Shown here in pieces: positions 1-64,000 of a DNA stretch of 64,000 bases. This DNA comes from Vibrio ezurae NBRC 102218. GTDB taxonomy: Bacteria > Pseudomonadota > Gammaproteobacteria > Enterobacterales > Vibrionaceae. The stretch's first letter is position 1. Each line of letters opens with the position of its first letter. The notes under the pieces are model-generated. The model was not told the origin of the DNA. It saw nothing but the letters and a program-made list of their open reading frames with translations, and ran no database searches. The stretch covers positions 1 to 64,000 of the forward strand of contig NZ_BATM01000019.1 of the NCBI RefSeq assembly GCF_000467185.1, read 5' to 3'. Made by a program: the position numbers and the translations under genes.

Positions 1-27
1 GTGATTGGTATAACGCTTGTTCTGCGG

Positions 28-366
28 TTATTTTTTAACGTTAAACATTTTTTCGTTACGCTTGTCTGAATCAGACCAGAAGTTGATGTTGAATTGCGCA
101 TCATCCGACATTTCAATGCGGTGCCAGTACTGCGGTGGGCTAGTGGCAAATTGACCTGCATTGATCACTACAGTGACTTCTGGTTCTGTCGCATCGCCAT
201 CAGCAAAACCGTAGTAAGTTACAGTACCTTCCATTACAACAAGCTGACCAAATACTTCTGCCGCAGTGTTGTGATGAGTAAGCAAAGCTTGTGGCACGCT
301 GTCTTTAGTGAAAAATGGAGTAGAACGTTGGATAGTCCAGTTTTTTGGGATTCTTAAATGGCTCAT
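28..366 (-). CDS. YeaR-like DUF1971 cupin-fold protein
   Basis: A 112-residue soluble protein resembling E. coli YeaR (DUF1971). The family pattern is visible: an N-terminal IPKNW...RSTPFF stretch, a central GTVTYYGFAD and a C-terminal AGQFATSPPQYWHRIE...FNINFW, consistent with a small cupin-like barrel. In E. coli, yeaR responds to nitrate and nitric oxide; no biochemical function is established, and tellurite-related labels for the family are weak. I chose the ATG at 366 because AGGAGA lies just ahead of it; an in-frame start 18 bases upstream has no such site. It follows a small unknown gene on the same strand with an 10-base gap, so the two are probably co-transcribed. Confidence 0.85.
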   Translation of the reverse strand: MSHLRIPKNWTIQRSTPFFTKDSVPQALLTHHNTAAEVFGQLVVMEGTVTYYGFADGDATEPEVTVVINAGQFATSPPQYWHRIEMSDDAQFNINFWSDSDKRNEKMFNVKK

Positions 367-376
367 AATTTTTCTC

Positions 377-631
377 CTACACACCCTTTGGTGCGATTGA
401 TGTAAAGGTTACGGTAGACGGCTTTGCGATAGAGTGTTGAGATTGATTGAGATTCGGCAACACAGTATTTTTTAGCAGTGAAGACCAGATAGAGTGCACA
501 GCATTATGAATGCCTTTAAAAAGCAAACTGGCAGAAGAGTTACGCTCTTTTGCAAAGCAGTGTGCGGATTGGCATTGAAGCTCCTCAATGTAAGTCTCTG
601 CAGTTTGGTTTTCTAAAAACATCTGATACAT
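377..631 (-). CDS. Small hypothetical protein upstream of the yeaR-like gene
   Basis: An 84-residue product I do not recognise. It has no signal peptide or membrane segment; it is rich in Ser, Asn and Gln, with a QCQSAHC segment near the N-terminus. The case for a real gene is an AAGGGACC ribosome-binding-like stretch ahead of the ATG at 631, its tandem position before the yeaR-like gene and the lack of a competing frame. Co-transcription with the downstream DUF1971 gene is inferred. It could be a non-coding leader with a chance frame. Confidence 0.45.
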   Translation of the reverse strand: MYQMFLENQTAETYIEELQCQSAHCFAKERNSSASLLFKGIHNAVHSIWSSLLKNTVLPNLNQSQHSIAKPSTVTFTSIAPKGV

Positions 632-778
632 GATGGTCCCTTATCGGTTTGGTTATCTATTTGATACTTTATATAGAGCAATTGCCGTGCCAAAAAACAA
701 ACCCTTAAATTTCAGCTGCTTATAATTTACCGGTTAGTGTCGTTGTCATATCGACAATCTTATTTTGTTGTCGTAAAC

Positions 779-797
779 ACAAATGATTATCATTTAG
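779..797. promoter_or_regulatory. Fur-box-like operator
   Basis: The core AATGATTATCATTT matches the central part of the 19-bp Fur consensus (12 of 19 positions by eye) and lies about 90 bases upstream of the siderophore-interacting protein gene. Placement and target both fit iron repression by Fur. It sits between divergent genes, so it could also touch the minus-strand promoter. Binding is inferred. Confidence 0.6.
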
Positions 798-887
798 ATA
801 ATACAGTTCTATTTTCAGGGTAATTACTCGCCTGTTTAAGTGAACACTTCTAATCTAAATAAAGGACAAATAAATAAGGCAGGGAAT

Positions 888-1658
888 ATGAGTCGAAAAA
901 AACCAACACCTAAGCGAGTGACCGTTATTAGTACGCAGCGCATTTCTCCTAATATGCAAAGGCTGGTGTTACAAGGCGAGGCACTGGCTAATTTCCCTGA
1001 AGATTGCGCAGCGAGCTATGTTAAGTTTCTGTTTGATGCGCAAGGCAATACCATTTCTGAGATAGCCGCAGATTCACGCCCAATTCTGCGCACTTATAGC
1101 ATTCGACGTTTTATGCCAGATACTGCCGCTATCGAAGTCGATTTTGTACGTCATATTACTCAAGACCCAGACAGCGGTTTTGCGACTCGTTGGGCCGATG
1201 CCGCGCAAGTTGGCGATGAAATCAGCTTGATGGGGCCGGGTGCAATCGCGCCCATCAATACTGATGCCGATTGGTTTTTTATGGTGGCGGATATGACAGG
1301 TTTACCTGCTTTATCAGCCAAGGTGCAAACATTGCCCAAGCAAGCTATAGGGTATGTGGTGATCAAAGTCACTCACCAAGATGATATTCAACCCCTTTCG
1401 CTCCCGAGCAATATGCAAGTTACTTGGATTACAGATGAGCCATTAAGTAAAACAGTGCAAGCATTGCCGTGGCTGGAGGGCTCTCCTTTTGTTTGGGTGG
1501 CGAGTGATTTTGATTCTATGCGTGAGCTGCGCCAATACTTTAGAAACGATAAAAACATCCCGAAAGATGCCATTTATATCAGCAGTTATTGGAAAGAGGG
1601 CATTGCAGAAGACGGACATAAAGTATTGAAAAAACAAGATGCCGAAGCGCATGAATAA
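888..1658 (+). CDS. Siderophore-interacting FAD-binding reductase (ViuB/SIP family)
   Basis: A 256-residue cytoplasmic flavoprotein of the SIP/ViuB family, which releases iron from ferric siderophores by reduction in the cytoplasm. Visible signatures are the N-terminal FAD-binding barrel with R68-T-Y-S71, the MGPGA segment and the family C-terminus containing SSYWKEGIAEDGHK. I chose ATG 888 (AGGGAAT just upstream); a GTG at 840 would add 16 residues but lacks a ribosome-binding site. The Fur-box-like site at 779-797 suggests iron control. No siderophore synthesis or receptor gene is adjacent, so it may serve a receptor encoded elsewhere. Confidence 0.88.
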   Translation: MSRKKPTPKRVTVISTQRISPNMQRLVLQGEALANFPEDCAASYVKFLFDAQGNTISEIAADSRPILRTYSIRRFMPDTAAIEVDFVRHITQDPDSGFATRWADAAQVGDEISLMGPGAIAPINTDADWFFMVADMTGLPALSAKVQTLPKQAIGYVVIKVTHQDDIQPLSLPSNMQVTWITDEPLSKTVQALPWLEGSPFVWVASDFDSMRELRQYFRNDKNIPKDAIYISSYWKEGIAEDGHKVLKKQDAEAHE

Positions 1659-1688
1659 TGTGGGGTTGTAGTTTTTAAACAATTAAAC

Positions 1689-1735
1689 CAGCAAGCTCCA
1701 TTTTACATACTTCATAGCATAAGCGGAGCTTGCTG
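1689..1735. terminator. Inverted repeat between convergent genes, possible terminator
   Basis: CAGCAAGCTCC at 1689-1699 is complementary to GGAGCTTGCTG at 1725-1735, an 11-bp perfect stem with a 25-base loop. It lies between the 3' ends of the SIP gene and malS. The long loop and poor T-run make it a weak intrinsic terminator; a bidirectional role is inferred. Confidence 0.45.
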
Positions 1736-1746
1736 ATTCATTTCTG

Positions 1747-3888
1747 CTATCGACCTGAGTAATACACGATTACCGCATCATCATCGAGGGTGCGAGAGAA
1801 AGCGTAACCTCTGCTCTGCTTGAGATCTTTATGTACGCCGCCGCCAATTGCTGGGTGGCGCTGACGAAATTGCCCCAGTGTTTGCCAGTGCTCTAACAAA
1901 TCCTCTCGCTGTGCATCGAGCTTCCACAACATATCTGAGCGTGTGCCTTGATGAAAATCGTCCGCATACGGGCCAATTTCTCTGGCGATTTCGTCGCCAT
2001 AATAAATTTGGATTGCGCCCGGTGATAGCAATAAAGCATTGGCCGCATTGCGTTGCATCTCAAAAGATTTAAAGCGTGAAAAGAACAGCTCGGTATCGTG
2101 CGAAGACATATAGCTAACAGGCGTGTATCCCGGATTTTGCTGAATTTCGGCGCTGTAATTGGCATAAGTCTTACGCATGTCTGAGAAACAGGTCGCCCCT
2201 CTATCCAATTGTTTTTGCATATCAAAGTTAATTAGGGCGTCAAAGCCTTCATCGGCATACGGTGAGCGGTAAGCCGAGTGCGCCCATACTTCCCCCATCA
2301 TCCAAAACGGTTGTTGTGGACGTTGATTCTCTTTTTGCCATTGCGCTAATTTTTCACTGGCTTGCGCTTTTAGATCTAGCCAAACATCACCTTCTACGTG
2401 CTTCACCGTGTCGACACGAAAAGCATCGATGCCAAAACGTTTCACCCAGTCGGTTTGCCACTCGACCAGATAGTCGGCAACGCGATAATGCTCTTTTGCC
2501 ACTACATGTGTGCCGGGGTTATCCAACAGCCACTGCGGTGGTGTGACAAATTTATCTGATTCGGTTTTAAAATCAGGCAATCCAGCCAGCGTTAATGTTT
2601 TGTCACTGCTACCGGGTTTATCGTATCCCGGCAGACCTGAGCGCACCCAATCTGCGCCCCACCACTGCGACCAATTTTGACTTTGGTAGTCGATTAGTTC
2701 ATGAGAGGAGTGCCAGTTTTTACCTGATTTTGGTTGCCATTTAGTGAGATCTTGGCCTTTGGCGGCCGCTTTGAGGACATCAATGTGATCAAATTCAAGA
2801 TCGGCTAAGGTGGCGTAACCTGGGTGATTGATCACCGCATCTAACATTACCTTGATGCCGCGTTTGTGCGCTTGCTCGACCAATGTTTTCAGGTCGTTGT
2901 CATTACCAAAGTTTTCATCAATCTTGGTGAAATCTCGTGACCAATAACCGTGATAAGCATAGAAAGGAAAAGAGCCTTTATCGCCACCACCGACAAAGCC
3001 ATGCACTTGCTCCACAATAGGGGAGAGCCAAATTGCATCGGTGCCAAGAGATTGAATATAATCAAGTTTGTTGATTACACCTTGTAAGTCACCGCCATGA
3101 AAGGTGCCAATCTCTTGCTTGCCATCGTGCTGACGCCCATAGCTATGATCATTACTGCTATCACCATTATTGAATCTGTCTACCATCACAAAGTAGATAT
3201 TGGCATTGCGCCAATCTAACGATTTTGCGGTGTGAGGTTGAGGTGCAGGGGAGGCTTGTTCAATGAGCATCACGCTTCCCGTGTTGCGAGTGGGGTTAAA
3301 CACCACCACACCATTGTTCACTGTCGCCACTTGCCCACTAAAGGCTTCTTTTAGGCGCGTACCGTCAGCAAATGTGTCAGCGACATTAATTTGTGCTGGC
3401 ATATCGCTATAAACTTCACAACCGATTTTAGGTAAAGGACGGACAAAGGTTTGTTTTTTCGATTGTGTTGGTTGGCGTTTGATTAGCAGAGTGTGTTGCT
3501 GATTGTCATAGAAAATAGCGTAGTCACCAGAAAATCGAATATTAAACGGCAGTTCAGTTTGCGTATGACAATTGAGTGCAAGTGGGGTATTAAACCGTAT
3601 TTTCTGCGATGAGTCAGATGCACAATCTCCGTTTAATCCAGTGACGATGAAGGTATATTGGTTCTTATTTAAGGTAACGACCAAAGGCTCACTGGCGCTA
3701 AGAGGGAAATCTCGCGCTGTGGTTGAAGTGGCGATAGAGATATTTGGGCCTGCGGCGTAGGCGAGCTGCGTACTTAATGCGAGCGTGCTTAAAGTAATGG
3801 CACTCAAAGCAAATGCATTTAAAGCAAGTGCATTTAAAGTAAAAGAGCTGAGTACGGCGTTATAAGCGAGGCTTTTTCTTATCGTCAT
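1747..3888 (-). CDS. malS: Periplasmic alpha-amylase (GH13, MalS-like)
   Basis: A 713-residue exported GH13 alpha-amylase closely resembling E. coli MalS, which trims long maltodextrins in the periplasm. The catalytic triad is readable: nucleophile D493 (FRVDTVKH), acid/base E533 (MMGEVW) and D598 (SSHDTE). MalS-type segments HGFVGGGDKG...YAYHGYW and INHPGYATLADLE are also present. An N-terminal region of about 200 residues precedes the barrel, as in MalS. Start ATG 3888 has AAGGGAACC upstream; a GTG at 3918 is less likely. The signal peptide is unusually long and made of tandem pentapeptide units. The gene stands alone, without other mal genes, and no clear MalT box was found. Confidence 0.93.
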   Translation of the reverse strand: MTIRKSLAYNAVLSSFTLNALALNAFALSAITLSTLALSTQLAYAAGPNISIATSTTARDFPLSASEPLVVTLNKNQYTFIVTGLNGDCASDSSQKIRFNTPLALNCHTQTELPFNIRFSGDYAIFYDNQQHTLLIKRQPTQSKKQTFVRPLPKIGCEVYSDMPAQINVADTFADGTRLKEAFSGQVATVNNGVVVFNPTRNTGSVMLIEQASPAPQPHTAKSLDWRNANIYFVMVDRFNNGDSSNDHSYGRQHDGKQEIGTFHGGDLQGVINKLDYIQSLGTDAIWLSPIVEQVHGFVGGGDKGSFPFYAYHGYWSRDFTKIDENFGNDNDLKTLVEQAHKRGIKVMLDAVINHPGYATLADLEFDHIDVLKAAAKGQDLTKWQPKSGKNWHSSHELIDYQSQNWSQWWGADWVRSGLPGYDKPGSSDKTLTLAGLPDFKTESDKFVTPPQWLLDNPGTHVVAKEHYRVADYLVEWQTDWVKRFGIDAFRVDTVKHVEGDVWLDLKAQASEKLAQWQKENQRPQQPFWMMGEVWAHSAYRSPYADEGFDALINFDMQKQLDRGATCFSDMRKTYANYSAEIQQNPGYTPVSYMSSHDTELFFSRFKSFEMQRNAANALLLSPGAIQIYYGDEIAREIGPYADDFHQGTRSDMLWKLDAQREDLLEHWQTLGQFRQRHPAIGGGVHKDLKQSRGYAFSRTLDDDAVIVYYSGR
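3766..3840 (-). repeat. Five degenerate 15-bp tandem units encoding the signal-peptide core
   Basis: Five consecutive 15-bp units (3766-3780, 3781-3795, 3796-3810, 3811-3825, 3826-3840) share the plus-strand pattern RNNTGCANTTAAAGY with drift. On the coding strand they translate as TLNAL, ALNAF, ALSAI, TLSTL and ALSTQ, forming the hydrophobic core of the MalS signal peptide. Confidence 0.8.
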
Positions 3889-4064
3889 AAAGGTTCCCTT
3901 GGTCGTAAATAAACTCACTTTAGAATGACCAAACTCAGCATGTAGCTCAAACAGCTTGATGGGAATTTGCAGTGAAGATCATCAACTGCGCAAAGCTAAT
4001 GGAGTACAGTAAACACTATGTTTTATTCGAATCTTCAACACCTTATGTCGCAGAGATCACAGAT

Positions 4065-4682
4065 ATGATGCCTAGGAAAAAGTGGCTTTTAGTTGGTGGA
4101 TTGATGCTGTGGGCTCTGTTGCCCACTAAACTTTTTGCCGCTGCTCACCCGCTGTGGTTTTCGCCTTTTATTTCGTCACAATTTGCGCTGTGGTCCGCAA
4201 AAGAGTTTGCTCAATCGGGTGATTGGTTTGATTGTGCTGAAGAGGATGCCGCAGATGACGCCAAAAATAACGCGCCACTATTTTGCAGCGATAAAATAGT
4301 GATACACCGAACGCCTATGTATGCGTTGGTGTCATTTGCGAGCAATCACAGCCCCACACTCAGCCCCACGCTGACATTAAGTAGTGACTTTAGCTTGGTG
4401 CACTTTAATCAGTTGCAATTGGGTTTAAGAAGCGATGGCTTTCAGTTAGTCAATATTGAGCTAGGGGGTGAGTCATTGGATATAGAAAAAGCATTAAGCA
4501 AAGCCCCAGCTACTTTGGTTGATAAACAAGTACAGCAGTTTTTGCAGCGTTATCGAGCCAGTGAGCCAAGACTATTGCTGTGGCAAACTGCCGACCGGCA
4601 ACACTTGGTAGAATGGACAAGTGATAAAAACGGCATTCAACTGGTCTATTCGCTGACAAATTTACCGTTCAATCCTCACTAA
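4065..4682 (+). CDS. Hypothetical exported protein
   Basis: A product of about 205 residues that I do not recognise. It begins with a clear signal peptide: MMPRKK, a hydrophobic stretch WLLVGGLMLWALLP and an AAA cleavage region. The mature part has two cysteines flanking an acidic stretch (DCAEEDAADDAK...LFCS), possibly a disulphide in the periplasm, and no membrane helix. Starts at 4065 and 4068 are adjacent ATGs; an upstream in-frame ATG at 3972 would bury the signal sequence. It is divergent from malS, which hints at a shared intergenic control region but not at a shared function. Confidence 0.65.
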   Translation: MMPRKKWLLVGGLMLWALLPTKLFAAAHPLWFSPFISSQFALWSAKEFAQSGDWFDCAEEDAADDAKNNAPLFCSDKIVIHRTPMYALVSFASNHSPTLSPTLTLSSDFSLVHFNQLQLGLRSDGFQLVNIELGGESLDIEKALSKAPATLVDKQVQQFLQRYRASEPRLLLWQTADRQHLVEWTSDKNGIQLVYSLTNLPFNPH

Positions 4683-4836
4683 TAAGGCGATAAACGGTTA
4701 TACCTTGCCCTGCAATGTGTGCCGAATCTCGCAGTTTTAAGCTTAAGCGATGCAATTTAAATACTCGCTAATTGAGCAATGCCAACCCAGCACATAGGAT
4801 GATGACTTACTCGACCGACAAAACTTGGAGTAGTTA

Positions 4837-5745
4837 ATGGTACAGAAAGTGATTCTCGCCCCACAGGGACCGCAGTTATCGGAGTTAGTACAAGGATATT
4901 GGCGTGTAGCTGATTGGCATATGACCCCAGAGCAACGTCTTGCATTTTTGCGTCAGCACGTAGAGCTAGGCGTGACCACCGTCGATCACGCTGACATCTA
5001 TGGCAACTACGAGTGTGAGCGCTTGTTTGGCGAAGCACTGGCATTGGATAAAAGTATTCGCCAGCAAATTCAAATTGTCACTAAGTGCAATATCATGCTC
5101 TGCGGCGACAAAACCCCGCAACGCAAAATCAATCACTACAACTCATCACAGCAACATATCATTGCTTCGGTAGAGAACTCGCTACGTAACCTGCAAGTCG
5201 ACAATATCGATGTATTATTGCTCCACCGCGCAGATGCCTTGATGGACGCTGATGAAGTGGCGCAAGCTTTTGCAACCTTAAAAGCGTCAGGTAAGGTTTC
5301 GCACTTTGGCGTTTCAAACTTTACTCCGCGCGGCTTTGAGTTACTGCAATCGCGCTTAGATGCACCTTTGGTGACTAACCAAGTGGAAATTAACCCATTA
5401 AACTTTGATGTTGCCGATGACGGCACACTCGATCTCATGCAAACCTTACGCACTCGCCCTATGGCTTGGTCGTGTCTAGCTGGTGGCGCTATTTTCAGTG
5501 GTGATACCGAGCAAGCACAGCGCGTTCGAGGTGAACTCGAAGCATTAAAAGAAGAGTTAGGGGCATGCAGCATTGATCAAGTGATTTATGCTTGGGTCAG
5601 AAAACTGCCATCAAAACCACTGCCAATTATTGGTTCAGGCAAGATAGAGCGCGTAACCTCAGCGGTGGAAGCACTTAAACTGGATATGACTAACGAGCAA
5701 TGGTATCGAGTGTGGGTGGCGTCGAAAGGCCATGGTGTGCCGTAG
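4837..5745 (+). CDS. Aldo/keto reductase (YdhF-like)
   Basis: A 302-residue NAD(P)H-dependent oxidoreductase of the aldo/keto reductase superfamily, most like E. coli YdhF. The catalytic tetrad is visible as D50 and Y55 (VDHADIYG), K83 (IVTKC) and H130 (LLLHRAD). The C-terminal cofactor-binding segment PIIGSGKIERV is typical. The physiological substrate of YdhF-type proteins is not established. Ribosome-binding GGAG precedes the ATG at 4837. The gene is monocistronic and ends at a strong bidirectional terminator. Confidence 0.9.
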   Translation: MVQKVILAPQGPQLSELVQGYWRVADWHMTPEQRLAFLRQHVELGVTTVDHADIYGNYECERLFGEALALDKSIRQQIQIVTKCNIMLCGDKTPQRKINHYNSSQQHIIASVENSLRNLQVDNIDVLLLHRADALMDADEVAQAFATLKASGKVSHFGVSNFTPRGFELLQSRLDAPLVTNQVEINPLNFDVADDGTLDLMQTLRTRPMAWSCLAGGAIFSGDTEQAQRVRGELEALKEELGACSIDQVIYAWVRKLPSKPLPIIGSGKIERVTSAVEALKLDMTNEQWYRVWVASKGHGVP

Positions 5746-5777
5746 GCAATACATAAAAAGCAAAGATACTTAACGAG

Positions 5778-5809
5778 AAATGGCTTAGTTGCGAACAACT
5801 AAGCCATTT
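5778..5809. terminator. Strong bidirectional intrinsic terminator
   Basis: AAATGGCTTAGTTG (5778-5791) and its perfect complement (5796-5809) form a 14-bp stem with loop CGAA, followed by a T-rich tract on the plus strand and preceded by A residues that give a T-run on the minus strand. It sits between the convergent ends of the ydhF-like and bcr-like genes. Confidence 0.9.
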
Positions 5810-5854
5810 TTGTTTATTTTAGATGCTTACAGAAAAGTTGATGCGCTATTTAAA

Positions 5855-7054
5855 TTAAGCGTTGCGAGCCGTATAAACATAAGCGCAAGTTGCACCTAAC
5901 GCGCACAGCGCCATACTCAATACCAAGGTAAAGGTCGGATTATGTGGCGAACCTGCCACAATGGAGCCGAGTATCGCACTCATACCAAAACGCATGGTCC
6001 CTGCTAGTGCCGATGCCGTGCCTGCTAAAGAAGAGTAGTTGTTGAGTAACAGCGCCATACAATTGCTATTAATCAGCCCAATTGACCCCACATACACCAT
6101 GATGCACGGAACCAATCCGACAATACCTAAATCAAAGTACCACACATTAACTAAACCAATGCTTGCCAGAGCGATGAGTGCCAAACCAGCACGCAATAAG
6201 CTGTGTACGCCAATGCTCACTACCCACCTTGCATTGACCATAGTTAATAAGGTCATGGTAATCACGTTCAGACCAAACAGGTAGCCAAAGTGCTCAACCT
6301 TCACTCCAAAAATATCGATATAAACAAACGAACCTACGGTCAAGAATGAAAACATTCCGGTAAAGGCAAGTGAGTCACAAGCGATGAGCCCAAGGGATTT
6401 TTTATTGCGCAAAACCTGTATGTAATTTAGGAATATGGAGCGAAATCTAAGAGGTTGACGTTTTTCTACGGGAAGTGTTTCTGGCAGCTGCTTAGCAATA
6501 AGCAGAATCATCACTACAGATAAGCTAGCTAATAATATAAAGATGGAGCGCCAGCCAAACCACACAGTAAGGTAGCCGCCAATTAAAGGGGCAACGAGTG
6601 GGGCTATGGTCATGATCAAACTGACCAGAGACATCACCCGAGAAAACGCCTCGCGATTAAACATGTCGCGAATTAACGCCATCAGCACAACTGCGCCTGT
6701 GGCGCCGCTCAGTCCCTGACACAAACGTGAAAGTGTCAATGCAAACACTGAATCGACAAATACGCTGGTCAGTGACGAGATGCCAAACAGCGCGATACCT
6801 ATCATTAATACTGATTTTCGGCCATAGCTGTCGGAGAGCGGCCCATGGATAATTTGTCCTATGGCAAAGCCTGCCATATAGATGGTTAAAGTGAATTGGA
6901 TACTGTTGATACTACTGGCGAGATCGGTTGCCATGATTGGCATTGCCGGCAAGTACATATCCATAGAAAGAGGCGTTAGCCCCGAGATAGCGCCAAGGGT
7001 GAGCATCATCGCTAGCGTTAGGTGAAATATGGGCTTAGAGTTATTGGCTGTCAT
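5855..7054 (-). CDS. Bcr/CflA-family multidrug efflux transporter (MFS, 12 TM)
   Basis: A 399-residue inner-membrane drug:proton antiporter of the DHA1 Bcr/CflA subfamily. The start GLTPLSMDMYLPAMP is the subfamily hallmark, followed by MFS motif A (GPLSDSYGRKSVL), motif B (LSRLCQGLSGA) and motif C (TIAPLVAPLIGG), with about twelve hydrophobic helices. It lies downstream of an AraC-type gene on the same strand with a 122-base gap, so that regulator is a candidate controller. The substrate cannot be read from the sequence; bicyclomycin, chloramphenicol or cysteine are known for relatives. Confidence 0.9.
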   Translation of the reverse strand: MTANNSKPIFHLTLAMMLTLGAISGLTPLSMDMYLPAMPIMATDLASSINSIQFTLTIYMAGFAIGQIIHGPLSDSYGRKSVLMIGIALFGISSLTSVFVDSVFALTLSRLCQGLSGATGAVVLMALIRDMFNREAFSRVMSLVSLIMTIAPLVAPLIGGYLTVWFGWRSIFILLASLSVVMILLIAKQLPETLPVEKRQPLRFRSIFLNYIQVLRNKKSLGLIACDSLAFTGMFSFLTVGSFVYIDIFGVKVEHFGYLFGLNVITMTLLTMVNARWVVSIGVHSLLRAGLALIALASIGLVNVWYFDLGIVGLVPCIMVYVGSIGLINSNCMALLLNNYSSLAGTASALAGTMRFGMSAILGSIVAGSPHNPTFTLVLSMALCALGATCAYVYTARNA

Positions 7055-7176
7055 TATTTAGTCACATGCTTTGAGGTACAAAATTGCAGAAACGGCTTTG
7101 TACTTTTGAGAGTAGAACCCAAATTATGCGCTAAATAATGTGATGCAGGTATTCACAATAGACCGGAGTGTTAGGA

Positions 7177-8004
7177 CTATTTGAACATTTTCAAGCGATA
7201 GTCGGTGGGCGAGCAACCCTCTTGGTTTTTAAATAAGCGACTAAAATAGGAACTGTCTTCATAACCCAATTGCTGAGCGATGGTTTGCACAGGTTTAGTG
7301 GTAAAAGTCAGCTCTCGCTTTGCTTCTAAACAGACCCGATTAATGATGCTGGTGGTGACGGTTCTGCCTCGGCTATTTCTCATTAACTCATTGGTGCGCT
7401 TGGCGGTGAGGTTGATGGTTGCCGCGTAAAAATCGCAACGTTTATAGCTTCGATAATGTTGCTCGATCAGCGACTCTATCTTTAACACCCGAGGATCAAG
7501 AGCGCGGGGTTCGGATGATAAGCTCGTATCTTGTTTATAACGGCACAGGTATAGCAAGTAACTAGACAGTAACGATTCCAATAGTGCGCTATTTTGTTCC
7601 TGATCCGCTTCTTCAAGCAGTTGCCACAATTTGTTGAGTTGTAGTGCACCTTGTTCGTCTAAATCTAAATAAGGCACCTGAAAGGCTTTATCAAAACCCA
7701 AAGTAAACATGGTCGCTTGTTGGCGAGTAGTGTGTTCAAAAAGCTCACTTTTGAAGGCGACAACACGCAACCCTCCCTTTAACTGCCGAGCATCGTGTAC
7801 CTGATCGGGAGAGATAAGAAAGACGCGATTTTTGGCTAATGGGTATTGGATAAAGTCGATGCTATGGTGCCCGTGACTTTCTAGCGACCACATCACTTCA
7901 TAGTAATCGTGGCGGTGCGGTAGCCAAATGCCATCTGGCTCATGGCCTTGTATATTGAGCACTTTCGCCCCGCGGCCTTTGGGAATAATTTTACTTGGCA
8001 CCAT
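7177..8004 (-). CDS. AraC-family transcriptional regulator
   Basis: A 275-residue protein with an N-terminal cupin-type sensor domain (PHRHDYYEVMW, followed by SPDQVHDARQLKGG) and a C-terminal AraC DNA-binding domain of two helix-turn-helix units. The second is clear: TIAQQLGYEDSSYFSRLFKNQEGCSPTDYR. The effector is unknown. It sits 122 bases upstream of the Bcr/CflA transporter and just downstream of a GST gene, all on the minus strand; regulation of one or both is inferred from proximity only. Confidence 0.9.
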   Translation of the reverse strand: MVPSKIIPKGRGAKVLNIQGHEPDGIWLPHRHDYYEVMWSLESHGHHSIDFIQYPLAKNRVFLISPDQVHDARQLKGGLRVVAFKSELFEHTTRQQATMFTLGFDKAFQVPYLDLDEQGALQLNKLWQLLEEADQEQNSALLESLLSSYLLYLCRYKQDTSLSSEPRALDPRVLKIESLIEQHYRSYKRCDFYAATINLTAKRTNELMRNSRGRTVTTSIINRVCLEAKRELTFTTKPVQTIAQQLGYEDSSYFSRLFKNQEGCSPTDYRLKMFK

Positions 8005-8048
8005 AACAACATCGACCTGAGTTAATTGTACATTTGGTCAGCGGGCGG

Positions 8049-8672
8049 TTAGCGCTGTTCTATTTGTTGTCGAATGGCAAAGCTCGGTCTTGCCTCAAGA
8101 CGCTGTTGATGAGACAGCAGCGCGGGGAATGAATCTAAAGCGAATCCCCCTCGCAGAGCGCGGGTATAACACCAATGCAAATAGGTATCAAAAATAGACC
8201 ACTGCTCGCCATACCACCATGTCGAGTTCTGTAAACGCTGATTAGCCATAGTGAAGTAAAGGGTCAGTTGTTTGATTCCTTTGGCGACAACATCGTCGGT
8301 ATCACTACTCTGGGTATAATACGACGGCATGCACACATGTCGCACCGATGGATGTACCGAACTAGACAGCCACATGAGATCGGAATAGTACTGTGAGCGC
8401 TGAAAAGCACAGTCAGTATCGGGTATTAACTTCGATGACGTTGCTAGTGAATTTAGGTAGATCAAAATGGCAGGATTTTCTGTTAGGAGTTGTCCGTTTA
8501 CCGTCACCGCAGGCACTTTACCGTATGGATTAATCTGCTGATAAGCCGGTGTTTTTTGCTCGCCAGATGCTAAATCAACTTTGATAAATTCGCATTCAAG
8601 TCCTAACTCAATCATCGCTGTGATGGTCACGCCAGAACATGCGCCGGGTGCGTAGTACAACACTAAAGACAT
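8049..8672 (-). CDS. Glutathione S-transferase family protein
   Basis: A 207-residue GST of the bacterial beta/GstA-like type. The N-terminal thioredoxin-like domain shows LYYAPGACSGVT, the NPYGKVPAV segment with the cis-proline and LTENPAILIYL; the C-terminal all-helical domain includes DTYLHWCYTRAL. ATG 8672 is preceded by a perfect AAGGAG; an in-frame ATG at 8699 is not. It probably conjugates or reduces electrophiles with glutathione. It ends 45 bases before the AraC-type gene on the same strand and may share a transcript with it. Confidence 0.88.
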   Translation of the reverse strand: MSLVLYYAPGACSGVTITAMIELGLECEFIKVDLASGEQKTPAYQQINPYGKVPAVTVNGQLLTENPAILIYLNSLATSSKLIPDTDCAFQRSQYYSDLMWLSSSVHPSVRHVCMPSYYTQSSDTDDVVAKGIKQLTLYFTMANQRLQNSTWWYGEQWSIFDTYLHWCYTRALRGGFALDSFPALLSHQQRLEARPSFAIRQQIEQR

Positions 8673-8970
8673 TCTAATAACTCCTTGTGCGTCTCTCATT
8701 GATAATTAGAGACAATATTTGGATACAGCGCGACATCGATAACTGTGTTTATCCTGCTTTAGCTATATCAAGATGAGGGGGTAAATCCATTGATCTACAT
8801 AAAATAGATTATCATTCGTGCTATGTCCGAGCCATTTCTTTTTCGCAATATGGATCGCGTTATCAACAATAGATTGTGACAAAACAGCATGGCAATTTTT
8901 TCTCATGCAACTCGCCAATTTCGCAAGGTTCAACAATACTTGGCATTGACAGGGAATAGTAGGAATTGCG

Positions 8971-9879
8971 ATGACCATACAGGTGACAAGATGGCAGTCA
9001 GTCAAATTATTGATGCTCAAACGATGGCAATTAAAACGATGGCAAATAAAAGGCGTAATACTGGGGGCATTGCTACTGACATTAACGGCGTGTACCGCAA
9101 AGATGGTCTATCGCAATTTAGATTGGGTGGTGCTTGAGTATGTGGAAGATTACGTCACCTTAACGGGGATACAAGAAGAGATACTCGATCAGCGTTTACA
9201 ACAATTGGCGCTGTGGCACAAAACCGAAGAATTACCTCACTACCAAGCGCAATTACAAACCTTATATGATGCCGAACTCTCTGCGGTGGATGTGGCGTTT
9301 TTACAGCAACAGCAAGAGGTGTTTCGGGCGCATATTCGTCGCTTATCTAATAAGGCCACGCCAGATGTGTATTCGTTGTCTCGCTCCCTTAGCAAAGGGC
9401 AAATTGACGAATTTATCGAGAATTTGACTCTAAAGCATGAGATGTTCACAAAAAAATTCGCCAGTAAAAGCGATCAGCAAGCCAAGCGTTACTACCAAGA
9501 ACGAATTGAGAAAAATTTACATCGCTGGCTAGGCTCTGTATCCGATGAACAGCAAGTGATTGTCGAAACCTGGGTTAATAACATAGAGCGTTCACATAAA
9601 GAGTGGGTCTTGTATCGAATTACTATGCGCGATCGCATTCACACTATGTTTGCGCGCCGTGACGATCCGTTCTTTTATCAAAAAGAGCTGACCTTTTTAG
9701 TCAATGAACCAGAGCAGGTGTATCCAGAGCGGCTTACCCTCAAACTAGAACGTAATCGCCAGCTTGCCAATCAAAGCATTGTCAGCATACTTGGCACGGT
9801 TTCCGATGCGCAAAAGCGACACTTTCGTGAAGAAATCAAAGAGTGGCTAGAGTTAGTCAAAGAGCTGCAAATTGAGTGA
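8971..9879 (+). CDS. DUF6279 family lipoprotein
   Basis: A 302-residue putative lipoprotein. After a long basic N-region (KRWQLKRWQIK) comes a hydrophobic stretch and a lipobox ending at C41 (TLTAC). The mature part is mostly helical and highly charged, matching DUF6279 proteins, which have no established function. AGGA lies 9 bases ahead of ATG 8971; an internal ATG at 9013 would shorten the basic region but has no ribosome-binding site. The gene is divergent from the GST and stands alone. Confidence 0.75.
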   Translation: MTIQVTRWQSVKLLMLKRWQLKRWQIKGVILGALLLTLTACTAKMVYRNLDWVVLEYVEDYVTLTGIQEEILDQRLQQLALWHKTEELPHYQAQLQTLYDAELSAVDVAFLQQQQEVFRAHIRRLSNKATPDVYSLSRSLSKGQIDEFIENLTLKHEMFTKKFASKSDQQAKRYYQERIEKNLHRWLGSVSDEQQVIVETWVNNIERSHKEWVLYRITMRDRIHTMFARRDDPFFYQKELTFLVNEPEQVYPERLTLKLERNRQLANQSIVSILGTVSDAQKRHFREEIKEWLELVKELQIE

Positions 9880-10119
9880 GGGAAGATGTCAGAGCAAGGT
9901 CAATATGCAACACAATTAGGTGTTTTTAGATTGAATTAGCTTTTGTGATTGTCATACTTTGGCTAATACTTGTTATGAAACTAGTTTTGTAAATTTTAGT
10001 TACATTTGTTTTATTAATACTGCTGATTTTCACGAATACACTTATTGATTATCCATCTTTTGCGAGGGCGAAAAACGCGTCTTTGTGCAAGAGAGTTTTG
10101 ATTTTTAAAAGGTGTATTA

Positions 10120-11277
10120 ATGAAGAAGTCGTTACAAGTAGTGAGTCTGGTGAGTGCTTTGATGCTTGCAGGTTGTGGGGAGTCGCAAAAGCCACAACAA
10201 ACCGCAGTCGCTCCTACTGTTATCGTCGAACCTGTTGCCATTGTCGCGTATCAGCCAAGCAAAGCTTATGTGGGTCGCATTGAGGCGGTGGAAGATGTTG
10301 ATATCACTGCGCAAGTGACGGGTTATCTTAAACAACGTCACTTTAAAGAAGGTCAAATTGTCGAAAAAGGCCAATTGCTATATACGATAGAGCCTTCTTC
10401 TTTTGAAGCTCAAGTTGCCAGCGCCAAAGCCTCTGTTGCCCAAGCAAGTGCGCACTTAAAACGTGCCGAAAACGATTATCTGCGTGCAAAAAACCTGCTC
10501 CCTAGAGGCAGTATTTCTCAGTCTGAATTTGATACCAAACAAGCCGAGAAACTGGGCGCTGATGCGCAATTGCAAGCGGCCAATGCGCAGTTATTGCTAG
10601 CACAAGTAAACCTCTCATATACCCAAATTACCGCGCCGTTTACCGGCCGTATTTCAGATACTAAAGTCAGCACTGGTGATCTACTTTCTCCGTCATCGGG
10701 CACATTGACCACTTTAGTCAGCCTTGATCCTGTGCACGCGTCATTTCAGCTTAGTGAAAGAGAGCGCTTAGCGTTTGGTTTTGATAAATACCAAGGCGAT
10801 GGCGAATCAAATAGTGGTGAGTCCAATAGTGGCGGCGTTGAAGTGACGTTGGAGCTGGAAAATGGTCAGCAACATCCACAAAAAGGCACTTTAGACTTTG
10901 TAGGCAACCGCATTGATTTAACCACAGGAACATTAGCCGTGCGCGCTTTAGTGCCGAATGAACAGCATACTTTATTGCCGGGCCAGCACATCAATGTCGT
11001 GATCGCTTCAACCAATACCCAAGATGCGGTGGCAATCCCTCGTCGCGCCGTACAAACCGATGTCGCGGGTGATTTTGTGATGCTAATGAGTGAGGGCAAC
11101 GTAGCGGAGCGACGCAATGTTGAGCTAGGTGCACAGACTGAAAATGGAGTGATTGTGCACACTGGATTAGGCGAGGGCGATAAAATCATCGTTGGCGGAT
11201 TACAGCGTGTGCGCAATGGCTTACCTGTGCAGGTAGCGCCAGCTAAAGCCGAATCTAAACCAGAAGCGGCGGAGTAA
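10120..11277 (+). CDS. RND efflux periplasmic adaptor (membrane fusion lipoprotein)
   Basis: A 385-residue AcrA/MexA-type adaptor. The lipobox LAGC ends at C19, with G at position +2, so the protein is likely anchored in the inner membrane. Lipoyl halves ([14 protein letters not shown] and [13 protein letters not shown]) flank a helical hairpin of moderate length, followed by beta-barrel and membrane-proximal domains. An odd duplicated insert [12 protein letters not shown] lies in the barrel region. It is 4 bases upstream of the RND permease, forming a two-gene operon. No outer-membrane channel gene is adjacent, so TolC is the presumed partner. Confidence 0.92.
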
Positions 11278-11281
11278 TCAT

Positions 11282-14200
11282 ATGCTAAGTCGATTCTTTA
11301 TCCAGCGCCCCAAATTTGCGCTGGTGATTTCTATTATTTTGACCTTGGCAGGTGTGATTTCTTTGGCGGTATTGCCTGTCTCAGAATACCCAAGAATCAG
11401 CCCGCCATCGGTGAGTGTAACCGCTTACTACACAGGGGCTAGCGCTGAAACCGTCGAGCAGGCGATTGCCGATCCGATAGAAACCTCGGTCAATGGCGTT
11501 GAAGGCATGATTTACATGTCATCAAAAAGTGCCAATGACGGTTCGTATAATTTGAATGTGACCTTTGAAGTGGGTACTGATCCCGATATGGCTCAGGTCA
11601 ACGTACAAAACCGCGTTACGCAAATCGAATCTAAGCTGCCGCCAGAGGTGCGTTCGGTCGGGGTAACGGTGAAAAAACGTTCGCCTGATATGCTGATGGT
11701 ATTGAACTTCTATTCGCCTGACGGACGCTATGATGATCAGTTCTTGGTTAACTACGTTAACTTAAATATCAAAGATCAGCTCACTCGCGTGCGCGGCATT
11801 AGTGAAGTCAACGTCGTCGGCGGCGGTGAATTTGCCATGCGCGTATGGCTTGATCCGGAAAAGCTTGCCAGTTTAGGGCTGACCACCTCGGATGTGTATG
11901 CCGCGTTAAGTGAGCAAAACATTCAGGTGGCGGCCGGTAAAGTGGGGGCTCCGCCGTATGATGCGGCGACAGACGTGACCTTTAACCTAGTGACTAAAGG
12001 GCGTTTAGACAGCGTTGAAGAATTTGAAAACGTCATGCTGCGCGCCAATCACAATGGTTCGGCGGTGTATCTAAAGGACGTGGCGAGGGTTGAGCTAGGT
12101 AAAAAATTCTACGACGGTACGGGTCAGTTTCGCGGTGAAGATGCGTCGATTGTTATCTTAAATCTTCAATCTGACGCGAACGCCCTAGAAAGTGGCGAGT
12201 TGGTGATGAGCACCTTAGAGAAGTTAAGCGTTAACTTCCCTGATGGTCTGGCCTATGAGAGCAGTTACGACACCACTTTGTTTGTTGAGGAATCGATAAA
12301 AGGGGTAGTCAAAACGCTGATTGAAGCCATCTTATTGGTGATTGCCGTGACCTACCTATTTTTAGGCAGTGCGCGTGCCACGTTAATTCCTGTGGTGGCA
12401 ATTCCTGTATCGTTAATTGGTACCTTTGCGGTGATGCAAATTACGGGCTTTACCATTAATACAGTCACGCTATTTGGCTTGATCCTTGCCATAGGTATTG
12501 TAGTGGATGATGCGATTTTGGTTATCGAAAATGTCGATACCACTATGGCGAAAAACCCATCATTGACACCAAGAAAAGCCACCTTAATCGCGATGAAAGA
12601 GGTAACGGGCCCAATTGTTACTTCTACATTGGTATTGCTGGCGGTATTTTTGCCAGTGGCGATGTTGCCGGGCATTACGGGGATCATGTATCGCCAATTT
12701 GCTTTAACCATCTGTATTTCAGTAGTGATTTCATCCATTAACGCACTGACCTTATCTCCTGCGCTATGTTCGCTGGTGCTAAAACAAGGCGGAGGCAATA
12801 CCGCCGGTTGGTTTAAAGCCTTTAACCGAGGTTTGGATAAAGTGACTTCAGGTTACGGGCGCTTGGCGGGTTTCTTGGTTAAGAAAGGTCTGTTGTTAGT
12901 GGCGTTCTTCCTTGTGGCAGTGGCAATGGTGACTTACTTTGGCAAAACCACATCCACCGCGTTTGTGCCGCAAGAAGACAAAGGCATTTTGCTGACCAAT
13001 GTGCAGTTACCTGACTCAGCATCGCTGTCTCGCACCGAAGCTGTGGTGGAAGATCTAGTCGGGCTGTTTGAAAATGAGCCCGGAGTCGAAGGCGTTACTG
13101 TAGCCACAGGCTATGCCTTTATGACAGGCGCGGCGGCATCAAACGGTGCTTCGCTGTTCGTGAAACTAAAAACTTGGGATGAACGTGCTCAGCTTGATGG
13201 CGATCATTCATCGTTTGCCATTTCAAATCGAATTAACGGCGCTGCAGCGGCGCAAATTCCAGATGCAATGGTATTTGCCATGGGGCCTCCGGCAGTGCCG
13301 GGCATGGGCTCAGCTTCGGGTTTTGAGTTTGTATTGGAAGATACATTAGGTCGTAATCGCACCGATTTGGCGCAATTGATGAATGATGTGATTCAAGAAG
13401 CCAATAAACAGCCAGAGATCGCTTACACCTTTAGTACCTTCCGCGCCAATGTGCCGCACTATTATGTGGATATCGACAGAACCAAAGCCAAACAATTAGG
13501 CATTTCGCTCACGGATATCTTCCAAACCCTACAAGGCAACTTAGGCTCAATGTACGTGAATGATTTCACTATGCTGGGTAAAAACTTTAGGGTGACCATG
13601 CAAGCGGATAGCGAATACCGCTCGTCGATGGACGATTTGGAACGCTTTTTTGTGCGCAGTAATGAAGGGGTCATGGTGCCGTTAAGCACCTTGATTACTT
13701 ACGAGCAAGTGTTTGAACCTGATGTGGCGTGGCGTTACAACATGTATCGCTCAGCGGTTATTCAAGGGCAACCTGCACCGGGATTCTCCAGTGGCGATGC
13801 GATTGAGGCGATGGAGAGAGTCGCCGCCGAAATACTGCCGCAAGGTTATCAGTACGAGTGGACAGGCATGGCGTATCAAGAAAAGATGGCCGGTAATCAG
13901 GCAATCTTTGCCTTTGCTCTCGCGCTTATCTTTATCTACCTATTTATGGTGGCGCAATACGAGAGTTGGACCATTCCGATTGCCATTATCTTGGTGGTGC
14001 CAATTGCCACGTTAGGTTCTTTCTTAGCACTGAACTTAGCCGGTATTCCGTTAAATTTGTATGCGCAGATAGGCTTGGTTTTGCTGATAGCATTGGCGGC
14101 AAAAAATGCGATCTTGATTGTAGAGTTTGCCAAAAATGAACGCGAAGAAAATGAGCTAGAACTGGATAAAGCGGCGGTAATGGGCGGTAAATTACGCTTT

Positions 14201-14434
14201 AGAGCGGTGAACATGACCTCATGGTCGTTTATCTTAGGTATTTTCCCGTTGGTGTTTGCCTCGGGCGCAGGTCATATTAGCCAGAACTCATTAGGTATTT
14301 CATTGATTGGTGGTCTGTTATGTGTGCTACTAGCAGGTACATTATTGATTCCGGGCTTTTACGCCATGATTCAAAGACTGCGTGAAAAAGCGCACGGTGG
14401 CAGTACTAAGCTGGTGGATCTTGATGATGAATAG
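11282..14434 (+). CDS. RND multidrug efflux permease (HAE-1 family)
   Basis: A 1050-residue inner-membrane proton-driven exporter of the AcrB/MexB class. Twelve helices are arranged as 1+5+1+5 with two large periplasmic loops. The proton-relay pair D409-D410 is present ([14 protein letters not shown]), as is the N-terminal [13 protein letters not shown]. Full family length suggests it is intact. It is co-transcribed with the adaptor, and a strong terminator follows. Vibrio genomes carry several such vex/vme pumps; which one this corresponds to, and its substrates, cannot be decided by eye. Confidence 0.94.
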
Positions 14435-14469
14435 TATCTGTTAGGTTATTGCTAATACTTAGAGAAAAC

Positions 14470-14503
14470 AAAAGGGTCATGCGCGAATGTGCATGACCCT
14501 TTT
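14470..14503. terminator. Bidirectional intrinsic terminator
   Basis: AAAAGGGTCATGC (14470-14482) pairs perfectly with GCATGACCCTTTT (14491-14503) around an 8-base loop, with T-rich flanks on both strands. It lies between the convergent RND operon and the lactate operon. Confidence 0.9.
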
Positions 14504-14529
14504 CTATTGAAGGAGCTGATAAAAGCTAA

Positions 14530-17379
14530 CTATTTAGCAACAGCCACTTCATCCAACAAATACAAAATAGATTGATACGGAATACCGCTATGGTGCGATA
14601 GCCCAATCTCACAGGTTTTACTGTTACTAAAGCCGCGAGAGCACCCTGCTGGCACTTGCTCTTTTAGCGGGTGCACCGCCGCTTCATTAAGCTCTGGGGT
14701 GGTGAAGCCTTTATCGCCTGCCCAGCCGCAACACTGTATGTGTTCTGGCACAATCACCTGCGAAGTACAGGCTTTGGCAATATTTTGCATGGTTTGCTCA
14801 AGCCCCATACGTCTTGAACTGCAAGTAATGTGCAGCATGACAGGTTCATCAAGAGGAGCAAGAGTTAAATGCTCTAGTAAATAAGCTTCCGCAAACCCAG
14901 TTGGTTCTAAAATTTCTAAAGGCTTAGTGAATTGCTCAATACTGCGTTTAGCACACGGACTAGTATCCATCAGCACAGGGTATTTACCTTGCTCACTGGC
15001 TTGCCAAAGCACCGCTTCTAACTGCTGGGCTTTCGATTGTGCTAGCTCATTCATGCCTTTGCTATCGTAAGGCATTCCGCAACATTGCTCGTTAAGTTGC
15101 GATGGCATAATCACTTCAAAACCGGCTTTTTCTAGTAGAGATAAAGTGACTTCGGTGAGCGGTCTTTGATCTGGCGCGTCATTTTGCTGCCCCATACTGC
15201 GACTGGCGCAAGAGGGCATGTAAACCACTTTTTTCTGCGCGTCGGCGTGCGAAGCAGCATTGACCGATGCGTGTTTCTCAACATCAAAACGGTTTGCTTG
15301 CGGGTACTCTTTCAGCCAAATTGGCGTGCGGTTTTTGCTGATTTTACGCAAACCATTGGTCAATTTACCCACGCCATTATTACCTATCACCTTGGTGGCG
15401 AATTGATTGGCCGATAAGCCCGCTTTAGTCAGCGTAGTGGTGGTAGCAAAGTGATTGGCTGTCCATTTCGCAATAGGGGTGAATTTTTGATATTTTGCCG
15501 TACGCAATTGTTTGACCAGATCGCCGGTGTTGATTCCAACCGGGCAACGGTCGGCGCACAAGCCAGTAGCGGCGCAGGTATCAATGCCTTGGTAGTTGAA
15601 AATCTCTTCCAGTTCAGAGGCTTGCGTTTGCTCGCCCGCAGCGCGTCTGCGCTGTAATTCTCTATACAGCACGATACGTTGTCGTGGTGATAAGGTAAGT
15701 GTGCGAGAAGGGCACACAGGCTCGCAAAAGCCACATTCGATGCAACGGTCGACAATGGAATCTGCCGCAGGCATTGGTTTTAGATTTTCGATGTGTGAGT
15801 GCGGGTTATCGTTGATGATAACGCCGGGGTTAAATAAACCGTTCGGATCAAACAGCGCTTTGATTTGTTGCATTAAGGCATAGCCTTCTTTGCCCCATTC
15901 TAGCTCAACATACGGCGCCATATTGCGCCCTGTGCCGTGCTCTGCTTTGAGCGAGCCTTGGTATTTTACCGCCACCAAATCTGCCACTTCGTCCATAAAC
16001 TTGCCGTAGCGGTCAATTTCCGTTTGCTGATCAAAGCCTTGGGTAAACACAAAGTGCAAGTTGCCCTCTAGTGCATGCCCAAAAATAATCGCTTCGCTGT
16101 AGTGGTATTTATCAAATAAGGCTTGCAGGTCACGAATGCCGTTGGCGAGATTTTCTACCGGGAAAGCCACATCTTCAATGATTACTGTCGTGCCCACTTC
16201 ACGCACTGCGCCGACGGCTGGGAACATGCCTTTGCGAATGCCCCATAGCGTGGCAACGGTTTTAGCGTCGCTAGTAAACGGAATGGAGTGGGTAATGGTG
16301 TAGTTGGCGAGCGCACTCATCACCACCGCGCATTGCTCATCTAACGTGCTTTGACTGCAAGCGTGTGATTCAATCAAAATTGCCGTGGCATCTAGATCCA
16401 GCTCTTTAATGAACTCAGGCATTCCGGCTTTGTCTGCCACCGAGCGCATTGCGCGCCCGTCCATTAATTCAACCGCCGCAACAGGCAGTTTAGACAAAGC
16501 GGTGACTGCAAGGCTGGCTTCTTCAATGGTGGAGAACACCAATAGCGCAGAGGCTTTATTAGCGTGTTCAATGACCGTGTTGTAAGTGATTTCAGCAATA
16601 AATCCGAGAGTGCCTTCAGAGCCGACCATCAAGTGTTGAATGACATCTATTGGATCGTGATAATCCACCAAAGCATTCAGAGCGTAACCTGTGGTGTTTT
16701 TCAAACGGTACTTATGTTTGATTTTTTGTGATAGCTCGGGGTTTTGTGTCACGCTTGCGCACAAGTCTTTGACCCCTTGAATCAACTCAGGTTTAGCGGC
16801 AACAAAGGCATCAATGCTTTGCTGTGAACCTGTATCAAGGTGCGCACCATCGCTGAAAATGAGCTTCATGCTATCAACAGTTTTATAGGAGTTTTGCGCC
16901 GTACCACAGCACATGCCACTGGCGTTATTGGCCGCAATACCACCAATTTTACAAGTGTTGATTGAAGCCGGATCTGGGCCGATTTTACGTTGGTAAGGGG
17001 CGAGATATTTATTGGCATCCGCGCCAATCACGCCCGGTTGCAGAATGATCTTATTGCCACCATCGACAATTTCATGGTCGCGCCAATCGTCGGTTAAGGT
17101 AATTAATACCGAATCGGACAGCGCCTGCCCTGATAAGCTAGTGCCGGCGGCGCGAAAAGTGCAGTGCACATTAAATTCGCGACAGCTATTGATGGCAAAG
17201 GTCACTTCTTCGAGGTTTTTTAATCGCAGAACAATTTTTGGAACCAGTCGGTAAAAGCTGGCGTCGGTGCCGTAGGCGAGTCGCTTTGCTTCTTGGGTGA
17301 CAATGCGCTCAGCATCGATCTTCGACGCCAGTCGCGTTTCAAGTTGTTGATAGGTGGCTGATGAAAGAGTCTTGGCCAT
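14530..17379 (-). CDS. D-lactate dehydrogenase, FAD and iron-sulfur type (Dld-II-like)
   Basis: A 949-residue fusion of a GlcD-like FAD domain and a GlcF-like iron-sulfur part, matching the respiratory Dld-II type known from Shewanella. The FAD-binding half includes AAGTSLSGQALSD and MVGSEGTLGFIAEI. Two ferredoxin-type clusters begin at C546 (CIECGFCEPVCP) and about residue 600 (TCAATGLCADRCP). Two CCG domains follow (QCCGMPYDSKG, QCCGWAGDKGF). It should oxidise D-lactate to pyruvate and pass electrons to the quinone pool at the inner membrane. It is the last gene of lldP-lldD-dld. A D-2-hydroxyglutarate dehydrogenase of the YdiJ type is the main alternative; the lactate context argues against it. 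Confidence 0.85.
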   Translation of the reverse strand: MAKTLSSATYQQLETRLASKIDAERIVTQEAKRLAYGTDASFYRLVPKIVLRLKNLEEVTFAINSCREFNVHCTFRAAGTSLSGQALSDSVLITLTDDWRDHEIVDGGNKIILQPGVIGADANKYLAPYQRKIGPDPASINTCKIGGIAANNASGMCCGTAQNSYKTVDSMKLIFSDGAHLDTGSQQSIDAFVAAKPELIQGVKDLCASVTQNPELSQKIKHKYRLKNTTGYALNALVDYHDPIDVIQHLMVGSEGTLGFIAEITYNTVIEHANKASALLVFSTIEEASLAVTALSKLPVAAVELMDGRAMRSVADKAGMPEFIKELDLDATAILIESHACSQSTLDEQCAVVMSALANYTITHSIPFTSDAKTVATLWGIRKGMFPAVGAVREVGTTVIIEDVAFPVENLANGIRDLQALFDKYHYSEAIIFGHALEGNLHFVFTQGFDQQTEIDRYGKFMDEVADLVAVKYQGSLKAEHGTGRNMAPYVELEWGKEGYALMQQIKALFDPNGLFNPGVIINDNPHSHIENLKPMPAADSIVDRCIECGFCEPVCPSRTLTLSPRQRIVLYRELQRRRAAGEQTQASELEEIFNYQGIDTCAATGLCADRCPVGINTGDLVKQLRTAKYQKFTPIAKWTANHFATTTTLTKAGLSANQFATKVIGNNGVGKLTNGLRKISKNRTPIWLKEYPQANRFDVEKHASVNAASHADAQKKVVYMPSCASRSMGQQNDAPDQRPLTEVTLSLLEKAGFEVIMPSQLNEQCCGMPYDSKGMNELAQSKAQQLEAVLWQASEQGKYPVLMDTSPCAKRSIEQFTKPLEILEPTGFAEAYLLEHLTLAPLDEPVMLHITCSSRRMGLEQTMQNIAKACTSQVIVPEHIQCCGWAGDKGFTTPELNEAAVHPLKEQVPAGCSRGFSNSKTCEIGLSHHSGIPYQSILYLLDEVAVAK

Positions 17380-17429
17380 GAATGCTTCCTAATAAAAAAA
17401 TGATGACGGTGCGCTGTTAAGGTGTTCGT

Positions 17430-18569
17430 CTACAGCGGACTAATCAGAGAATCACGCGACAGATCGCTGATGGATTTTGCTCCGGTTAAGGTCATAGCAA
17501 CGCGCATCTCTTTGTCATAAAGGTCTAATAAGTTTTCTACTCCAGCGCCGCCTTCAGCTGCCAGTGCATAAACAAATGAACGGCCCAGCAAAGTACAATC
17601 TGCGCCGAGCGCCAACATGCGAACCACATCCAGTCCGGTGCGAATACCTGAATCGACCAAAATTTTAAGATCGCCCTTCACTGCATCGGCAATTGAAGGC
17701 AGTGCTTTTGCCGTTGATAGCACGCCGTCTAATTGTCGGCCGCCGTGGTTGGAGACCACAATGCCGTCCGCGCCAAATCGCACGGCATCTCTTGCATCTT
17801 CTTCATCAAGGATGCCTTTGATGATCATCGAGCCATCCCAACTGTCTCTGATCCACTCCAGATCTTTCCATGAAATGGAAGGGTCAAAGTTAGCGCCTAG
17901 CCAGCCGATATAGTCTTCAAGTTTAGTCGGTTCGCCGCGATAGGTAGAGATGTTGCCCAGATCGTGCGGTTTGCCCAATACACCGACATCGAGCGCCCAA
18001 CTTGGGTGACGCATAGATTGCGCGATGCGACGAATATTGGCATACGGTCCGCTCATGCCTGAATGCATGTCACGATAGCGCGCACCGGGAACCGGCATAT
18101 CTACAGTGAAAACGAGCGTTTTTACGCCTGCTTCTTTAGCACGTTGCAAAACGTTTTTCATAAAGCCGCGGTCTTTTAGCACGTATAACTGAAACCACAT
18201 TGGTCTATCAATTGCAGGCGCTACTTCTTCGATTGGGCAAACCGAAACCGTAGAAAGGGTAAATGGAATGCCTTTGTTGGCCGCCGCTTTTGCCGCTTGT
18301 ACTTCGCCTCTGCGAGCGTACATGCCTGTTAAGCCAACGGGGGCAAGAGCAATCGGCATCGCCAGTTTTTCGCCGAACAGCTCTGTTTCCAGATTAAGAT
18401 CGGACATGTTGTTGAGTACGCGCTGTCTTAGGGCAACATCGCCAAGATCTTGGGTGTTATTTTTGAGAGTGCGCTCGTCGTAAGAGCCGCCGTCAATGTA
18501 GTGAAACAAAAAAGGAGGGAGCTTCTTTTTTGCGACAGCGCGATAATCGTTTGATGAAGAGATGATCAT
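17430..18569 (-). CDS. lldD: L-lactate dehydrogenase (FMN-dependent, quinone-linked)
   Basis: A 379-residue alpha-hydroxy-acid dehydrogenase aligned nearly throughout with E. coli LldD. The catalytic base H275 with R278 is in [13 protein letters not shown]251 is in IIKGIL, and the N-terminal [11 protein letters not shown] and [12 protein letters not shown] segments match. It oxidises L-lactate to pyruvate at the inner membrane. I chose ATG 18569 because it gives the family N-terminus ([11 protein letters not shown]); an in-frame start at 18644 adds 25 unrelated residues. It is the second gene of the lactate operon, 50 bases ahead of dld. Confidence 0.95.
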
Positions 18570-18633
18570 AATTGGAATACCCGTATCTTCGTGTTGAGAA
18601 AATGGAAGATTGATTGTTAGAAGAGTGGATTTA

Positions 18634-18657
18634 AAGAGCGCCATTTACGGCGCTCTT
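18634..18657 (-). promoter_or_regulatory. Hairpin between lldP and lldD
   Basis: AAGAGCGCC (18634-18642) and GGCGCTCTT (18649-18657) form a 9-bp perfect stem with a 6-base loop in the gap after lldP. On the minus strand it is followed by TTTAAAT, resembling a weak terminator, so it may attenuate transcription into lldD-dld or protect the lldP 3' end. Confidence 0.6.
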
Positions 18658-18669
18658 GCTTACTGGGTG

Positions 18670-20364
18670 TTATTTCATTAATACATCGGTGAAGCCCAAA
18701 CCATACACCACAACTAATCCGATGATGCCGGTCATGACCAAGTAGTAGAACGTCGGGATGATGGTCTTACGTAGCACCGCACCTTCACGTCCTAGCAGTC
18801 CCACTGTTGCCGAAGCCGCTACCACGTTATGAATGGCAATCATGTTACCTGCCGCTGCGCCAACTGCTTGCAACGCCACCACAATCACACTTGAGATGTT
18901 TAAGGTCTGCGCCACTTCAAACTGGAACTGACTGAACATCATGTTCGATACTGTGTTTGAACCTGCAATAAAGGCACCTAACGCACCGACTGTGGCACTG
19001 AGCATAGGGAAGGCCGCACCCACAATGTCAGAGGCAAAGTTTGCGGTTGTCACGGGCATACTGGCAAGATCGGCGCCGTTGATACCTGAGTTGATGAAAA
19101 TACGTACCATAGGGATGGTAAACAGCAGTACAAAGCCCGCACCAATTAAGGTCTTACTAGATTCACCAAAGGCATTGCGCAGTGGTTTTAGCCCGCCGCC
19201 TTGCAAGATAACCGCAACTAGCGCTACAAACACTAAAATGCCACCAGGTAGATACAAGGGTTGGAACGCAGTGCTGATACCCACTTCGCCAAGGATGTTG
19301 GCAAACGACACTTTAACGTCAGTCAGCATGCCTTTAAATGTAGGGCTAACGCGGCTTGCCACTAACACAACCGCTAATATCACATACGGTGCCCACGCTT
19401 TGGTTAAGCTCATCGGCTTACCAATAGTTTTCTCTTTTAGATCCACTTTGAGTGAGCCTAACCATTCGGCTGGCCACTTATCTTCGTTTTCAAAGTCCCA
19501 CTTAGTTTTCGGTACTAGGAAGCCTTTTTTCGCCGCTGTTACTACAATGGCTAGACCAATCATGCCACCAATCAGAGATGGGAATTCAGGGCCAAGGAAC
19601 ACACCGGTGAGCGCGTAAGGAATAGTGAAAGAAAGACCAGCAAATAGGGCAAATGGCAGAATGTCTAAGCCTTCTTTCCAGCTGCGGTTTTTACCAAAGA
19701 AGCGAGTCAGCATCACCGCCATCAGTACCGGAATTAGCGTACCGACAATGGCATGAACAATCGCAACGCTAGAGGTGATTTGCTGTAGGTAAATGTCCCA
19801 TGTTGAGCCATTGGCAAGCAGTGATTCACCGATATTGTGGGTATCTAAACCGCGGTTTACCCCGACAATAATCGGTGTACCGACCGCGCCAAAAGAAACA
19901 GGCGTCGATTGGATCATCATTCCCATTAATACCGCGGCTAATGCAGGGAAGCCGATGGCGACTAACAGAGGCGCAGCGATGGCCGCTGGCGTACCAAAGC
20001 CTGATGCACCTTCAATGAACGAGCCAAAACACCACGCGATAATAATCGCTTGGATGCGGCGGTCACTGGAAATATCCGTAAAGCCATTACGAATAACGGT
20101 GATGGCTCCGGTGTGCTTGAGAGTGTTCAATAAGAAGATAGCACCGAATACAATCCAAAGTACTGAGACAGTAATGCCTAGACCTTGAAATATAGACGCG
20201 ATAACGCGGTTGGCCGACATGTCCCAAAACACCAGTGCGATGACGACAGTTAAGGCAAACGCCACAGGCATTGCTTTTTTTGCTGGCCAGTTAAGGCCAA
20301 CCAGTAAGATTGCCGCGACGACAATCGGGGAGAAGGCCACTAAGGCCAGTAGGGTTTCACTCAT
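18670..20364 (-). CDS. lldP: L-lactate permease
   Basis: A 564-residue inner-membrane lactate:proton symporter of the LctP family with about 13-14 helices. Typical segments are [36 protein letters not shown] and, near the end, [12 protein letters not shown] and [17 protein letters not shown]. It is the first gene of the lldP-lldD-dld operon and is divergent from a LysR gene across a 163-base gap. The initiator at 20364 has GAGGAAG upstream. Lactate uptake and oxidation therefore form one transcription unit. Confidence 0.95.
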
Positions 20365-20527
20365 AGGTATACTTCCTCGTACGTTTGCACTTTATGAAAG
20401 AGCCTTCTCGTCATAAAGCGAAAGTATCTTGTAATGTTTTTGTTAATCGAGCGTGAATTTATCTCTTTATTTTTTGTTGATATAGGGAAATAATGAAAAT
20501 GATTCTTTCCAAAAATGATGTAATGGT

Positions 20528-21427
20528 ATGAAGGCAGACGATTTAATTTTATTTTCTCAGGTAATAGAACTGGGCAGTTTTAGCAAGGTTGCTGAGAAAA
20601 ATAACCTTACAAATTCGGTAGTTAGCAAAAGAATTGCCAGATTAGAGCAAAATGCAGGCACGCAATTACTGTATCGAACTACGCGTAAATTAAGCCTGAC
20701 AGAAGCAGGTAAGATACTGTTAAATAAAGCGAAAAATGTGACACAAGCCACCGAGGAAGCCAAGGAGGCAGTGTCTGGATTTGGCGAAAACATCACAGGA
20801 CGCATCAAAATGTCAGTGCCTACTATTTCGGGTGAATTAGTGTTAGCGGATGCGGTCGCAGAATTTTGTAATAAAAACACAGGCTTATCTATCGATATGT
20901 CGTTAGATAATCGCTTTGTGGATCTGATCGCTGGTGGCTATGATTTAGTGATCAGAACGGGATACTTAGAAGATTCGAGTTTAATTGCCCGCCATATCAT
21001 TGATTCACAATGGGTGGTGTGCGCTTCTCCCACTTATATTGCAAAAAATGGCAAGTTGAATCACCCCAGAGAGCTGATTAACCACAACTGCCTGCAATAC
21101 GCTTATCAAACCACTGGGGCGTGCGAGTGGGAGTTTAAGGGAGATCAGGGCCACTATATTATCAAAGTGTCCGGTGGGTTCTCGACCAACAATGCATCGG
21201 CATTACGCCGCTCGGCGATTGGCGGACATGGGCTAGCTTACGTGCCTAGATGCTTGGTTTATCAAGACTTTATCAATGGGGATTTAATTGATATCTTCCC
21301 TGATCAGGTGGGTAAAAAGTTGGGCATCTATGCGGTGTATCCTTTTACACGTCAGCCGCCGAATAAAGTTCGGCTACTGATTGAACATATTCGCCAACGT
21401 TATCTAGAAATAGAGCACTGTTTTTAA
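20528..21427 (+). CDS. LysR-family regulator, candidate lactate-operon controller
   Basis: A 299-residue LysR regulator. The N-terminal winged helix is clear (FSQVIELGSFSKVAEKNNLT through LLYRTTRKLSLTEAG) and is followed by a periplasmic-binding-like effector domain of the CrgA-like subgroup. It is divergent from lldP, the usual arrangement for a LysR gene and its target, so control of lactate use is a fair inference, though the ligand is unknown. A second LysR gene follows on the same strand 41 bases later; the two share the layout of the effector domain (DNRFVDLIAGGYDLVIRTGYLEDSSLIAR versus a similar stretch). Confidence 0.9.
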   Translation: MKADDLILFSQVIELGSFSKVAEKNNLTNSVVSKRIARLEQNAGTQLLYRTTRKLSLTEAGKILLNKAKNVTQATEEAKEAVSGFGENITGRIKMSVPTISGELVLADAVAEFCNKNTGLSIDMSLDNRFVDLIAGGYDLVIRTGYLEDSSLIARHIIDSQWVVCASPTYIAKNGKLNHPRELINHNCLQYAYQTTGACEWEFKGDQGHYIIKVSGGFSTNNASALRRSAIGGHGLAYVPRCLVYQDFINGDLIDIFPDQVGKKLGIYAVYPFTRQPPNKVRLLIEHIRQRYLEIEHCF

Positions 21428-21468
21428 TGATAAGCCTCTATGACGAGTGCCAACACTAGGAGAAGGTC

Positions 21469-22419
21469 ATGTCATTGACCGTACAATTAGCACTGTTTCG
21501 AGATGTGGTGCAGCAAGGTTCGTTTTCCAAAGCTGCCGCTTTGCATGACATGGACAATTCATTATTGTCTAAACAGATCAAAAAATTAGAAGCGACTTTA
21601 GAAGTGCAATTGCTTAATCGCTCTACGCGCTCAATTGCTTTAACTTCGGCTGGAGAGGAGATCCTTGAGCAGACTCATATACTGTTGGATACCTTAACTC
21701 ACATTCGAAGCATAGCTGACTCCTATCATAGTGAGCCAAAAGGTACCCTGCGCATTACCTCTCCGATATTTTTTGGTCAGGAATATTTGCAACCTGTAGT
21801 CACTCGATTTATGAAGCAATACCCAGATGTGCAGGTCAATCTTTCATTGGATGACAAGCGAGTGGATATTATTGCCGATCACTTCGACCTTGCATTTAGG
21901 GTGGGTAAATTAAAAGAGTCGAACCTGATTGCCAAACAAATTGCTAAAACCAACTTTGCTCTTGTCGCCTCAGAGCAGTTTGTACAGCAATATGGCATGC
22001 CCAAAACGCCACAACAATTAGTCGAGCTACCTGCGGTGGTGTACAGCAATGGTAATGTAACCTTAGACAGAATGAGGATCAGCGAAAACGCGCATTCTTC
22101 CAATATGGTGACATTACGTATGCAAGGGAACTACAAAATCAGCGATGTACGTACCATGATGGGAGCGGTAAAAGATGGCTTAGGGTATGCCTTAATTGAC
22201 TTGTTCAATCTGGATAGACCGATAGCCGAATCAAAATTGGTACCTTTGCTTACGGATCATCAACTTTCGACGATGGATACGGGCATTTACGCTATTTACC
22301 CACATCGAAAGAAAACCTTATTGGTCAGTGAATTTATCGATTATGTTGAACAACATATTGGTAAGCCAGCAATTTGGGAAAGCCATATTCCAAATTATAA
22401 AGCTTTATATAAGGCTTAA
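21469..22419 (+). CDS. LysR-family regulator, tandem paralogue
   Basis: A 316-residue LysR regulator lying directly after the previous one, with AGGAGAAGGT ahead of its ATG. The helix-turn-helix (FRDVVQQGSFSKAAALHDMDNSLLSKQIKKLE) and the effector-domain signature DDKRVDIIADHFDLAFRVGKLKES resemble those of its neighbour, suggesting an old tandem duplication. Its target is unknown. Its last four bases overlap the 3' end of the convergent pentapeptide gene. Confidence 0.9.
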   Translation: MSLTVQLALFRDVVQQGSFSKAAALHDMDNSLLSKQIKKLEATLEVQLLNRSTRSIALTSAGEEILEQTHILLDTLTHIRSIADSYHSEPKGTLRITSPIFFGQEYLQPVVTRFMKQYPDVQVNLSLDDKRVDIIADHFDLAFRVGKLKESNLIAKQIAKTNFALVASEQFVQQYGMPKTPQQLVELPAVVYSNGNVTLDRMRISENAHSSNMVTLRMQGNYKISDVRTMMGAVKDGLGYALIDLFNLDRPIAESKLVPLLTDHQLSTMDTGIYAIYPHRKKTLLVSEFIDYVEQHIGKPAIWESHIPNYKALYKA

Positions 22420-23006
22420 TCGACCAACTCAATATCTAAGCTTTCGAGTAAACTTAACGCGGCAAAACGAGAGAATTTAGCGCCAGAGAGACGGTTATGG
22501 TTAAGGTCAATCGCAAGGTGACTTGATTCGGTAAAATCTACCCGCTCAAGGTTGGTGCGCATAAATAGGCTATGACTAAAATCGCAATACGTCATGCTTG
22601 AGCCAGAAAAGTCGCCTTCTCGTAAGTCGGCATCATGCAGTTTGCACTCTTCTAATTTTAGCTGTTGCAGGGTTAAGCCAAACCAAGAGCAATCGTTAAG
22701 AATGCACTGTTTAAATTCCAACTCGCAATCCACATGAAAGCTGGGCCAATAGGCGGTCGTCCAGTCTATTCCCACCAGTTTACTTTCGCTAAAAGAGATC
22801 TGAAACCAACGACTATTGGGTATTTTAAGCAGGCTTAAATTACAGCGCACAAACGAGCAATTAATAAAGCGACAGTGGGCAAACTTTGCTTCTGATAAGT
22901 CACAGTCAACAAACTCACACTCTTCAAATTCGATGTCATTAAATTCTGCGCAGGTGAGAGAAAGTTTACTAAAAGAGGTGTCGTAATACTGCTGATTGCT
23001 TTTCAA
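22416..23006 (-). CDS. Pentapeptide-repeat protein (McbG/Qnr-like)
   Basis: A 196-residue protein made almost wholly of pentapeptide repeats with central L or F: FEECEFVDCDLSEAKFAHC, then FINCSFVRCNLSLL and, later, DADLREGDFSGSSMTYCDFSHSLF. Such proteins fold as a right-handed beta helix mimicking DNA, and relatives McbG and Qnr protect DNA gyrase. The break in the middle (VGIDWTTAYWPSFHVDCELEF) and the C-terminal segment recall McbG. Gyrase protection is inferred, not shown. The only fitting start is a TTG at 23006, with CGGA upstream. Confidence 0.8.
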   Translation of the reverse strand: MKSNQQYYDTSFSKLSLTCAEFNDIEFEECEFVDCDLSEAKFAHCRFINCSFVRCNLSLLKIPNSRWFQISFSESKLVGIDWTTAYWPSFHVDCELEFKQCILNDCSWFGLTLQQLKLEECKLHDADLREGDFSGSSMTYCDFSHSLFMRTNLERVDFTESSHLAIDLNHNRLSGAKFSRFAALSLLESLDIELVD

Positions 23007-23033
23007 AATACAATTCCGAGAGGGGGGAAGAGA

Positions 23034-23059
23034 CTGAGCACCTAAAGATAGGCACTCAG
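23034..23059 (-). terminator. Hairpin downstream of the yeeX-like gene
   Basis: On the minus strand, CTGAGTGCCTA and TAGGTGCTCAG form an 11-bp stem with two G-U pairs and a 4-base loop, just after the yeeX-like stop. On the plus strand the same pairs are mismatches, so it works only as a minus-strand transcript. The T-tract is weak. Confidence 0.55.
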
Positions 23060-23069
23060 CTTCGAGGTA

Positions 23070-23384
23070 TTATTTTTTACCGTTTGCTTGCTTGTCTACT
23101 TCAGTAAGTTCACGGATTTTACGACTTAGATCGCGACGAGTTTTTGAAATCTCAGCACTTGTGATGATGTGGTCATCAACGCGATCTTCATAATCTGCTT
23201 TCATGTTTTTCACGATACCGATGATCTCATCATGGCTCATGTCTGGTTTGATGTAGTCCATTAGATTGTCTAAAAGGTCTGCACGTTTGCGGTTGTCACG
23301 GATTTTCTTTTCGTGATCCAGAATTTCACGTTTTAGTTTATTTTTTTGACGAGCCAAATTTACAATTTCGTATACGTTGTTCAT
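23070..23384 (-). CDS. DUF496 / UPF0265 family protein (YeeX-like)
   Basis: A 104-residue highly charged, helical protein matching E. coli YeeX along its length: [30 protein letters not shown], then YIKPDMS and [23 protein letters not shown]. Coiled-coil character is strong. The family is conserved in gammaproteobacteria and its function is not established. ATG 23384 is preceded by AGAAGGAT; an in-frame start at 23444 would add 20 residues not seen in the family. It is monocistronic and divergent from yceH. Confidence 0.9.
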
Positions 23385-23591
23385 TTTGTATCCTTCTAAA
23401 CGAATATTAACTGAGGAAATTAAACCACAAGCTTTACTAAACATACAGTGAGAAGAGCCCGCTATTTTAACTGTTGTGCGCTTTTTTTACATTCAGAGCA
23501 AAACGGGCATAAATTGGTAGACTAGCTATCGCAACCTAATCAATACTTGCATACAATCTTAGTAAAGAAAATATGAAGATGGAATTTGAGA

Positions 23592-24245
23592 ATGTTATTG
23601 CAATTATCTCCCCTAGAAGCTCGCATCATTGGTTGTTTAATCGAAAAAGAAGTCACAACACCTGATTATTATCCTTTGAGTCTCAATAGTTTAACCACGG
23701 CCTGCAACCAAAAAAGCAATCGTGATCCCGTTATGGAGTTGAGTGACGCTGAAGTACAAGATGGGATAAATGCACTCATTGATCGTCATTTAGTGAGTGA
23801 TGAAAGCGCATTTAACAGCCGCACTGCTAAATATCGTCACCGATTTTGTAATACCGAATTTGGCGATCTGCAATTGAGTGCTCAAGATAAGGCCATTGTG
23901 TGTGTGATGTTACTTCGCGGCGCGCAAACGCCCGGAGAGTTGCGTACTCGCACCAACCGTTTAGCACAATTTGCCGATGTCAAAGAAGTGGAAGCGACGC
24001 TGGATAAGTTAGCCACCTTGAGTTCACCCGTCGTGGTCAAACTGGCAAGAGAGCCGGGCAAGCGTGAATCTCGTTATCAGCATTTGTTCTGTGGCGAAGT
24101 GGATGTACAAGCACTCGCGTCAGCGACACCTGCCGCGGCTGTGACAACGCCCACCAGTGAGAAAATTCATGCTCTAGAGCAACAGGTGAGTGAACTAAAA
24201 CAAGAAGTGGCCGAATTAAGAGCCCTAATCGAGTCGGTACTGTAG
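23592..24245 (+). CDS. DUF480 / UPF0502 family protein (YceH-like)
   Basis: A 217-residue protein matching E. coli Yce[50 protein letters not shown] and [13 protein letters not shown]-type signatures (here [16 protein letters not shown]). The fold is two winged-helix domains, followed here by an Ala/Thr linker and a short C-terminal coiled coil. Its function is not established. I chose ATG 23592 on family alignment; a TTG two codons upstream is possible. It starts a closely packed string reaching through luxPQ, with yhbQ 14 bases downstream. Confidence 0.9.
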
Positions 24246-24259
24246 CGGAATCTGTGACA

Positions 24260-24556
24260 ATGCCGCCGGATAACTTGTGGTCAGTTTATCTTATTCGGAC
24301 ACGTTACAACGCATTGTATTGTGGGGTAACGAACAACTTGTCACGACGCTTTGAACAACACGCCAAAGGAACAGGCGCAAAAGCGTTACGAGGAAAAGGG
24401 CCGCTCACTTTAGAGTGGTCCACACAAGTTGACAGCAAATCGAGAGCACTCAAGCTAGAGTATAAAATCAAGCAGTTAAGCAAGAAACAAAAGGAATGTT
24501 TGGTGATAAGCAACAGCACCTTACAGTTGGAGTCTATGCTATGCGATATACCTTAA
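24260..24556 (+). CDS. GIY-YIG nuclease superfamily protein (YhbQ-like)
   Basis: A 98-residue single-domain GIY-YIG protein. The motif appears as VYLIRTRYNALYCGVTNNLSRR, followed by the conserved helix segment and E in LEYKIKQLSK. E. coli YhbQ belongs to the same group. A role in DNA handling or repair is inferred from the fold. ATG 24260 is preferred; a GTG two codons upstream is possible. Its last 16 bases overlap the start of luxP, an unusual coupling of a nuclease-fold gene to a quorum-sensing receptor. Confidence 0.88.
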   Translation: MPPDNLWSVYLIRTRYNALYCGVTNNLSRRFEQHAKGTGAKALRGKGPLTLEWSTQVDSKSRALKLEYKIKQLSKKQKECLVISNSTLQLESMLCDIP

Positions 24557-25632
24557 TTATCATTTTTTCTTGGTTTTACATTACGCCCTGTTTAGCCAGC
24601 AGTGTGTTATTGGATTACTGGGAATATGATGTTTATTTAGAGAAACACCCAACACAGAAAGTGTTGACCCAAGAGATGTTTCAGCGCATCTATCAAGCTC
24701 CCGTCCCATTAACTATCCGACAACAAAAGCCCGTTACGATTGATATTGTTTATCCGGGCACGCAGCTGTCTGATTATTGGTGGCGAAACATTAAAGCGTT
24801 AGAGTTACGGTTGACGGAGCTGGGGGTGGATTATCGACTGCGAAAGTATTCTTCTCGCCCCAATATGGATTATCGCCGTGAGACCGAAAGCTTGCAGGCT
24901 GTGCTGAAAAATCCCCCGGATTATCTTATCTTTACCGTTGATACCAGTCGCCATAAAAAGTTTGCCGAAAATATATTAAACAGTGGTGGCAAGACCAAGC
25001 TGATTCTTATTAACATCACTACGCCAATCAAACACTGGAAAGCTCAGCAACCCTTGTTATATGTCGGTTTTGACCATGTAGTGGGTACTCGCTTGCTGGC
25101 AAAACAATACCAAAAGTTATTTCCCGAAGAAGCCAATTTTGGATTGATGTATTTCTCGCCGGGCTATATCAGCGAAGCGCGAGGCGATACGTTTATCAAA
25201 ACGATGAAAACATTCGGTGATTACACTTTAAAAAGCGCTTATTTCACTAATGCCAATCGAGAATCTGCGTATACCGCCACCTTATCTATGATGGAAAAGG
25301 AGCAAAATCTCGATTTTATCTATGCCAGTTCAACGGATGTCGCCCTTGGTGTTTCTCAAGCATTAGAAAAGCTTGATAGGCGTGATGTGATGGTCAACGG
25401 CTGGGGGGGCGGTTCAGAGATCCAAGCAGTACAAGAAGGCGAGATTGACTTTACAGTGGTGCGTATGACCGATGATACCGGCATCGCCATGGCGGAGGCG
25501 ATTAAGCTGGATTTACAAAATGAACCCGTGCCACAAGTGTTCTCCGGTGATTACGAAATTTTGACTAAAGACGACGACATTGAAAAAGTCGACGCTTTGA
25601 AACGCAGAGCGTTTCGTTATTCCGATCGTTAA
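24541..25632 (+). CDS. luxP: Autoinducer-2 binding periplasmic protein LuxP
   Basis: A 363-residue exported binding protein closely resembling V. harveyi LuxP, which binds the borated furanosyl diester form of AI-2 and controls LuxQ. The signal peptide MRYTLIIIFSWFYITPCLAS is clear. Residues aligned with known ligand contacts are present: Q75, S77 and W80 (TQLSDYW), N158, R214, S264, T265 and D266, W288 and R308. The binding pocket thus looks complete. ATG 24541 (GGAG upstream) lies inside the end of the yhbQ-like gene; an in-frame start at 24496 is unlikely. luxQ follows after 32 bases. Confidence 0.96.
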   Translation: MRYTLIIIFSWFYITPCLASSVLLDYWEYDVYLEKHPTQKVLTQEMFQRIYQAPVPLTIRQQKPVTIDIVYPGTQLSDYWWRNIKALELRLTELGVDYRLRKYSSRPNMDYRRETESLQAVLKNPPDYLIFTVDTSRHKKFAENILNSGGKTKLILINITTPIKHWKAQQPLLYVGFDHVVGTRLLAKQYQKLFPEEANFGLMYFSPGYISEARGDTFIKTMKTFGDYTLKSAYFTNANRESAYTATLSMMEKEQNLDFIYASSTDVALGVSQALEKLDRRDVMVNGWGGGSEIQAVQEGEIDFTVVRMTDDTGIAMAEAIKLDLQNEPVPQVFSGDYEILTKDDDIEKVDALKRRAFRYSDR

Positions 25633-25664
25633 CGGGTTATCACCTCACACTTGATTAGGTCACT

Positions 25665-28241
25665 ATGAAACAAACACAGAGAAAGGAATCGCTAACCGGA
25701 CATATTGTCAGGACAGCTTGGCTGTCTTGGTTTGCCGTCATTATTGGTTTTTTCTTATATAACTATCACTTAAGTACCAAAGCCTTTGAAGCTGAGTTAG
25801 AGAGAAATTTTAATCAAACGGCGCGGATTGCCAAGCAGTTGATGGAAAATCGATTGCAAACTATTCAGGTGACTCAAGATATTACCTCCCGCTCGCATAC
25901 GCTTATCGAGCTGTTTGATGCCGAAGATTACCAAGCCATAGACCACTATATGTATGAGCTGGAAGAAGTGGATCCGCATGGCGTATCCGATTTTCGTTTT
26001 ATGTTTCGCTACGGCGATTTGGTGTGGGATGACGGGCACGCATCGCTTTACGGTCTGAATCGCCAGCGGGTATTAGCGCTAGAGAGTGAAATTAGTTTTA
26101 ACAATAATTGGTATTTCCTAGCGCCCTCTAAAGCCTTGGGCGATAAGCATATTATGGTCAGGCGATCGTCATTAATTAACTCAAAAAATGGCGAATTGAT
26201 TGGCTACTATTACGTTGGCTTGGTCATGGACAACAACCTCAGTCTTTTACAAGATATGATTGCTGATGCCAATATCAGCGAGGTAATGCTGGTTGAAGGA
26301 GAGGATATTATTGCTTCGTCTTCACCTGAAGTGAACCTCAAGTTGCAGCAACAAACCGTAAAGCTGACCGAGCATCGCTATTTTGGGTCTGAAGTCATTC
26401 ACCAGGTGGATTTGGTCATTGGCGGAATAAAAACCCCTCTCAAAGTGGTTTTTTTGCAAGATACGACCAAGTTAAAGCGGGTGGAAGTAAGCTACGCCGC
26501 CTCATTGTTATTTGCCCTGCTGACGGTGTCGTTTTTGGCGGTGGTGATCACCAAATTGATACAGCGTAGAGTTGAGCGTGAGATAGAGGGGGTGATGTAC
26601 TTAGCCGATAGCTTCGATAGCGCGAAAAAAAACGTCGACTTTAAAGGCTCAAATATCGCCGAGTTCGACCGATTAGGAAACACTCTATTAGAGAGTATTC
26701 AGCGTGAGCGGCACAAAGAGACCTCCTTTAAAAACCTGTTCGACTTTTCCGTATTGCCGACCGTGTTACTGAGCAATGAAAAACGAATTTTGGAGCTGAA
26801 TCCGGCGGCCATAGAAGCCTTTGCCAATGACCGAAGCGCCATGACCCTAAAAAGGCATTTAGATAAGCAACTGGATTTGGTGCTAGATACGCAAAAAATG
26901 GTTGAAGTCGACAGCTATGTGGGCGACCAAATCTATCGCTGGAGTATTGCGCCTATTTTGGTTGATGGCGTTGCGCCGACATTGGTGATTCAAGGGCGTA
27001 GCATTACTCAATTTGTAGAAGCGGAGCGCCAAAGTGAGCGGGCGCGTAAAGAGGCCGAGCAAACCGCGGTAGCTCGCGCCGAGTTTTTGGCAAAAGTGAG
27101 CCATGAAATTCGCACGCCACTCAATGGTATTTTAGGTATGGCGCAACTGCTTAAAGAAAATGCGCATAACGATGAACAAAAACAGCAAACGCGCGTGCTG
27201 TATCAAAGTAGTGAACACTTACTTAATCTTCTGAACGATATTTTGGATTTCTCCCGAATTGATAAAGGCGGAGAGATCATCGAATACACGGATTTCTCTT
27301 TAAATCATGTGTTAGAAACAGTGACTTCTTTTGCCGCGCCCAGTTGCCAACAAAAGCAGCTGAGCTTTAGTGTGAATAAGCATTTTTCTGACGACATTTA
27401 TATAAAAAGCGATCGTATGCGCTTGACGCAAATTTTTCTCAACCTGCTGACCAATGCTATTAAGTTTACCGCCAAAGGTGCCGTGGTCGTGGATGTCGAG
27501 TTACGCAATCGCTTAGAGAGCAGAGCCTTGTTGTACTTTTCCGTCACAGATACCGGAATTGGCATTGCACAAAATCATTTAGAAAGCGTATTTTCATCTT
27601 TTACTCAAGCTGACGTCAACATCAGTCGAGAATATGGGGGTAGTGGGCTAGGGCTGAGTATTGTTAAAAGCTTAGTAGGGCATCTTAATGGCACTATCAA
27701 AGTGGACAGTCAGCTGGGTAACGGCAGCTGTTTTTCTGTGGTCTTACCGATTGAGATACTGCCTGCTGAAGCATTGTCTATTGACGCATTGTCAATAAAA
27801 GCCGACCCGTCTGCCTCTGTACCCGAGAATACTCAGATTGAGGACAGCAAGCCTTCGCAATGGATGCAAAACTTACGAGTATTGCTGGTGGAGGACAACA
27901 AAACCAATGCCTTTGTGATTCAAGCGCTAGGCAAAAAGCATGGACTGTACTTTGATTGGGTGACTGATGGGCTGCAAGCCATTGCTAAGGTGAAGTCTCA
28001 CGATTACGATGTGATTTTGATGGACAATCAAATGCCAAAAATGGATGGTATTGACGTGACGAAAATACTGCGTGAGGAATTAAAACTCACCACACCCATC
28101 GTGGCATGTACCGCCGATGGTTACCAATCGACTGAGCAGGCATTTATTGCGGCAGGTGCGAATGCCGTATTGGTTAAGCCGATCTTAGAAGATAAGTTTT
28201 TACAAGTATTACAACAGGTTATGGAAACAAGGTCATGCTAG
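25665..28241 (+). CDS. luxQ: AI-2 sensor hybrid histidine kinase/phosphatase LuxQ
   Basis: An 858-residue inner-membrane hybrid kinase. A first helix lies around residues 18-33, then a periplasmic sensor of about 240 residues that pairs with LuxP, a second helix near 275-298, a PAS-like region, the HisKA phosphoacceptor H480 (KVSHEIRTPLNG), an ATPase domain with YGGSGLGLS near 656 and a receiver with E743/D744 and phosphoacceptor D787 (ILMDNQMPKMDG). By analogy with V. harveyi it feeds phosphate to LuxU and LuxO at low cell density and removes it when AI-2 binds LuxP. Those partners lie outside this window. Confidence 0.96.
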   Translation: MKQTQRKESLTGHIVRTAWLSWFAVIIGFFLYNYHLSTKAFEAELERNFNQTARIAKQLMENRLQTIQVTQDITSRSHTLIELFDAEDYQAIDHYMYELEEVDPHGVSDFRFMFRYGDLVWDDGHASLYGLNRQRVLALESEISFNNNWYFLAPSKALGDKHIMVRRSSLINSKNGELIGYYYVGLVMDNNLSLLQDMIADANISEVMLVEGEDIIASSSPEVNLKLQQQTVKLTEHRYFGSEVIHQVDLVIGGIKTPLKVVFLQDTTKLKRVEVSYAASLLFALLTVSFLAVVITKLIQRRVEREIEGVMYLADSFDSAKKNVDFKGSNIAEFDRLGNTLLESIQRERHKETSFKNLFDFSVLPTVLLSNEKRILELNPAAIEAFANDRSAMTLKRHLDKQLDLVLDTQKMVEVDSYVGDQIYRWSIAPILVDGVAPTLVIQGRSITQFVEAERQSERARKEAEQTAVARAEFLAKVSHEIRTPLNGILGMAQLLKENAHNDEQKQQTRVLYQSSEHLLNLLNDILDFSRIDKGGEIIEYTDFSLNHVLETVTSFAAPSCQQKQLSFSVNKHFSDDIYIKSDRMRLTQIFLNLLTNAIKFTAKGAVVVDVELRNRLESRALLYFSVTDTGIGIAQNHLESVFSSFTQADVNISREYGGSGLGLSIVKSLVGHLNGTIKVDSQLGNGSCFSVVLPIEILPAEALSIDALSIKADPSASVPENTQIEDSKPSQWMQNLRVLLVEDNKTNAFVIQALGKKHGLYFDWVTDGLQAIAKVKSHDYDVILMDNQMPKMDGIDVTKILREELKLTTPIVACTADGYQSTEQAFIAAGANAVLVKPILEDKFLQVLQQVMETRSC

Positions 28242-29200
28242 ATTACCAGGCTATCGACATCCCATTTAATTACCGACATCAGTGTTGGTTTTGCGGCGAA
28301 CCAAGCCATGTGACGGTGAATTTTCCAAGGAAAGCTTCTGCGGTATTTGTGCACCCACCATTGCAGCTGCCAACATGCCAAGAATGTAAAACGATCGCCA
28401 ATACTTGTGTCACCGATTCTATTTGGGATTTACGACTGCAAGTGACAAATGCACTGATGAAGCGCTACGCAAAGCATCTAGGTATAGGCGTCAATTGGAC
28501 TGAGCAAGAGTTGGCTGAAACTCAGTTAGAAGGCACCGCTTTTAAAGGTTTTACCGAGAGCGCTTGGATGATGTATGAGATTGCCAAAGGGCGAGTGGAG
28601 TTTACGGGCTGGCCTTTGGCTATTCATGGACTGCCCCTTGATATTATCGATGACAGTTATGGGTTTGAATTTGACGGGGCGCGCTTCATTAATTTTCAGA
28701 CTGCGGTCGATTTTTACCAAAAGTCGGAATCATTAAATAAATATCTGTTAGACGAACTTGTGGCGCTGTTAGGTCAGAGTCAATTGGCGTATGCGTTACG
28801 TATTGCCCGTTTGTACCCGTCAGTGAGTAAGCGCAAAGCTGAGCAAATACTCGCGGAAATAGGCCAGCAACAATCCGACAGAGAGCGTATTTTGCACGAC
28901 AATCACCAAAGGGCACCATTGGAAGGGAGTTTGCAAGTACCCACTGAGCGCATCAGCAAAGTGGAGATCAATGGTGAAACCGCACAGCCAGAGGCGATTG
29001 CATGGCTGATGAATCGCAATATTCGCACTCTTGCTCAGTTGCAACAATGCGAAGATGCGTTTTTTGATGAGCATGAACATCTAGGCGGCGTACTTGCCTT
29101 TCAGCTTTATCATGGAGTGCAACTGTATTTAGAAGCAAGGCAAGACGTTAACTGGTGTGAGCAAGACGATCCTAATCAGCAGTTATGGTTGGGCGAATAA
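28235..29200 (+). CDS. Unrecognised protein with paired CxxC motifs, overlapping luxQ
   Basis: A 321-residue soluble protein I do not recognise. C17-x-x-C20 and C48-x-x-C51 could form a zinc ribbon near the N-terminus. The rest is mixed helical with no signal peptide or membrane segment. Its ATG lies 7 bases before the end of luxQ, so translation is probably coupled and both genes share a transcript. A role tied to AI-2 signalling is only a positional guess; it may equally be a cytoplasmic housekeeping protein. It is followed closely by a convergent reductase gene (16-base gap). Confidence 0.8.
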   Translation: MLDYQAIDIPFNYRHQCWFCGEPSHVTVNFPRKASAVFVHPPLQLPTCQECKTIANTCVTDSIWDLRLQVTNALMKRYAKHLGIGVNWTEQELAETQLEGTAFKGFTESAWMMYEIAKGRVEFTGWPLAIHGLPLDIIDDSYGFEFDGARFINFQTAVDFYQKSESLNKYLLDELVALLGQSQLAYALRIARLYPSVSKRKAEQILAEIGQQQSDRERILHDNHQRAPLEGSLQVPTERISKVEINGETAQPEAIAWLMNRNIRTLAQLQQCEDAFFDEHEHLGGVLAFQLYHGVQLYLEARQDVNWCEQDDPNQQLWLGE

Positions 29201-29216
29201 CTCGCTCGAGTTGTAA

Positions 29217-30044
29217 TCAGTCGCTTTTCACCAATAGTTTATCGAGCCATGCTGCGGGTAAAATGCGGCGCAGAAAACCAAATATATAGGTGGGCTGAGT
29301 GACGTAATAGCGCGCCTTTGGCTTCGCACTGTTTAGTATTTTTTGTACCGGTTTAAGCACCGCCTCTGGCGGTAGAGTAAAGCGATTGCTCGGCGATGCT
29401 TTGCCCAATCTATCAATGGTATTTTGATAGCTTTTCTGATGGCGAGAGTGGGCAATATCAATTGTATTTTCAAAAGCATGCAACGCATTTTCTCGAAATT
29501 TACTGACAATTGGCCCCGGCTCTATCAAACTCACAGAAATCGGCGTATCCATCAATTCTAAACGCAGAGTATCGGTATAACCTTCTAAGGCAAATTTGCT
29601 GGTGTTATAAGCGCCGCGATATTTCATTGCGACCAAACCGAGCACAGAGCTGTTTTGGATGATTTTCCCTCTGCCTTGGCCAAGCATTAGCGGAATAATC
29701 GCTTTGGTTAATTCATGCCAGCCAAACAGATTGGTTTCCAGTTGCGCACGCAGTGCATGAGTTGGCAAATCTTCCAGCGCGCCACATTGACCATAGGCTG
29801 CGTTATTAAACAGCACATCAATTTTGCCATCACCCAGTAATAATGCCTGCTCTATCGCTTGATGAATAGACACACTGTCGGTCACATCAAGTTGTACGCA
29901 GTGCAGCCCCTGCGCTTGTAAACGCTCTACATCGGCAAGATGGCGACAACTTGCTATAACCTTATAACCCGCTTGATGCAGCTGCACCGCGCAATGATAA
30001 CCAATACCACTACTGCAACCTGTGATTAAGATAGATTCTTTCAT
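29217..30044 (-). CDS. Short-chain dehydrogenase/reductase (YbbO-like)
   Basis: A 275-residue classical SDR. The Rossmann motif TGCSSGIG, NNAAYG, catalytic serine in NSSVLG and YNTSK (Tyr-x-x-x-Lys) are all visible, and the C-terminal part (KPKARYYVTQPTYIFGFLRRILP) resembles E. coli YbbO, an NADP-dependent aldehyde reductase. ATG 30044 has AAAGGTC upstream; a start at 30119 would run through the neighbouring terminator. It is monocistronic and separated from emrB by that terminator. Confidence 0.88.
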   Translation of the reverse strand: MKESILITGCSSGIGYHCAVQLHQAGYKVIASCRHLADVERLQAQGLHCVQLDVTDSVSIHQAIEQALLLGDGKIDVLFNNAAYGQCGALEDLPTHALRAQLETNLFGWHELTKAIIPLMLGQGRGKIIQNSSVLGLVAMKYRGAYNTSKFALEGYTDTLRLELMDTPISVSLIEPGPIVSKFRENALHAFENTIDIAHSRHQKSYQNTIDRLGKASPSNRFTLPPEAVLKPVQKILNSAKPKARYYVTQPTYIFGFLRRILPAAWLDKLLVKSD

Positions 30045-30108
30045 AGAGACCTTTACGATTGTAGGAATCAAATAATGACGGTTGCCATGGTAGCAGACTG
30101 TGTAACAA

Positions 30109-30132
30109 AAAAGCCCCATTAAAGGGGCTTTT
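30109..30132 (-). terminator. Intrinsic terminator after emrAB
   Basis: AAAAGCCCC (30109-30117) and GGGGCTTTT (30124-30132) form a 9-bp stem with a 6-base loop. On the minus strand it is followed by six T residues. It lies after emrB and just ahead of the YbbO-like gene. Confidence 0.85.
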
Positions 30133-30224
30133 ATCGCTTTTCAAGGCTGTTTATCAACATCAATAGTCTATAAGCGCGTGGATAGATTAAGCGTTCACAG
30201 GTTTTGTATTCGTTCGCAAAACCC

Positions 30225-31748
30225 TTAGTGCGCTGGTGCTCCACTGGCGGTATTGGTGCTTTGCTTAGGGATCTTAAGCAAAAACAGCAAAGGTATGATC
30301 AACACAAACAACGCCGTAATAAAGGTAAAGGTATGGATAAAGGCGATGATCTCGGCCTGTTTCTGCACCTGTTCTTGTAAGATGGTTTGTGTGGTTGGGT
30401 CGGAGAGTGTTTGCCCCGTATCCGATAGCCATTGCTGGAGGTTAGGGTTGTATGGGTTAACAGCCTGACCCAATGAGTTCCACTCTTCTTGCGAGCTTCT
30501 AAATTGATAGGTGGTCGCAATCGAAATACCAAAAGAGCTACCTATGGTTCTAAATAGGTTGAAAATACTGGCCCCAGCAACCCCGTGTTCAGGCTTGAGA
30601 GTGGTATAAGCTATGGCAGAAAGGCTAGAAAAGACTAAACCCATCCCACAACCTTGGATCAGTGCTGGCAGAATTAACCAATAAAAATCAATGTTTTCTG
30701 AATATTGCGACATGATAAGCCCAGCAATACCACACAATAGTGCCCCTGTACCTACCATCCATTTTAAACGGCTATTGGTCATAAATTTAGCCGTCGCAAT
30801 CAAGGTGATTGCCGCAGCGATGCCTCGCGGAGCCATTAATAACCCCGTCGTGTCTACTGGGTAATTCAGTACCCCTTCTAGCATCATTGGCAGTTGAGCC
30901 GTTAAGCCAAATAGCGCACTGGCAAAAATGGCCATCATTAAAGAGCCTAACGCCAAGTTGCGATTGCTGAGTATCCAAATGGGCGCAACCGGACTACGGG
31001 TTTTAAAACTGCGATGGACAAAGAACGCCAATCCGACGAAAGCGAGGATCAAGCTGGCTTGAATCGTGCGTGACTCAAACCAGTCTAATTGGTTACCTTG
31101 GTCTAACACCATTTGCAGCATGCCAATACCAATCGCCATTGAGAGCATGGTTGGCCAATCAATGACAGTGGTACGTTTGTTGGATGTTTTTACAAACAGG
31201 TAAATCATGGTTAAACAAAATAGACCGACTGGCACGTTGACATAAAATACCCAGCGCCAGCTCATATTTTGTGTAATTAAACCACCTAAGGTAGGGCCTA
31301 AGATTGGGCCAAGTAAAATACCAATACTAAAGATCGACATGGCTTTGCCGCGCTCTTTCTCAGAAAAAACTGCAATCAGCAATGACTGAGACATAGGAAT
31401 CACGACTGCACCAAACATACCTTGGATGATGCGGAAAAATACCATAGCTTCGATCGATTGTGCTTGACCACACAAAATGGAGGAGACCATAAAGCCCGAT
31501 ACGGCCACTAGCATTAGGCGACGCTCACCCAGTTTGCTAGAAAAATAGCTGGTTAAGGGAATAAAAATCGCCTCTGCCATGGTGTAGGCAGTCAGCACCC
31601 AAGTGATGGTGTCTGAGGTTGCGCCAAGTGCGCCTTGCATTTGTGGCAAGGCAACGTTGGCAATGGTCATATCCAGCAATACCATGATTGCGGAAGTCAT
31701 TACCGCAATCACGATCATAGTGCGTTTAAAGGGCGTGATATTCTCCAC
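30225..31748 (-). CDS. EmrB/VceB-type MFS efflux transporter (DHA2, 14 TM)
   Basis: A 507-residue DHA2-family drug:proton antiporter with about 14 helices. Signatures are the N-terminal LLDMTIANVALPQMQGALG, WVLTAYTMAEAI, FRIIQGMFGA and GPILGPTLGGLI (motif C). It pairs with the adaptor encoded 2 bases upstream, and with TolC (or a VceC-like channel elsewhere) would form a tripartite pump for hydrophobic compounds such as bile salts, uncouplers or phenolics. Substrate range is inferred from EmrAB/VceAB. A terminator follows. Confidence 0.92.
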   Translation of the reverse strand: MENITPFKRTMIVIAVMTSAIMVLLDMTIANVALPQMQGALGATSDTITWVLTAYTMAEAIFIPLTSYFSSKLGERRLMLVAVSGFMVSSILCGQAQSIEAMVFFRIIQGMFGAVVIPMSQSLLIAVFSEKERGKAMSIFSIGILLGPILGPTLGGLITQNMSWRWVFYVNVPVGLFCLTMIYLFVKTSNKRTTVIDWPTMLSMAIGIGMLQMVLDQGNQLDWFESRTIQASLILAFVGLAFFVHRSFKTRSPVAPIWILSNRNLALGSLMMAIFASALFGLTAQLPMMLEGVLNYPVDTTGLLMAPRGIAAAITLIATAKFMTNSRLKWMVGTGALLCGIAGLIMSQYSENIDFYWLILPALIQGCGMGLVFSSLSAIAYTTLKPEHGVAGASIFNLFRTIGSSFGISIATTYQFRSSQEEWNSLGQAVNPYNPNLQQWLSDTGQTLSDPTTQTILQEQVQKQAEIIAFIHTFTFITALFVLIIPLLFLLKIPKQSTNTASGAPAH

Positions 31749-31750
31749 GA

Positions 31751-32746
31751 CTATTCTCCAGTCGTTGTATCCACAGTAACTTGGGTACTAGAACCAATTC
31801 TTAAGATAGGTTTGTTGGTTAAGTCATCGGTAATTTCAATTTTAACGGGGAAGCGTTGACCTATTTTCACCCAGTTACCGGTGGCATTTTCTGGAGGAAG
31901 TAGAGAGAAGCTTGTACCACTCGCTGGAGAGATTTTTACCAGCTTGCCATGCCAAACTTCATCAGGGTACATATCTACCGTAATCTCAACAGGCTGACCT
32001 TCTACAAGGCGAGGCATTTGAGATTCTTTAAAGTTAGCTTGCACCCATTGGCTGTATTGCTTCACAACTGGAAACAGTGGCTGTCCAGTAGAGACAAAGG
32101 TGCCTAAGTGAATTTTCACATCACCCACATAGCCATCAAAAGGAGCGCTAATCTCGGTGTAGCTTAAGTCAAGTTCGGCTTTTGCTAAGCGAGCGGCCGC
32201 TTGTTGTACTACAGCGGATGCTTCGCCTTTTCCGCCTTGGGTATCAATCGCTTGTTGTAATGAGGCTTGAGCGGCGTGCAATCGAGCTTGAGCGTCGGCA
32301 AGTTTAGTTCGGTCAGTGTCGGCTTGTTGAACCGGCACTAAGCGTTTTTGCACTAAAACTTGAGTACGTTTATAGGTTTTTTGGGCGTTCAGTAGATTCG
32401 CTTTTGCTTCATTAAGTTGAGCAATGGCAGCGTTAACGCCTGATTCTTGCGATTTATTTTGTTGCAGGGCCGATTGGTAAGCGGCTTGCGCTTCTTTTAC
32501 TGCAATTTGATAAGGCTGTGAATCAACCGAAATTAAGTGATCACCGGTGTGAACAAATTGAAAGTCATCCACTGAAATTTTGGTGATGCGGCCTTGTACA
32601 AGAGGGGCAATAGAAACGGTTTTTCCGTGTACGTAGGCGTTGTCAGTAGACGGGTGAAGATCGCTGTAATGCCAGTAATATGCAAGCCCACCTGCAACAG
32701 CAAGTAAAATGATAGCGGTAATATAACCTTTGATATATTTCTTCAT
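31751..32746 (-). CDS. EmrA/VceA-type membrane fusion protein
   Basis: A 331-residue HlyD-family adaptor. One N-terminal helix (YITAIILLAVAGGLAYYW) is followed by DNAYVHGKTVSIAPLVQGRI (first lipoyl half), a long coiled-coil hairpin (residues about 85-195) and YTEISAPFDGYVGDV (second half), then a beta-barrel. It bridges EmrB to an outer-membrane channel. ATG 32746 is preferred over ATGs at 32752 and 32761 because GGATGG lies 5 bases upstream. It is the first gene of emrAB; no regulator gene is adjacent, unlike vceR with vceAB. Confidence 0.92.
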   Translation of the reverse strand: MKKYIKGYITAIILLAVAGGLAYYWHYSDLHPSTDNAYVHGKTVSIAPLVQGRITKISVDDFQFVHTGDHLISVDSQPYQIAVKEAQAAYQSALQQNKSQESGVNAAIAQLNEAKANLLNAQKTYKRTQVLVQKRLVPVQQADTDRTKLADAQARLHAAQASLQQAIDTQGGKGEASAVVQQAAARLAKAELDLSYTEISAPFDGYVGDVKIHLGTFVSTGQPLFPVVKQYSQWVQANFKESQMPRLVEGQPVEITVDMYPDEVWHGKLVKISPASGTSFSLLPPENATGNWVKIGQRFPVKIEITDDLTNKPILRIGSSTQVTVDTTTGE

Positions 32747-33121
32747 GACCATCCAGTTCAATAGTGTTAAATATCGATGAGAATTTTAGAGGTTAGACTA
32801 TAAGCTCTAGTTTTCATGTTTCATATGCGAAAATGTGCACACTTACTTTTAATTTCTGCACCAGAAATTAGCGTCTCGGGACCTTGACTATAAGCATGAA
32901 CGGTGCGCAACCTTACACAATAATAGTCACTCTTAGAATTATTGCTTAGTCTCTGATGATTAAAGTAATTTTATTGATGGAAAGCGAAAGTGTGTGTGGC
33001 TCATTGATGCTTCGCACTATCGTAGAATCATGGCGGGTATTAGCATAATTTCAAGAAGGGAAGGCTGGGCTATTTCGTTTACTTAATCGTGTGAAAACCC
33101 AGCGATAGAACAGTTGAATTT
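32747..33121. other. Gene-free stretch between emrA and glpD
   Basis: About 375 bases with no credible gene. It must hold the emrAB promoter and the 3' end of the glpD transcript. The main structure is the 9-bp palindrome listed separately. A 6-bp GCTGGG/CCCAGC inverted repeat with a long loop lies near 33065-33105 downstream of glpD and may help end its transcript. Confidence 0.5.
32850..32870. promoter_or_regulatory. Palindrome upstream of emrAB, candidate operator
   Basis: TAATTTCTG (32850-32858) and CAGAAATTA (32862-32870) are perfect inverted halves with a 3-base centre, about 105 bases upstream of the emrA start. Size and symmetry suit a dimeric repressor; no T-run follows, which argues against a terminator. 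The binding protein is unknown. Confidence 0.45.
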
Positions 33122-34654
33122 TTATGTATAGCTTAGATAATCTTCGAGCGCTTTTATCTCGTTGGGCGTCATTTCAAGATATAACTTACTGCGGCGATAC
33201 AGGATATCGTCACTGCAATAAGCAAATTCGTGCTTAATGAGGTAGTCCACTTCAACCGCAAATAGTTGCTTGGAAAAGCGTTGTCCGAGATCGGGGGACG
33301 AGTCGCCAATCATAAGAGCGCGTGAACCATAGGCACTTAACCAACGCTGTAACATTTGTTTTGGTGCTAAAGGCCATTTTTTTTGTAGCTGGCGCAACAG
33401 TAGCGATGGGTCAAAAGATTCAGCGCCAGGAAGTAGGCTGGTTTGGGTGGTGCTCTGTGACATTGTTGGCAGAAAAGGGGTGAGTTTTTCTAGCGCGGCA
33501 TTTGCCAGTTTGCGATAGGTAGTGAGCTTGCCGCCAAATACCGACAATAACGGGGCATTTGCGGTGTTTTTGGTTGGCTGGGGAGCGTTGGGTTGCAAGG
33601 TTAACGTGTAGTCACGGGTAATGGCTTGCGGCGAATCGGACTCATCATCACACAGCGGCCTTACACCACTAAAGGTCGCGACGATATCTTGCTTGTTGGG
33701 CGCTTCAATGAAATGCTCTTTTACGACATTTAATAAATACTCTATTTCGGCATTGGTAATGGCCACGTGTCGCGGGTTGCCGTGGTATTCCTCATCGGTC
33801 GTACCTATTAGAGAGTATTTGTCTAAATAGGGTATGGTGAACACAATACGATCATCTTGATTTTGCAATATGTAAGCATGATCTTGAGGATAGATTTGCG
33901 GCACGATGATATGTGAGCCCTTGATCAAGCGAATGCCCATTGGCGAAGCGCTTTGTACGGTGTCGGTAATAAATGATTTAACCCAAGGTCCACATGCGTT
34001 CACCAAGGCTCGGCTGCGGCGAATCAATGTCTGCCCAGTTCGGCTATCTTGTACTTTCACCGTCCAAATACCGTCACTTTGTGAGGCACAAACAACCGTG
34101 CAATAGTTGTTAATTTCAGCGCCAGATTGCTGTGCTTGCATCGCATTCAGCACTACTAGCCTTGCATCGTCGACCCAACAATCTGAATACTCAAATCCTA
34201 CTTTAAACTGCTCATGCAGCACGTGTTCATCGCGAAAAGAGATTTTATGTGAGGCGGGCAGTGAGTTTCGCTTCCCAAGAGAATCATAAAGATACATACC
34301 TGCACGTATCATCCATGCTGGACGAAGATATGGGCGATGTGGCAGACGAAAGCGCATCGGTTTGGCGATATGTGGTGCTTTTTTTAAAATGACTTCCCGC
34401 TCAGCAAGGGCTTCTGAAACCAGTCGAAATTCATAATGTTCTAGGTAACGAAGTCCGCCATGAATGAGCTTTGAGCTGGCTGATGAGGTGGCACTGGCAA
34501 AATCTTTGGCTTCAAACAGCGCAGTAGACAAGCCTCTAGAGACCGCATCGGCGGCAATACCGACACCATTGATGCCACCACCGACAATAATAATATCGAG
34601 AATAGGCAGGGATTCTAGTGCCTCAGTATTGGCAGCGGTATTGGTTGAGTTCAT
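33122..34654 (-). CDS. glpD: Aerobic glycerol-3-phosphate dehydrogenase
   Basis: A 510-residue FAD-linked dehydrogenase that oxidises sn-glycerol-3-phosphate to dihydroxyacetone phosphate and reduces the quinone pool at the inner membrane. The dinucleotide motif IIVGGGINGVGIAADAVSRG, the SSKLIHGGLRYLE stretch and the C-terminal domain ending in ALEDYL match the family at normal length; E. coli GlpD is 501 residues. The ATG at 34654 has TAGGAT upstream. It stands alone, without glpF, glpK or glpR beside it. Confidence 0.95.
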   Translation of the reverse strand: MNSTNTAANTEALESLPILDIIIVGGGINGVGIAADAVSRGLSTALFEAKDFASATSSASSKLIHGGLRYLEHYEFRLVSEALAEREVILKKAPHIAKPMRFRLPHRPYLRPAWMIRAGMYLYDSLGKRNSLPASHKISFRDEHVLHEQFKVGFEYSDCWVDDARLVVLNAMQAQQSGAEINNYCTVVCASQSDGIWTVKVQDSRTGQTLIRRSRALVNACGPWVKSFITDTVQSASPMGIRLIKGSHIIVPQIYPQDHAYILQNQDDRIVFTIPYLDKYSLIGTTDEEYHGNPRHVAITNAEIEYLLNVVKEHFIEAPNKQDIVATFSGVRPLCDDESDSPQAITRDYTLTLQPNAPQPTKNTANAPLLSVFGGKLTTYRKLANAALEKLTPFLPTMSQSTTQTSLLPGAESFDPSLLLRQLQKKWPLAPKQMLQRWLSAYGSRALMIGDSSPDLGQRFSKQLFAVEVDYLIKHEFAYCSDDILYRRSKLYLEMTPNEIKALEDYLSYT

Positions 34655-34804
34655 TCGTTTTATCCTAGAAAATCATGCGCCTACATAGATTCGACGGCGC
34701 GAGTATTAAGATAATCTTAAGATATTTCAATAGTATGAAAGAAGGTGTATAAGGCGAAATTTAACCATTGAGTAAAATTTCGCCTAGAAGTGCGAGAAAG
34801 GTCT

Positions 34805-35518
34805 CTATTTTTGGCTGTTTACGTATGCTTTGAAGCGCGCTTTGGTGGCGTCGTCGGCTTTGTTGTACCAAAACATCAGCATTTCTTCTGCGGTTGTGGC
34901 ATTGGCGCTAGTGTTAGCGCTGTTATTTGACGCAGCATTGTCTGTTGCTGATGGGCTCACTGGAACCACTGCCACTTCTGTACCAGCGGCTTGTGCTGCG
35001 GTCACTGCGGCGTAAGCTAAGGCGCTGTTTGTTTCAATCGCAGCGGCACTGCCCGTGGTATTAAACTTCATTACTTCTGCTTGATAATCACGACCAAACT
35101 GCACGCCATGGTGAATCAGCTTGTCTTGAGCATAGGCCACTTTATTGCCTGACTTATCAATGAGTGCCCAATCTGGGTGTTTATCGAATTGTCTTGCTTC
35201 ACGAAGGTTGCGATATTTTGGAAATTGAAATGTCAGCTGTTGGTCTTTGGCAGTAAATTTGGCCACGATGACGTCTGAACTCATTTTTTCAAACTCTTGA
35301 CCTTTTTTGAAGGTCGGCTCGTAACGAAATACAATTTGGTTCTCGCCGTCAGGCAAAACAGCAGTAGAGCTCGACGAGAAAAATCCACCATCTACATTTG
35401 GCTCGGCGCCATTGACCAGCAGTAAATCTACGTGCTCTGGTAGGGCGATTTTAACGTCTGCTAGCACAGGAGCTGTAAATGATAGTGCTAGTCCAGTTAG
35501 CAAAATTTTCTTGTACAT
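34805..35518 (-). CDS. DUF2057 / UPF0319 exported protein (YccT-like)
   Basis: A 237-residue exported protein of the DUF2057 family. A signal peptide (MYKKILLTGLALSFTAPVLA) is followed by VKIALPEHVDLLLVNG and the FRYEPTFKKGQEFEKM...IVAKF segment typical of the family. An Ala/Ser/Asn-rich low-complexity linker (about residues 160-215) precedes a short C-terminal helix. E. coli YccT lies in the same neighbourhood (near mgsA and helD) and has been linked to curli control; whether that applies here is unknown. It follows yccS with a 31-base gap and may be co-transcribed with it. Confidence 0.85.
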   Translation of the reverse strand: MYKKILLTGLALSFTAPVLADVKIALPEHVDLLLVNGAEPNVDGGFFSSSSTAVLPDGENQIVFRYEPTFKKGQEFEKMSSDVIVAKFTAKDQQLTFQFPKYRNLREARQFDKHPDWALIDKSGNKVAYAQDKLIHHGVQFGRDYQAEVMKFNTTGSAAAIETNSALAYAAVTAAQAAGTEVAVVPVSPSATDNAASNNSANTSANATTAEEMLMFWYNKADDATKARFKAYVNSQK

Positions 35519-35549
35519 AGAGCTTCTCTATAGTTTTTAGGTATCAAAC

Positions 35550-37697
35550 CTATTTGGATTTTGAAAATGTTTGGCTGAGAGTTTTTATCTCTGGCAACAT
35601 TCTGTGGATCAAATGCAATTGTTGCAAGATCATCTGTGCAGATGTGCCGTCGCTCTCACGCCATTGCGACAATTTATGTTGAATGTGATTGGTTTCGAAC
35701 ACTTGTGGGTTATACGTTTCGCCGCGCAGTGCTTTATCAATCGCATCGAGCTTAACATGAATCTCCTGATATGCATCTATAACCAGTTTATGGGTAGTGG
35801 CATCGTTGATTAAGGTGCGATGCGCGCCAAGAGCTGAAACATAGCTGAGCAAGGCATGACTGAGGGTCAAAAAGCGAAAGCTTTCGTCCACGGCGTATCG
35901 ATATTTCCCCGGTTCGGCCAGCATATTACTGATGGCTGCGCTAAGGCTTGCATCGTGGCTGTGGGCTGCGCGCCGTGCAATGCGATAGCTAAGGTCGTCG
36001 GTTTTGCCTACTCGATACTGAGCAATAATTTGCCCAAGATAGTGATTATTGGCCGCAACTGAGTTTGCCATGAGTGATGGGATTTTCTTTGCTTGCCAAT
36101 CGGGCAAAATAAAATACACCGCACCTACCGCCAGAACACTACCGATTAACGTATCAATCAGGCGCGGTAAAATCACCGCGTAGCCTGCGCCGAGCTGGGA
36201 AAACAAAAACAGCACTAAAACGGTAATAACGGCGGTCGCATAAGCGTAATTTTGCAGTCGAAAGGCAAAAAACAGCACACTGGAGAGCACGATAACAAAT
36301 AACTGACCTTGTACGTCGGGTATTAAGGTCAGCATGATCACGCCAATGATTAACCCCGCAAAAGTACCGCTGATACGGTGGAACAGTTTTTGTTTAGTAG
36401 AGCGAAAATTGGGCTGACAGACAAATAAGGTGGTGAGCAGAATCCAAAAGCCGTGTTCAATAGAAAATAGCTCAATAATGCTGTAACCCAAGGTTAGGGC
36501 AATCGACATTCGCGTTGCGTGACGAAACAAGATTGAAGAGGGTGACAAATTGTCACGGACTCGTCGCCACATTTGCTTGGCGGTGTGTGCGGTTTTGTCG
36601 TCCAGTACATTGTCGCTTAATTGTGCCTCTGGATTATTGATGTTGTTTAGCAGTCGATCAACAGTGCACAAGTTATCAAATAGGTATTGCAGTTGGCGCA
36701 ATGGCTGTTGCCATTTTGGGTTATTTTGTTGTTTGAGGTGGGTCATTGCCCCTTGCAGTTCATCAAGCGCAAACACGGCATTTTCACGTCGCACATATGG
36801 CTGATTTAAGCGAGTAGCATTGGCAATATCTTGGCACTCTTGGGCGTACGTTTGCAGTAAATGTTTAAATCGAAACAGCACATCCGAGCGCTCAAAATGG
36901 GAGGCCAAATCGTGATAACGGTAGTGGCTAGAGGTCAGTCTTTCATGGATATCTTGCGCCAGAAAATAGATACGTAAAAAACGATCGTTAGCGCCGTTGA
37001 CCTGCCCTTTTTTAGAGCGTTTGATAAAGGTATTTCGGCACAGCTCTAAAGCCTCAACGATATTGGCGTTGAGCCTTGCTTCTTCAAGGCGCATGGATTG
37101 AGAGTGATTGCCAATAGAAGGATGAAAACGGCTGCTTTTGGCTTCTAAGTAAAATGAAAGTTGCTGAAAGGTTTGCGCCAAACTCAATTGCATCGGCTGC
37201 ATTGGCCATAGGCTTTGCCAAATTAACGACAGCAAATAATACCAAGCCGCGCCACTTAGCAGCAATATCGGCTGAGTCAAAATATGAGTACTTTCACTGG
37301 CACCCAGCATGGTGTAAATCGCAATCAGTAACGACCCAAATGCAATGCTGGCATAGCGAGGGCCAATCGCGCCCAACATAATAAAACCAAAAGTGGAGCA
37401 AAATAGGCCAATGGCAAACAGCCAAGGGTAGGGGTATAAAATCTCAATAGAGAGACTGGCAATGGCAAAGCAAATAAAGGTTAACAGTAAGGCTTTAAAG
37501 CGTCCCCAAAAGTTGTCATCGGTTTCTGCTAGCGCTGCGGCAATGACCCCTAATACCAAAGGGGTGATGGCGGTATATTGCTGCATATACCAACAAGGCA
37601 CGACCACCCCCAGCATTGTTACTAGAATCAGTAAGCTGTAATTGATGGTTTTACTCGCCCAAACTTGGCGGAATGTGCGTAGTGTCTGTGTTGGCAT
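35550..37697 (-). CDS. yccS: YccS/YhfK-family putative membrane transporter (FUSC)
   Basis: A 715-residue inner-membrane protein with two blocks of about five to six helices (residues about 20-165 and 400-530) separated by a long helical cytoplasmic region, and a helical C-terminal domain. HGFWILLTTLFVCQPNFRSTKQKLFHRISGTFAGLIIG is the FUSC signature. E. coli YccS has the same layout and length. Relatives are linked to efflux of aromatic acids, but its function is not established. It is divergent from helD, as in E. coli. Confidence 0.9.
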   Translation of the reverse strand: MPTQTLRTFRQVWASKTINYSLLILVTMLGVVVPCWYMQQYTAITPLVLGVIAAALAETDDNFWGRFKALLLTFICFAIASLSIEILYPYPWLFAIGLFCSTFGFIMLGAIGPRYASIAFGSLLIAIYTMLGASESTHILTQPILLLSGAAWYYLLSLIWQSLWPMQPMQLSLAQTFQQLSFYLEAKSSRFHPSIGNHSQSMRLEEARLNANIVEALELCRNTFIKRSKKGQVNGANDRFLRIYFLAQDIHERLTSSHYRYHDLASHFERSDVLFRFKHLLQTYAQECQDIANATRLNQPYVRRENAVFALDELQGAMTHLKQQNNPKWQQPLRQLQYLFDNLCTVDRLLNNINNPEAQLSDNVLDDKTAHTAKQMWRRVRDNLSPSSILFRHATRMSIALTLGYSIIELFSIEHGFWILLTTLFVCQPNFRSTKQKLFHRISGTFAGLIIGVIMLTLIPDVQGQLFVIVLSSVLFFAFRLQNYAYATAVITVLVLFLFSQLGAGYAVILPRLIDTLIGSVLAVGAVYFILPDWQAKKIPSLMANSVAANNHYLGQIIAQYRVGKTDDLSYRIARRAAHSHDASLSAAISNMLAEPGKYRYAVDESFRFLTLSHALLSYVSALGAHRTLINDATTHKLVIDAYQEIHVKLDAIDKALRGETYNPQVFETNHIQHKLSQWRESDGTSAQMILQQLHLIHRMLPEIKTLSQTFSKSK

Positions 37698-37999
37698 TAA
37701 GGCTAACCTTTTGTTATGTAGACATACTTTATCTAATCGCTATGACTAAGTCATTACAAATAGCCAGCCAACCGTCTTGAAAAAGCACCTTGCTGATAAG
37801 TTCAGCAGTCGCCTCGCTATGACTTCAACAAATAGGTTCGCTTAGGCAGGTTTTTGTCTCTTGAGGCCAGCCATTGACTAAAGTATGGGCTACCAGATAT
37901 TACAACCTAATTTGCAATCTAGTATCTCTCTGGATAAATATCACAGAAACATAGTAAACTGGAGCGGTTCAACACACTCTCAAGGACAAGAAAGTTCAC
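37698..37999. other. Divergent promoter region yccS/helD
   Basis: About 300 bases without a gene. A TTGACT at 37874-37879 with GATATT 16 bases on (37896-37901) is a modest sigma-70-like pair facing helD. A 6-bp inverted repeat TGCTGA/TCAGCA lies around 37790-37810. Nothing else stands out. Confidence 0.35.
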
Positions 38000-40081
38000 A
38001 TGCAGTTGCAAGCGACCCCATCAGCTCAGTTTTTTCTACAAGATGAATATTTTGATATCAAACTAGAAAAAGATCAGTTGATCCTGACATCTAAAGAGAA
38101 TCAAACATCTATCCCTTTTTCTGAGTGGAGCGGTAAAACCGCAATGAAACGCAGTGTGATATTGGGCAGCCTTACCTTCTTTGGTCACGAGCAAGAAGAT
38201 GAGAACGGTGACACTTGGCAAAACGCCTGGCAAATCCAAGGCTTACCTTGGGGGAAAGCAAAAGCGTTTGGTCGTACCGCAGTGCAATATTATGAAAAAT
38301 GGCACCGCCTGCAATGTCGCCAATTAAACCTATATTTGCCTAAGTGGCATCAAAAGCTGCAACTGCTATTAAAACAACCCGCTTATTTAGCCAATTCTCA
38401 GTGGCTAGCTTGGCAAGAGATGGTGCGTAACGATTTAGTGGAAATGGACATCAGCTTAACGGATGCGACGCAACGTATGGCCGATGGCATGCAAGAGATC
38501 AATGCATGGCTAGCACCGGATGGTGAGGTGGTCAAAGAGCGCAATCAGCACTGGTTAGTGAATGAAGTGAAAAATTGGCAAGTGCTGTTTAATCAAATCG
38601 AAAGTGCGCCACTCAACCAATCACAACAAATTTCAGTATTGCTGAACAACGATCATAACCTAGTATTAGCGGGCGCAGGCACCGGTAAAACCAGTGTATT
38701 AATGGCCAGAGTGGCGTATTTATTGCAAAGTCACCAAGCTCAAGCTGAAGAAATTGCCTTGCTGGCCTTTGGCAAAGACGCTGCGACAGAAATTTCCGAG
38801 CGTTTGTCCGATAAGATTGGCGTCACCTCACAAAAGGTCAATGTCAGTACCTTCCATAAAATGGCGCTGCAAATCATTGAACAAGTGGATGGGCAGCCCG
38901 CTAAAGTGACGTCTTTGGCCTATGAAGCCAATCAAAAACAGCAGTGGTGCGCGATGTGGCTAAAAGAGCACTGGACCAACAGCACCAACTTTAATCGCTG
39001 GAAAAAACATTTATCCCTATGGCCGATTGCCTTTTTAAAGGGCGATGTCGATCTGCATGATCAGTTTGAAAATCCAAAATTGATTGCTTGGCTTGATCAG
39101 CAAGTGGATCAATTGTGCGCGATGAGCGTGACTAAGAAAACCATTCAGCAACAGCTGGTGGAGCACCCAGAATATTCGCGCCTAAACAGCGAGTTGCAAC
39201 TGGCGTGGCCGTGCTATCAAGCGTGGAAGCAATATTTGAAAGACCAAGGTGAGCTTGATTTTCACTCGATGATTGAAAAGGCCACGGGCTATGTGAGCAA
39301 AAACCGCTTTAAAGCGCCGTGGCGTTATTTGATGGTGGACGAATATCAAGATATTTCACCTGCGCGTTTGGCCCTTATTGAAGCGATTGTGAATCAGCCT
39401 TGTGACAACGATGAGCGACGTTCATTATTTGCGGTAGGGGATGACTGGCAGTCGATTTATCAATTTGCCGGATCAGACGTTAATTTAACCACGCGCTTTA
39501 TGGAACGTTTCCCACACGCCAGTACCCATTTCTTGGATACCACTTATCGTTTTAACTCACAGATCGCCGATGTCGCGGGTGAGTTTATTGCGCAAAATCC
39601 ACAGCAGTTACCTAAAACATTAACCGCGCACAAACAACAAAAACAAAAAGCGGTGTCGGTGATTGCCGAATCTAAGCTTGAGAAAACGCTGCAACGCATC
39701 AACAACACACACAAACCTTTGTCGGTGTTAGTGCTTGGGCGTACGCATAAAGACCAGCCGGCATTACTTGAACAGTGGCAGAGTCACTACGACAACTTAC
39801 AACTCACTTTCATAACCTGTCACGCCAGTAAAGGTAAAGAAGCGGACGTAGTGTTGATCATGGGCGTAAATGAAAACAACTTTCCACAAAAAGAACGAGC
39901 TCCGCATTTGGATGTTGCGCTGAAATCCAGCAACGATAGTTTCCCATTTGCCGAAGAGCGCCGTTTATTCTACGTGGCATTAACTCGTGCTAAGCAAGAA
40001 GTGATCGTGAGTTACGATTTACAGCCGTCGGTGTTTGCGACGGAACTGCTAGAAGGAAACTACGCAGTAAAGAAAAAGTAA
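38000..40081 (+). CDS. helD: DNA helicase IV
   Basis: A 693-residue superfamily 1 helicase of the UvrD/Rep type, close in length to E. coli HelD (684). Walker A is LAGAGTGKT with K230; motif II is MVDEYQD with D447; GDDWQSIYQFAGSD (motif III), LDTTYRFNSQIA (IV), THASKGKEADVV-like (here CHASKGKEADVVLI, V) and RRLFYVALTRAK (VI) follow in order. A helicase-IV-type N-terminal domain of about 200 residues precedes the motor. It acts as a 3'-5' helicase in recombination and repair. The setting (yccS divergent, mgsA downstream) matches enterobacteria. Confidence 0.96.
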   Translation: MQLQATPSAQFFLQDEYFDIKLEKDQLILTSKENQTSIPFSEWSGKTAMKRSVILGSLTFFGHEQEDENGDTWQNAWQIQGLPWGKAKAFGRTAVQYYEKWHRLQCRQLNLYLPKWHQKLQLLLKQPAYLANSQWLAWQEMVRNDLVEMDISLTDATQRMADGMQEINAWLAPDGEVVKERNQHWLVNEVKNWQVLFNQIESAPLNQSQQISVLLNNDHNLVLAGAGTGKTSVLMARVAYLLQSHQAQAEEIALLAFGKDAATEISERLSDKIGVTSQKVNVSTFHKMALQIIEQVDGQPAKVTSLAYEANQKQQWCAMWLKEHWTNSTNFNRWKKHLSLWPIAFLKGDVDLHDQFENPKLIAWLDQQVDQLCAMSVTKKTIQQQLVEHPEYSRLNSELQLAWPCYQAWKQYLKDQGELDFHSMIEKATGYVSKNRFKAPWRYLMVDEYQDISPARLALIEAIVNQPCDNDERRSLFAVGDDWQSIYQFAGSDVNLTTRFMERFPHASTHFLDTTYRFNSQIADVAGEFIAQNPQQLPKTLTAHKQQKQKAVSVIAESKLEKTLQRINNTHKPLSVLVLGRTHKDQPALLEQWQSHYDNLQLTFITCHASKGKEADVVLIMGVNENNFPQKERAPHLDVALKSSNDSFPFAEERRLFYVALTRAKQEVIVSYDLQPSVFATELLEGNYAVKKK

Positions 40082-40186
40082 CCTTTAGTCTCTAGATTCG
40101 CTATCCAGTCCATGATTTCGGTTAATGGCCACCAAAGACTACACTATAAGGTGTAACAGCAACCGGAGTGTAGTTCGGAGGAAACG

Positions 40187-40417
40187 ATGAATCTAAAAGT
40201 GATACTGCTGCTCTCGGTAGCCCTTGGCATTGCTTACTTGGGCTATCGCGGTCATTTGTCTTCAATGTACGCGTTTAAAAGCTTCGTGATTGGCACCTTT
40301 AGCACCGAAATAGCCGAAAATCGCGCAGGTACCAGTAACGATAAAAGACGCAAAAAATCAGTGCCTGAACCTTATGAAGAAGATACAGAAATTGATGCCA
40401 ATATTTTTGTTGAGTAG
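40187..40417 (+). CDS. Small single-span membrane protein
   Basis: A 76-residue product with one N-terminal hydrophobic segment (VILLLSVALGIAYLGY) and a hydrophilic, first basic (NDKRRKKS) then acidic (PYEEDTEIDANIF) tail. I do not recognise it. GGAGGAAACG directly ahead of the ATG is one of the best ribosome-binding sites in the window, and an intrinsic terminator lies 76 bases after the stop, so it is probably expressed, either from its own promoter or by readthrough from helD. The segment could be an uncleaved anchor or a signal peptide. Confidence 0.75.
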   Translation: MNLKVILLLSVALGIAYLGYRGHLSSMYAFKSFVIGTFSTEIAENRAGTSNDKRRKKSVPEPYEEDTEIDANIFVE

Positions 40418-40492
40418 TAAGGACAGCTTTTAGGGATAAGACCCACTGTTTAGATGCTGTGAGTAAAACAAAGGCGAACAAAGCAAAAAAAT

Positions 40493-40537
40493 AACCTCGA
40501 AAATCGCTTCCTTAATAATGGAGTCATTTCCGAGGTT
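40493..40537. terminator. Bidirectional intrinsic terminator
   Basis: AACCTCG (40493-40499) and CGAGGTT (40531-40537) close a long imperfect stem with an inner TTCC/GGAG pairing. A T-run follows on the plus strand and another appears on the minus strand. It lies between the small membrane-protein gene and mgsA, which converge. Confidence 0.8.
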
Positions 40538-40588
40538 TTTTATTTTCTGATTTGAACTGTCGCGTACTAGAGCTGAAGGGTGTTTCGC

Positions 40589-41044
40589 TTAAGTACGTTT
40601 TGCCAAATAGCTTTGGTAATCCGGGATCTTAATCTCAACTTCTTCGTCAATCAAAGACGAGTCAAACAAGAAGCGAGCCGTGGCGCGGTTTGTGGCAACA
40701 GGGATATTCCAAACACTGGCAATACGTAGCAGAGCTTTCACATCAGGATCATGGGGAGCGGCGTTTAGTGGGTCCCAGAAAAAGATCATGACATCAATGT
40801 TACCTTCGGCAATTAATGCGCCCAACTGTTGATCGCCACCCATAGGGCCACTCATTAAACTTTGGATTTCAAGCCCCGTTTCGCGGTGTAACAAATTGCC
40901 AGTAGTCCCCGTCGCGTACAATGAATGCTTGGTTAATTTTTCTTTGTTTTCAATAGTCCACTGTAGCAGCTCTTGTTTGTAGTGGTCGTGAGCCACAAGC
41001 GCAACCTGCTTTCGCTTGTTCATGGTGCGGGTTGTTTTTTCCAT
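40589..41044 (-). CDS. mgsA: Methylglyoxal synthase
   Basis: A 151-residue cytoplasmic enzyme converting dihydroxyacetone phosphate to methylglyoxal, relieving phosphate limitation when triose phosphates build up. [34 protein letters not shown] and [20 protein letters not shown] are the diagnostic segments, and the whole length fits E. coli MgsA. The first ATG gives the family N-terminus (MEKTTRT). It is monocistronic and convergent with the helD side. Confidence 0.96.
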
Positions 41045-41188
41045 GGTGTCGTTACCTAATGTTTATTATTTTAATTAGAGTCTACCATTAGTCGGATTGA
41101 CATTGTGAGGTAGAAGTATAAATTTGTTTTATCACACAAATTTGTTAGATTGTGCGCGATTGACACAATATCAGCAGGAAAACAGATC

Positions 41189-41881
41189 ATGAACAAAGCC
41201 GTCGTAATTTTCAGTGGAGGCCAAGACTCAACCACGTGCCTAGTGCAAGCCTTAACTCAATATGATGAAGTGCATGCCATTACTTACGACTACGGCCAGC
41301 GTCACCGTCAAGAAATTGAAGTGGCGAAATGCCTAGCAAAACAGTTAGGGGTGAAAGCGCATAAGGTTATGGACGTCACCCTACTTAACGAACTGGCTGT
41401 GAGTTCATTAACGCGCGATGATATTCCTGTGTCTCATGAACTGGCTGAAAATGGCCTGCCAAACTCATTTGTACCGGGACGCAATATTCTGTTTTTGACT
41501 TTGGCGGGTATCTACGCCTATCAAGTGGGCGCGAAAACGCTCATTACTGGCGTTTGTGAAACCGATTTTTCGGGCTACCCAGATTGCCGAGATGAGTTTG
41601 TAAAAACCATGAACTCAGCGTTGGCGCAAGGTATGGATTACCCGTTACAGGTTAATACGCCACTGATGTGGCTGAACAAAGCTGAAACTTGGGCGATGGC
41701 CGATAGCTACAATGCACTTGAACTGGTGCGAGACCACACTCTAACTTGCTACAACGGCATTGTCGGTTCGGGTTGTGGGGATTGTCCGGCTTGCGATCTG
41801 AGAGCCAAAGGGTTGACGGATTATCAACAGAATGCGACGCAAGTGATGGCAGCGTATCAAGAGAAAAAGACGAAAATCTAA
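41189..41881 (+). CDS. queC: 7-cyano-7-deazaguanine synthase
   Basis: A 230-residue enzyme that makes preQ0 from 7-carboxy-7-deazaguanine, ATP and ammonia for queuosine. The N-terminal PP-loop [23 protein letters not shown] and the zinc-binding cysteines in [20 protein letters not shown] are all present. ATG 41189 has CAGGAA upstream; an in-frame start at 41150 is less likely. I looked for a preQ1 riboswitch in the 100-odd bases upstream and saw none. queD and queE are not in the window. Confidence 0.95.
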
Positions 41882-42076
41882 GCGTCTTTTATAGCTTTGA
41901 GATGGATTCTGGGTAATGTGTTCTGTTTTCCAGAATCCACTTTCTATTCTTCTATCAAATTAAAACAAATCAAATCATCTCTTGGTTTCCCCTTACACTA
42001 AGCTAACGCTGATTTGACAATCAACTTTGTGCATAAGAGACACTACTGCTAACTGAACTAGACTCTGAACAATGCC

Positions 42077-42427
42077 ATGGAATTTACCGAACAAGACCGC
42101 ACCGCCCTCTATGACACTTGGATGTCGCAAAAAGCCAAAATGCGCCTCACACAAATGGATATTTCAAGAAAGCTAGGGGTATCACAGGCCGAATTTGGAC
42201 AATTACTGCGTGGAAGAGCGCCGCTGTCTTATCCGTTTGTCACTCGTTTTTGCGAATATTTAAAAGTGGATGCCGCTTATGCGATTCCTTCACTGCGTGC
42301 GAACGTGACCGTAGAAAACAGCGTCATTACTTTATGCTCAAGAATGTCGGTAGATGGTGACATTCGCAATGTGTATGTAGACGGTAACCAAGTGGTGGTG
42401 GAATACGAACACCGCGTTGGTGTGTAA
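42077..42427 (+). CDS. Small helix-turn-helix (XRE-like) protein
   Basis: A 116-residue protein with an N-terminal helix-turn-helix (RLTQMDISRKLGVSQAEFGQLLRGRAPLSYPFVTRFCEYLKV), resembling LexA/CI-type DNA-binding domains. The short C-terminal half (about 45 residues) is predicted beta-rich and lacks the Ser/Lys protease residues of LexA-like repressors. Its target is unknown. The ribosome-binding site is poor. It is flanked by queC and a transporter gene on the same strand with gaps of 100-200 bases, so it is probably its own unit. Confidence 0.8.
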   Translation: MEFTEQDRTALYDTWMSQKAKMRLTQMDISRKLGVSQAEFGQLLRGRAPLSYPFVTRFCEYLKVDAAYAIPSLRANVTVENSVITLCSRMSVDGDIRNVYVDGNQVVVEYEHRVGV

Positions 42428-42535
42428 CCTGGCATCTGAGCACTCAATAATTTTGCTACTATGTGTAGCTTAACCCTATAAAAATAGTTAGCATCTTGTA
42501 CGTCTTCATACAATCAGCAAATTGAGATGTGCAAA

Positions 42536-43522
42536 ATGGACTTACTGAGCAAGCTTAAGAAAGAGTGGTTTTTAGTGGGTATGGTGTTGGCCATCGCGCT
42601 AGCGATACTGACACCTAACTGGGGAAAAAGCGGCGGAGTGCTGCACCTTGATACCCTTACCGTTCTAGGCATTGCGCTAGTGTTCTTTTTGCATGGCTTA
42701 GGCTTATCACCAAAAGCGATAGCTGATGGTGTCAGCAATTGGAAGCTTCATATCTATGTGCAGTGCTCCACCTTTGTCGCTTATCCATTGTTATGGTTAG
42801 TGTTCGGCAAAGAAATGCTAGCTTACATGCCCGCAGCATTAGCTTTCGGCTTTTGCTATCTATTTGTACTACCGAGCACCATTTCCTCTTCCGTTGCCAT
42901 GACCGCGATAGGTAAAGGCAATCTCCCCGGCGCCATCTTTAATGCTTCGTTGTCTAGCATCTTAGGCGTATTTATCACGCCCTTGCTTATTCAAGCTTTT
43001 ATGGGAATGGAAGGGGCAGACCTAAACCTATTAGATTCCGTTATCTCAATTTCTAAGATGCTGCTGTTACCTATGATCTTAGGCCAACTGCTACGCCCTT
43101 GGTTGTTAGAGTGGACACAAAAGCATAAAAGCGTGGTCAACAAGCTAGATAAGTATGTCATCCTTACTATCGTCTATAGTGCATTTTGTGACTCCATTGA
43201 ACACGGGATATGGAGTGACTTCTCGCTTCCCCTGCTAATCGCTTCGATTGTGCTTTGTTTTCTCGTGCTGGTGGTTATGGTGCACAGCATACAATGGGGC
43301 GCTAAAAAAGTCGGCTTTCATCATCAAGATGAAGTGACCGCGGTATTTTGTGGTTCAAAGAAAACCCTCGCCGCAGGTATTCCGATGGCAAAAGTGATTT
43401 TTGCTCATAACCCCAACCTAGGCATGATTCTATTGCCCATAATGCTCTATCACCCTTTGCAAATCTTTTACTGTGCCATTTTGGCAAATCGTTATGCCAA
43501 GGTAGCGGTTGAGCCGAGATAA
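42536..43522 (+). CDS. Bile acid:sodium symporter-like transporter (YfeH-like)
   Basis: A 328-residue inner-membrane protein with about ten helices, matching YfeH and the SBF-like family. Characteristic stretches are FFLHGLGLSPKAI near helix 2, PSTISSSVAMTAIGKGNLPGAIFNASLSSILGVFITPLL in the centre and AVFCGSKKTLAAGIPMA near the C-terminus, which carries the crossover region. The substrate is unknown. ATG 42536 (GAGAT 9 bases upstream) is preferred over an ATG at 42527. Confidence 0.88.
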   Translation: MDLLSKLKKEWFLVGMVLAIALAILTPNWGKSGGVLHLDTLTVLGIALVFFLHGLGLSPKAIADGVSNWKLHIYVQCSTFVAYPLLWLVFGKEMLAYMPAALAFGFCYLFVLPSTISSSVAMTAIGKGNLPGAIFNASLSSILGVFITPLLIQAFMGMEGADLNLLDSVISISKMLLLPMILGQLLRPWLLEWTQKHKSVVNKLDKYVILTIVYSAFCDSIEHGIWSDFSLPLLIASIVLCFLVLVVMVHSIQWGAKKVGFHHQDEVTAVFCGSKKTLAAGIPMAKVIFAHNPNLGMILLPIMLYHPLQIFYCAILANRYAKVAVEPR

Positions 43523-44209
43523 TTGCTATTGAGTTTCATAAAAAATGAGATTTGTAATAAAAATTTACTCTTAAAAAGACAAGTAGATACTCGGTATGAT
43601 TAGGGGATCGTTGTTGTGAATGTTGCATTTTGTGATCTACAAATCAATTTCTTGTGGGCTTTTTTGTAACTTTACGAGTTTTGTTGAAATGGACGTTGTT
43701 TTAGAGGTAGACTGCTACCTAATAAGTATTACTAATTGTGATGCCGTCATTTTTTTGTCACATCCTTTTCGTAGAATTCCGCGCTTAAATGAAATGTTGA
43801 CTATTGAATATTTATTGAAGCAATGAGACCTATTCTAAAGAGTTCATGCCAATATAAGCATGAAAAGTCTCATATGGAAGAGACCTAAGCTTGATGAAAA
43901 GCCACTTACGAATAATTATTCGTTACTGGCGCATATATTTTTGTTTATAGTGTTGAGATGAACTTCGTGTTTATTCTTAATCGCATAAAATAGCGTTTAT
44001 GCAACTGTGTGGGTATTTGGCTTATTTGTGTTACAAATAGCTAAAGCAATGGCCATACAAAAAATCAAGTAGTTAATACAACAATTTAATAACACTACCG
44101 AATCGTGGAATTTCGAATAATCCTCCGGGCGGTAGCGTACCCAAACTGTCATTTTTCCTGTACTATATCGCAACCCGAAATAGACTTATCTGCCTGTAAG
44201 CCATTAATT
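43523..44209 (+). promoter_or_regulatory. Long AT-rich leader of the polysaccharide operon
   Basis: About 690 bases with no convincing gene (a 68-codon frame at 43620-43826 lacks support). It contains a 16-bp palindrome at 43908-43923 (ACGAATAA followed by TTATTCGT), a GCATAAA/TTTATGC inverted repeat at 43983-44002, a TATTTGT/ACAAATA repeat at 44023-44039 and the ops element at 44128-44138. Its length, AT-richness and ops site fit the untranslated leader of an RfaH-controlled surface polysaccharide operon. Promoter elements could not be fixed. Confidence 0.6.
44128..44138 (+). promoter_or_regulatory. ops element (RfaH recruitment site)
   Basis: GGCGGTAGCGT is a perfect match to the ops sequence, 72 bases upstream of wza. 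In E. coli, RNA polymerase pauses here and the non-template strand recruits RfaH, which suppresses Rho and allows long polysaccharide operons to be read to the end. A full JUMPstart sequence is not evident around it. Confidence 0.92.
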
Positions 44210-45487
44210 ATGAAACCAATCTTTAAAACAGTCTTGCCTTTGGCAACATTGCTAGCCATCTCAGGCTGTACTATGCCGGGCTCAACTGTCGATTTAGACA
44301 ATAAGCAAGTAATTAACACTACGCCAGACGAATCAAACATGTCTGAGCAAGAGCTGGCACAAACACCAGTCAACGTCGTTAACGTATATCCTTTATCTCC
44401 CTCTTTTGTGAATCGTTACGCGTCGTTTGCTGCCGTGGAAGCTCATTCTCTTAGCAACCCTGTGTTAGATGCAGAAGCAGCTAATTATGAGTACATTATT
44501 GGCCGTGGCGATATTCTAAATATCACAGTTTGGGATCATCCAGAATTAACGATCCCATCAGGCTCATACCGAAGTGCAGAAGAAGCAGGGCACTGGGTTC
44601 GTGCCGATGGCACAATCTTCTATCCTTATATTGGTTTCGTAGAAGTAGCAGGTAAAACTACCTCACAAGTGCGCAAAGACATCACTAAGCGCATTGCTAA
44701 ATATATCGAAAGCCCTCAAATTGAAGTTAACATTGCAGCATTCCGCTCGCAAAAAGCGTATGTAACAGGTGAAGTTGACACTCCTGGTTATCAGCCAATT
44801 ACCAATATCCCATTAACTTTCTTGGATGCAATCAACCAAGCGGGTGGTTTAACCGGCGAGGCAGATTGGCGCAACGTCACCTTAACGCGTCAAGGTAAAT
44901 CAGAAACACTGTCTTTGCATGATCTAATGCAAAATGGCGATTTAACCCAAAACCGTTTGTTAAGAAAAGGCGATATTATTCATGTGCCTCGTAACGATGC
45001 GCAGAAGGTATTCGTGCTTGGCGAAGTAAAAGATCCTAAACTGCTTAAAATTGATCGTTCTGGTATGACACTGACTGAAGCACTTAGTGAAGTGGGTGGC
45101 ATTAATGAACTAGCGGCTAACGCAACAGGCGTATTTGTTGTGCGTAGTGGCCAGCGCGATAAAGCGCACGAAGCGTATCTTGCGCAAGTTCGTGATCAAG
45201 CTTTAACTGATGAAGAAAAGCGCGACCTTGAAGCAAAAAATCAACAACTTGCTGAGCAAGGTAAACAATCAAGACCTGAACATATCGTCGCAAACGTATA
45301 CCAATTGGATATCAGTGACGCAACCGCATTGGTGACAGGCACAGAATTTGAGCTTGAGCCCTATGATGTGGTGTATGTAACGGCGGCGCCAATCGTGCAA
45401 TACAACCGTGTGGTTAGTCAATTGTTGCCTACCATCAGCGGTTTAAATGACCTAACTGAGCTAGCAGTCAGAATTCATAACTGGTAA
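44210..45487 (+). CDS. wza: Outer-membrane polysaccharide export lipoprotein Wza
   Basis: A 425-residue lipoprotein. The lipobox ISGC ends at C20. A polysaccharide-export domain follows (YIIGRGDILNITVWDHPELTIPSG, ADGTIFYPYIGFVEVAGKT) and then SLBB-type repeats (AYVTGEVDTPGYQPI, VFVLGEVKDPKLLKI) and a C-terminal helix, as in E. coli Wza, an octameric channel. ATG 44210 is chosen to place the signal peptide at the N-terminus; an in-frame start at 44105 would include the ops region. First gene of the cluster, with wzb 26 bases later. Confidence 0.94.
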   Translation: MKPIFKTVLPLATLLAISGCTMPGSTVDLDNKQVINTTPDESNMSEQELAQTPVNVVNVYPLSPSFVNRYASFAAVEAHSLSNPVLDAEAANYEYIIGRGDILNITVWDHPELTIPSGSYRSAEEAGHWVRADGTIFYPYIGFVEVAGKTTSQVRKDITKRIAKYIESPQIEVNIAAFRSQKAYVTGEVDTPGYQPITNIPLTFLDAINQAGGLTGEADWRNVTLTRQGKSETLSLHDLMQNGDLTQNRLLRKGDIIHVPRNDAQKVFVLGEVKDPKLLKIDRSGMTLTEALSEVGGINELAANATGVFVVRSGQRDKAHEAYLAQVRDQALTDEEKRDLEAKNQQLAEQGKQSRPEHIVANVYQLDISDATALVTGTEFELEPYDVVYVTAAPIVQYNRVVSQLLPTISGLNDLTELAVRIHNW

Positions 45488-45513
45488 TAAATCAGCGCAA
45501 CAGGACTAAATTC

Positions 45514-45939
45514 ATGTTCAACAACATATTGGTAGTGTGCATTGGTAACATTTGCCGTAGCCCCATTGGCGAAGAGATTCTAAAGCAGGCATTGCCAGCA
45601 AAAAAGGTCACTTCGGCTGGATTGGGTGCATTGGTTGATAAACCAGCTGATGAAAACTCTGTCACAGTATCAGCAAACAACGATTTAGACTTAACTAACC
45701 ATGTTGCGCGCCAAATAACGACTAAAATGATTGCAGACAACGACCTTATTTTAGTTATGGAAAAAGGTCACATTGATGCCATTACCAAATTAGCCCCAGC
45801 TGCTCGCGGAAAAACCATGCTTTATGGACATTGGATAAACAAAGAAATCCCTGATCCTTACAAGCAAAGTCGAGAAGCATTTGAACACGTGTATGGCTTA
45901 ATTGATAAGTCAGCAAAAGAGTGGATAAAACGCCTGTAA
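45514..45939 (+). CDS. wzb: Low-molecular-weight protein tyrosine phosphatase Wzb
   Basis: A 141-residue cytoplasmic phosphatase. The P-loop C9-IGNIC-R15-S and the general acid D114 in DPYKQS are present. It should dephosphorylate the tyrosine-rich tail of the Wzc kinase encoded next, which is required for cycling during polymer assembly. Length and order (wza-wzb-wzc) are standard. Confidence 0.95.
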   Translation: MFNNILVVCIGNICRSPIGEEILKQALPAKKVTSAGLGALVDKPADENSVTVSANNDLDLTNHVARQITTKMIADNDLILVMEKGHIDAITKLAPAARGKTMLYGHWINKEIPDPYKQSREAFEHVYGLIDKSAKEWIKRL

Positions 45940-45998
45940 CGCACGCCACTCAAACCTAAATTTACTAATTTACTTACCTGAGCTAGAACCTATTTCTC

Positions 45999-48206
45999 AT
46001 GACCCAAAACACTCGTGCAAATCGTTCACAACAAACTCCACAACCTGACGTAATCGATCTTGGTAAATTGCTTGGCCTGTTGCTTGATGGTAAGTGGATC
46101 ATCATTGTTACTACTTTCATCTTTGCTGCATTAGGCGTGACCTATGCGCTATTGGCGACCCCAATTTATAAAGCAGACGCATTAATTCAAGTAGAACAGA
46201 AAAACAGCGGTATGCCAGCCCTGAGCGAAGGCTTGAGCGACATGTTTGCTCAAGAGTCTAACGCTGCCACTGAAATTGAGATTATCAAATCTCGTATGGT
46301 TTTGAGCAAAACTGTAGATAAATTTAACCTAACTACGGTTGCAAAGCCTGATTACTTACCAGTTATTGGTAAAGGCTTAGCTATGCGCTTAGGTAAAGAA
46401 GCCTACATAAAAGTAGAACGATTTAACATCCCTGAATATGCTGAAACGGGCGGCTATCAACTTACCCTCGATAATGCACAAACTGGTGAGTATTCACTAG
46501 TCGATGCTAACGAAAAACTGATTCTAAAAGGGAAAGTAGGGGAGTTAGCTAAATCTTCTCAAGTCTCAGCAACAGGCGATCAAGCCGCATTCTCTATCTT
46601 TGTTTCATACCTTTCTGGTAAACAAGGTCAGGTTTTCAACTTATCACAACGCTCTAAACTCACTGCTATTAATTGGCTAGCGTCTAATTTGTCAGTGTCT
46701 GAACGCGGTAAACAATCTGGTATTTTATCCTTTGGCTTTGAAGGCCCTGACTCTCAACAAAACATTGATCTACTAAATGACGTTGCAACTAATTATTTCC
46801 TACAAAACGTAGATAGAAACGCAGCCGAAGCTGAAAACAGCCTCAAGTTCCTAAAAACGAAACTGCCTGAAATTAAACAGCAACTAACCATTAATGAAGA
46901 TGCGCTAAATAAATATCGCCAAGACAACGAATCTGTAGATTTAGGCCTAGAAGCGCAATCAACCTTAAAAGTGATGGTTGAACTAGAATCACAACTTAAT
47001 GAACTGACATTCAAAGAAAGTGAACTAGCACAGCGCTTTACCAAACAACACCCTGCTTATGTTGCGGTACTAGAAAAACGTCAAACGTTGCTTAAACAAA
47101 AACATCAGCTAGAAGCAAAAATCAAAAAGCTTCCAAAAACCCAGCGTGAAGTACTGCGTTTAACTCGTGACGTGCAAGTAAACCAAGAAATTTATGTCCA
47201 GTTGCTTAACAAATCTCAAGAACTTGCCATTGTTAAAGCAAGTACTGTAGGCAACGTGCGCATTCTTGATAAAGCCGCTTCAAATGGCTTAGCGGTTAAA
47301 CCGAAGAAACCACTAATTGCAGTATTAGCCACTCTTCTTGGCGGCATGTTAAGCGTAGCATTTGTATTACTTCGCGCTGCATTCCACCGCGGCGTAGAAA
47401 GCCCAGACCAAATTGAAGAAATTGGTATGTCGGTTTATGCCACCATTCCAAAATCAGAACAACAAGATAAAATTGATAAGTCTTATCGAAAACTAAGAAA
47501 ATCAGGTAAAAAACGCAGTGCTGAACAAGCCTTTTTATCACTGGTAAACCCGGCTGATTTATCAATCGAAGCCCTGCGCTCCCTGCGCACTAGTTTGCAC
47601 TTTGCAATGATGGAAGCAAAAAACAACGTAATCATGATCACCGGCCCATCACCAGGTATAGGTAAATCATTCGTTGCTAGTAATTTCGCTGCTGTTATCG
47701 CTAGCAGTGGTCAAAAGGTACTTATTATCGATGCTGACTTACGAAAAGGCCACATCGGATATAGCGTTGCTTTAGAACATACCCACGGTCTTTCAGGCTG
47801 CCTAGCGAATACACATAAAATTGAAGACGTGATTCACTACGGTATCGCGGATAATCTTGACCTTATTACAAAAGGTAAAACACCACCAAATCCATCAGAG
47901 CTGCTAATGCACGGTAGATTTACTGAATTAGTAGAGTGGGCAAGCGAGAACTACGATATCGTTCTTATTGATACACCGCCTGTACTTGCTGTAACGGATG
48001 CTGCAATTGTGGGCCGCCATAGTGGTACAACTTTGATGGTGTCTCGATTTGGTATTACATCGACTAAAGAACTTGAAGTAGCAGCTGATCGCTTAGAGCA
48101 AGCAGGTGTTGAAACTAAAGGTGTTATTTTGAATGCTGTTGAGAAAACTGCGTCAAGTTACTACACGTATGGGTATTACAACTATGCGTACAAGAGTGAC
48201 GCATAA
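45999..48206 (+). CDS. wzc: Polysaccharide co-polymerase / tyrosine autokinase Wzc
   Basis: A 735-residue inner-membrane protein. A Wzz-type chain-length domain with two helices (about residues 33-53 and 437-457) frames a long periplasmic coiled-coil region; a cytoplasmic BY-kinase follows with Walker A GPSPGIGKS (from 549), Walker A-prime LIIDADLRKG and Walker B IVLIDTPP. Seven tyrosines (721, 722, 724, 726, 727, 729, 731) cluster in the last 15 residues and are the likely autophosphorylation sites. It controls polymer length and export with Wza and Wzb. Confidence 0.95.
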   Translation: MTQNTRANRSQQTPQPDVIDLGKLLGLLLDGKWIIIVTTFIFAALGVTYALLATPIYKADALIQVEQKNSGMPALSEGLSDMFAQESNAATEIEIIKSRMVLSKTVDKFNLTTVAKPDYLPVIGKGLAMRLGKEAYIKVERFNIPEYAETGGYQLTLDNAQTGEYSLVDANEKLILKGKVGELAKSSQVSATGDQAAFSIFVSYLSGKQGQVFNLSQRSKLTAINWLASNLSVSERGKQSGILSFGFEGPDSQQNIDLLNDVATNYFLQNVDRNAAEAENSLKFLKTKLPEIKQQLTINEDALNKYRQDNESVDLGLEAQSTLKVMVELESQLNELTFKESELAQRFTKQHPAYVAVLEKRQTLLKQKHQLEAKIKKLPKTQREVLRLTRDVQVNQEIYVQLLNKSQELAIVKASTVGNVRILDKAASNGLAVKPKKPLIAVLATLLGGMLSVAFVLLRAAFHRGVESPDQIEEIGMSVYATIPKSEQQDKIDKSYRKLRKSGKKRSAEQAFLSLVNPADLSIEALRSLRTSLHFAMMEAKNNVIMITGPSPGIGKSFVASNFAAVIASSGQKVLIIDADLRKGHIGYSVALEHTHGLSGCLANTHKIEDVIHYGIADNLDLITKGKTPPNPSELLMHGRFTELVEWASENYDIVLIDTPPVLAVTDAAIVGRHSGTTLMVSRFGITSTKELEVAADRLEQAGVETKGVILNAVEKTASSYYTYGYYNYAYKSDA

Positions 48207-48284
48207 TACCAAGTATTTAAACCCTCGGCATAGTAACGTTATATTCTAGTTGATATAGATATTTACGCTCGACTTTATACAAGC

Positions 48285-48330
48285 TGTCATCCCGGAAGTT
48301 GCGTAGCAATTATCCGGGATCTTAGTGGCA
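48285..48330. repeat. REP-like palindromic element
   Basis: ATCCCGGA (48289-48296) pairs with TCCGGGAT (48313-48320), with an inner AGTTGC/GCAATT pairing, a GTA loop and one bulged A. The outer bases TGTCAT and CTTAGTGG resemble those of the element inside rmlB, suggesting the same repeat family. Confidence 0.75.
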
Positions 48331-48332
48331 AC

Positions 48333-48368
48333 GACCCCTTAATACGGTGAGACCCCTTAATACGGTGA
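48333..48368. repeat. Exact 18-bp tandem duplication
   Basis: The unit GACCCCTTAATACGGTGA occurs at 48333-48350 and again, identically, at 48351-48368, directly after the REP-like element. Identity suggests a recent slippage or recombination event. Confidence 0.9.
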
Positions 48369-48526
48369 AGTGTAACGAGTTGGCTAGATAGTTTGTAGCC
48401 TACTAAAAACTCAGACGCATATCACTATAGATATTTACAGGGACCTATTGGGGCTAGTTTCATAAAGTAAGTGAAATCTAGGGTTTGCAAGGGCTAGCGT
48501 AAAATCGGCTGTCTCAAAATGGATAA

Positions 48527-48564
48527 AAAGTGTCTCAGTGGCATTAAAATAACTGAGACACTTT
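48527..48564. terminator. 13-bp inverted repeat, possible terminator or attenuator
   Basis: AAAGTGTCTCAGT (48527-48539) and ACTGAGACACTTT (48552-48564) are perfect complements with a 12-base loop. The plus-strand side has only TTT at the end of the stem; the minus strand has TTTTT. It may weaken or end transcription after wzc unless overridden by RfaH antitermination. Confidence 0.5.
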
Positions 48565-48591
48565 CGTCAGAAAAAACCCACTATTTAACCT

Positions 48592-48611
48592 ATCGCCACG
48601 CTCGTGGCGAT
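48592..48611. repeat. 9-bp inverted repeat just upstream of rmlB
   Basis: ATCGCCACG (48592-48600) and CGTGGCGAT (48603-48611) are perfect complements separated by 2 bases, 31 bases before the rmlB start. It may form a stable hairpin in the mRNA leader; role unknown. Confidence 0.6.
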
Positions 48612-48642
48612 GGTCAAAAAATACAATCATAAGAGAAATTCC

Positions 48643-49722
48643 ATGAAAATACTCGTCACTGGCGGTGCTGGCTTTATTGGATCCGCCGTGGTTCGCCACA
48701 TCATTCAAAACACGTCTGACAGCGTGATCAACGTAGACAGCCTCACTTACGCAGGTAATCTAGAGTCACTTCAGGACGTCGATTCCAATGAGCGTTACGC
48801 TTTTGAACAAGTGAACATTTGTGATCGCTCACAATTGGATCGAGTGTTCGCCGAGCACAAACCGGATGCGGTGATGCACCTTGCCGCCGAGTCTCATGTC
48901 GACCGTTCAATTGATGGTCCAGCGGCATTTATCGAAACCAACATTGTGGGCACCTACACCTTGCTTGAAGCCACTCGTGCTTATTGGAATGGATTAGATG
49001 AAGCAGACAAAACAGCATTTCGCTTCCACCACATCTCAACCGATGAAGTGTACGGTGATTTAGAAGGTACTGATGACTTGTTCACAGAAACTACCTCTTA
49101 TGAACCATCAAGTCCTTACTCGGCATCAAAAGCTTCGAGTGATCATTTAGTTCGTGCTTGGCTTCGTACTTATGGACTGCCGACAATCGTAACGAACTGC
49201 TCGAATAACTACGGTCCGTATCACTTCCCAGAAAAACTCATTCCTCTAATGATTCTAAATGCGTTAGATGGCAAAGCCTTGCCGGTTTATGGCGATGGCA
49301 TGCAAATCCGTGATTGGTTGTTTGTTGAAGATCATGCGAGAGCGCTATACAAAGTGGTTACGGAAGGTGTGGTAGGTGAAACTTACAACATCGGCGGTCA
49401 TAACGAAAAAGCCAACATTGAAGTAGTGAAAACCATTTGTTCACTTTTAGAAGAACTAGTACCGACCAATTGTCATTCCCGCGCAGGCGGGAATCTTGGT
49501 GGGTTCGAATCTCTGATCACCTACGTAACCGACCGTCCAGGACACGATGCGCGCTACGCGATAGACGCTTCTAAAATTGAGCGTGAGTTAGGCTGGACGC
49601 CAGAAGAGACATTTGAATCGGGCATTCGTAAAACCGTCGAATGGTACTTAAACAACAAAGAGTGGTGGAGCCGAGTGCTTGATGGCTCATACGCGGGCGA
49701 GCGTTTAGGAGTGAACAAATAA
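48643..49722 (+). CDS. rmlB: dTDP-glucose 4,6-dehydratase, with an in-frame repeat element
   Basis: A 359-residue extended SDR that converts dTDP-glucose to dTDP-4-keto-6-deoxyglucose. TGGAGFIGS (NAD motif), T133-D-E135, and Y159-x-x-x-K163 (SPYSASKAS) form the RmlB active site; [16 protein letters not shown] and [15 protein letters not shown] are family segments. Between VP and the ITYV stretch the protein has about 17 residues ([17 protein letters not shown]) where homologues usually have about 8-10. That piece is the translation of a palindromic repeat. The frame stays open and both sides align, so the enzyme is probably active. ATG 48643 has AAGAGA upstream. rmlA follows after one base. 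Confidence 0.93.
49471..49504 (+). repeat. Palindromic repeat element inside rmlB
   Basis: ATTCCCGC (49475-49482) and GCGGGAAT (49487-49494) form an 8-bp stem with loop GCAG, flanked by TGTC and CTTGGTGG. The flanks and stem pattern match those of the REP-like element at 48285-48330. It is read in frame as CHSRAGGN. Confidence 0.85.
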
Positions 49723-49723
49723 C

Positions 49724-50599
49724 ATGAAAGGTATTGTTCTTGCAGGAGGTTCAGGCACACGTCTGTACCCAATTACTCGCGGTGTGTCTAAGCAGTTGCT
49801 GCCGCTTTACGATAAACCAATGGTGTATTACCCAATATCAACCTTGATGCTTGCAGGCATACGAGACATTCTGATCATCACTACGCCAGAAGATCAACAA
49901 GGTTTTAAGCGTATTTTGGGTGATGGGAGTGATTTTGGTATTAACCTAAGCTTTGCGGTGCAACCGAGCCCTGAAGGATTAGCTCAAGCATTTATTATTG
50001 GTGAAGAGTTCATTGATGGCTCACCGGTGTGCTTGGTTTTAGGAGATAACATATTTTACGGGCAAGGATTTCCTGAAATTTTAACAAATGCAGGTGATAT
50101 CGCTCGTAAGCAAGGTGCGACGGTATTTGGCTACCACGTGAAAGACCCAGAGCGGTTTGGAGTAGTTGAATTTGATAAACAAAAGCGAGCACTCTCGATT
50201 GAAGAAAAGCCTGAAACTCCAAAATCAAATTATGCAGTGACAGGTTTGTATTTTTATGACAACTCTGTGGTCAGTAAAGCTAAAAAAGTACAGCCTTCTG
50301 AGAGAGGTGAGTTAGAAATAACGAGCATTAATCAGATGTATTTGAATGAAAACACATTGAATGTTGAGCTTTTAGGTCGTGGATTTGCTTGGTTAGACAC
50401 TGGCACTCATGAGAGCCTTAACGAAGCCTCGAACTTTGTACAAACTATTCAACATGTTCAAGGGTTAAAGATTGCAAGTTTGGAAGAGATAGCTTGGCGT
50501 AATGGTTGGTTGACTTCAGAGCAAGTTGCAGAACTTGCACAACCTATGTGTAAGAACGAGTATGGCCGGTATTTATTAGACCTTGTGGAAAATAGATGA
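49724..50599 (+). CDS. rmlA: Glucose-1-phosphate thymidylyltransferase
   Basis: A 291-residue nucleotidyltransferase making dTDP-glucose. [35 protein letters not shown] is the signature, with VLGDNIFYG and [12 protein letters not shown] further on. It supplies RmlB. rmlC and rmlD do not follow, so the product is not L-rhamnose in this window; instead the dTDP-4-keto sugar probably goes to the aminotransferase downstream. The stop overlaps the wzx start (ATGA). Confidence 0.95.
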
Positions 50600-52026
50600 G
50601 TCACAGTAAGCAACAAGTTAAGTCAGGCTTTTTTTGGAGCGCGATAGATAATTTTGGTAATCAGGCCATCGGTGTCGTTATCAGCTTAACTCTAGCGAAT
50701 ATACTAGGACCGACAGACTATGGTTTAGTGGCGATGCTAGCCATTTTTATTGCTGTTGCTGGTGTATTTGTGAATAGTGGATTCAACGCGGCGTTAATCC
50801 GCAAGGTAGATAGAACCGAGAAAGATTATTCAACCACTTTTTACTTTTCTTTGGTCATATCGTTTATCTGTTATGGTTTGTTATTTATATCTGCGCCGCT
50901 GATTGCTAACTTTTACCAGCAATCAGGGTTAGTAAGTTTAACGAGAGTGATAGCTCTAACTATCATTATCAACACGTTTGCTATTATACCGAGGACTAAA
51001 CTAACGGTAGCGCTCAATTTTAAAAGCCAAGCTAAGGCAAATGTGACAGCACTTATTTGTAGTGGTGGCGTAGGCTTGGTAATGGCGTTCAGTGGATTTG
51101 GTGTATGGGCTTTGGTCTCACAGCAAATAGTATCCGCAACGATAAGCGTATTCATGTTGAATTTGTTGTCTCCTTGGCGTCCAGTGGAAAAGGCTTGCAA
51201 GGAATCATTTATAGATTTGTTTGGTTTTGGTTATAAATTATTGCTATCCGGACTACTTGATACCATATATAACAACATATACGGACTAATTATTGGTAAG
51301 TTGTTTAGTGCGTCGCAGTTGGGTGTTTTCAACCAAGCAAAAACGTTATCCTTATTACCCGCCGGGACCATTACTAGTGTTATTCAAAAGGTAACTTTCC
51401 CAATGCTGAGTGCTATGCAAGGAGATAGCGCTAAATTAGATAACGCATACTTAAAATCACTTCAAATTTCTTGCCTGATTATTTTTCCTATAATGTTTGG
51501 ACTTTGTATAAGTGCTGAACCATTGATCAGTCTTTTGTTGGGAGAAAAATGGCAGGAAACTGCACCACTAATAAGCATTTTAACTTTAGGATTCGTACTA
51601 TATCCAATTCAAGTAATTAATCTAAATATGCTACAAGTAAAAGGCCGTTCTGATCTTTTTCTTAAACTTGAAATAATAAAAAAAATTAACGTGACGATGA
51701 TGTTATTTATCACTGTACCAATAGGTATAAAAGCAATCTGTATTGGGATGGTATTGACTTCATACTTTGCATTGATTATTAACACCTACTACACGGCAAA
51801 GTTGTCAACTATCACTCAGTTTATGCAACTTTCGACATTGTTACCAATTGTTATAATCACAACCATTTCGGCTGTTATAGGCTATCAGTTTGGGGCGGGT
51901 ATAATGGAGAACTGGTTATCGATTATCACTATGCTAACCGCTGAATTATTGTGTTATGCAATATTAATGGTGACTTTTCAAAAGTCACTAATCATCGAAG
52001 TAAGAACATTATTGAAGGGTGCATAA
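50596..52026 (+). CDS. wzx: Polysaccharide flippase (Wzx, MOP superfamily)
   Basis: A 476-residue inner-membrane protein with about 12-14 helices and no other domain. The start ([63 protein letters not shown]) is that of the polysaccharide synthase/WzxC branch. It should move lipid-linked repeat units across the inner membrane before polymerisation. It overlaps rmlA by 4 bases and directly abuts the aminotransferase gene. From here the sequence becomes clearly more AT-rich. Confidence 0.9.
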
Positions 52027-53103
52027 ATGATTGCCTTAAACAGTCCAGTCAAACCTAATCTAAAGAAACTAGCCAATCTACTTGAGCAGATTAACGAAAA
52101 CGGTTGGTACACAAATTTTGGACCACTTCACCAAGAACTAACTGAAAAGCTTGAAGATTACTTGGGTGTCAAAAATTTACTTTTGACAAATAATGGCACC
52201 TCAGCACTTCAAGTGGCGGCTCATGCTATTGGGTCAAACTCTATACTTTCAACACCATTTAGTTTCGTTGCGACAGTAAGTGCTTTTAAATGGCAAAAAG
52301 ACGAGCTTGCTTTTGCCGATGTTGATAAACAATCGTTAAATCTCTCACCAGAGTCTGTGCGGCTTGCGTATCGGAAGGGATGTAAAGCGGATACATTGGT
52401 AGCGACTCATGTATACGGCAACCCTTGTGATGTCGAGGCTTTGGATAAACTTAGTGAGGAAAACAATTTTCAAATCATTTATGACGCTGCGCATGCTTTT
52501 GGTATTAAGTTAGGTAACGATTCTGTATTGAAATATGGAGACGCTAGTACATTGAGTTTTCACGCGACGAAGATATTTCATACAGTTGAAGGTGGTGCCA
52601 TAGTTTTTAAAGACAGAAGCAACTTTGAAAAAGCTGAAGAAATAATTAATTTTGGAATTCGTCCGGGGCGTGGCGTGGTGGATGTCGGAATTAACGCTAA
52701 AATGAACGAATATCAAGCTGCAGTTGGCTTAGTAAACTTGGAAGAAATTGACAATATACTGTCCCATCGCGCTGAGCTTTTCCACATGTACTGCGAAGGC
52801 TTAAAAGATATAGTAGATCTGCCCTTGTGGCACCCAGAGGCTAATGCAAATGGAGCTTACATGCCAATACTCCTACAAAGCAAAGAGGAATTGAGTGTAG
52901 TAACAAAAGGATTATTGGAGCGAAATATACAATCAAGGCACTACTTTGAACCGTCGCTAGATAAAATCTTCGTAGACAGCCATAATTATGGTTCTAAAAA
53001 CAGCACTTCGGCATCAGAACGAATTTTGTGTTTGCCAATGCATGCTCATTTACAAAAAGTTGATATTAAAAAGGTTCTATTAGAGCTAAGAGATATACTA
53101 TGA
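52027..53103 (+). CDS. DegT/DnrJ/EryC1-type sugar aminotransferase (VioA/WecE-like)
   Basis: A 358-residue PLP enzyme. The internal aldimine lysine is K182 in FHATKIFHTVEGGAIV; TNNGTSALQVAAHAIG, THVYGNPCDV and YDAAHAFG are typical. With RmlA and RmlB upstream and an acetyltransferase downstream, it most likely aminates dTDP-4-keto-6-deoxyglucose at C4, giving Qui4N (VioA type) or Fuc4N (WecE type). The configuration cannot be read from sequence. Starts right after the wzx stop; overlaps the next gene by 4 bases. Confidence 0.88.
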   Translation: MIALNSPVKPNLKKLANLLEQINENGWYTNFGPLHQELTEKLEDYLGVKNLLLTNNGTSALQVAAHAIGSNSILSTPFSFVATVSAFKWQKDELAFADVDKQSLNLSPESVRLAYRKGCKADTLVATHVYGNPCDVEALDKLSEENNFQIIYDAAHAFGIKLGNDSVLKYGDASTLSFHATKIFHTVEGGAIVFKDRSNFEKAEEIINFGIRPGRGVVDVGINAKMNEYQAAVGLVNLEEIDNILSHRAELFHMYCEGLKDIVDLPLWHPEANANGAYMPILLQSKEELSVVTKGLLERNIQSRHYFEPSLDKIFVDSHNYGSKNSTSASERILCLPMHAHLQKVDIKKVLLELRDIL

Positions 53104-53738
53104 AAAAGTTCATATTGTATGGCGCAAAAGGATTAGCAAAGGAACTACTCAATCATATTGATCACGATTATCAATGTTATAATGTCGTTTTCTTTGACAA
53201 TATTTCTAAAGTGCATGACGAGTTTATATCAGACAATTTTAGAATACTAAAAACAAATAACGAACTAGAAGAGTTTAGAAAAAGTGAAGTTATTATTGCA
53301 GTTGGAGGGCCAAGAAATCGGGGGAAAATTTATAATTTTCTTGAGCTTAATGACTTTACGCCCTTCGGATTTATATCAAATAGAGCACATATAGGTAAGT
53401 TGGATAATAAGATTTCAAAGAGCGCTGTAATCTTATCTGGTAGTGAAATTACAATTAGTGTAAGCATTGGGAATGGCACACTAATTAATAAAGGGGTAAC
53501 GATAAGTCATGATGTAAAAATAGGCAAATTCGTGGAAATATCACCTGGAGCAAAAATTATGGGTAGGTGTGAAATCGGTGATTTTAGCCAAGTTGGTGCG
53601 GGTGCAGTTATACTGCCAGACATAAAAGTAGGCAAAGACTGTATAGTTGGTGCTGGATCGATAGTTACTAAAGATATCCCCGACAATCATATTCATGTTG
53701 GTGTACCGGCCAAGTTTCTAAAGGTAAATGATGCTTAG
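53100..53738 (+). CDS. NeuD/PglD/VioB-type sugar N-acyltransferase
   Basis: A 212-residue protein with an N-terminal Rossmann-like domain (FILYGAKGLAKELLNHI, IIAVGGPRNRGKIYNFL) and a C-terminal left-handed beta helix of hexapeptide repeats (IGNGTLINKGVTISHDVKIGKFVEISPGAKIMGRCEIGDFSQVGAGAVIL). The catalytic histidine is probably the one in TISHDVKIG. It should acetylate the 4-amino group made by the upstream enzyme, giving dTDP-Qui4NAc or a related sugar; a different acyl group is possible. Confidence 0.85.
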   Translation: MKKFILYGAKGLAKELLNHIDHDYQCYNVVFFDNISKVHDEFISDNFRILKTNNELEEFRKSEVIIAVGGPRNRGKIYNFLELNDFTPFGFISNRAHIGKLDNKISKSAVILSGSEITISVSIGNGTLINKGVTISHDVKIGKFVEISPGAKIMGRCEIGDFSQVGAGAVILPDIKVGKDCIVGAGSIVTKDIPDNHIHVGVPAKFLKVNDA

Positions 53739-54756
53739 TAAATCATTGTGTGAAAAATCTGAAAATGAAATTACTGAATCTTGGAGATATGCTGATAAAG
53801 TATATATTTCAGTAGTGTGTACGACATATAATCAAGAGTTATATATCTCAGACGCAATTAACAGCTTTCTCGAACAGATAACAGACTATAGATTTGAAAT
53901 TATTATACATGACGATGCATCGACGGACCGAACAACAGAAATAATAAAAGACTTTGAGACGAAGTATCCATCTTTAATCAGAGTAATTATTCAGAAAGAA
54001 AACCAATACTCTAAAGGTGGATTCAGGCCGTTAATGTATGCTTCTAGATTTGCCTGTGGTGAATGTATATCTTTTTGTGAAGGCGATGATTTTTGGGTAG
54101 ATCCCTACAAATTAAATGATCAATATGAAGTACTACTTAGAAATAGCGATGTTTCGCTAGTATATACGGCATGTAATTATTATCATGTTGACTCAGATTC
54201 CTACAAATTAGTTGATAATACAAATATTGATATAAATTTTGAGACACTGATAAAAAATAATTATATAGCGACATTAACTGTGATGCTTAGGTCTAAATAT
54301 ATTGATGAGTTTTATAGTAAATATAAACTGATACCAGGCTCAAATAAATGGAGGATGGGGGACTATCCTTTATGGTTGTTCCTTCTGTTGAGAGGTAGAT
54401 CGAGTTCAATTAGCCGTACAACAGCTGTATATCGAGTTTTTGAGAACTCAGCTTCTCATAGCAACAACAAAGATAAGAACTTGGAGTTTTATTTATCTTC
54501 AATTCGTATGAGAATAGATATGGTCAGATTTTTCCTACCAAAAGACCAGAACTTACTTAGATGCCTAATTAATAAGTATTTGTTTACTGTTCTTTTAGAG
54601 GGTGAAACCATCGATAAAAATTACACCAAACCAGCTAGTCTAAAATATGTTATCTTTCTAAAAATCAATAACTACATTTCATTGAATTATATAATGAAGA
54701 AAATACAATCTATCAAAAGAATGCTTTATGAAAAAGTTAATGAAAAAGTTAATTAA
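53728..54756 (+). CDS. Glycosyltransferase family 2
   Basis: A 342-residue GT-A enzyme. The nucleotide-binding start is VYISVVCTTYNQELYISDAINSFLEQ, followed by IIIHDDASTDRT and the metal-binding CEGDDFW. No membrane helix is obvious. It adds one sugar of the repeat unit; donor and acceptor are unknown. ATG at 53728 or 53731, both inside the end of the acyltransferase gene. Strong AT bias and abundant ATA and AAA codons separate it from the chromosomal genes. Confidence 0.85.
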   Translation: MMLSKSLCEKSENEITESWRYADKVYISVVCTTYNQELYISDAINSFLEQITDYRFEIIIHDDASTDRTTEIIKDFETKYPSLIRVIIQKENQYSKGGFRPLMYASRFACGECISFCEGDDFWVDPYKLNDQYEVLLRNSDVSLVYTACNYYHVDSDSYKLVDNTNIDINFETLIKNNYIATLTVMLRSKYIDEFYSKYKLIPGSNKWRMGDYPLWLFLLLRGRSSSISRTTAVYRVFENSASHSNNKDKNLEFYLSSIRMRIDMVRFFLPKDQNLLRCLINKYLFTVLLEGETIDKNYTKPASLKYVIFLKINNYISLNYIMKKIQSIKRMLYEKVNEKVN

Positions 54757-55843
54757 AAAGTATATGCCAAAAAAAAGTGCAAGCATATTCAATGTTGGTT
54801 GTGATGGTACAGATAAACCCAGGGCTTTGATATGTTATTTAACAGATGCCTTTTATGCAAAAAGCACATCATTTAAATATAACACAAACAGACTTGAATG
54901 TATGTCTATAGTAAATAAATTCTTAGAATATGGTTTCATCGTTGATATTGTTTCTTGTAATGATAATTTTGAATCAAATGAAGAATATGACCTTGTGTTT
55001 GGCTTTGGAGCAGGTTACAGAAATGCTAAGTTAAAGAAAATAGGAAAGAGAGTCCTATATTGTACAGAAGGCCACCCTGAAGCATCGTTAATAAATGAAC
55101 TCGAAAGAGTTAATTATTATAAAGATAGGCACAATAAAAAAGTCAATATAGTTAGAAGCGGGATATATTATTCGGCAAGTGATTACCTTATCGCGGACTA
55201 CTGTGTTTGTATGGGGTCCCATAATCAAGAGTATATAATTGATAATCTCAATATACCGCGTAATAGACTTTTTGATATAACACCGACTGCTATTCAGGGT
55301 AAAGTTAAGAGTAAATTTTCTGGAAAAAGAAATATACTTTGGCTAGGTTCTAATGGTCTTGTACATAAAGGTTTAGACGTTCTAATAGAAGCTGTAAATA
55401 GCTCACATAATAGTGTGAATCTTCATGTGTGTGGTGTAAATAAAAAAGAACTAAAGAAAATTTGTCAGATTAGTGAAAAAATTATTGTACATGGTTTAGT
55501 TGATGTAAATAGTAGCTATTTCGAAGGGATTTTGGATGATTGTGATTTTATTGCATTAGCTTCTTGTTCTGAAGGCGTAGCTACAGGAGTGCTCACAGGG
55601 ATAAAGTCAGGCCTTATACCGATAACTACCATATCTTGTGGTATCCCACATGGCATCAAAAAATTTACTCTTCATAGTTACAAAGTTAACGATATAAAAG
55701 AAAATTTATTGAGTATTGTTTCGCTTGACGATGATAAATTGATAGATATGTATGACTATAATAGTGCTTTTGTTCGGGATAAGTTTAATCTTGAACATTA
55801 CAACAATCAGTTGAGTGAAATATTGGATGTAGTTGTTGCATAG
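54728..55843 (+). CDS. Glycosyltransferase, GT4-like (GT-B)
   Basis: A 371-residue protein whose C-terminal half has GT-B features: ILWLGSNGLVHKGLDVLIEAV, VHGLVDVNSSYFEGILDDCDFIALASCSEGVATGVLTGIKSGLIP. The N-terminal acceptor domain is divergent. It starts with three near-identical 12-base units (ATGAAAAAGTTA, twice, then ATTAAAAAGTAT), so ATGs at 54728, 54740 and 54764 compete; the first overlaps the previous gene by 29 bases. Donor sugar unknown. Confidence 0.75.
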   Translation: MKKLMKKLIKKYMPKKSASIFNVGCDGTDKPRALICYLTDAFYAKSTSFKYNTNRLECMSIVNKFLEYGFIVDIVSCNDNFESNEEYDLVFGFGAGYRNAKLKKIGKRVLYCTEGHPEASLINELERVNYYKDRHNKKVNIVRSGIYYSASDYLIADYCVCMGSHNQEYIIDNLNIPRNRLFDITPTAIQGKVKSKFSGKRNILWLGSNGLVHKGLDVLIEAVNSSHNSVNLHVCGVNKKELKKICQISEKIIVHGLVDVNSSYFEGILDDCDFIALASCSEGVATGVLTGIKSGLIPITTISCGIPHGIKKFTLHSYKVNDIKENLLSIVSLDDDKLIDMYDYNSAFVRDKFNLEHYNNQLSEILDVVVA

Positions 55844-55844
55844 A

Positions 55845-57098
55845 ATGAGATTAAATTATAGAACGTATAAAGTAACCTATGTTATATTAATGCTATTTAT
55901 TCTTAGTTGTTATTTAAGAGATGCGGTGATTGTGACAGAATACTTCCTAGTCAATCGCACATTCCCATACCATGTCATAAAAATAATATCGTCTTCACCA
56001 TTGTTATACTTTCGAGATGTAATGATGATTGTCTGGAATATGTATTGGATATACAGACTTAAAGCTAAATGCCGATGGGTGACGATACTATTATCGTGCT
56101 TAATAATATACATGATTATTGGCTCTATAACTAATTTAGAGTTGTTTTCTGTATTTTTGGTTATTTTTGATATTAGAGTGTTGTTATCTATTCTGTCATT
56201 TGTTGGAATATATGCACTGTTAGATATGGAGTCAAACTACGATGTTGATTACTATCAACATTTAACTTTAAAGTTAATAGTTTTTCTATCTTGTATAAGC
56301 GCAGTTGTAACTATTTTTCAGTTTTATTTTTTAGGGTTTAATATGAATGTGCGACTAATGGGTATGTTCACGAACTCTCAAATGAATGGTTATATAATGT
56401 TGGCATCGCTCGTGACTCTTTATACTGGTTGGAGTGTTTATAGTTTATTTAGTCGTACACAAGTAGTATTTTTATCGTCAATAATAATAATTGCCATCTT
56501 TCTCAGTGGTACGCGTACTGCTTTATTTGGTTGTATTCTTTTCTTTGTCTTAATCATAACCATAAGTCTTATAAAAAACATAGCGAGAGAGAAGAGGTTA
56601 GCAATTTACTTTTGTTCTTTGTTCTTTCTTGCTCTAGTTGTATATATTTCTTTAAACTTCGTCAGTGATGTCAGTGGTAGAGGTGATGTGCTAGACCAAT
56701 CTCATGGTGGACGGATATCGGTGTTAATTGGATTATATAATTCACTACTGAATGATGGGATGATACCACTATTATTTGGTAAAGGATTAGGTTATGGTAG
56801 TTCTCCCTTTATTTCAATGTACTATGAATCTGGAATGAATCCATTTTACCTTTGGACTGATGGTACAATTCAATATTTTCTTCTTAGGCAAGGTCTAGTT
56901 GGTTTAGTTATTCTTTTTCTATTAACAACTTTCTTTTTGTTTACCTGTATTAAAATAGGAAGGCTAGCTGTTGTTATATTTTTGTTGGTTATTTTGACTA
57001 TGCTTTCTACAAATGTGTTGGAAGTGTATTTGTTTCAAGTAATATTGGCATTTAATTTGTTTTGTTTAAAATACTCAAATTCTATTAAAGGATGTTAG
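55845..57098 (+). CDS. wzy: Polysaccharide polymerase (Wzy-like)
   Basis: A 417-residue inner-membrane protein with about 11-12 helices and a soluble loop around residues 270-340 containing GRGDVLDQSHGGRISVLIGLYNSLL and GKGLGYGSS, as in O-antigen ligase/polymerase-type proteins. It is the only multi-span protein in the cassette besides Wzx, so it is the likely Wzy. It would join flipped repeat units in the periplasm. ATG 55845 follows the previous stop by one base; earlier TTGs in frame are less likely. A WaaL-type ligase is the alternative. Confidence 0.82.
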   Translation: MRLNYRTYKVTYVILMLFILSCYLRDAVIVTEYFLVNRTFPYHVIKIISSSPLLYFRDVMMIVWNMYWIYRLKAKCRWVTILLSCLIIYMIIGSITNLELFSVFLVIFDIRVLLSILSFVGIYALLDMESNYDVDYYQHLTLKLIVFLSCISAVVTIFQFYFLGFNMNVRLMGMFTNSQMNGYIMLASLVTLYTGWSVYSLFSRTQVVFLSSIIIIAIFLSGTRTALFGCILFFVLIITISLIKNIAREKRLAIYFCSLFFLALVVYISLNFVSDVSGRGDVLDQSHGGRISVLIGLYNSLLNDGMIPLLFGKGLGYGSSPFISMYYESGMNPFYLWTDGTIQYFLLRQGLVGLVILFLLTTFFLFTCIKIGRLAVVIFLLVILTMLSTNVLEVYLFQVILAFNLFCLKYSNSIKGC

Positions 57099-57102
57099 CT
57101 CT

Positions 57103-57852
57103 ATGCATGAAAGCCCATTAGTATCTGTTATAACGGTTGTTTACAACGGCGAAGAGTTTATAGAAGAGACGCTAAAAAGTGTATCTTCTCAAAGTTATAC
57201 AAATATTCAGTATATTGTCGTTGATGGTCAATCTAATGACAATACGATGTCGATTATTTCTAGATTTAAAAACTCTGTAAACAACTTAATATCCGGTCCT
57301 GATACTGGGATTTACAACGCGATGAACAAGGGGATAAAGTTAGCTACAGGAGACTATGTTAACTTCCTAAATGCTGGTGATACATTTGCGGATTCGGATA
57401 CTATTAGTAAAATATTTAATAGAGATTTGAATGAATATAACCTGATATATGGTGATATATACGCCAAAGAAGAGAGCGGAAAAAAGAGAATGATAAAAGC
57501 TGTCGACTTTACAGGTGACAAAAGTATTGTAAAAGGTATGAAAGTTTGTCATCAAGCAATTTTTTATCATAAGAATATTCTTCATCCATATGACGAGTCG
57601 CTAGTGTTGAAAGCAGAATGGAAGCATTTGGTAGAAATATCAAGAAAATCTATATTTAAACCATACAAACTTGGTTTTCCTGTGGTGAATTATTCCCTTG
57701 GCGGTTTGAGTGCTCAGCGCAATAAATTAAATCAACAAGAATATAGAAAGGTTTTTTTAGAGTTATTCGGACCTAGAAAATATCTGTGTTATACTCCATT
57801 TTTTATTGGTATGTATATTAGGAGAATAATTAAAGGATTATTGACGCGATGA
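57103..57852 (+). CDS. Glycosyltransferase family 2 (WcaE-like)
   Basis: A 249-residue GT-A enzyme. VSVITVVYNGEEFIEETLKSVSSQSYTNIQYIVVDGQSNDNT is the donor-binding start and FLNAGDTFAD supplies the DxD-like site; SGPDTGIYNAMNKGIKLATGDY is shared with WcaE-type colanic acid and related transferases. Soluble or membrane-associated. It overlaps the next gene by 4 bases (ATGA). Confidence 0.88.
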   Translation: MHESPLVSVITVVYNGEEFIEETLKSVSSQSYTNIQYIVVDGQSNDNTMSIISRFKNSVNNLISGPDTGIYNAMNKGIKLATGDYVNFLNAGDTFADSDTISKIFNRDLNEYNLIYGDIYAKEESGKKRMIKAVDFTGDKSIVKGMKVCHQAIFYHKNILHPYDESLVLKAEWKHLVEISRKSIFKPYKLGFPVVNYSLGGLSAQRNKLNQQEYRKVFLELFGPRKYLCYTPFFIGMYIRRIIKGLLTR

Positions 57853-59012
57853 GAGTATCTCTGATAATACCATCTTTCTATCCCGCGGTCGTATATGGTG
57901 GCCCCATTTTTTCAACATACCATACATGTAGTGAATTGGCAATGTTACATGATATTGATATTCAAGTCTCTACTACCAATACAAATATGAGATCTAAGTT
58001 AAATGTGGAGACTAATAAATGGTTGTATTTAAAAAACTTCCGAGTCAAGTATTATAACGAAACAATCATTGACAAATTTTCGTTATCACTCGCTTTTAAT
58101 GTCTGGAGAGATATTAAACAAGCAGATTTAGTGCACATTCAATCCATTTTCAATACTCCAACACCTATTTCATTAATTTACGCAAAAATACTCAAGAAAA
58201 AAGTCATATTATCTCCAAGGGGATCCCTCGGTGAGTGGTGTTTGGAAAATGGTAATAGATTCAAATCATACTGGTTGAAATATGCAATTGCCCCATTTTT
58301 GAATGATGTTATTTGGCATTCGACTGCACAGCAAGAAAAGAACGAGATACTTAAAATATTTCCAACAGCAAGAGTTGAAATAATCCCTAATGGAATAGAG
58401 TATGGAAAGTTTCAAAATTACAATCCATTAACCTCGAAACAATACATTGAAAAGTTTTTAAATTTGGATGCTGACGCCGAAAAAATAGTGGTCTCAATGG
58501 GTCGAATCCAGAAAAAAAAAGGGTTCGATATTTTGATTAATTCATTTGTCGATGTTTTGAATGAATATCCTGAATCTAAATTGTTAATAGCAGGTGAAAA
58601 TGAAGGTGAGTTAACTAAACTCTTATCTCTTGTCAATAACCTTAAGTTAACTGAATTCGTTTTTTTCATTGGACCTATTTCAGGTCAGGATAAGATTGAC
58701 TTTTTATCTAACGCTGATTTGTTTGTTTTACCTTCCCATAATGAGAATTTTGGCAATGTATATGTTGAAAGCTTAGCGGTAGGAACTCCGATAGTTGCAA
58801 GTACCAACACTCCGTGGTGTGAGGTTGAAGATGCCGACTGTGGGAAATGGGTGCCAAATAGCATTAAAGAAACATCGCATGCAATGATGAAGATGCTAAG
58901 TAAAGATCGCGAAACTATGAGAAGAAACGCTAAAACTTTGGCAGAAAAGTATGATTGGAAGAATGTCGCGGTACAATTCAAAAAAGTATATGAAAATATG
59001 GTTGGTTTATAA
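57849..59012 (+). CDS. Glycosyltransferase family 4
   Basis: A 387-residue GT-B retaining enzyme. The N-terminal YGGPIFSTYHTCSELA loop, PNGIEYGKF, the GRIQKKKGFDILINSF start of the donor domain and the E-x7-E-type motif in PSHNENFGNVYVESLAVGTPIVAS are diagnostic. Donor unknown; GDP-fucose or another sugar from this cluster is possible. It abuts and slightly overlaps both neighbours. Confidence 0.9.
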   Translation: MRVSLIIPSFYPAVVYGGPIFSTYHTCSELAMLHDIDIQVSTTNTNMRSKLNVETNKWLYLKNFRVKYYNETIIDKFSLSLAFNVWRDIKQADLVHIQSIFNTPTPISLIYAKILKKKVILSPRGSLGEWCLENGNRFKSYWLKYAIAPFLNDVIWHSTAQQEKNEILKIFPTARVEIIPNGIEYGKFQNYNPLTSKQYIEKFLNLDADAEKIVVSMGRIQKKKGFDILINSFVDVLNEYPESKLLIAGENEGELTKLLSLVNNLKLTEFVFFIGPISGQDKIDFLSNADLFVLPSHNENFGNVYVESLAVGTPIVASTNTPWCEVEDADCGKWVPNSIKETSHAMMKMLSKDRETMRRNAKTLAEKYDWKNVAVQFKKVYENMVGL

Positions 59013-59917
59013 TGAAAAAAAGCATATCTGTAATTATTTTAACCTTTAATGAAGAAAAGCACATTGAGCGTTGTATTAAATCTTTACTCCCAATTACCAG
59101 TGATATTTTCATTGTAGATTCATTTTCTACAGATGCAACAGTACAGATTGCAGAGTCTCTTGGTGCTAGGGTTTATCAGAACCCCTGGCCTGGTAACCAC
59201 GCTAAACAATTTCAATGGGGGCTAGAACATTGTCCAGTTGATACTGAATGGGTTATGAAAATGGATGCTGACGAATTCATTTTGCCAGAATTAGCTGATG
59301 AAATTAACTCACGAATTTCACTTATTGAAACAGAAAGCTCAGGGATCTATATTAAGCGCCGTGTGAACTTTATGGGGCGTTGGATTAAGCATGGTGGCTA
59401 TTATCCGACATGGTTGCTTAGAATATGGCGATACAAAGATGGTGTTATGGAACAACGTTGGATGGACGAACATATTAAGCTTACTTCTGGCAATACGATC
59501 CAGTTTCAAAATGATATTGTTGATGATAATAAAAATGACCTTACGTGGTGGACAACAAAACATAATAACTATTCCACCAAAGAAGCCGTAGATATACTGA
59601 ATACTATATATAGCTTTAAAAACTATGATGAAGTCAAACCCAACTTGTTTGGGACTCAGGAGCAACGTAAACGAAAGCTTAAGCACTTATATGCAGGAAT
59701 GCCTTTGTTCTTGAGACCTTTTATCTATTTCATTTTTCGTTACTTTATTAAGCTTGGTTTTTTAGATGGCAAAAAAGGGTTGATATGGCATTTTTTACAA
59801 GGTTTCTGGTATAGGTTTTTGGTTGACGCGAAAATAAATGAGATATATTTGAAGGCTGGCAAAGAAAAGTACAATATTCAAAGGGTTCTTAAAGAAGACT
59901 ATGGGATTGAATTTTGA
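59012..59917 (+). CDS. Glycosyltransferase family 2 (WaaE/LgtF-like)
   Basis: A 301-residue enzyme starting with ISVIILTFNEEKHIERCIKSL and carrying VDSFSTDATVQIAESLGARV and MKMDADEFI, as in WaaE/LgtF-type beta-glucosyltransferases. The C-terminal third is basic and aromatic (YAGMPLFLRPFIYFIFRYFIKLGFLDGKKGLIWHFLQGFWYRFL), suggesting contact with the inner membrane. Donor and linkage unknown. Stop overlaps the TTG of the next gene. Confidence 0.88.
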   Translation: MKKSISVIILTFNEEKHIERCIKSLLPITSDIFIVDSFSTDATVQIAESLGARVYQNPWPGNHAKQFQWGLEHCPVDTEWVMKMDADEFILPELADEINSRISLIETESSGIYIKRRVNFMGRWIKHGGYYPTWLLRIWRYKDGVMEQRWMDEHIKLTSGNTIQFQNDIVDDNKNDLTWWTTKHNNYSTKEAVDILNTIYSFKNYDEVKPNLFGTQEQRKRKLKHLYAGMPLFLRPFIYFIFRYFIKLGFLDGKKGLIWHFLQGFWYRFLVDAKINEIYLKAGKEKYNIQRVLKEDYGIEF

Positions 59918-60462
59918 GTAAAGTATCATTAAAGAATTATGATAATAGTTGGTTTCAGCCGGGGAATAAAACTAAGATTGCTCTCTGGATATTCGTCAAT
60001 GCAATTTTTTTCCGCACATTATTACCCATACCTATACCGGTTAAATTAATCATCCTGAGAGTGTTTGGTGCAAAGATAGGCGATGGTGTGATAATTAAAC
60101 CAAACGTTAATATCAAATATCCATGGAACCTTGTATTAGGTAATAATACTTGGGTCGGTGAAGGTGTATGGATTGACAACCTCGATATTGTCAAAGTGGG
60201 TGATAACTGTTGTTTATCTCAAGGTTGTTATTTGCTCACCGGGAACCATGATTTTACCACACAGAATTTTGATCTTATGATTGATAAGATTGATATTCAG
60301 AATGAAGCATGGGTCGGTGCTCAATCAGTCGTTTGCCCTGGGGTTACTTTAGGTCGAGGGGCGATTCTTACTGTCGGTTCTATAGCCACAAAAAATTTGG
60401 ATCAGCTTGGTATTTATCAAGGTAATCCAGCAATAAAAATAAAAGAGAGAGTTATTTCATGA
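59914..60462 (+). CDS. WcaF-like O-acetyltransferase
   Basis: A 182-residue hexapeptide-repeat acetyltransferase resembling colanic-acid Wca[41 protein letters not shown], then [12 protein letters not shown] with the probable catalytic histidine, and a C-terminal [11 protein letters not shown] are shared features. It likely O-acetylates a sugar of the repeat unit. The start is TTG at 59914, in a TTGA overlap with the previous stop; no ATG lies nearby. The gmd start overlaps its end. Confidence 0.87.
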
Positions 60463-61565
60463 AAAAAGCGTTTATTACAGGTATTACAGGCCAAGATGGC
60501 TCTTATTTAGCCGAACTATTAGTAGAAAAAGGCTATGAGGTACATGGTCTTATCCGTCGCGCTTCTTCGTTTAATACCGAACGTATTGATGGTGCTATCG
60601 AAGGCAGTGACAACATCCACCTTCATTATGGCGATTTGACAGACAGTTCAAACCTTATCCGTCTTGTTAAAGAAATCCAGCCTGACGAAATTTATAACTT
60701 AGGGGCAATGTCTCATGTAGCAGTGTCGTTTGAGTCGCCTGAATACGCGGCAGACGTGGATGCGATGGGCACCATTCGTTTGCTTGAGGCTATTCGCATT
60801 AACGGTCTAGAAAAGAAGACCCGTTTCTACCAAGCATCAACGTCAGAGCTTTACGGTGAAGTACGCGAAATCCCACAACGTGAAACGACTCCTTTTTATC
60901 CTCGTTCTCCTTATGCAGTGGCTAAGATGTATGCGTATTGGATTACGGTGAACTACCGTGAGTCCTACGGCATGTACGCGTGTAATGGTATTTTGTTTAA
61001 CCACGAATCTCCTCGCCGTGGCGAGACGTTTGTAACACGCAAGATTACTCGCACGATTGCAAACATTTCACAAGGCCTAGAGTCTGCGTTGCAACTGGGT
61101 AACATGGACGCACTGCGTGACTGGGGCCATGCGAAAGACTACGTTCGTATGCAGTGGATGATGCTGCAACAAGATGTTGCTGATGACTTTGTCATTGCTA
61201 CGGGCAAACAAATTTCTGTACGTGAGTTTGTACGTATGTCAGCGCAAGAAGCGGGTATTGAACTTGAGTTCACTGGCGAAGGTGTGGAAGAAATTGCGAC
61301 TGTTGTTGCGGTTGACTCAGACAAAGCACCAGCGGTCTCTGTGGGTGACGTGATTGTGAAAGTAAATCCGAAATTCTTCCGCCCTGCAGAAGTTGAGACG
61401 CTACTTGGTGACCCAACTAAAGCTAAAGAGAAACTGGGCTGGGTTCCTGAAATTACGGTTGAAGAGATGTGCGCTGAAATGGTCCAATCAGATTTGAATA
61501 AAGCAAAACAACATGCGCTACTGAAAGCGAATGGTTTTGATGTGTCTATTTCGGTTGAGAGCTAA
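60459..61565 (+). CDS. gmd: GDP-mannose 4,6-dehydratase
   Basis: A 368-residue extended SDR making GDP-4-keto-6-deoxymannose. The N-terminal [38 protein letters not shown], and Y152-x-x-x-K156 ([12 protein letters not shown]) with [17 protein letters not shown] are diagnostic. Codon use shifts back to chromosome-like here. It works with Fcl to make GDP-L-fucose. It overlaps the acetyltransferase gene by 4 bases and precedes fcl by 5. Confidence 0.97.
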
Positions 61566-61570
61566 TTATT

Positions 61571-62545
61571 ATGTCTGTAACTAAACAAAAACGTGTTTTT
61601 GTTGCTGGCCATCGAGGGATGGTCGGCTCTGCAATTGTGCGTCAATTAGAAAATCGTGATGACATTGAGTTGGTGATGCGCACTTCTTCGGAGCTTGATT
61701 TAACCAATCAGAAGGCGGTCGGCGAGTTTTTTGCAGAGCAGGGTATTGACGAAGTCTATTTAGCGGCAGCTAAGGTTGGCGGTATTCATGCCAATAATAC
61801 GTATCCAGCAGAATTCATTTATCAAAACTTAATGATTGAAAGCAACATTATCCATGCCGCGCATGTAAATGGTGTTCAAAACCTTCTTTTCTTAGGTTCA
61901 TCTTGTATCTATCCAAAGCTTGCAGAGCAGCCGATGACAGAATCTGCTTTACTTACAGGTCTTTTGGAAGAAACTAATGAGCCGTACGCAATTTCAAAAA
62001 TTGCTGGAATTAAGTTATGTGAGTCGTACAACCGTCAATACGGTCGTAACTATCGCTCTGTGATGCCAACCAATTTGTATGGAATGAATGACAACTTCCA
62101 CCCTGCAAATTCGCATGTTATCCCAGCTATTATGCGCCGCTTCCATGAGGCGAAGCTTAATGGTGATAAAGAAGTAGTGGTGTGGGGTACGGGCACGCCA
62201 ATGCGCGAGTTCTTGTATGTAGATGATATGGCTGCGGCTAGTGTACATGTAATGGAACTCGATGATGAGACCTATCAAGTTAACACTCAACCTATGCTGT
62301 CACATATCAATGTGGGAACGGGTTTAGATTGCACAATTCGAGAGATGGCAGAAACCATGGCCAAAGTGGTAGGTTTTGAAGGTGATATTGCCTTTGATAC
62401 TACCAAACCTGATGGTACACCACGCAAGTTGATGGATGTGTCGCGATTAGCTGATTTAGGTTGGCAGTATCAGGTGAGCCTAGAAGAAGGTTTATCTGTT
62501 ACCTATCAATGGTTCTTAGAGAACCAAGACAGTTTTAGAGGGTAA
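61571..62545 (+). CDS. fcl: GDP-L-fucose synthase
   Basis: A 324-residue epimerase/reductase producing GDP-L-fucose. The NADP motif is G13-HRGMVG19, with LGSSCIYP and Y139-x-x-x-K143 ([10 protein letters not shown]), then [19 protein letters not shown] and [15 protein letters not shown]. Standard length. Its product supplies L-fucose (or colitose-like derivatives only if other genes exist, which are not seen). A stable hairpin follows three bases after the stop. Confidence 0.97.
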
Positions 62546-62547
62546 GG

Positions 62548-62577
62548 AATAATGCTCTGAATTGTCAGAGCATTATT
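62548..62577 (+). promoter_or_regulatory. Hairpin between fcl and gmm
   Basis: AATAATGCTCTGA (62548-62560) and TCAGAGCATTATT (62565-62577) are perfect 13-base complements with a 4-base loop (ATTG), starting just after the fcl stop. Only a short T-run (TTATTGTT) accompanies it, so it may be an attenuator, mRNA-stabilising stem or weak terminator. It also makes an in-frame TTG start for gmm at 62562 unlikely. Confidence 0.75.
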
Positions 62578-62591
62578 GTTCCGAACACACT

Positions 62592-63056
62592 ATGGAAAAT
62601 ACTCGATTAGATATTACTACTTTTAAAACGGTCGTTGCTGCTACACCGCTTATCTCTATGGATTTGGTAGTGCGAAATGCCAGTGGGGATGTTTTGCTTG
62701 GTGAGCGCACCAATCGGCCAGCTCAAGGCTATTGGTTTGTACCTGGCGGTCGAATCCTTAAAGACGAAACGTTTGATGCCGCATTTAAACGTTTGACCCA
62801 TGCAGAGCTTGGGGTAGAACTGATGTTGTCAGACGCTCGGTTTTTAGGGCCTTATGAACATCATTATACTGACAATTTTTCTGAGGATGAATTTTCTACT
62901 CATTACGTTGTTCTTGGGTATGAAGTGATTTTGGATGTTGCTATAGAAGCACTGCCGAGAGATCAGCATCAAGCATACCAATGGTGGAGTGTTGAGGCCT
63001 TATTAAAATCAGATAAGGTACATCAAAACACCAAAGACTATTTTCTAAAAAAGTAG
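62592..63056 (+). CDS. gmm: GDP-mannose mannosyl hydrolase (Nudix)
   Basis: A 154-residue Nudix protein of the GDP-mannose mannosyl hydrolase type. ERTNRPAQGYWFVPGGRILKDETFDAAFKRLTHAELGVEL is the modified Nudix box of this branch, in which the usual catalytic glutamate pattern is changed. It hydrolyses GDP-mannose (and GDP-glucose) and may tune the sugar-nucleotide pool. ATG 62592 is chosen because the only upstream start lies inside the hairpin. Standard neighbours: gmd-fcl-gmm-manC. Confidence 0.92.
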   Translation: MENTRLDITTFKTVVAATPLISMDLVVRNASGDVLLGERTNRPAQGYWFVPGGRILKDETFDAAFKRLTHAELGVELMLSDARFLGPYEHHYTDNFSEDEFSTHYVVLGYEVILDVAIEALPRDQHQAYQWWSVEALLKSDKVHQNTKDYFLKK

Positions 63057-63190
63057 AACATTTCAAGTTGTCCCCGCATTGATGTGCCTCTGCATAATCT
63101 ATTTGCCTTATGCATTTTAAGTTTAACCACATCGAGCCCAATTTCGTTTATCATATAACTATAAATAAAAATTTCAGTTAGGTTTTAATA

Positions 63191-64000
63191 ATGATTTTAC
63201 CTGTAATCATGGCAGGTGGCTCAGGCAGTCGCTTATGGCCACTTTCGCGCAGCTTATTCCCAAAACAGTTTATTAGTTTAGCCAGTGACTTGACTATGCT
63301 GCAAGAAACTATGCAACGCCTCGATGGGCTTGAACATAGCAATCCTATGCTGATTTGCAACGAAGAACATCGATTCTTGGTGGCGGAACAGTTGCGTCAG
63401 CAAGCGGTTGAATCTAATGGCATTATTTTAGAACCTACAGGACGAAATACGGCGCCTGCGATAGCTTTAGCTGCGCTTGAAGCGGTTAAAGATGGCAATG
63501 ACCCTTTGTTATTGGTACTTGCTGCTGATCATGTTATTCAAGATACGTCAGCCTTTGTGGCATCAGTACAAACCGCTGTTAAGTCAGCAAAATCAGGTAA
63601 GCTTGTCACTTTTGGTATAGTACCAACCAAGCCAGAAACAGGCTATGGGTATATTAAACAAGGTGATGCCGAAGGGGATGCCTATCAAGTTGCGCAGTTT
63701 GTAGAAAAGCCAGACTTAGCTACAGCTAATACTTATTTAGAAAGTGGTGAGTATTATTGGAATAGTGGTATGTTTTTATTCCAAGCATCTCGATACATTG
63801 AAGAGCTGAAAAAATATCGTCCTGACATTTTAAGTGCATGTGAAGCTGCTATGAAGGGTTCGCGCAACGATTTAGACTTTATCCGTCTTGATGAACAAGC
63901 GTTTTTAGCATGTCCTGATGAGTCTGTTGACTATGCGGTAATGGAGCAGACTTCGGATGCATTGGTTGTGCCTATGGACGCTGGTTGGAGTGACGTAGGA
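63191..64000 (+). CDS. manC: Mannose-1-phosphate guanylyltransferase (partial, cut by window end)
   Basis: The first 270 codons of a GDP-mannose pyrophosphorylase; the frame is open to the last base. [25 protein letters not shown] is the pyrophosphorylase signature, followed by [30 protein letters not shown] and FVEKPD. The full enzyme (about 465-480 residues) usually also carries a phosphomannose isomerase domain, which would lie outside. It supplies GDP-mannose to Gmd. A 134-base gap ahead of it, with AT-rich stretches, could carry its own promoter. Confidence 0.93.

Follow-up and report, generated by a model that had tools for sequence, protein, structure and literature searches.

A CGTC-1 type palindromic repeat carried in frame in the rmlB gene of Vibrio ezurae

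The rmlB gene of Vibrio ezurae NBRC 102218 carries within its reading frame a palindrome that matches exactly a repeat present in other bacterial genomes. Judged by its sequence, it belongs to the CGTC-1 family of palindromic repeats (REPs), though its own genome hosts no family of copies. We consider it very probable that a single CGTC-1 REP replaced part of an RmlB loop in this Vibrio lineage, with a near-neutral outcome. In the mechanism that we propose, one such repeat (of the dRS3/RPE-6 type) would have taken the place of part of the loop that connects the helix formed by residues 258-272 to the strand formed by residues 292-295. The frame would have been kept by luck, with a net gain of 15 bases, and residues 277-284 of the encoded protein now read CHSRAGGN. 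The repeat would have arrived from outside, when DNA of a relative carrying REPs recombined, homologously or illegitimately, with this genome, and the altered loop would be tolerated. What is new here is the present instance, since the carriage of REPs in frame is already known.

The palindrome in the reading frame of rmlB

The DNA analysed, here called the window, comprises the first 64,000 nucleotides of contig NZ_BATM01000019.1, and the genome scanned consists of 67 contigs with 3,682,900 bases in all. In the window, rmlB occupies positions 48643 to 49722 of the forward strand as an open frame of 359 amino acids encoding dTDP-glucose 4,6-dehydratase, and it is the sole match in its genome at E <= 1e-80. 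The protein belongs with RmlB, as it exceeds the cutoffs of TIGR01181 (526.6 bits, cutoff 365.1) and of NF007490 (659.6, cutoff 649) and keeps the catalytic motifs; it falls narrowly below the cutoff of NF007582 (675.6, cutoff 698). TDE at residues 133-135 as well as Y159 and K163, which we take to be the catalytic residues, are invariant in an alignment of 49 proteins. By sequence, the closest solved protein is E. coli RmlB (1bxk), and by fold it is Salmonella RmlB (1g1a). The gene is followed downstream by rmlA; other genes of the locus are presumably wza and wzc, names given from the look of the proteins, the profile scan having covered rmlB and rmlA.

The REP lies at positions 49471 to 49497 of the forward strand. 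It consists of a TGTC tag (49471-49474), an 8-bp stem with the arms ATTCCCGC (49475-49482) and GCGGGAAT (49487-49494) around a GCAG loop (49483-49486), and a CTT tail (49495-49497). The part that matches the repeat exactly is the 24-mer GTCATTCCCGCGCAGGCGGGAATC at 49472-49495, and the rmlB frame reads through the REP as CHSRAGGN. When the free base of the repeat is C, five of its six frames are open (counted by hand), which a rough reckoning shows to be unremarkable in a sequence of 24 bases and to which no weight was given. The preliminary description of this DNA had proposed a palindrome carried in frame inside the conserved enzyme RmlB, and this is confirmed, with the 24-mer now recognized as a known repeat of a mobile type.

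As RNA, the REP folds well: a segment of 32 bases reaches -13.7 kcal/mol, a value that none of 200 shuffles equalled, and in a wider context of 41 bases the value is -16.8, with 5 of 200 shuffles as good. A stable hairpin between rmlB codons and upstream of rmlA could have been kept for a role in the mRNA, such as an effect on pausing, on stability or on attenuation within the operon. However, the hairpin is not followed by a T-run, and the relatives compared do not share it, so that nothing suggests selection; we regard an mRNA role as very unlikely.

Could the palindrome have arisen by chance, through the small indels and substitutions of ordinary loop variation? This loop is a hot spot of indels, the compared segment ranging from 18 to 33 residues, and a perfect 8-bp stem alone is common enough, being found in 13 of 149 rmlB genes with that of the window included. 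However, the match is exact and to an external sequence: among 227 genomes of the genus, 14 (own genome included) have the 24-mer with the loop base left free, in 41 copies in total, while the backwards control gave 0 copies in the 227. Furthermore, none of 500 codon shuffles of rmlB came within fewer than 7 mismatches of the repeat, and none of the 148 other rmlB genes within fewer than 8. In the window, an 18-base pattern allowed up to 3 mismatches has a single site (found once per strand), against 0.08 expected. A chance palindrome is thus contradicted by the exact repeat match together with the distance of shuffles and other genes, and we hold this explanation to be extremely improbable.

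The loop in related RmlB proteins

Loops were taken from 149 rmlB genes, which are fewer than all rmlB matches and of which some are present in both collections; the distinct long rmlB sequences number 137. One locus was left out because no frame was found (L181), and two by rule (L001 and L002). The variable loop of the window's RmlB (positions 49465 to 49515, forward strand) has 17 residues, as had been stated in the preliminary description; its figure of 8-10 residues for relatives does not hold, since the main group has 12, such that the difference is 5 and not 7 to 9. Between the conserved IC and the ITYV strand there are 22 residues in 117 of the 149 genes and 18 in 24, i.e., the segment is five or nine residues shorter than in the window, which speaks against the refuting case named in the preliminary description, in which most Vibrio RmlB proteins would have the same loop. 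A length of 27 residues, that of the window's RmlB, is found in 3 of the 149 genes, and longer forms are 28 residues in two genes, 30 in one and 33 in two. The two other genes with 27 residues (L043 and L044) are from Vibrio and have a loop of the same length with another sequence. Their loops end in GFRSL and that of the window in GGFESL, and this similar end together with the same length suggests that the loop in the window's lineage may have been longer already.

The syntenic orthologues of V. comitans and of the genome G143, in which rmlB is flanked by the same upstream genes and followed by rmlA, do not carry the REP; their loops read KPEGVAHYQDL and KPEGVSHYEDL. We regard them as the likely state before the change. 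Compared by eye, the window has approximately 34 bases where the two orthologues have approximately 19, which suggests that the REP replaced some bases. The change amounts to a net gain of 15 bases and is not a clean insertion, and no target duplication was identified at the REP in rmlB.

A predicted model of the protein (mean pLDDT 83.3) places the insert between helix 258-272 and strand 292-295, which bears out the earlier assignment of the palindrome to a loop. The pLDDT is below 50 at residues 279-282. It is also below 50 at residues 84-90, away from the insert, so that the insert is not the only part modelled with low confidence. Since the loop varies in length among RmlB proteins, the change was probably tolerated. 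With the catalytic motifs kept and the insert in a low-confidence loop, the REP is most likely a near-neutral decoration.

A different history of the 3′ end must be weighed here. The REP in rmlB, which is in a polysaccharide locus, stands just before a stretch of approximately 200 bases shared with V. comitans, and it might mark the left edge of a short V. comitans-like donor tract that replaced the end of the gene. The last 64 codons of rmlB (296-359; positions 49528 to 49719, forward strand) are 92% identical to V. comitans as compared to 78% in codons 1-270, weak to moderate evidence for a recombination tract, and identity returns to 0.73 in the 60 bases past the stop codon. The pair ranked at the top of 1024 pairs with similar identity before the loop (mean 0.746, sd 0.037), and its best 160-base window was reached by 0 of 5000 codon permutations. 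However, the pair was selected after the result was seen, and the 3′ end is similar in other pairs too (0.857 for G143 and V. comitans, 0.854 for two V. comitans copies, 0.815 for the window and G143). Moreover, V. comitans (genome G106) has no copy of the REP. An import with the REP at its edge thus seems to us possible though unlikely, and recombination here is a lead, not a result. The general idea that CGTC REPs get into genes by forming the junctions at which imported DNA is joined in short recombination events would be more doubtful still.

Copies and possible source of the repeat

The genome of V. ezurae holds no second exact copy of the REP, the next best site having 2 mismatches in 17 fixed bases, and a pattern with a wider loop still finds one copy across the genome. 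A Y1 transposase (PF01797) has no match in this genome, whereas 5 of 14 control genomes do have a match. We therefore reject both a spreading of the REP in its own genome and its transposition by a resident Y1 transposase. Because of the single copy and the lack of a Y1 match, arrival from outside appears the better account.

The preliminary description had pointed to a related REP-like element 1.2 kb upstream. This element is an intergenic hairpin (positions 48286 to 48321, forward strand) with a REP-like tag and tail and a different core, and by exact pattern it is single. V. comitans and G143 have it in the same intergenic position, and hence it is rejected as a mobile sibling of the REP and shows no recent burst. 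The hairpin, with a fold z-score of -5.16, may be a real leader RNA. In G143, two of its pairs are changed on both sides and one outer pair is lost (by eye). No Rfam family matched in 48150-49750, a single hit with an E of 0.53 lying far below the gathering score. The rmlB leader also holds, at 48333-48368, the 18 bases GACCCCTTAATACGGTGA twice in tandem, which is not so in the two relatives aligned. With one exact copy, no Y1 transposase found and an orthologous upstream relative, a spreading of this small repeat in the genome is unsupported.

It had further been held that the lack of other copies in the genome would make this ordinary loop variation. To the letter, there are no other exact copies here, but the rule asks too much, since other Vibrionaceae have the repeat in multiple copies: a form shortened by one base is present in 20 of the 329 family genomes (own genome included), one of which has 129 copies. 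At the class level, this shortened form was found in 59 of 369 sampled genomes (own genome included). Taken as a whole, the earlier interpretation is partly supported.

As for possible donors, G143 carries four tandem REPs (G143:C2:1055517-1055901), approximately 120 bases apart and approximately 11 kb from its rmlB, which indicates that donors exist among relatives. The array sits between two rmlB copies. Clustered CGTC REPs have been described in Neisseriae in the accessible text of PMC3733652. Sequenced plasmids were rejected as the source. A query with rmlB gave no plasmid match; a query of the 91 bases that surround the loop matched 43 plasmid records, none of them covering 80% of it. Among the 10 plasmid matches listed, 6 align to the palindrome part and 4 (from Acinetobacter) only to the bases before it.

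Further copies of the repeat lie in genes of other genomes. A set of 154 distinct exact copies was drawn from the best-listed loci and from hand-picked regions, tandem arrays included, and on account of this picked sampling the 5 copies of 154 that are in frame (RmlB included) do not amount to a rate. The four further candidates are two HsdM genes, an RsmJ-type methyltransferase and a glycosyltransferase of family 9, and in-frame REPs use two reading frames (HSRxGGN and VIPAxAGI). The glycosyltransferase (L090, from Vibrio hannami) has approximately 45 extra residues as compared to 3tov and the RsmJ-type protein approximately 33 as compared to 2pkw, and in both cases the matches to Pfam and to solved homologues are split into two stretches that flank the insert. 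In the glycosyltransferase, the REP is accompanied by an inverted partner (by eye), both being in frame. The HsdM genes (L215 and L236) come from different bacterial families, are 60% identical and have an in-frame REP at one common site; Pfam covers the part before the insert, and the frame after it rests on the alignment of the two REP-bearing proteins. A further stretch in L215, PLPQGEGPGVRG, is absent from L236 and looks as if it may be repeat-derived. Open reading frames that passed the length rule numbered 28, and 13 of these were scanned with Pfam, in batches of 5 (two slightly shortened) and 8. In the second batch, 7 had no family match; in the eighth (L282), the REP stands where an N6 methylase match stops, and that gene is therefore probably broken. 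Among the other 15, of which 3 are masked in part or entirely, there may be further cases or spurious open reading frames.

Relation to known repeats

In the accessible text of PMC3733652, CGTC-1 is defined by a CGTC tag that is often TGTC or CCTC, an 8-bp stem starting with AT, a 4-base loop and a tail that is mostly CCA; intragenic copies are reported and a dedicated transposase was not found. The REP in rmlB agrees with this in its TGTC tag and in its stem and loop (ATTCCCGC-GCAG-GCGGGAAT), whereas repetition within the genome is seen in other Vibrionaceae and not here. Among the 154 copies, 115 have the tag CGTC and 29 the tag TGTC (144 together), and the tail is CCA in 113 and CTN in 39, with CTT, as in rmlB, in 6. 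In-frame REPs have been in print since 2013 (PMC3733652, as far as accessible), and its abstract calls the movement of CGTC REPs an open question. The main text as accessible, supplements apart, has no word starting with "Vibrio", and the accessible part of PMC12306157 likewise lacks Vibrio. Literature titles and abstract openings, a scope mostly outside subscription journals, yielded no report of a REP in rmlB.

The gene described here is a clean case, in which a palindrome with no known transposase became protein in a genome that has no further exact copy. A lone REP with known flanks also offers a favourable setting in which recombination and transposition of CGTC REPs can be tested against each other.

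Several systems of small repeats invite comparison. RU elements, of which one V. cholerae open reading frame is listed (PMC2759123, accessible part), and the QMITEs of Coxiella (PMC5896051, accessible part) are likewise small repeats found in frame in genes, but in the parts seen they are longer, MITE-like units of other sequence. GTAG REPs, which go with RAYT transposases, are short palindromes for which copies within open reading frames have also been reported (accessible text of PMC3733652); the REP in rmlB differs in its TGTC tag and in the lack of a Y1 transposase match in its genome. Closer is the likeness to the Rickettsia palindromic elements (RPE-6, RPE-4 and RPE-1) that the preliminary description had seen. 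These are palindromes in frame in genes, and the REP in rmlB likewise is in frame in a gene whose relatives are without it. However, they are present in many copies in a Rickettsia genome, whereas here a Vibrio-type genome holds one exact copy, and RPE-1 is longer (PMC3733652, accessible text). The same text equates CGTC-1 with Neisseria dRS3 and with RPE-6 of Rickettsia conorii, the species that it finds richest in intragenic CGTC repeats. It is CGTC-1/dRS3 that the REP in rmlB resembles in its TGTC/CGTC tag, its AT-starting 8-bp stem, its 4-base loop, the lack of a dedicated transposase and the existence of intragenic copies, and from which it differs in being a single exact copy in its genome and in having a Vibrio as its host.
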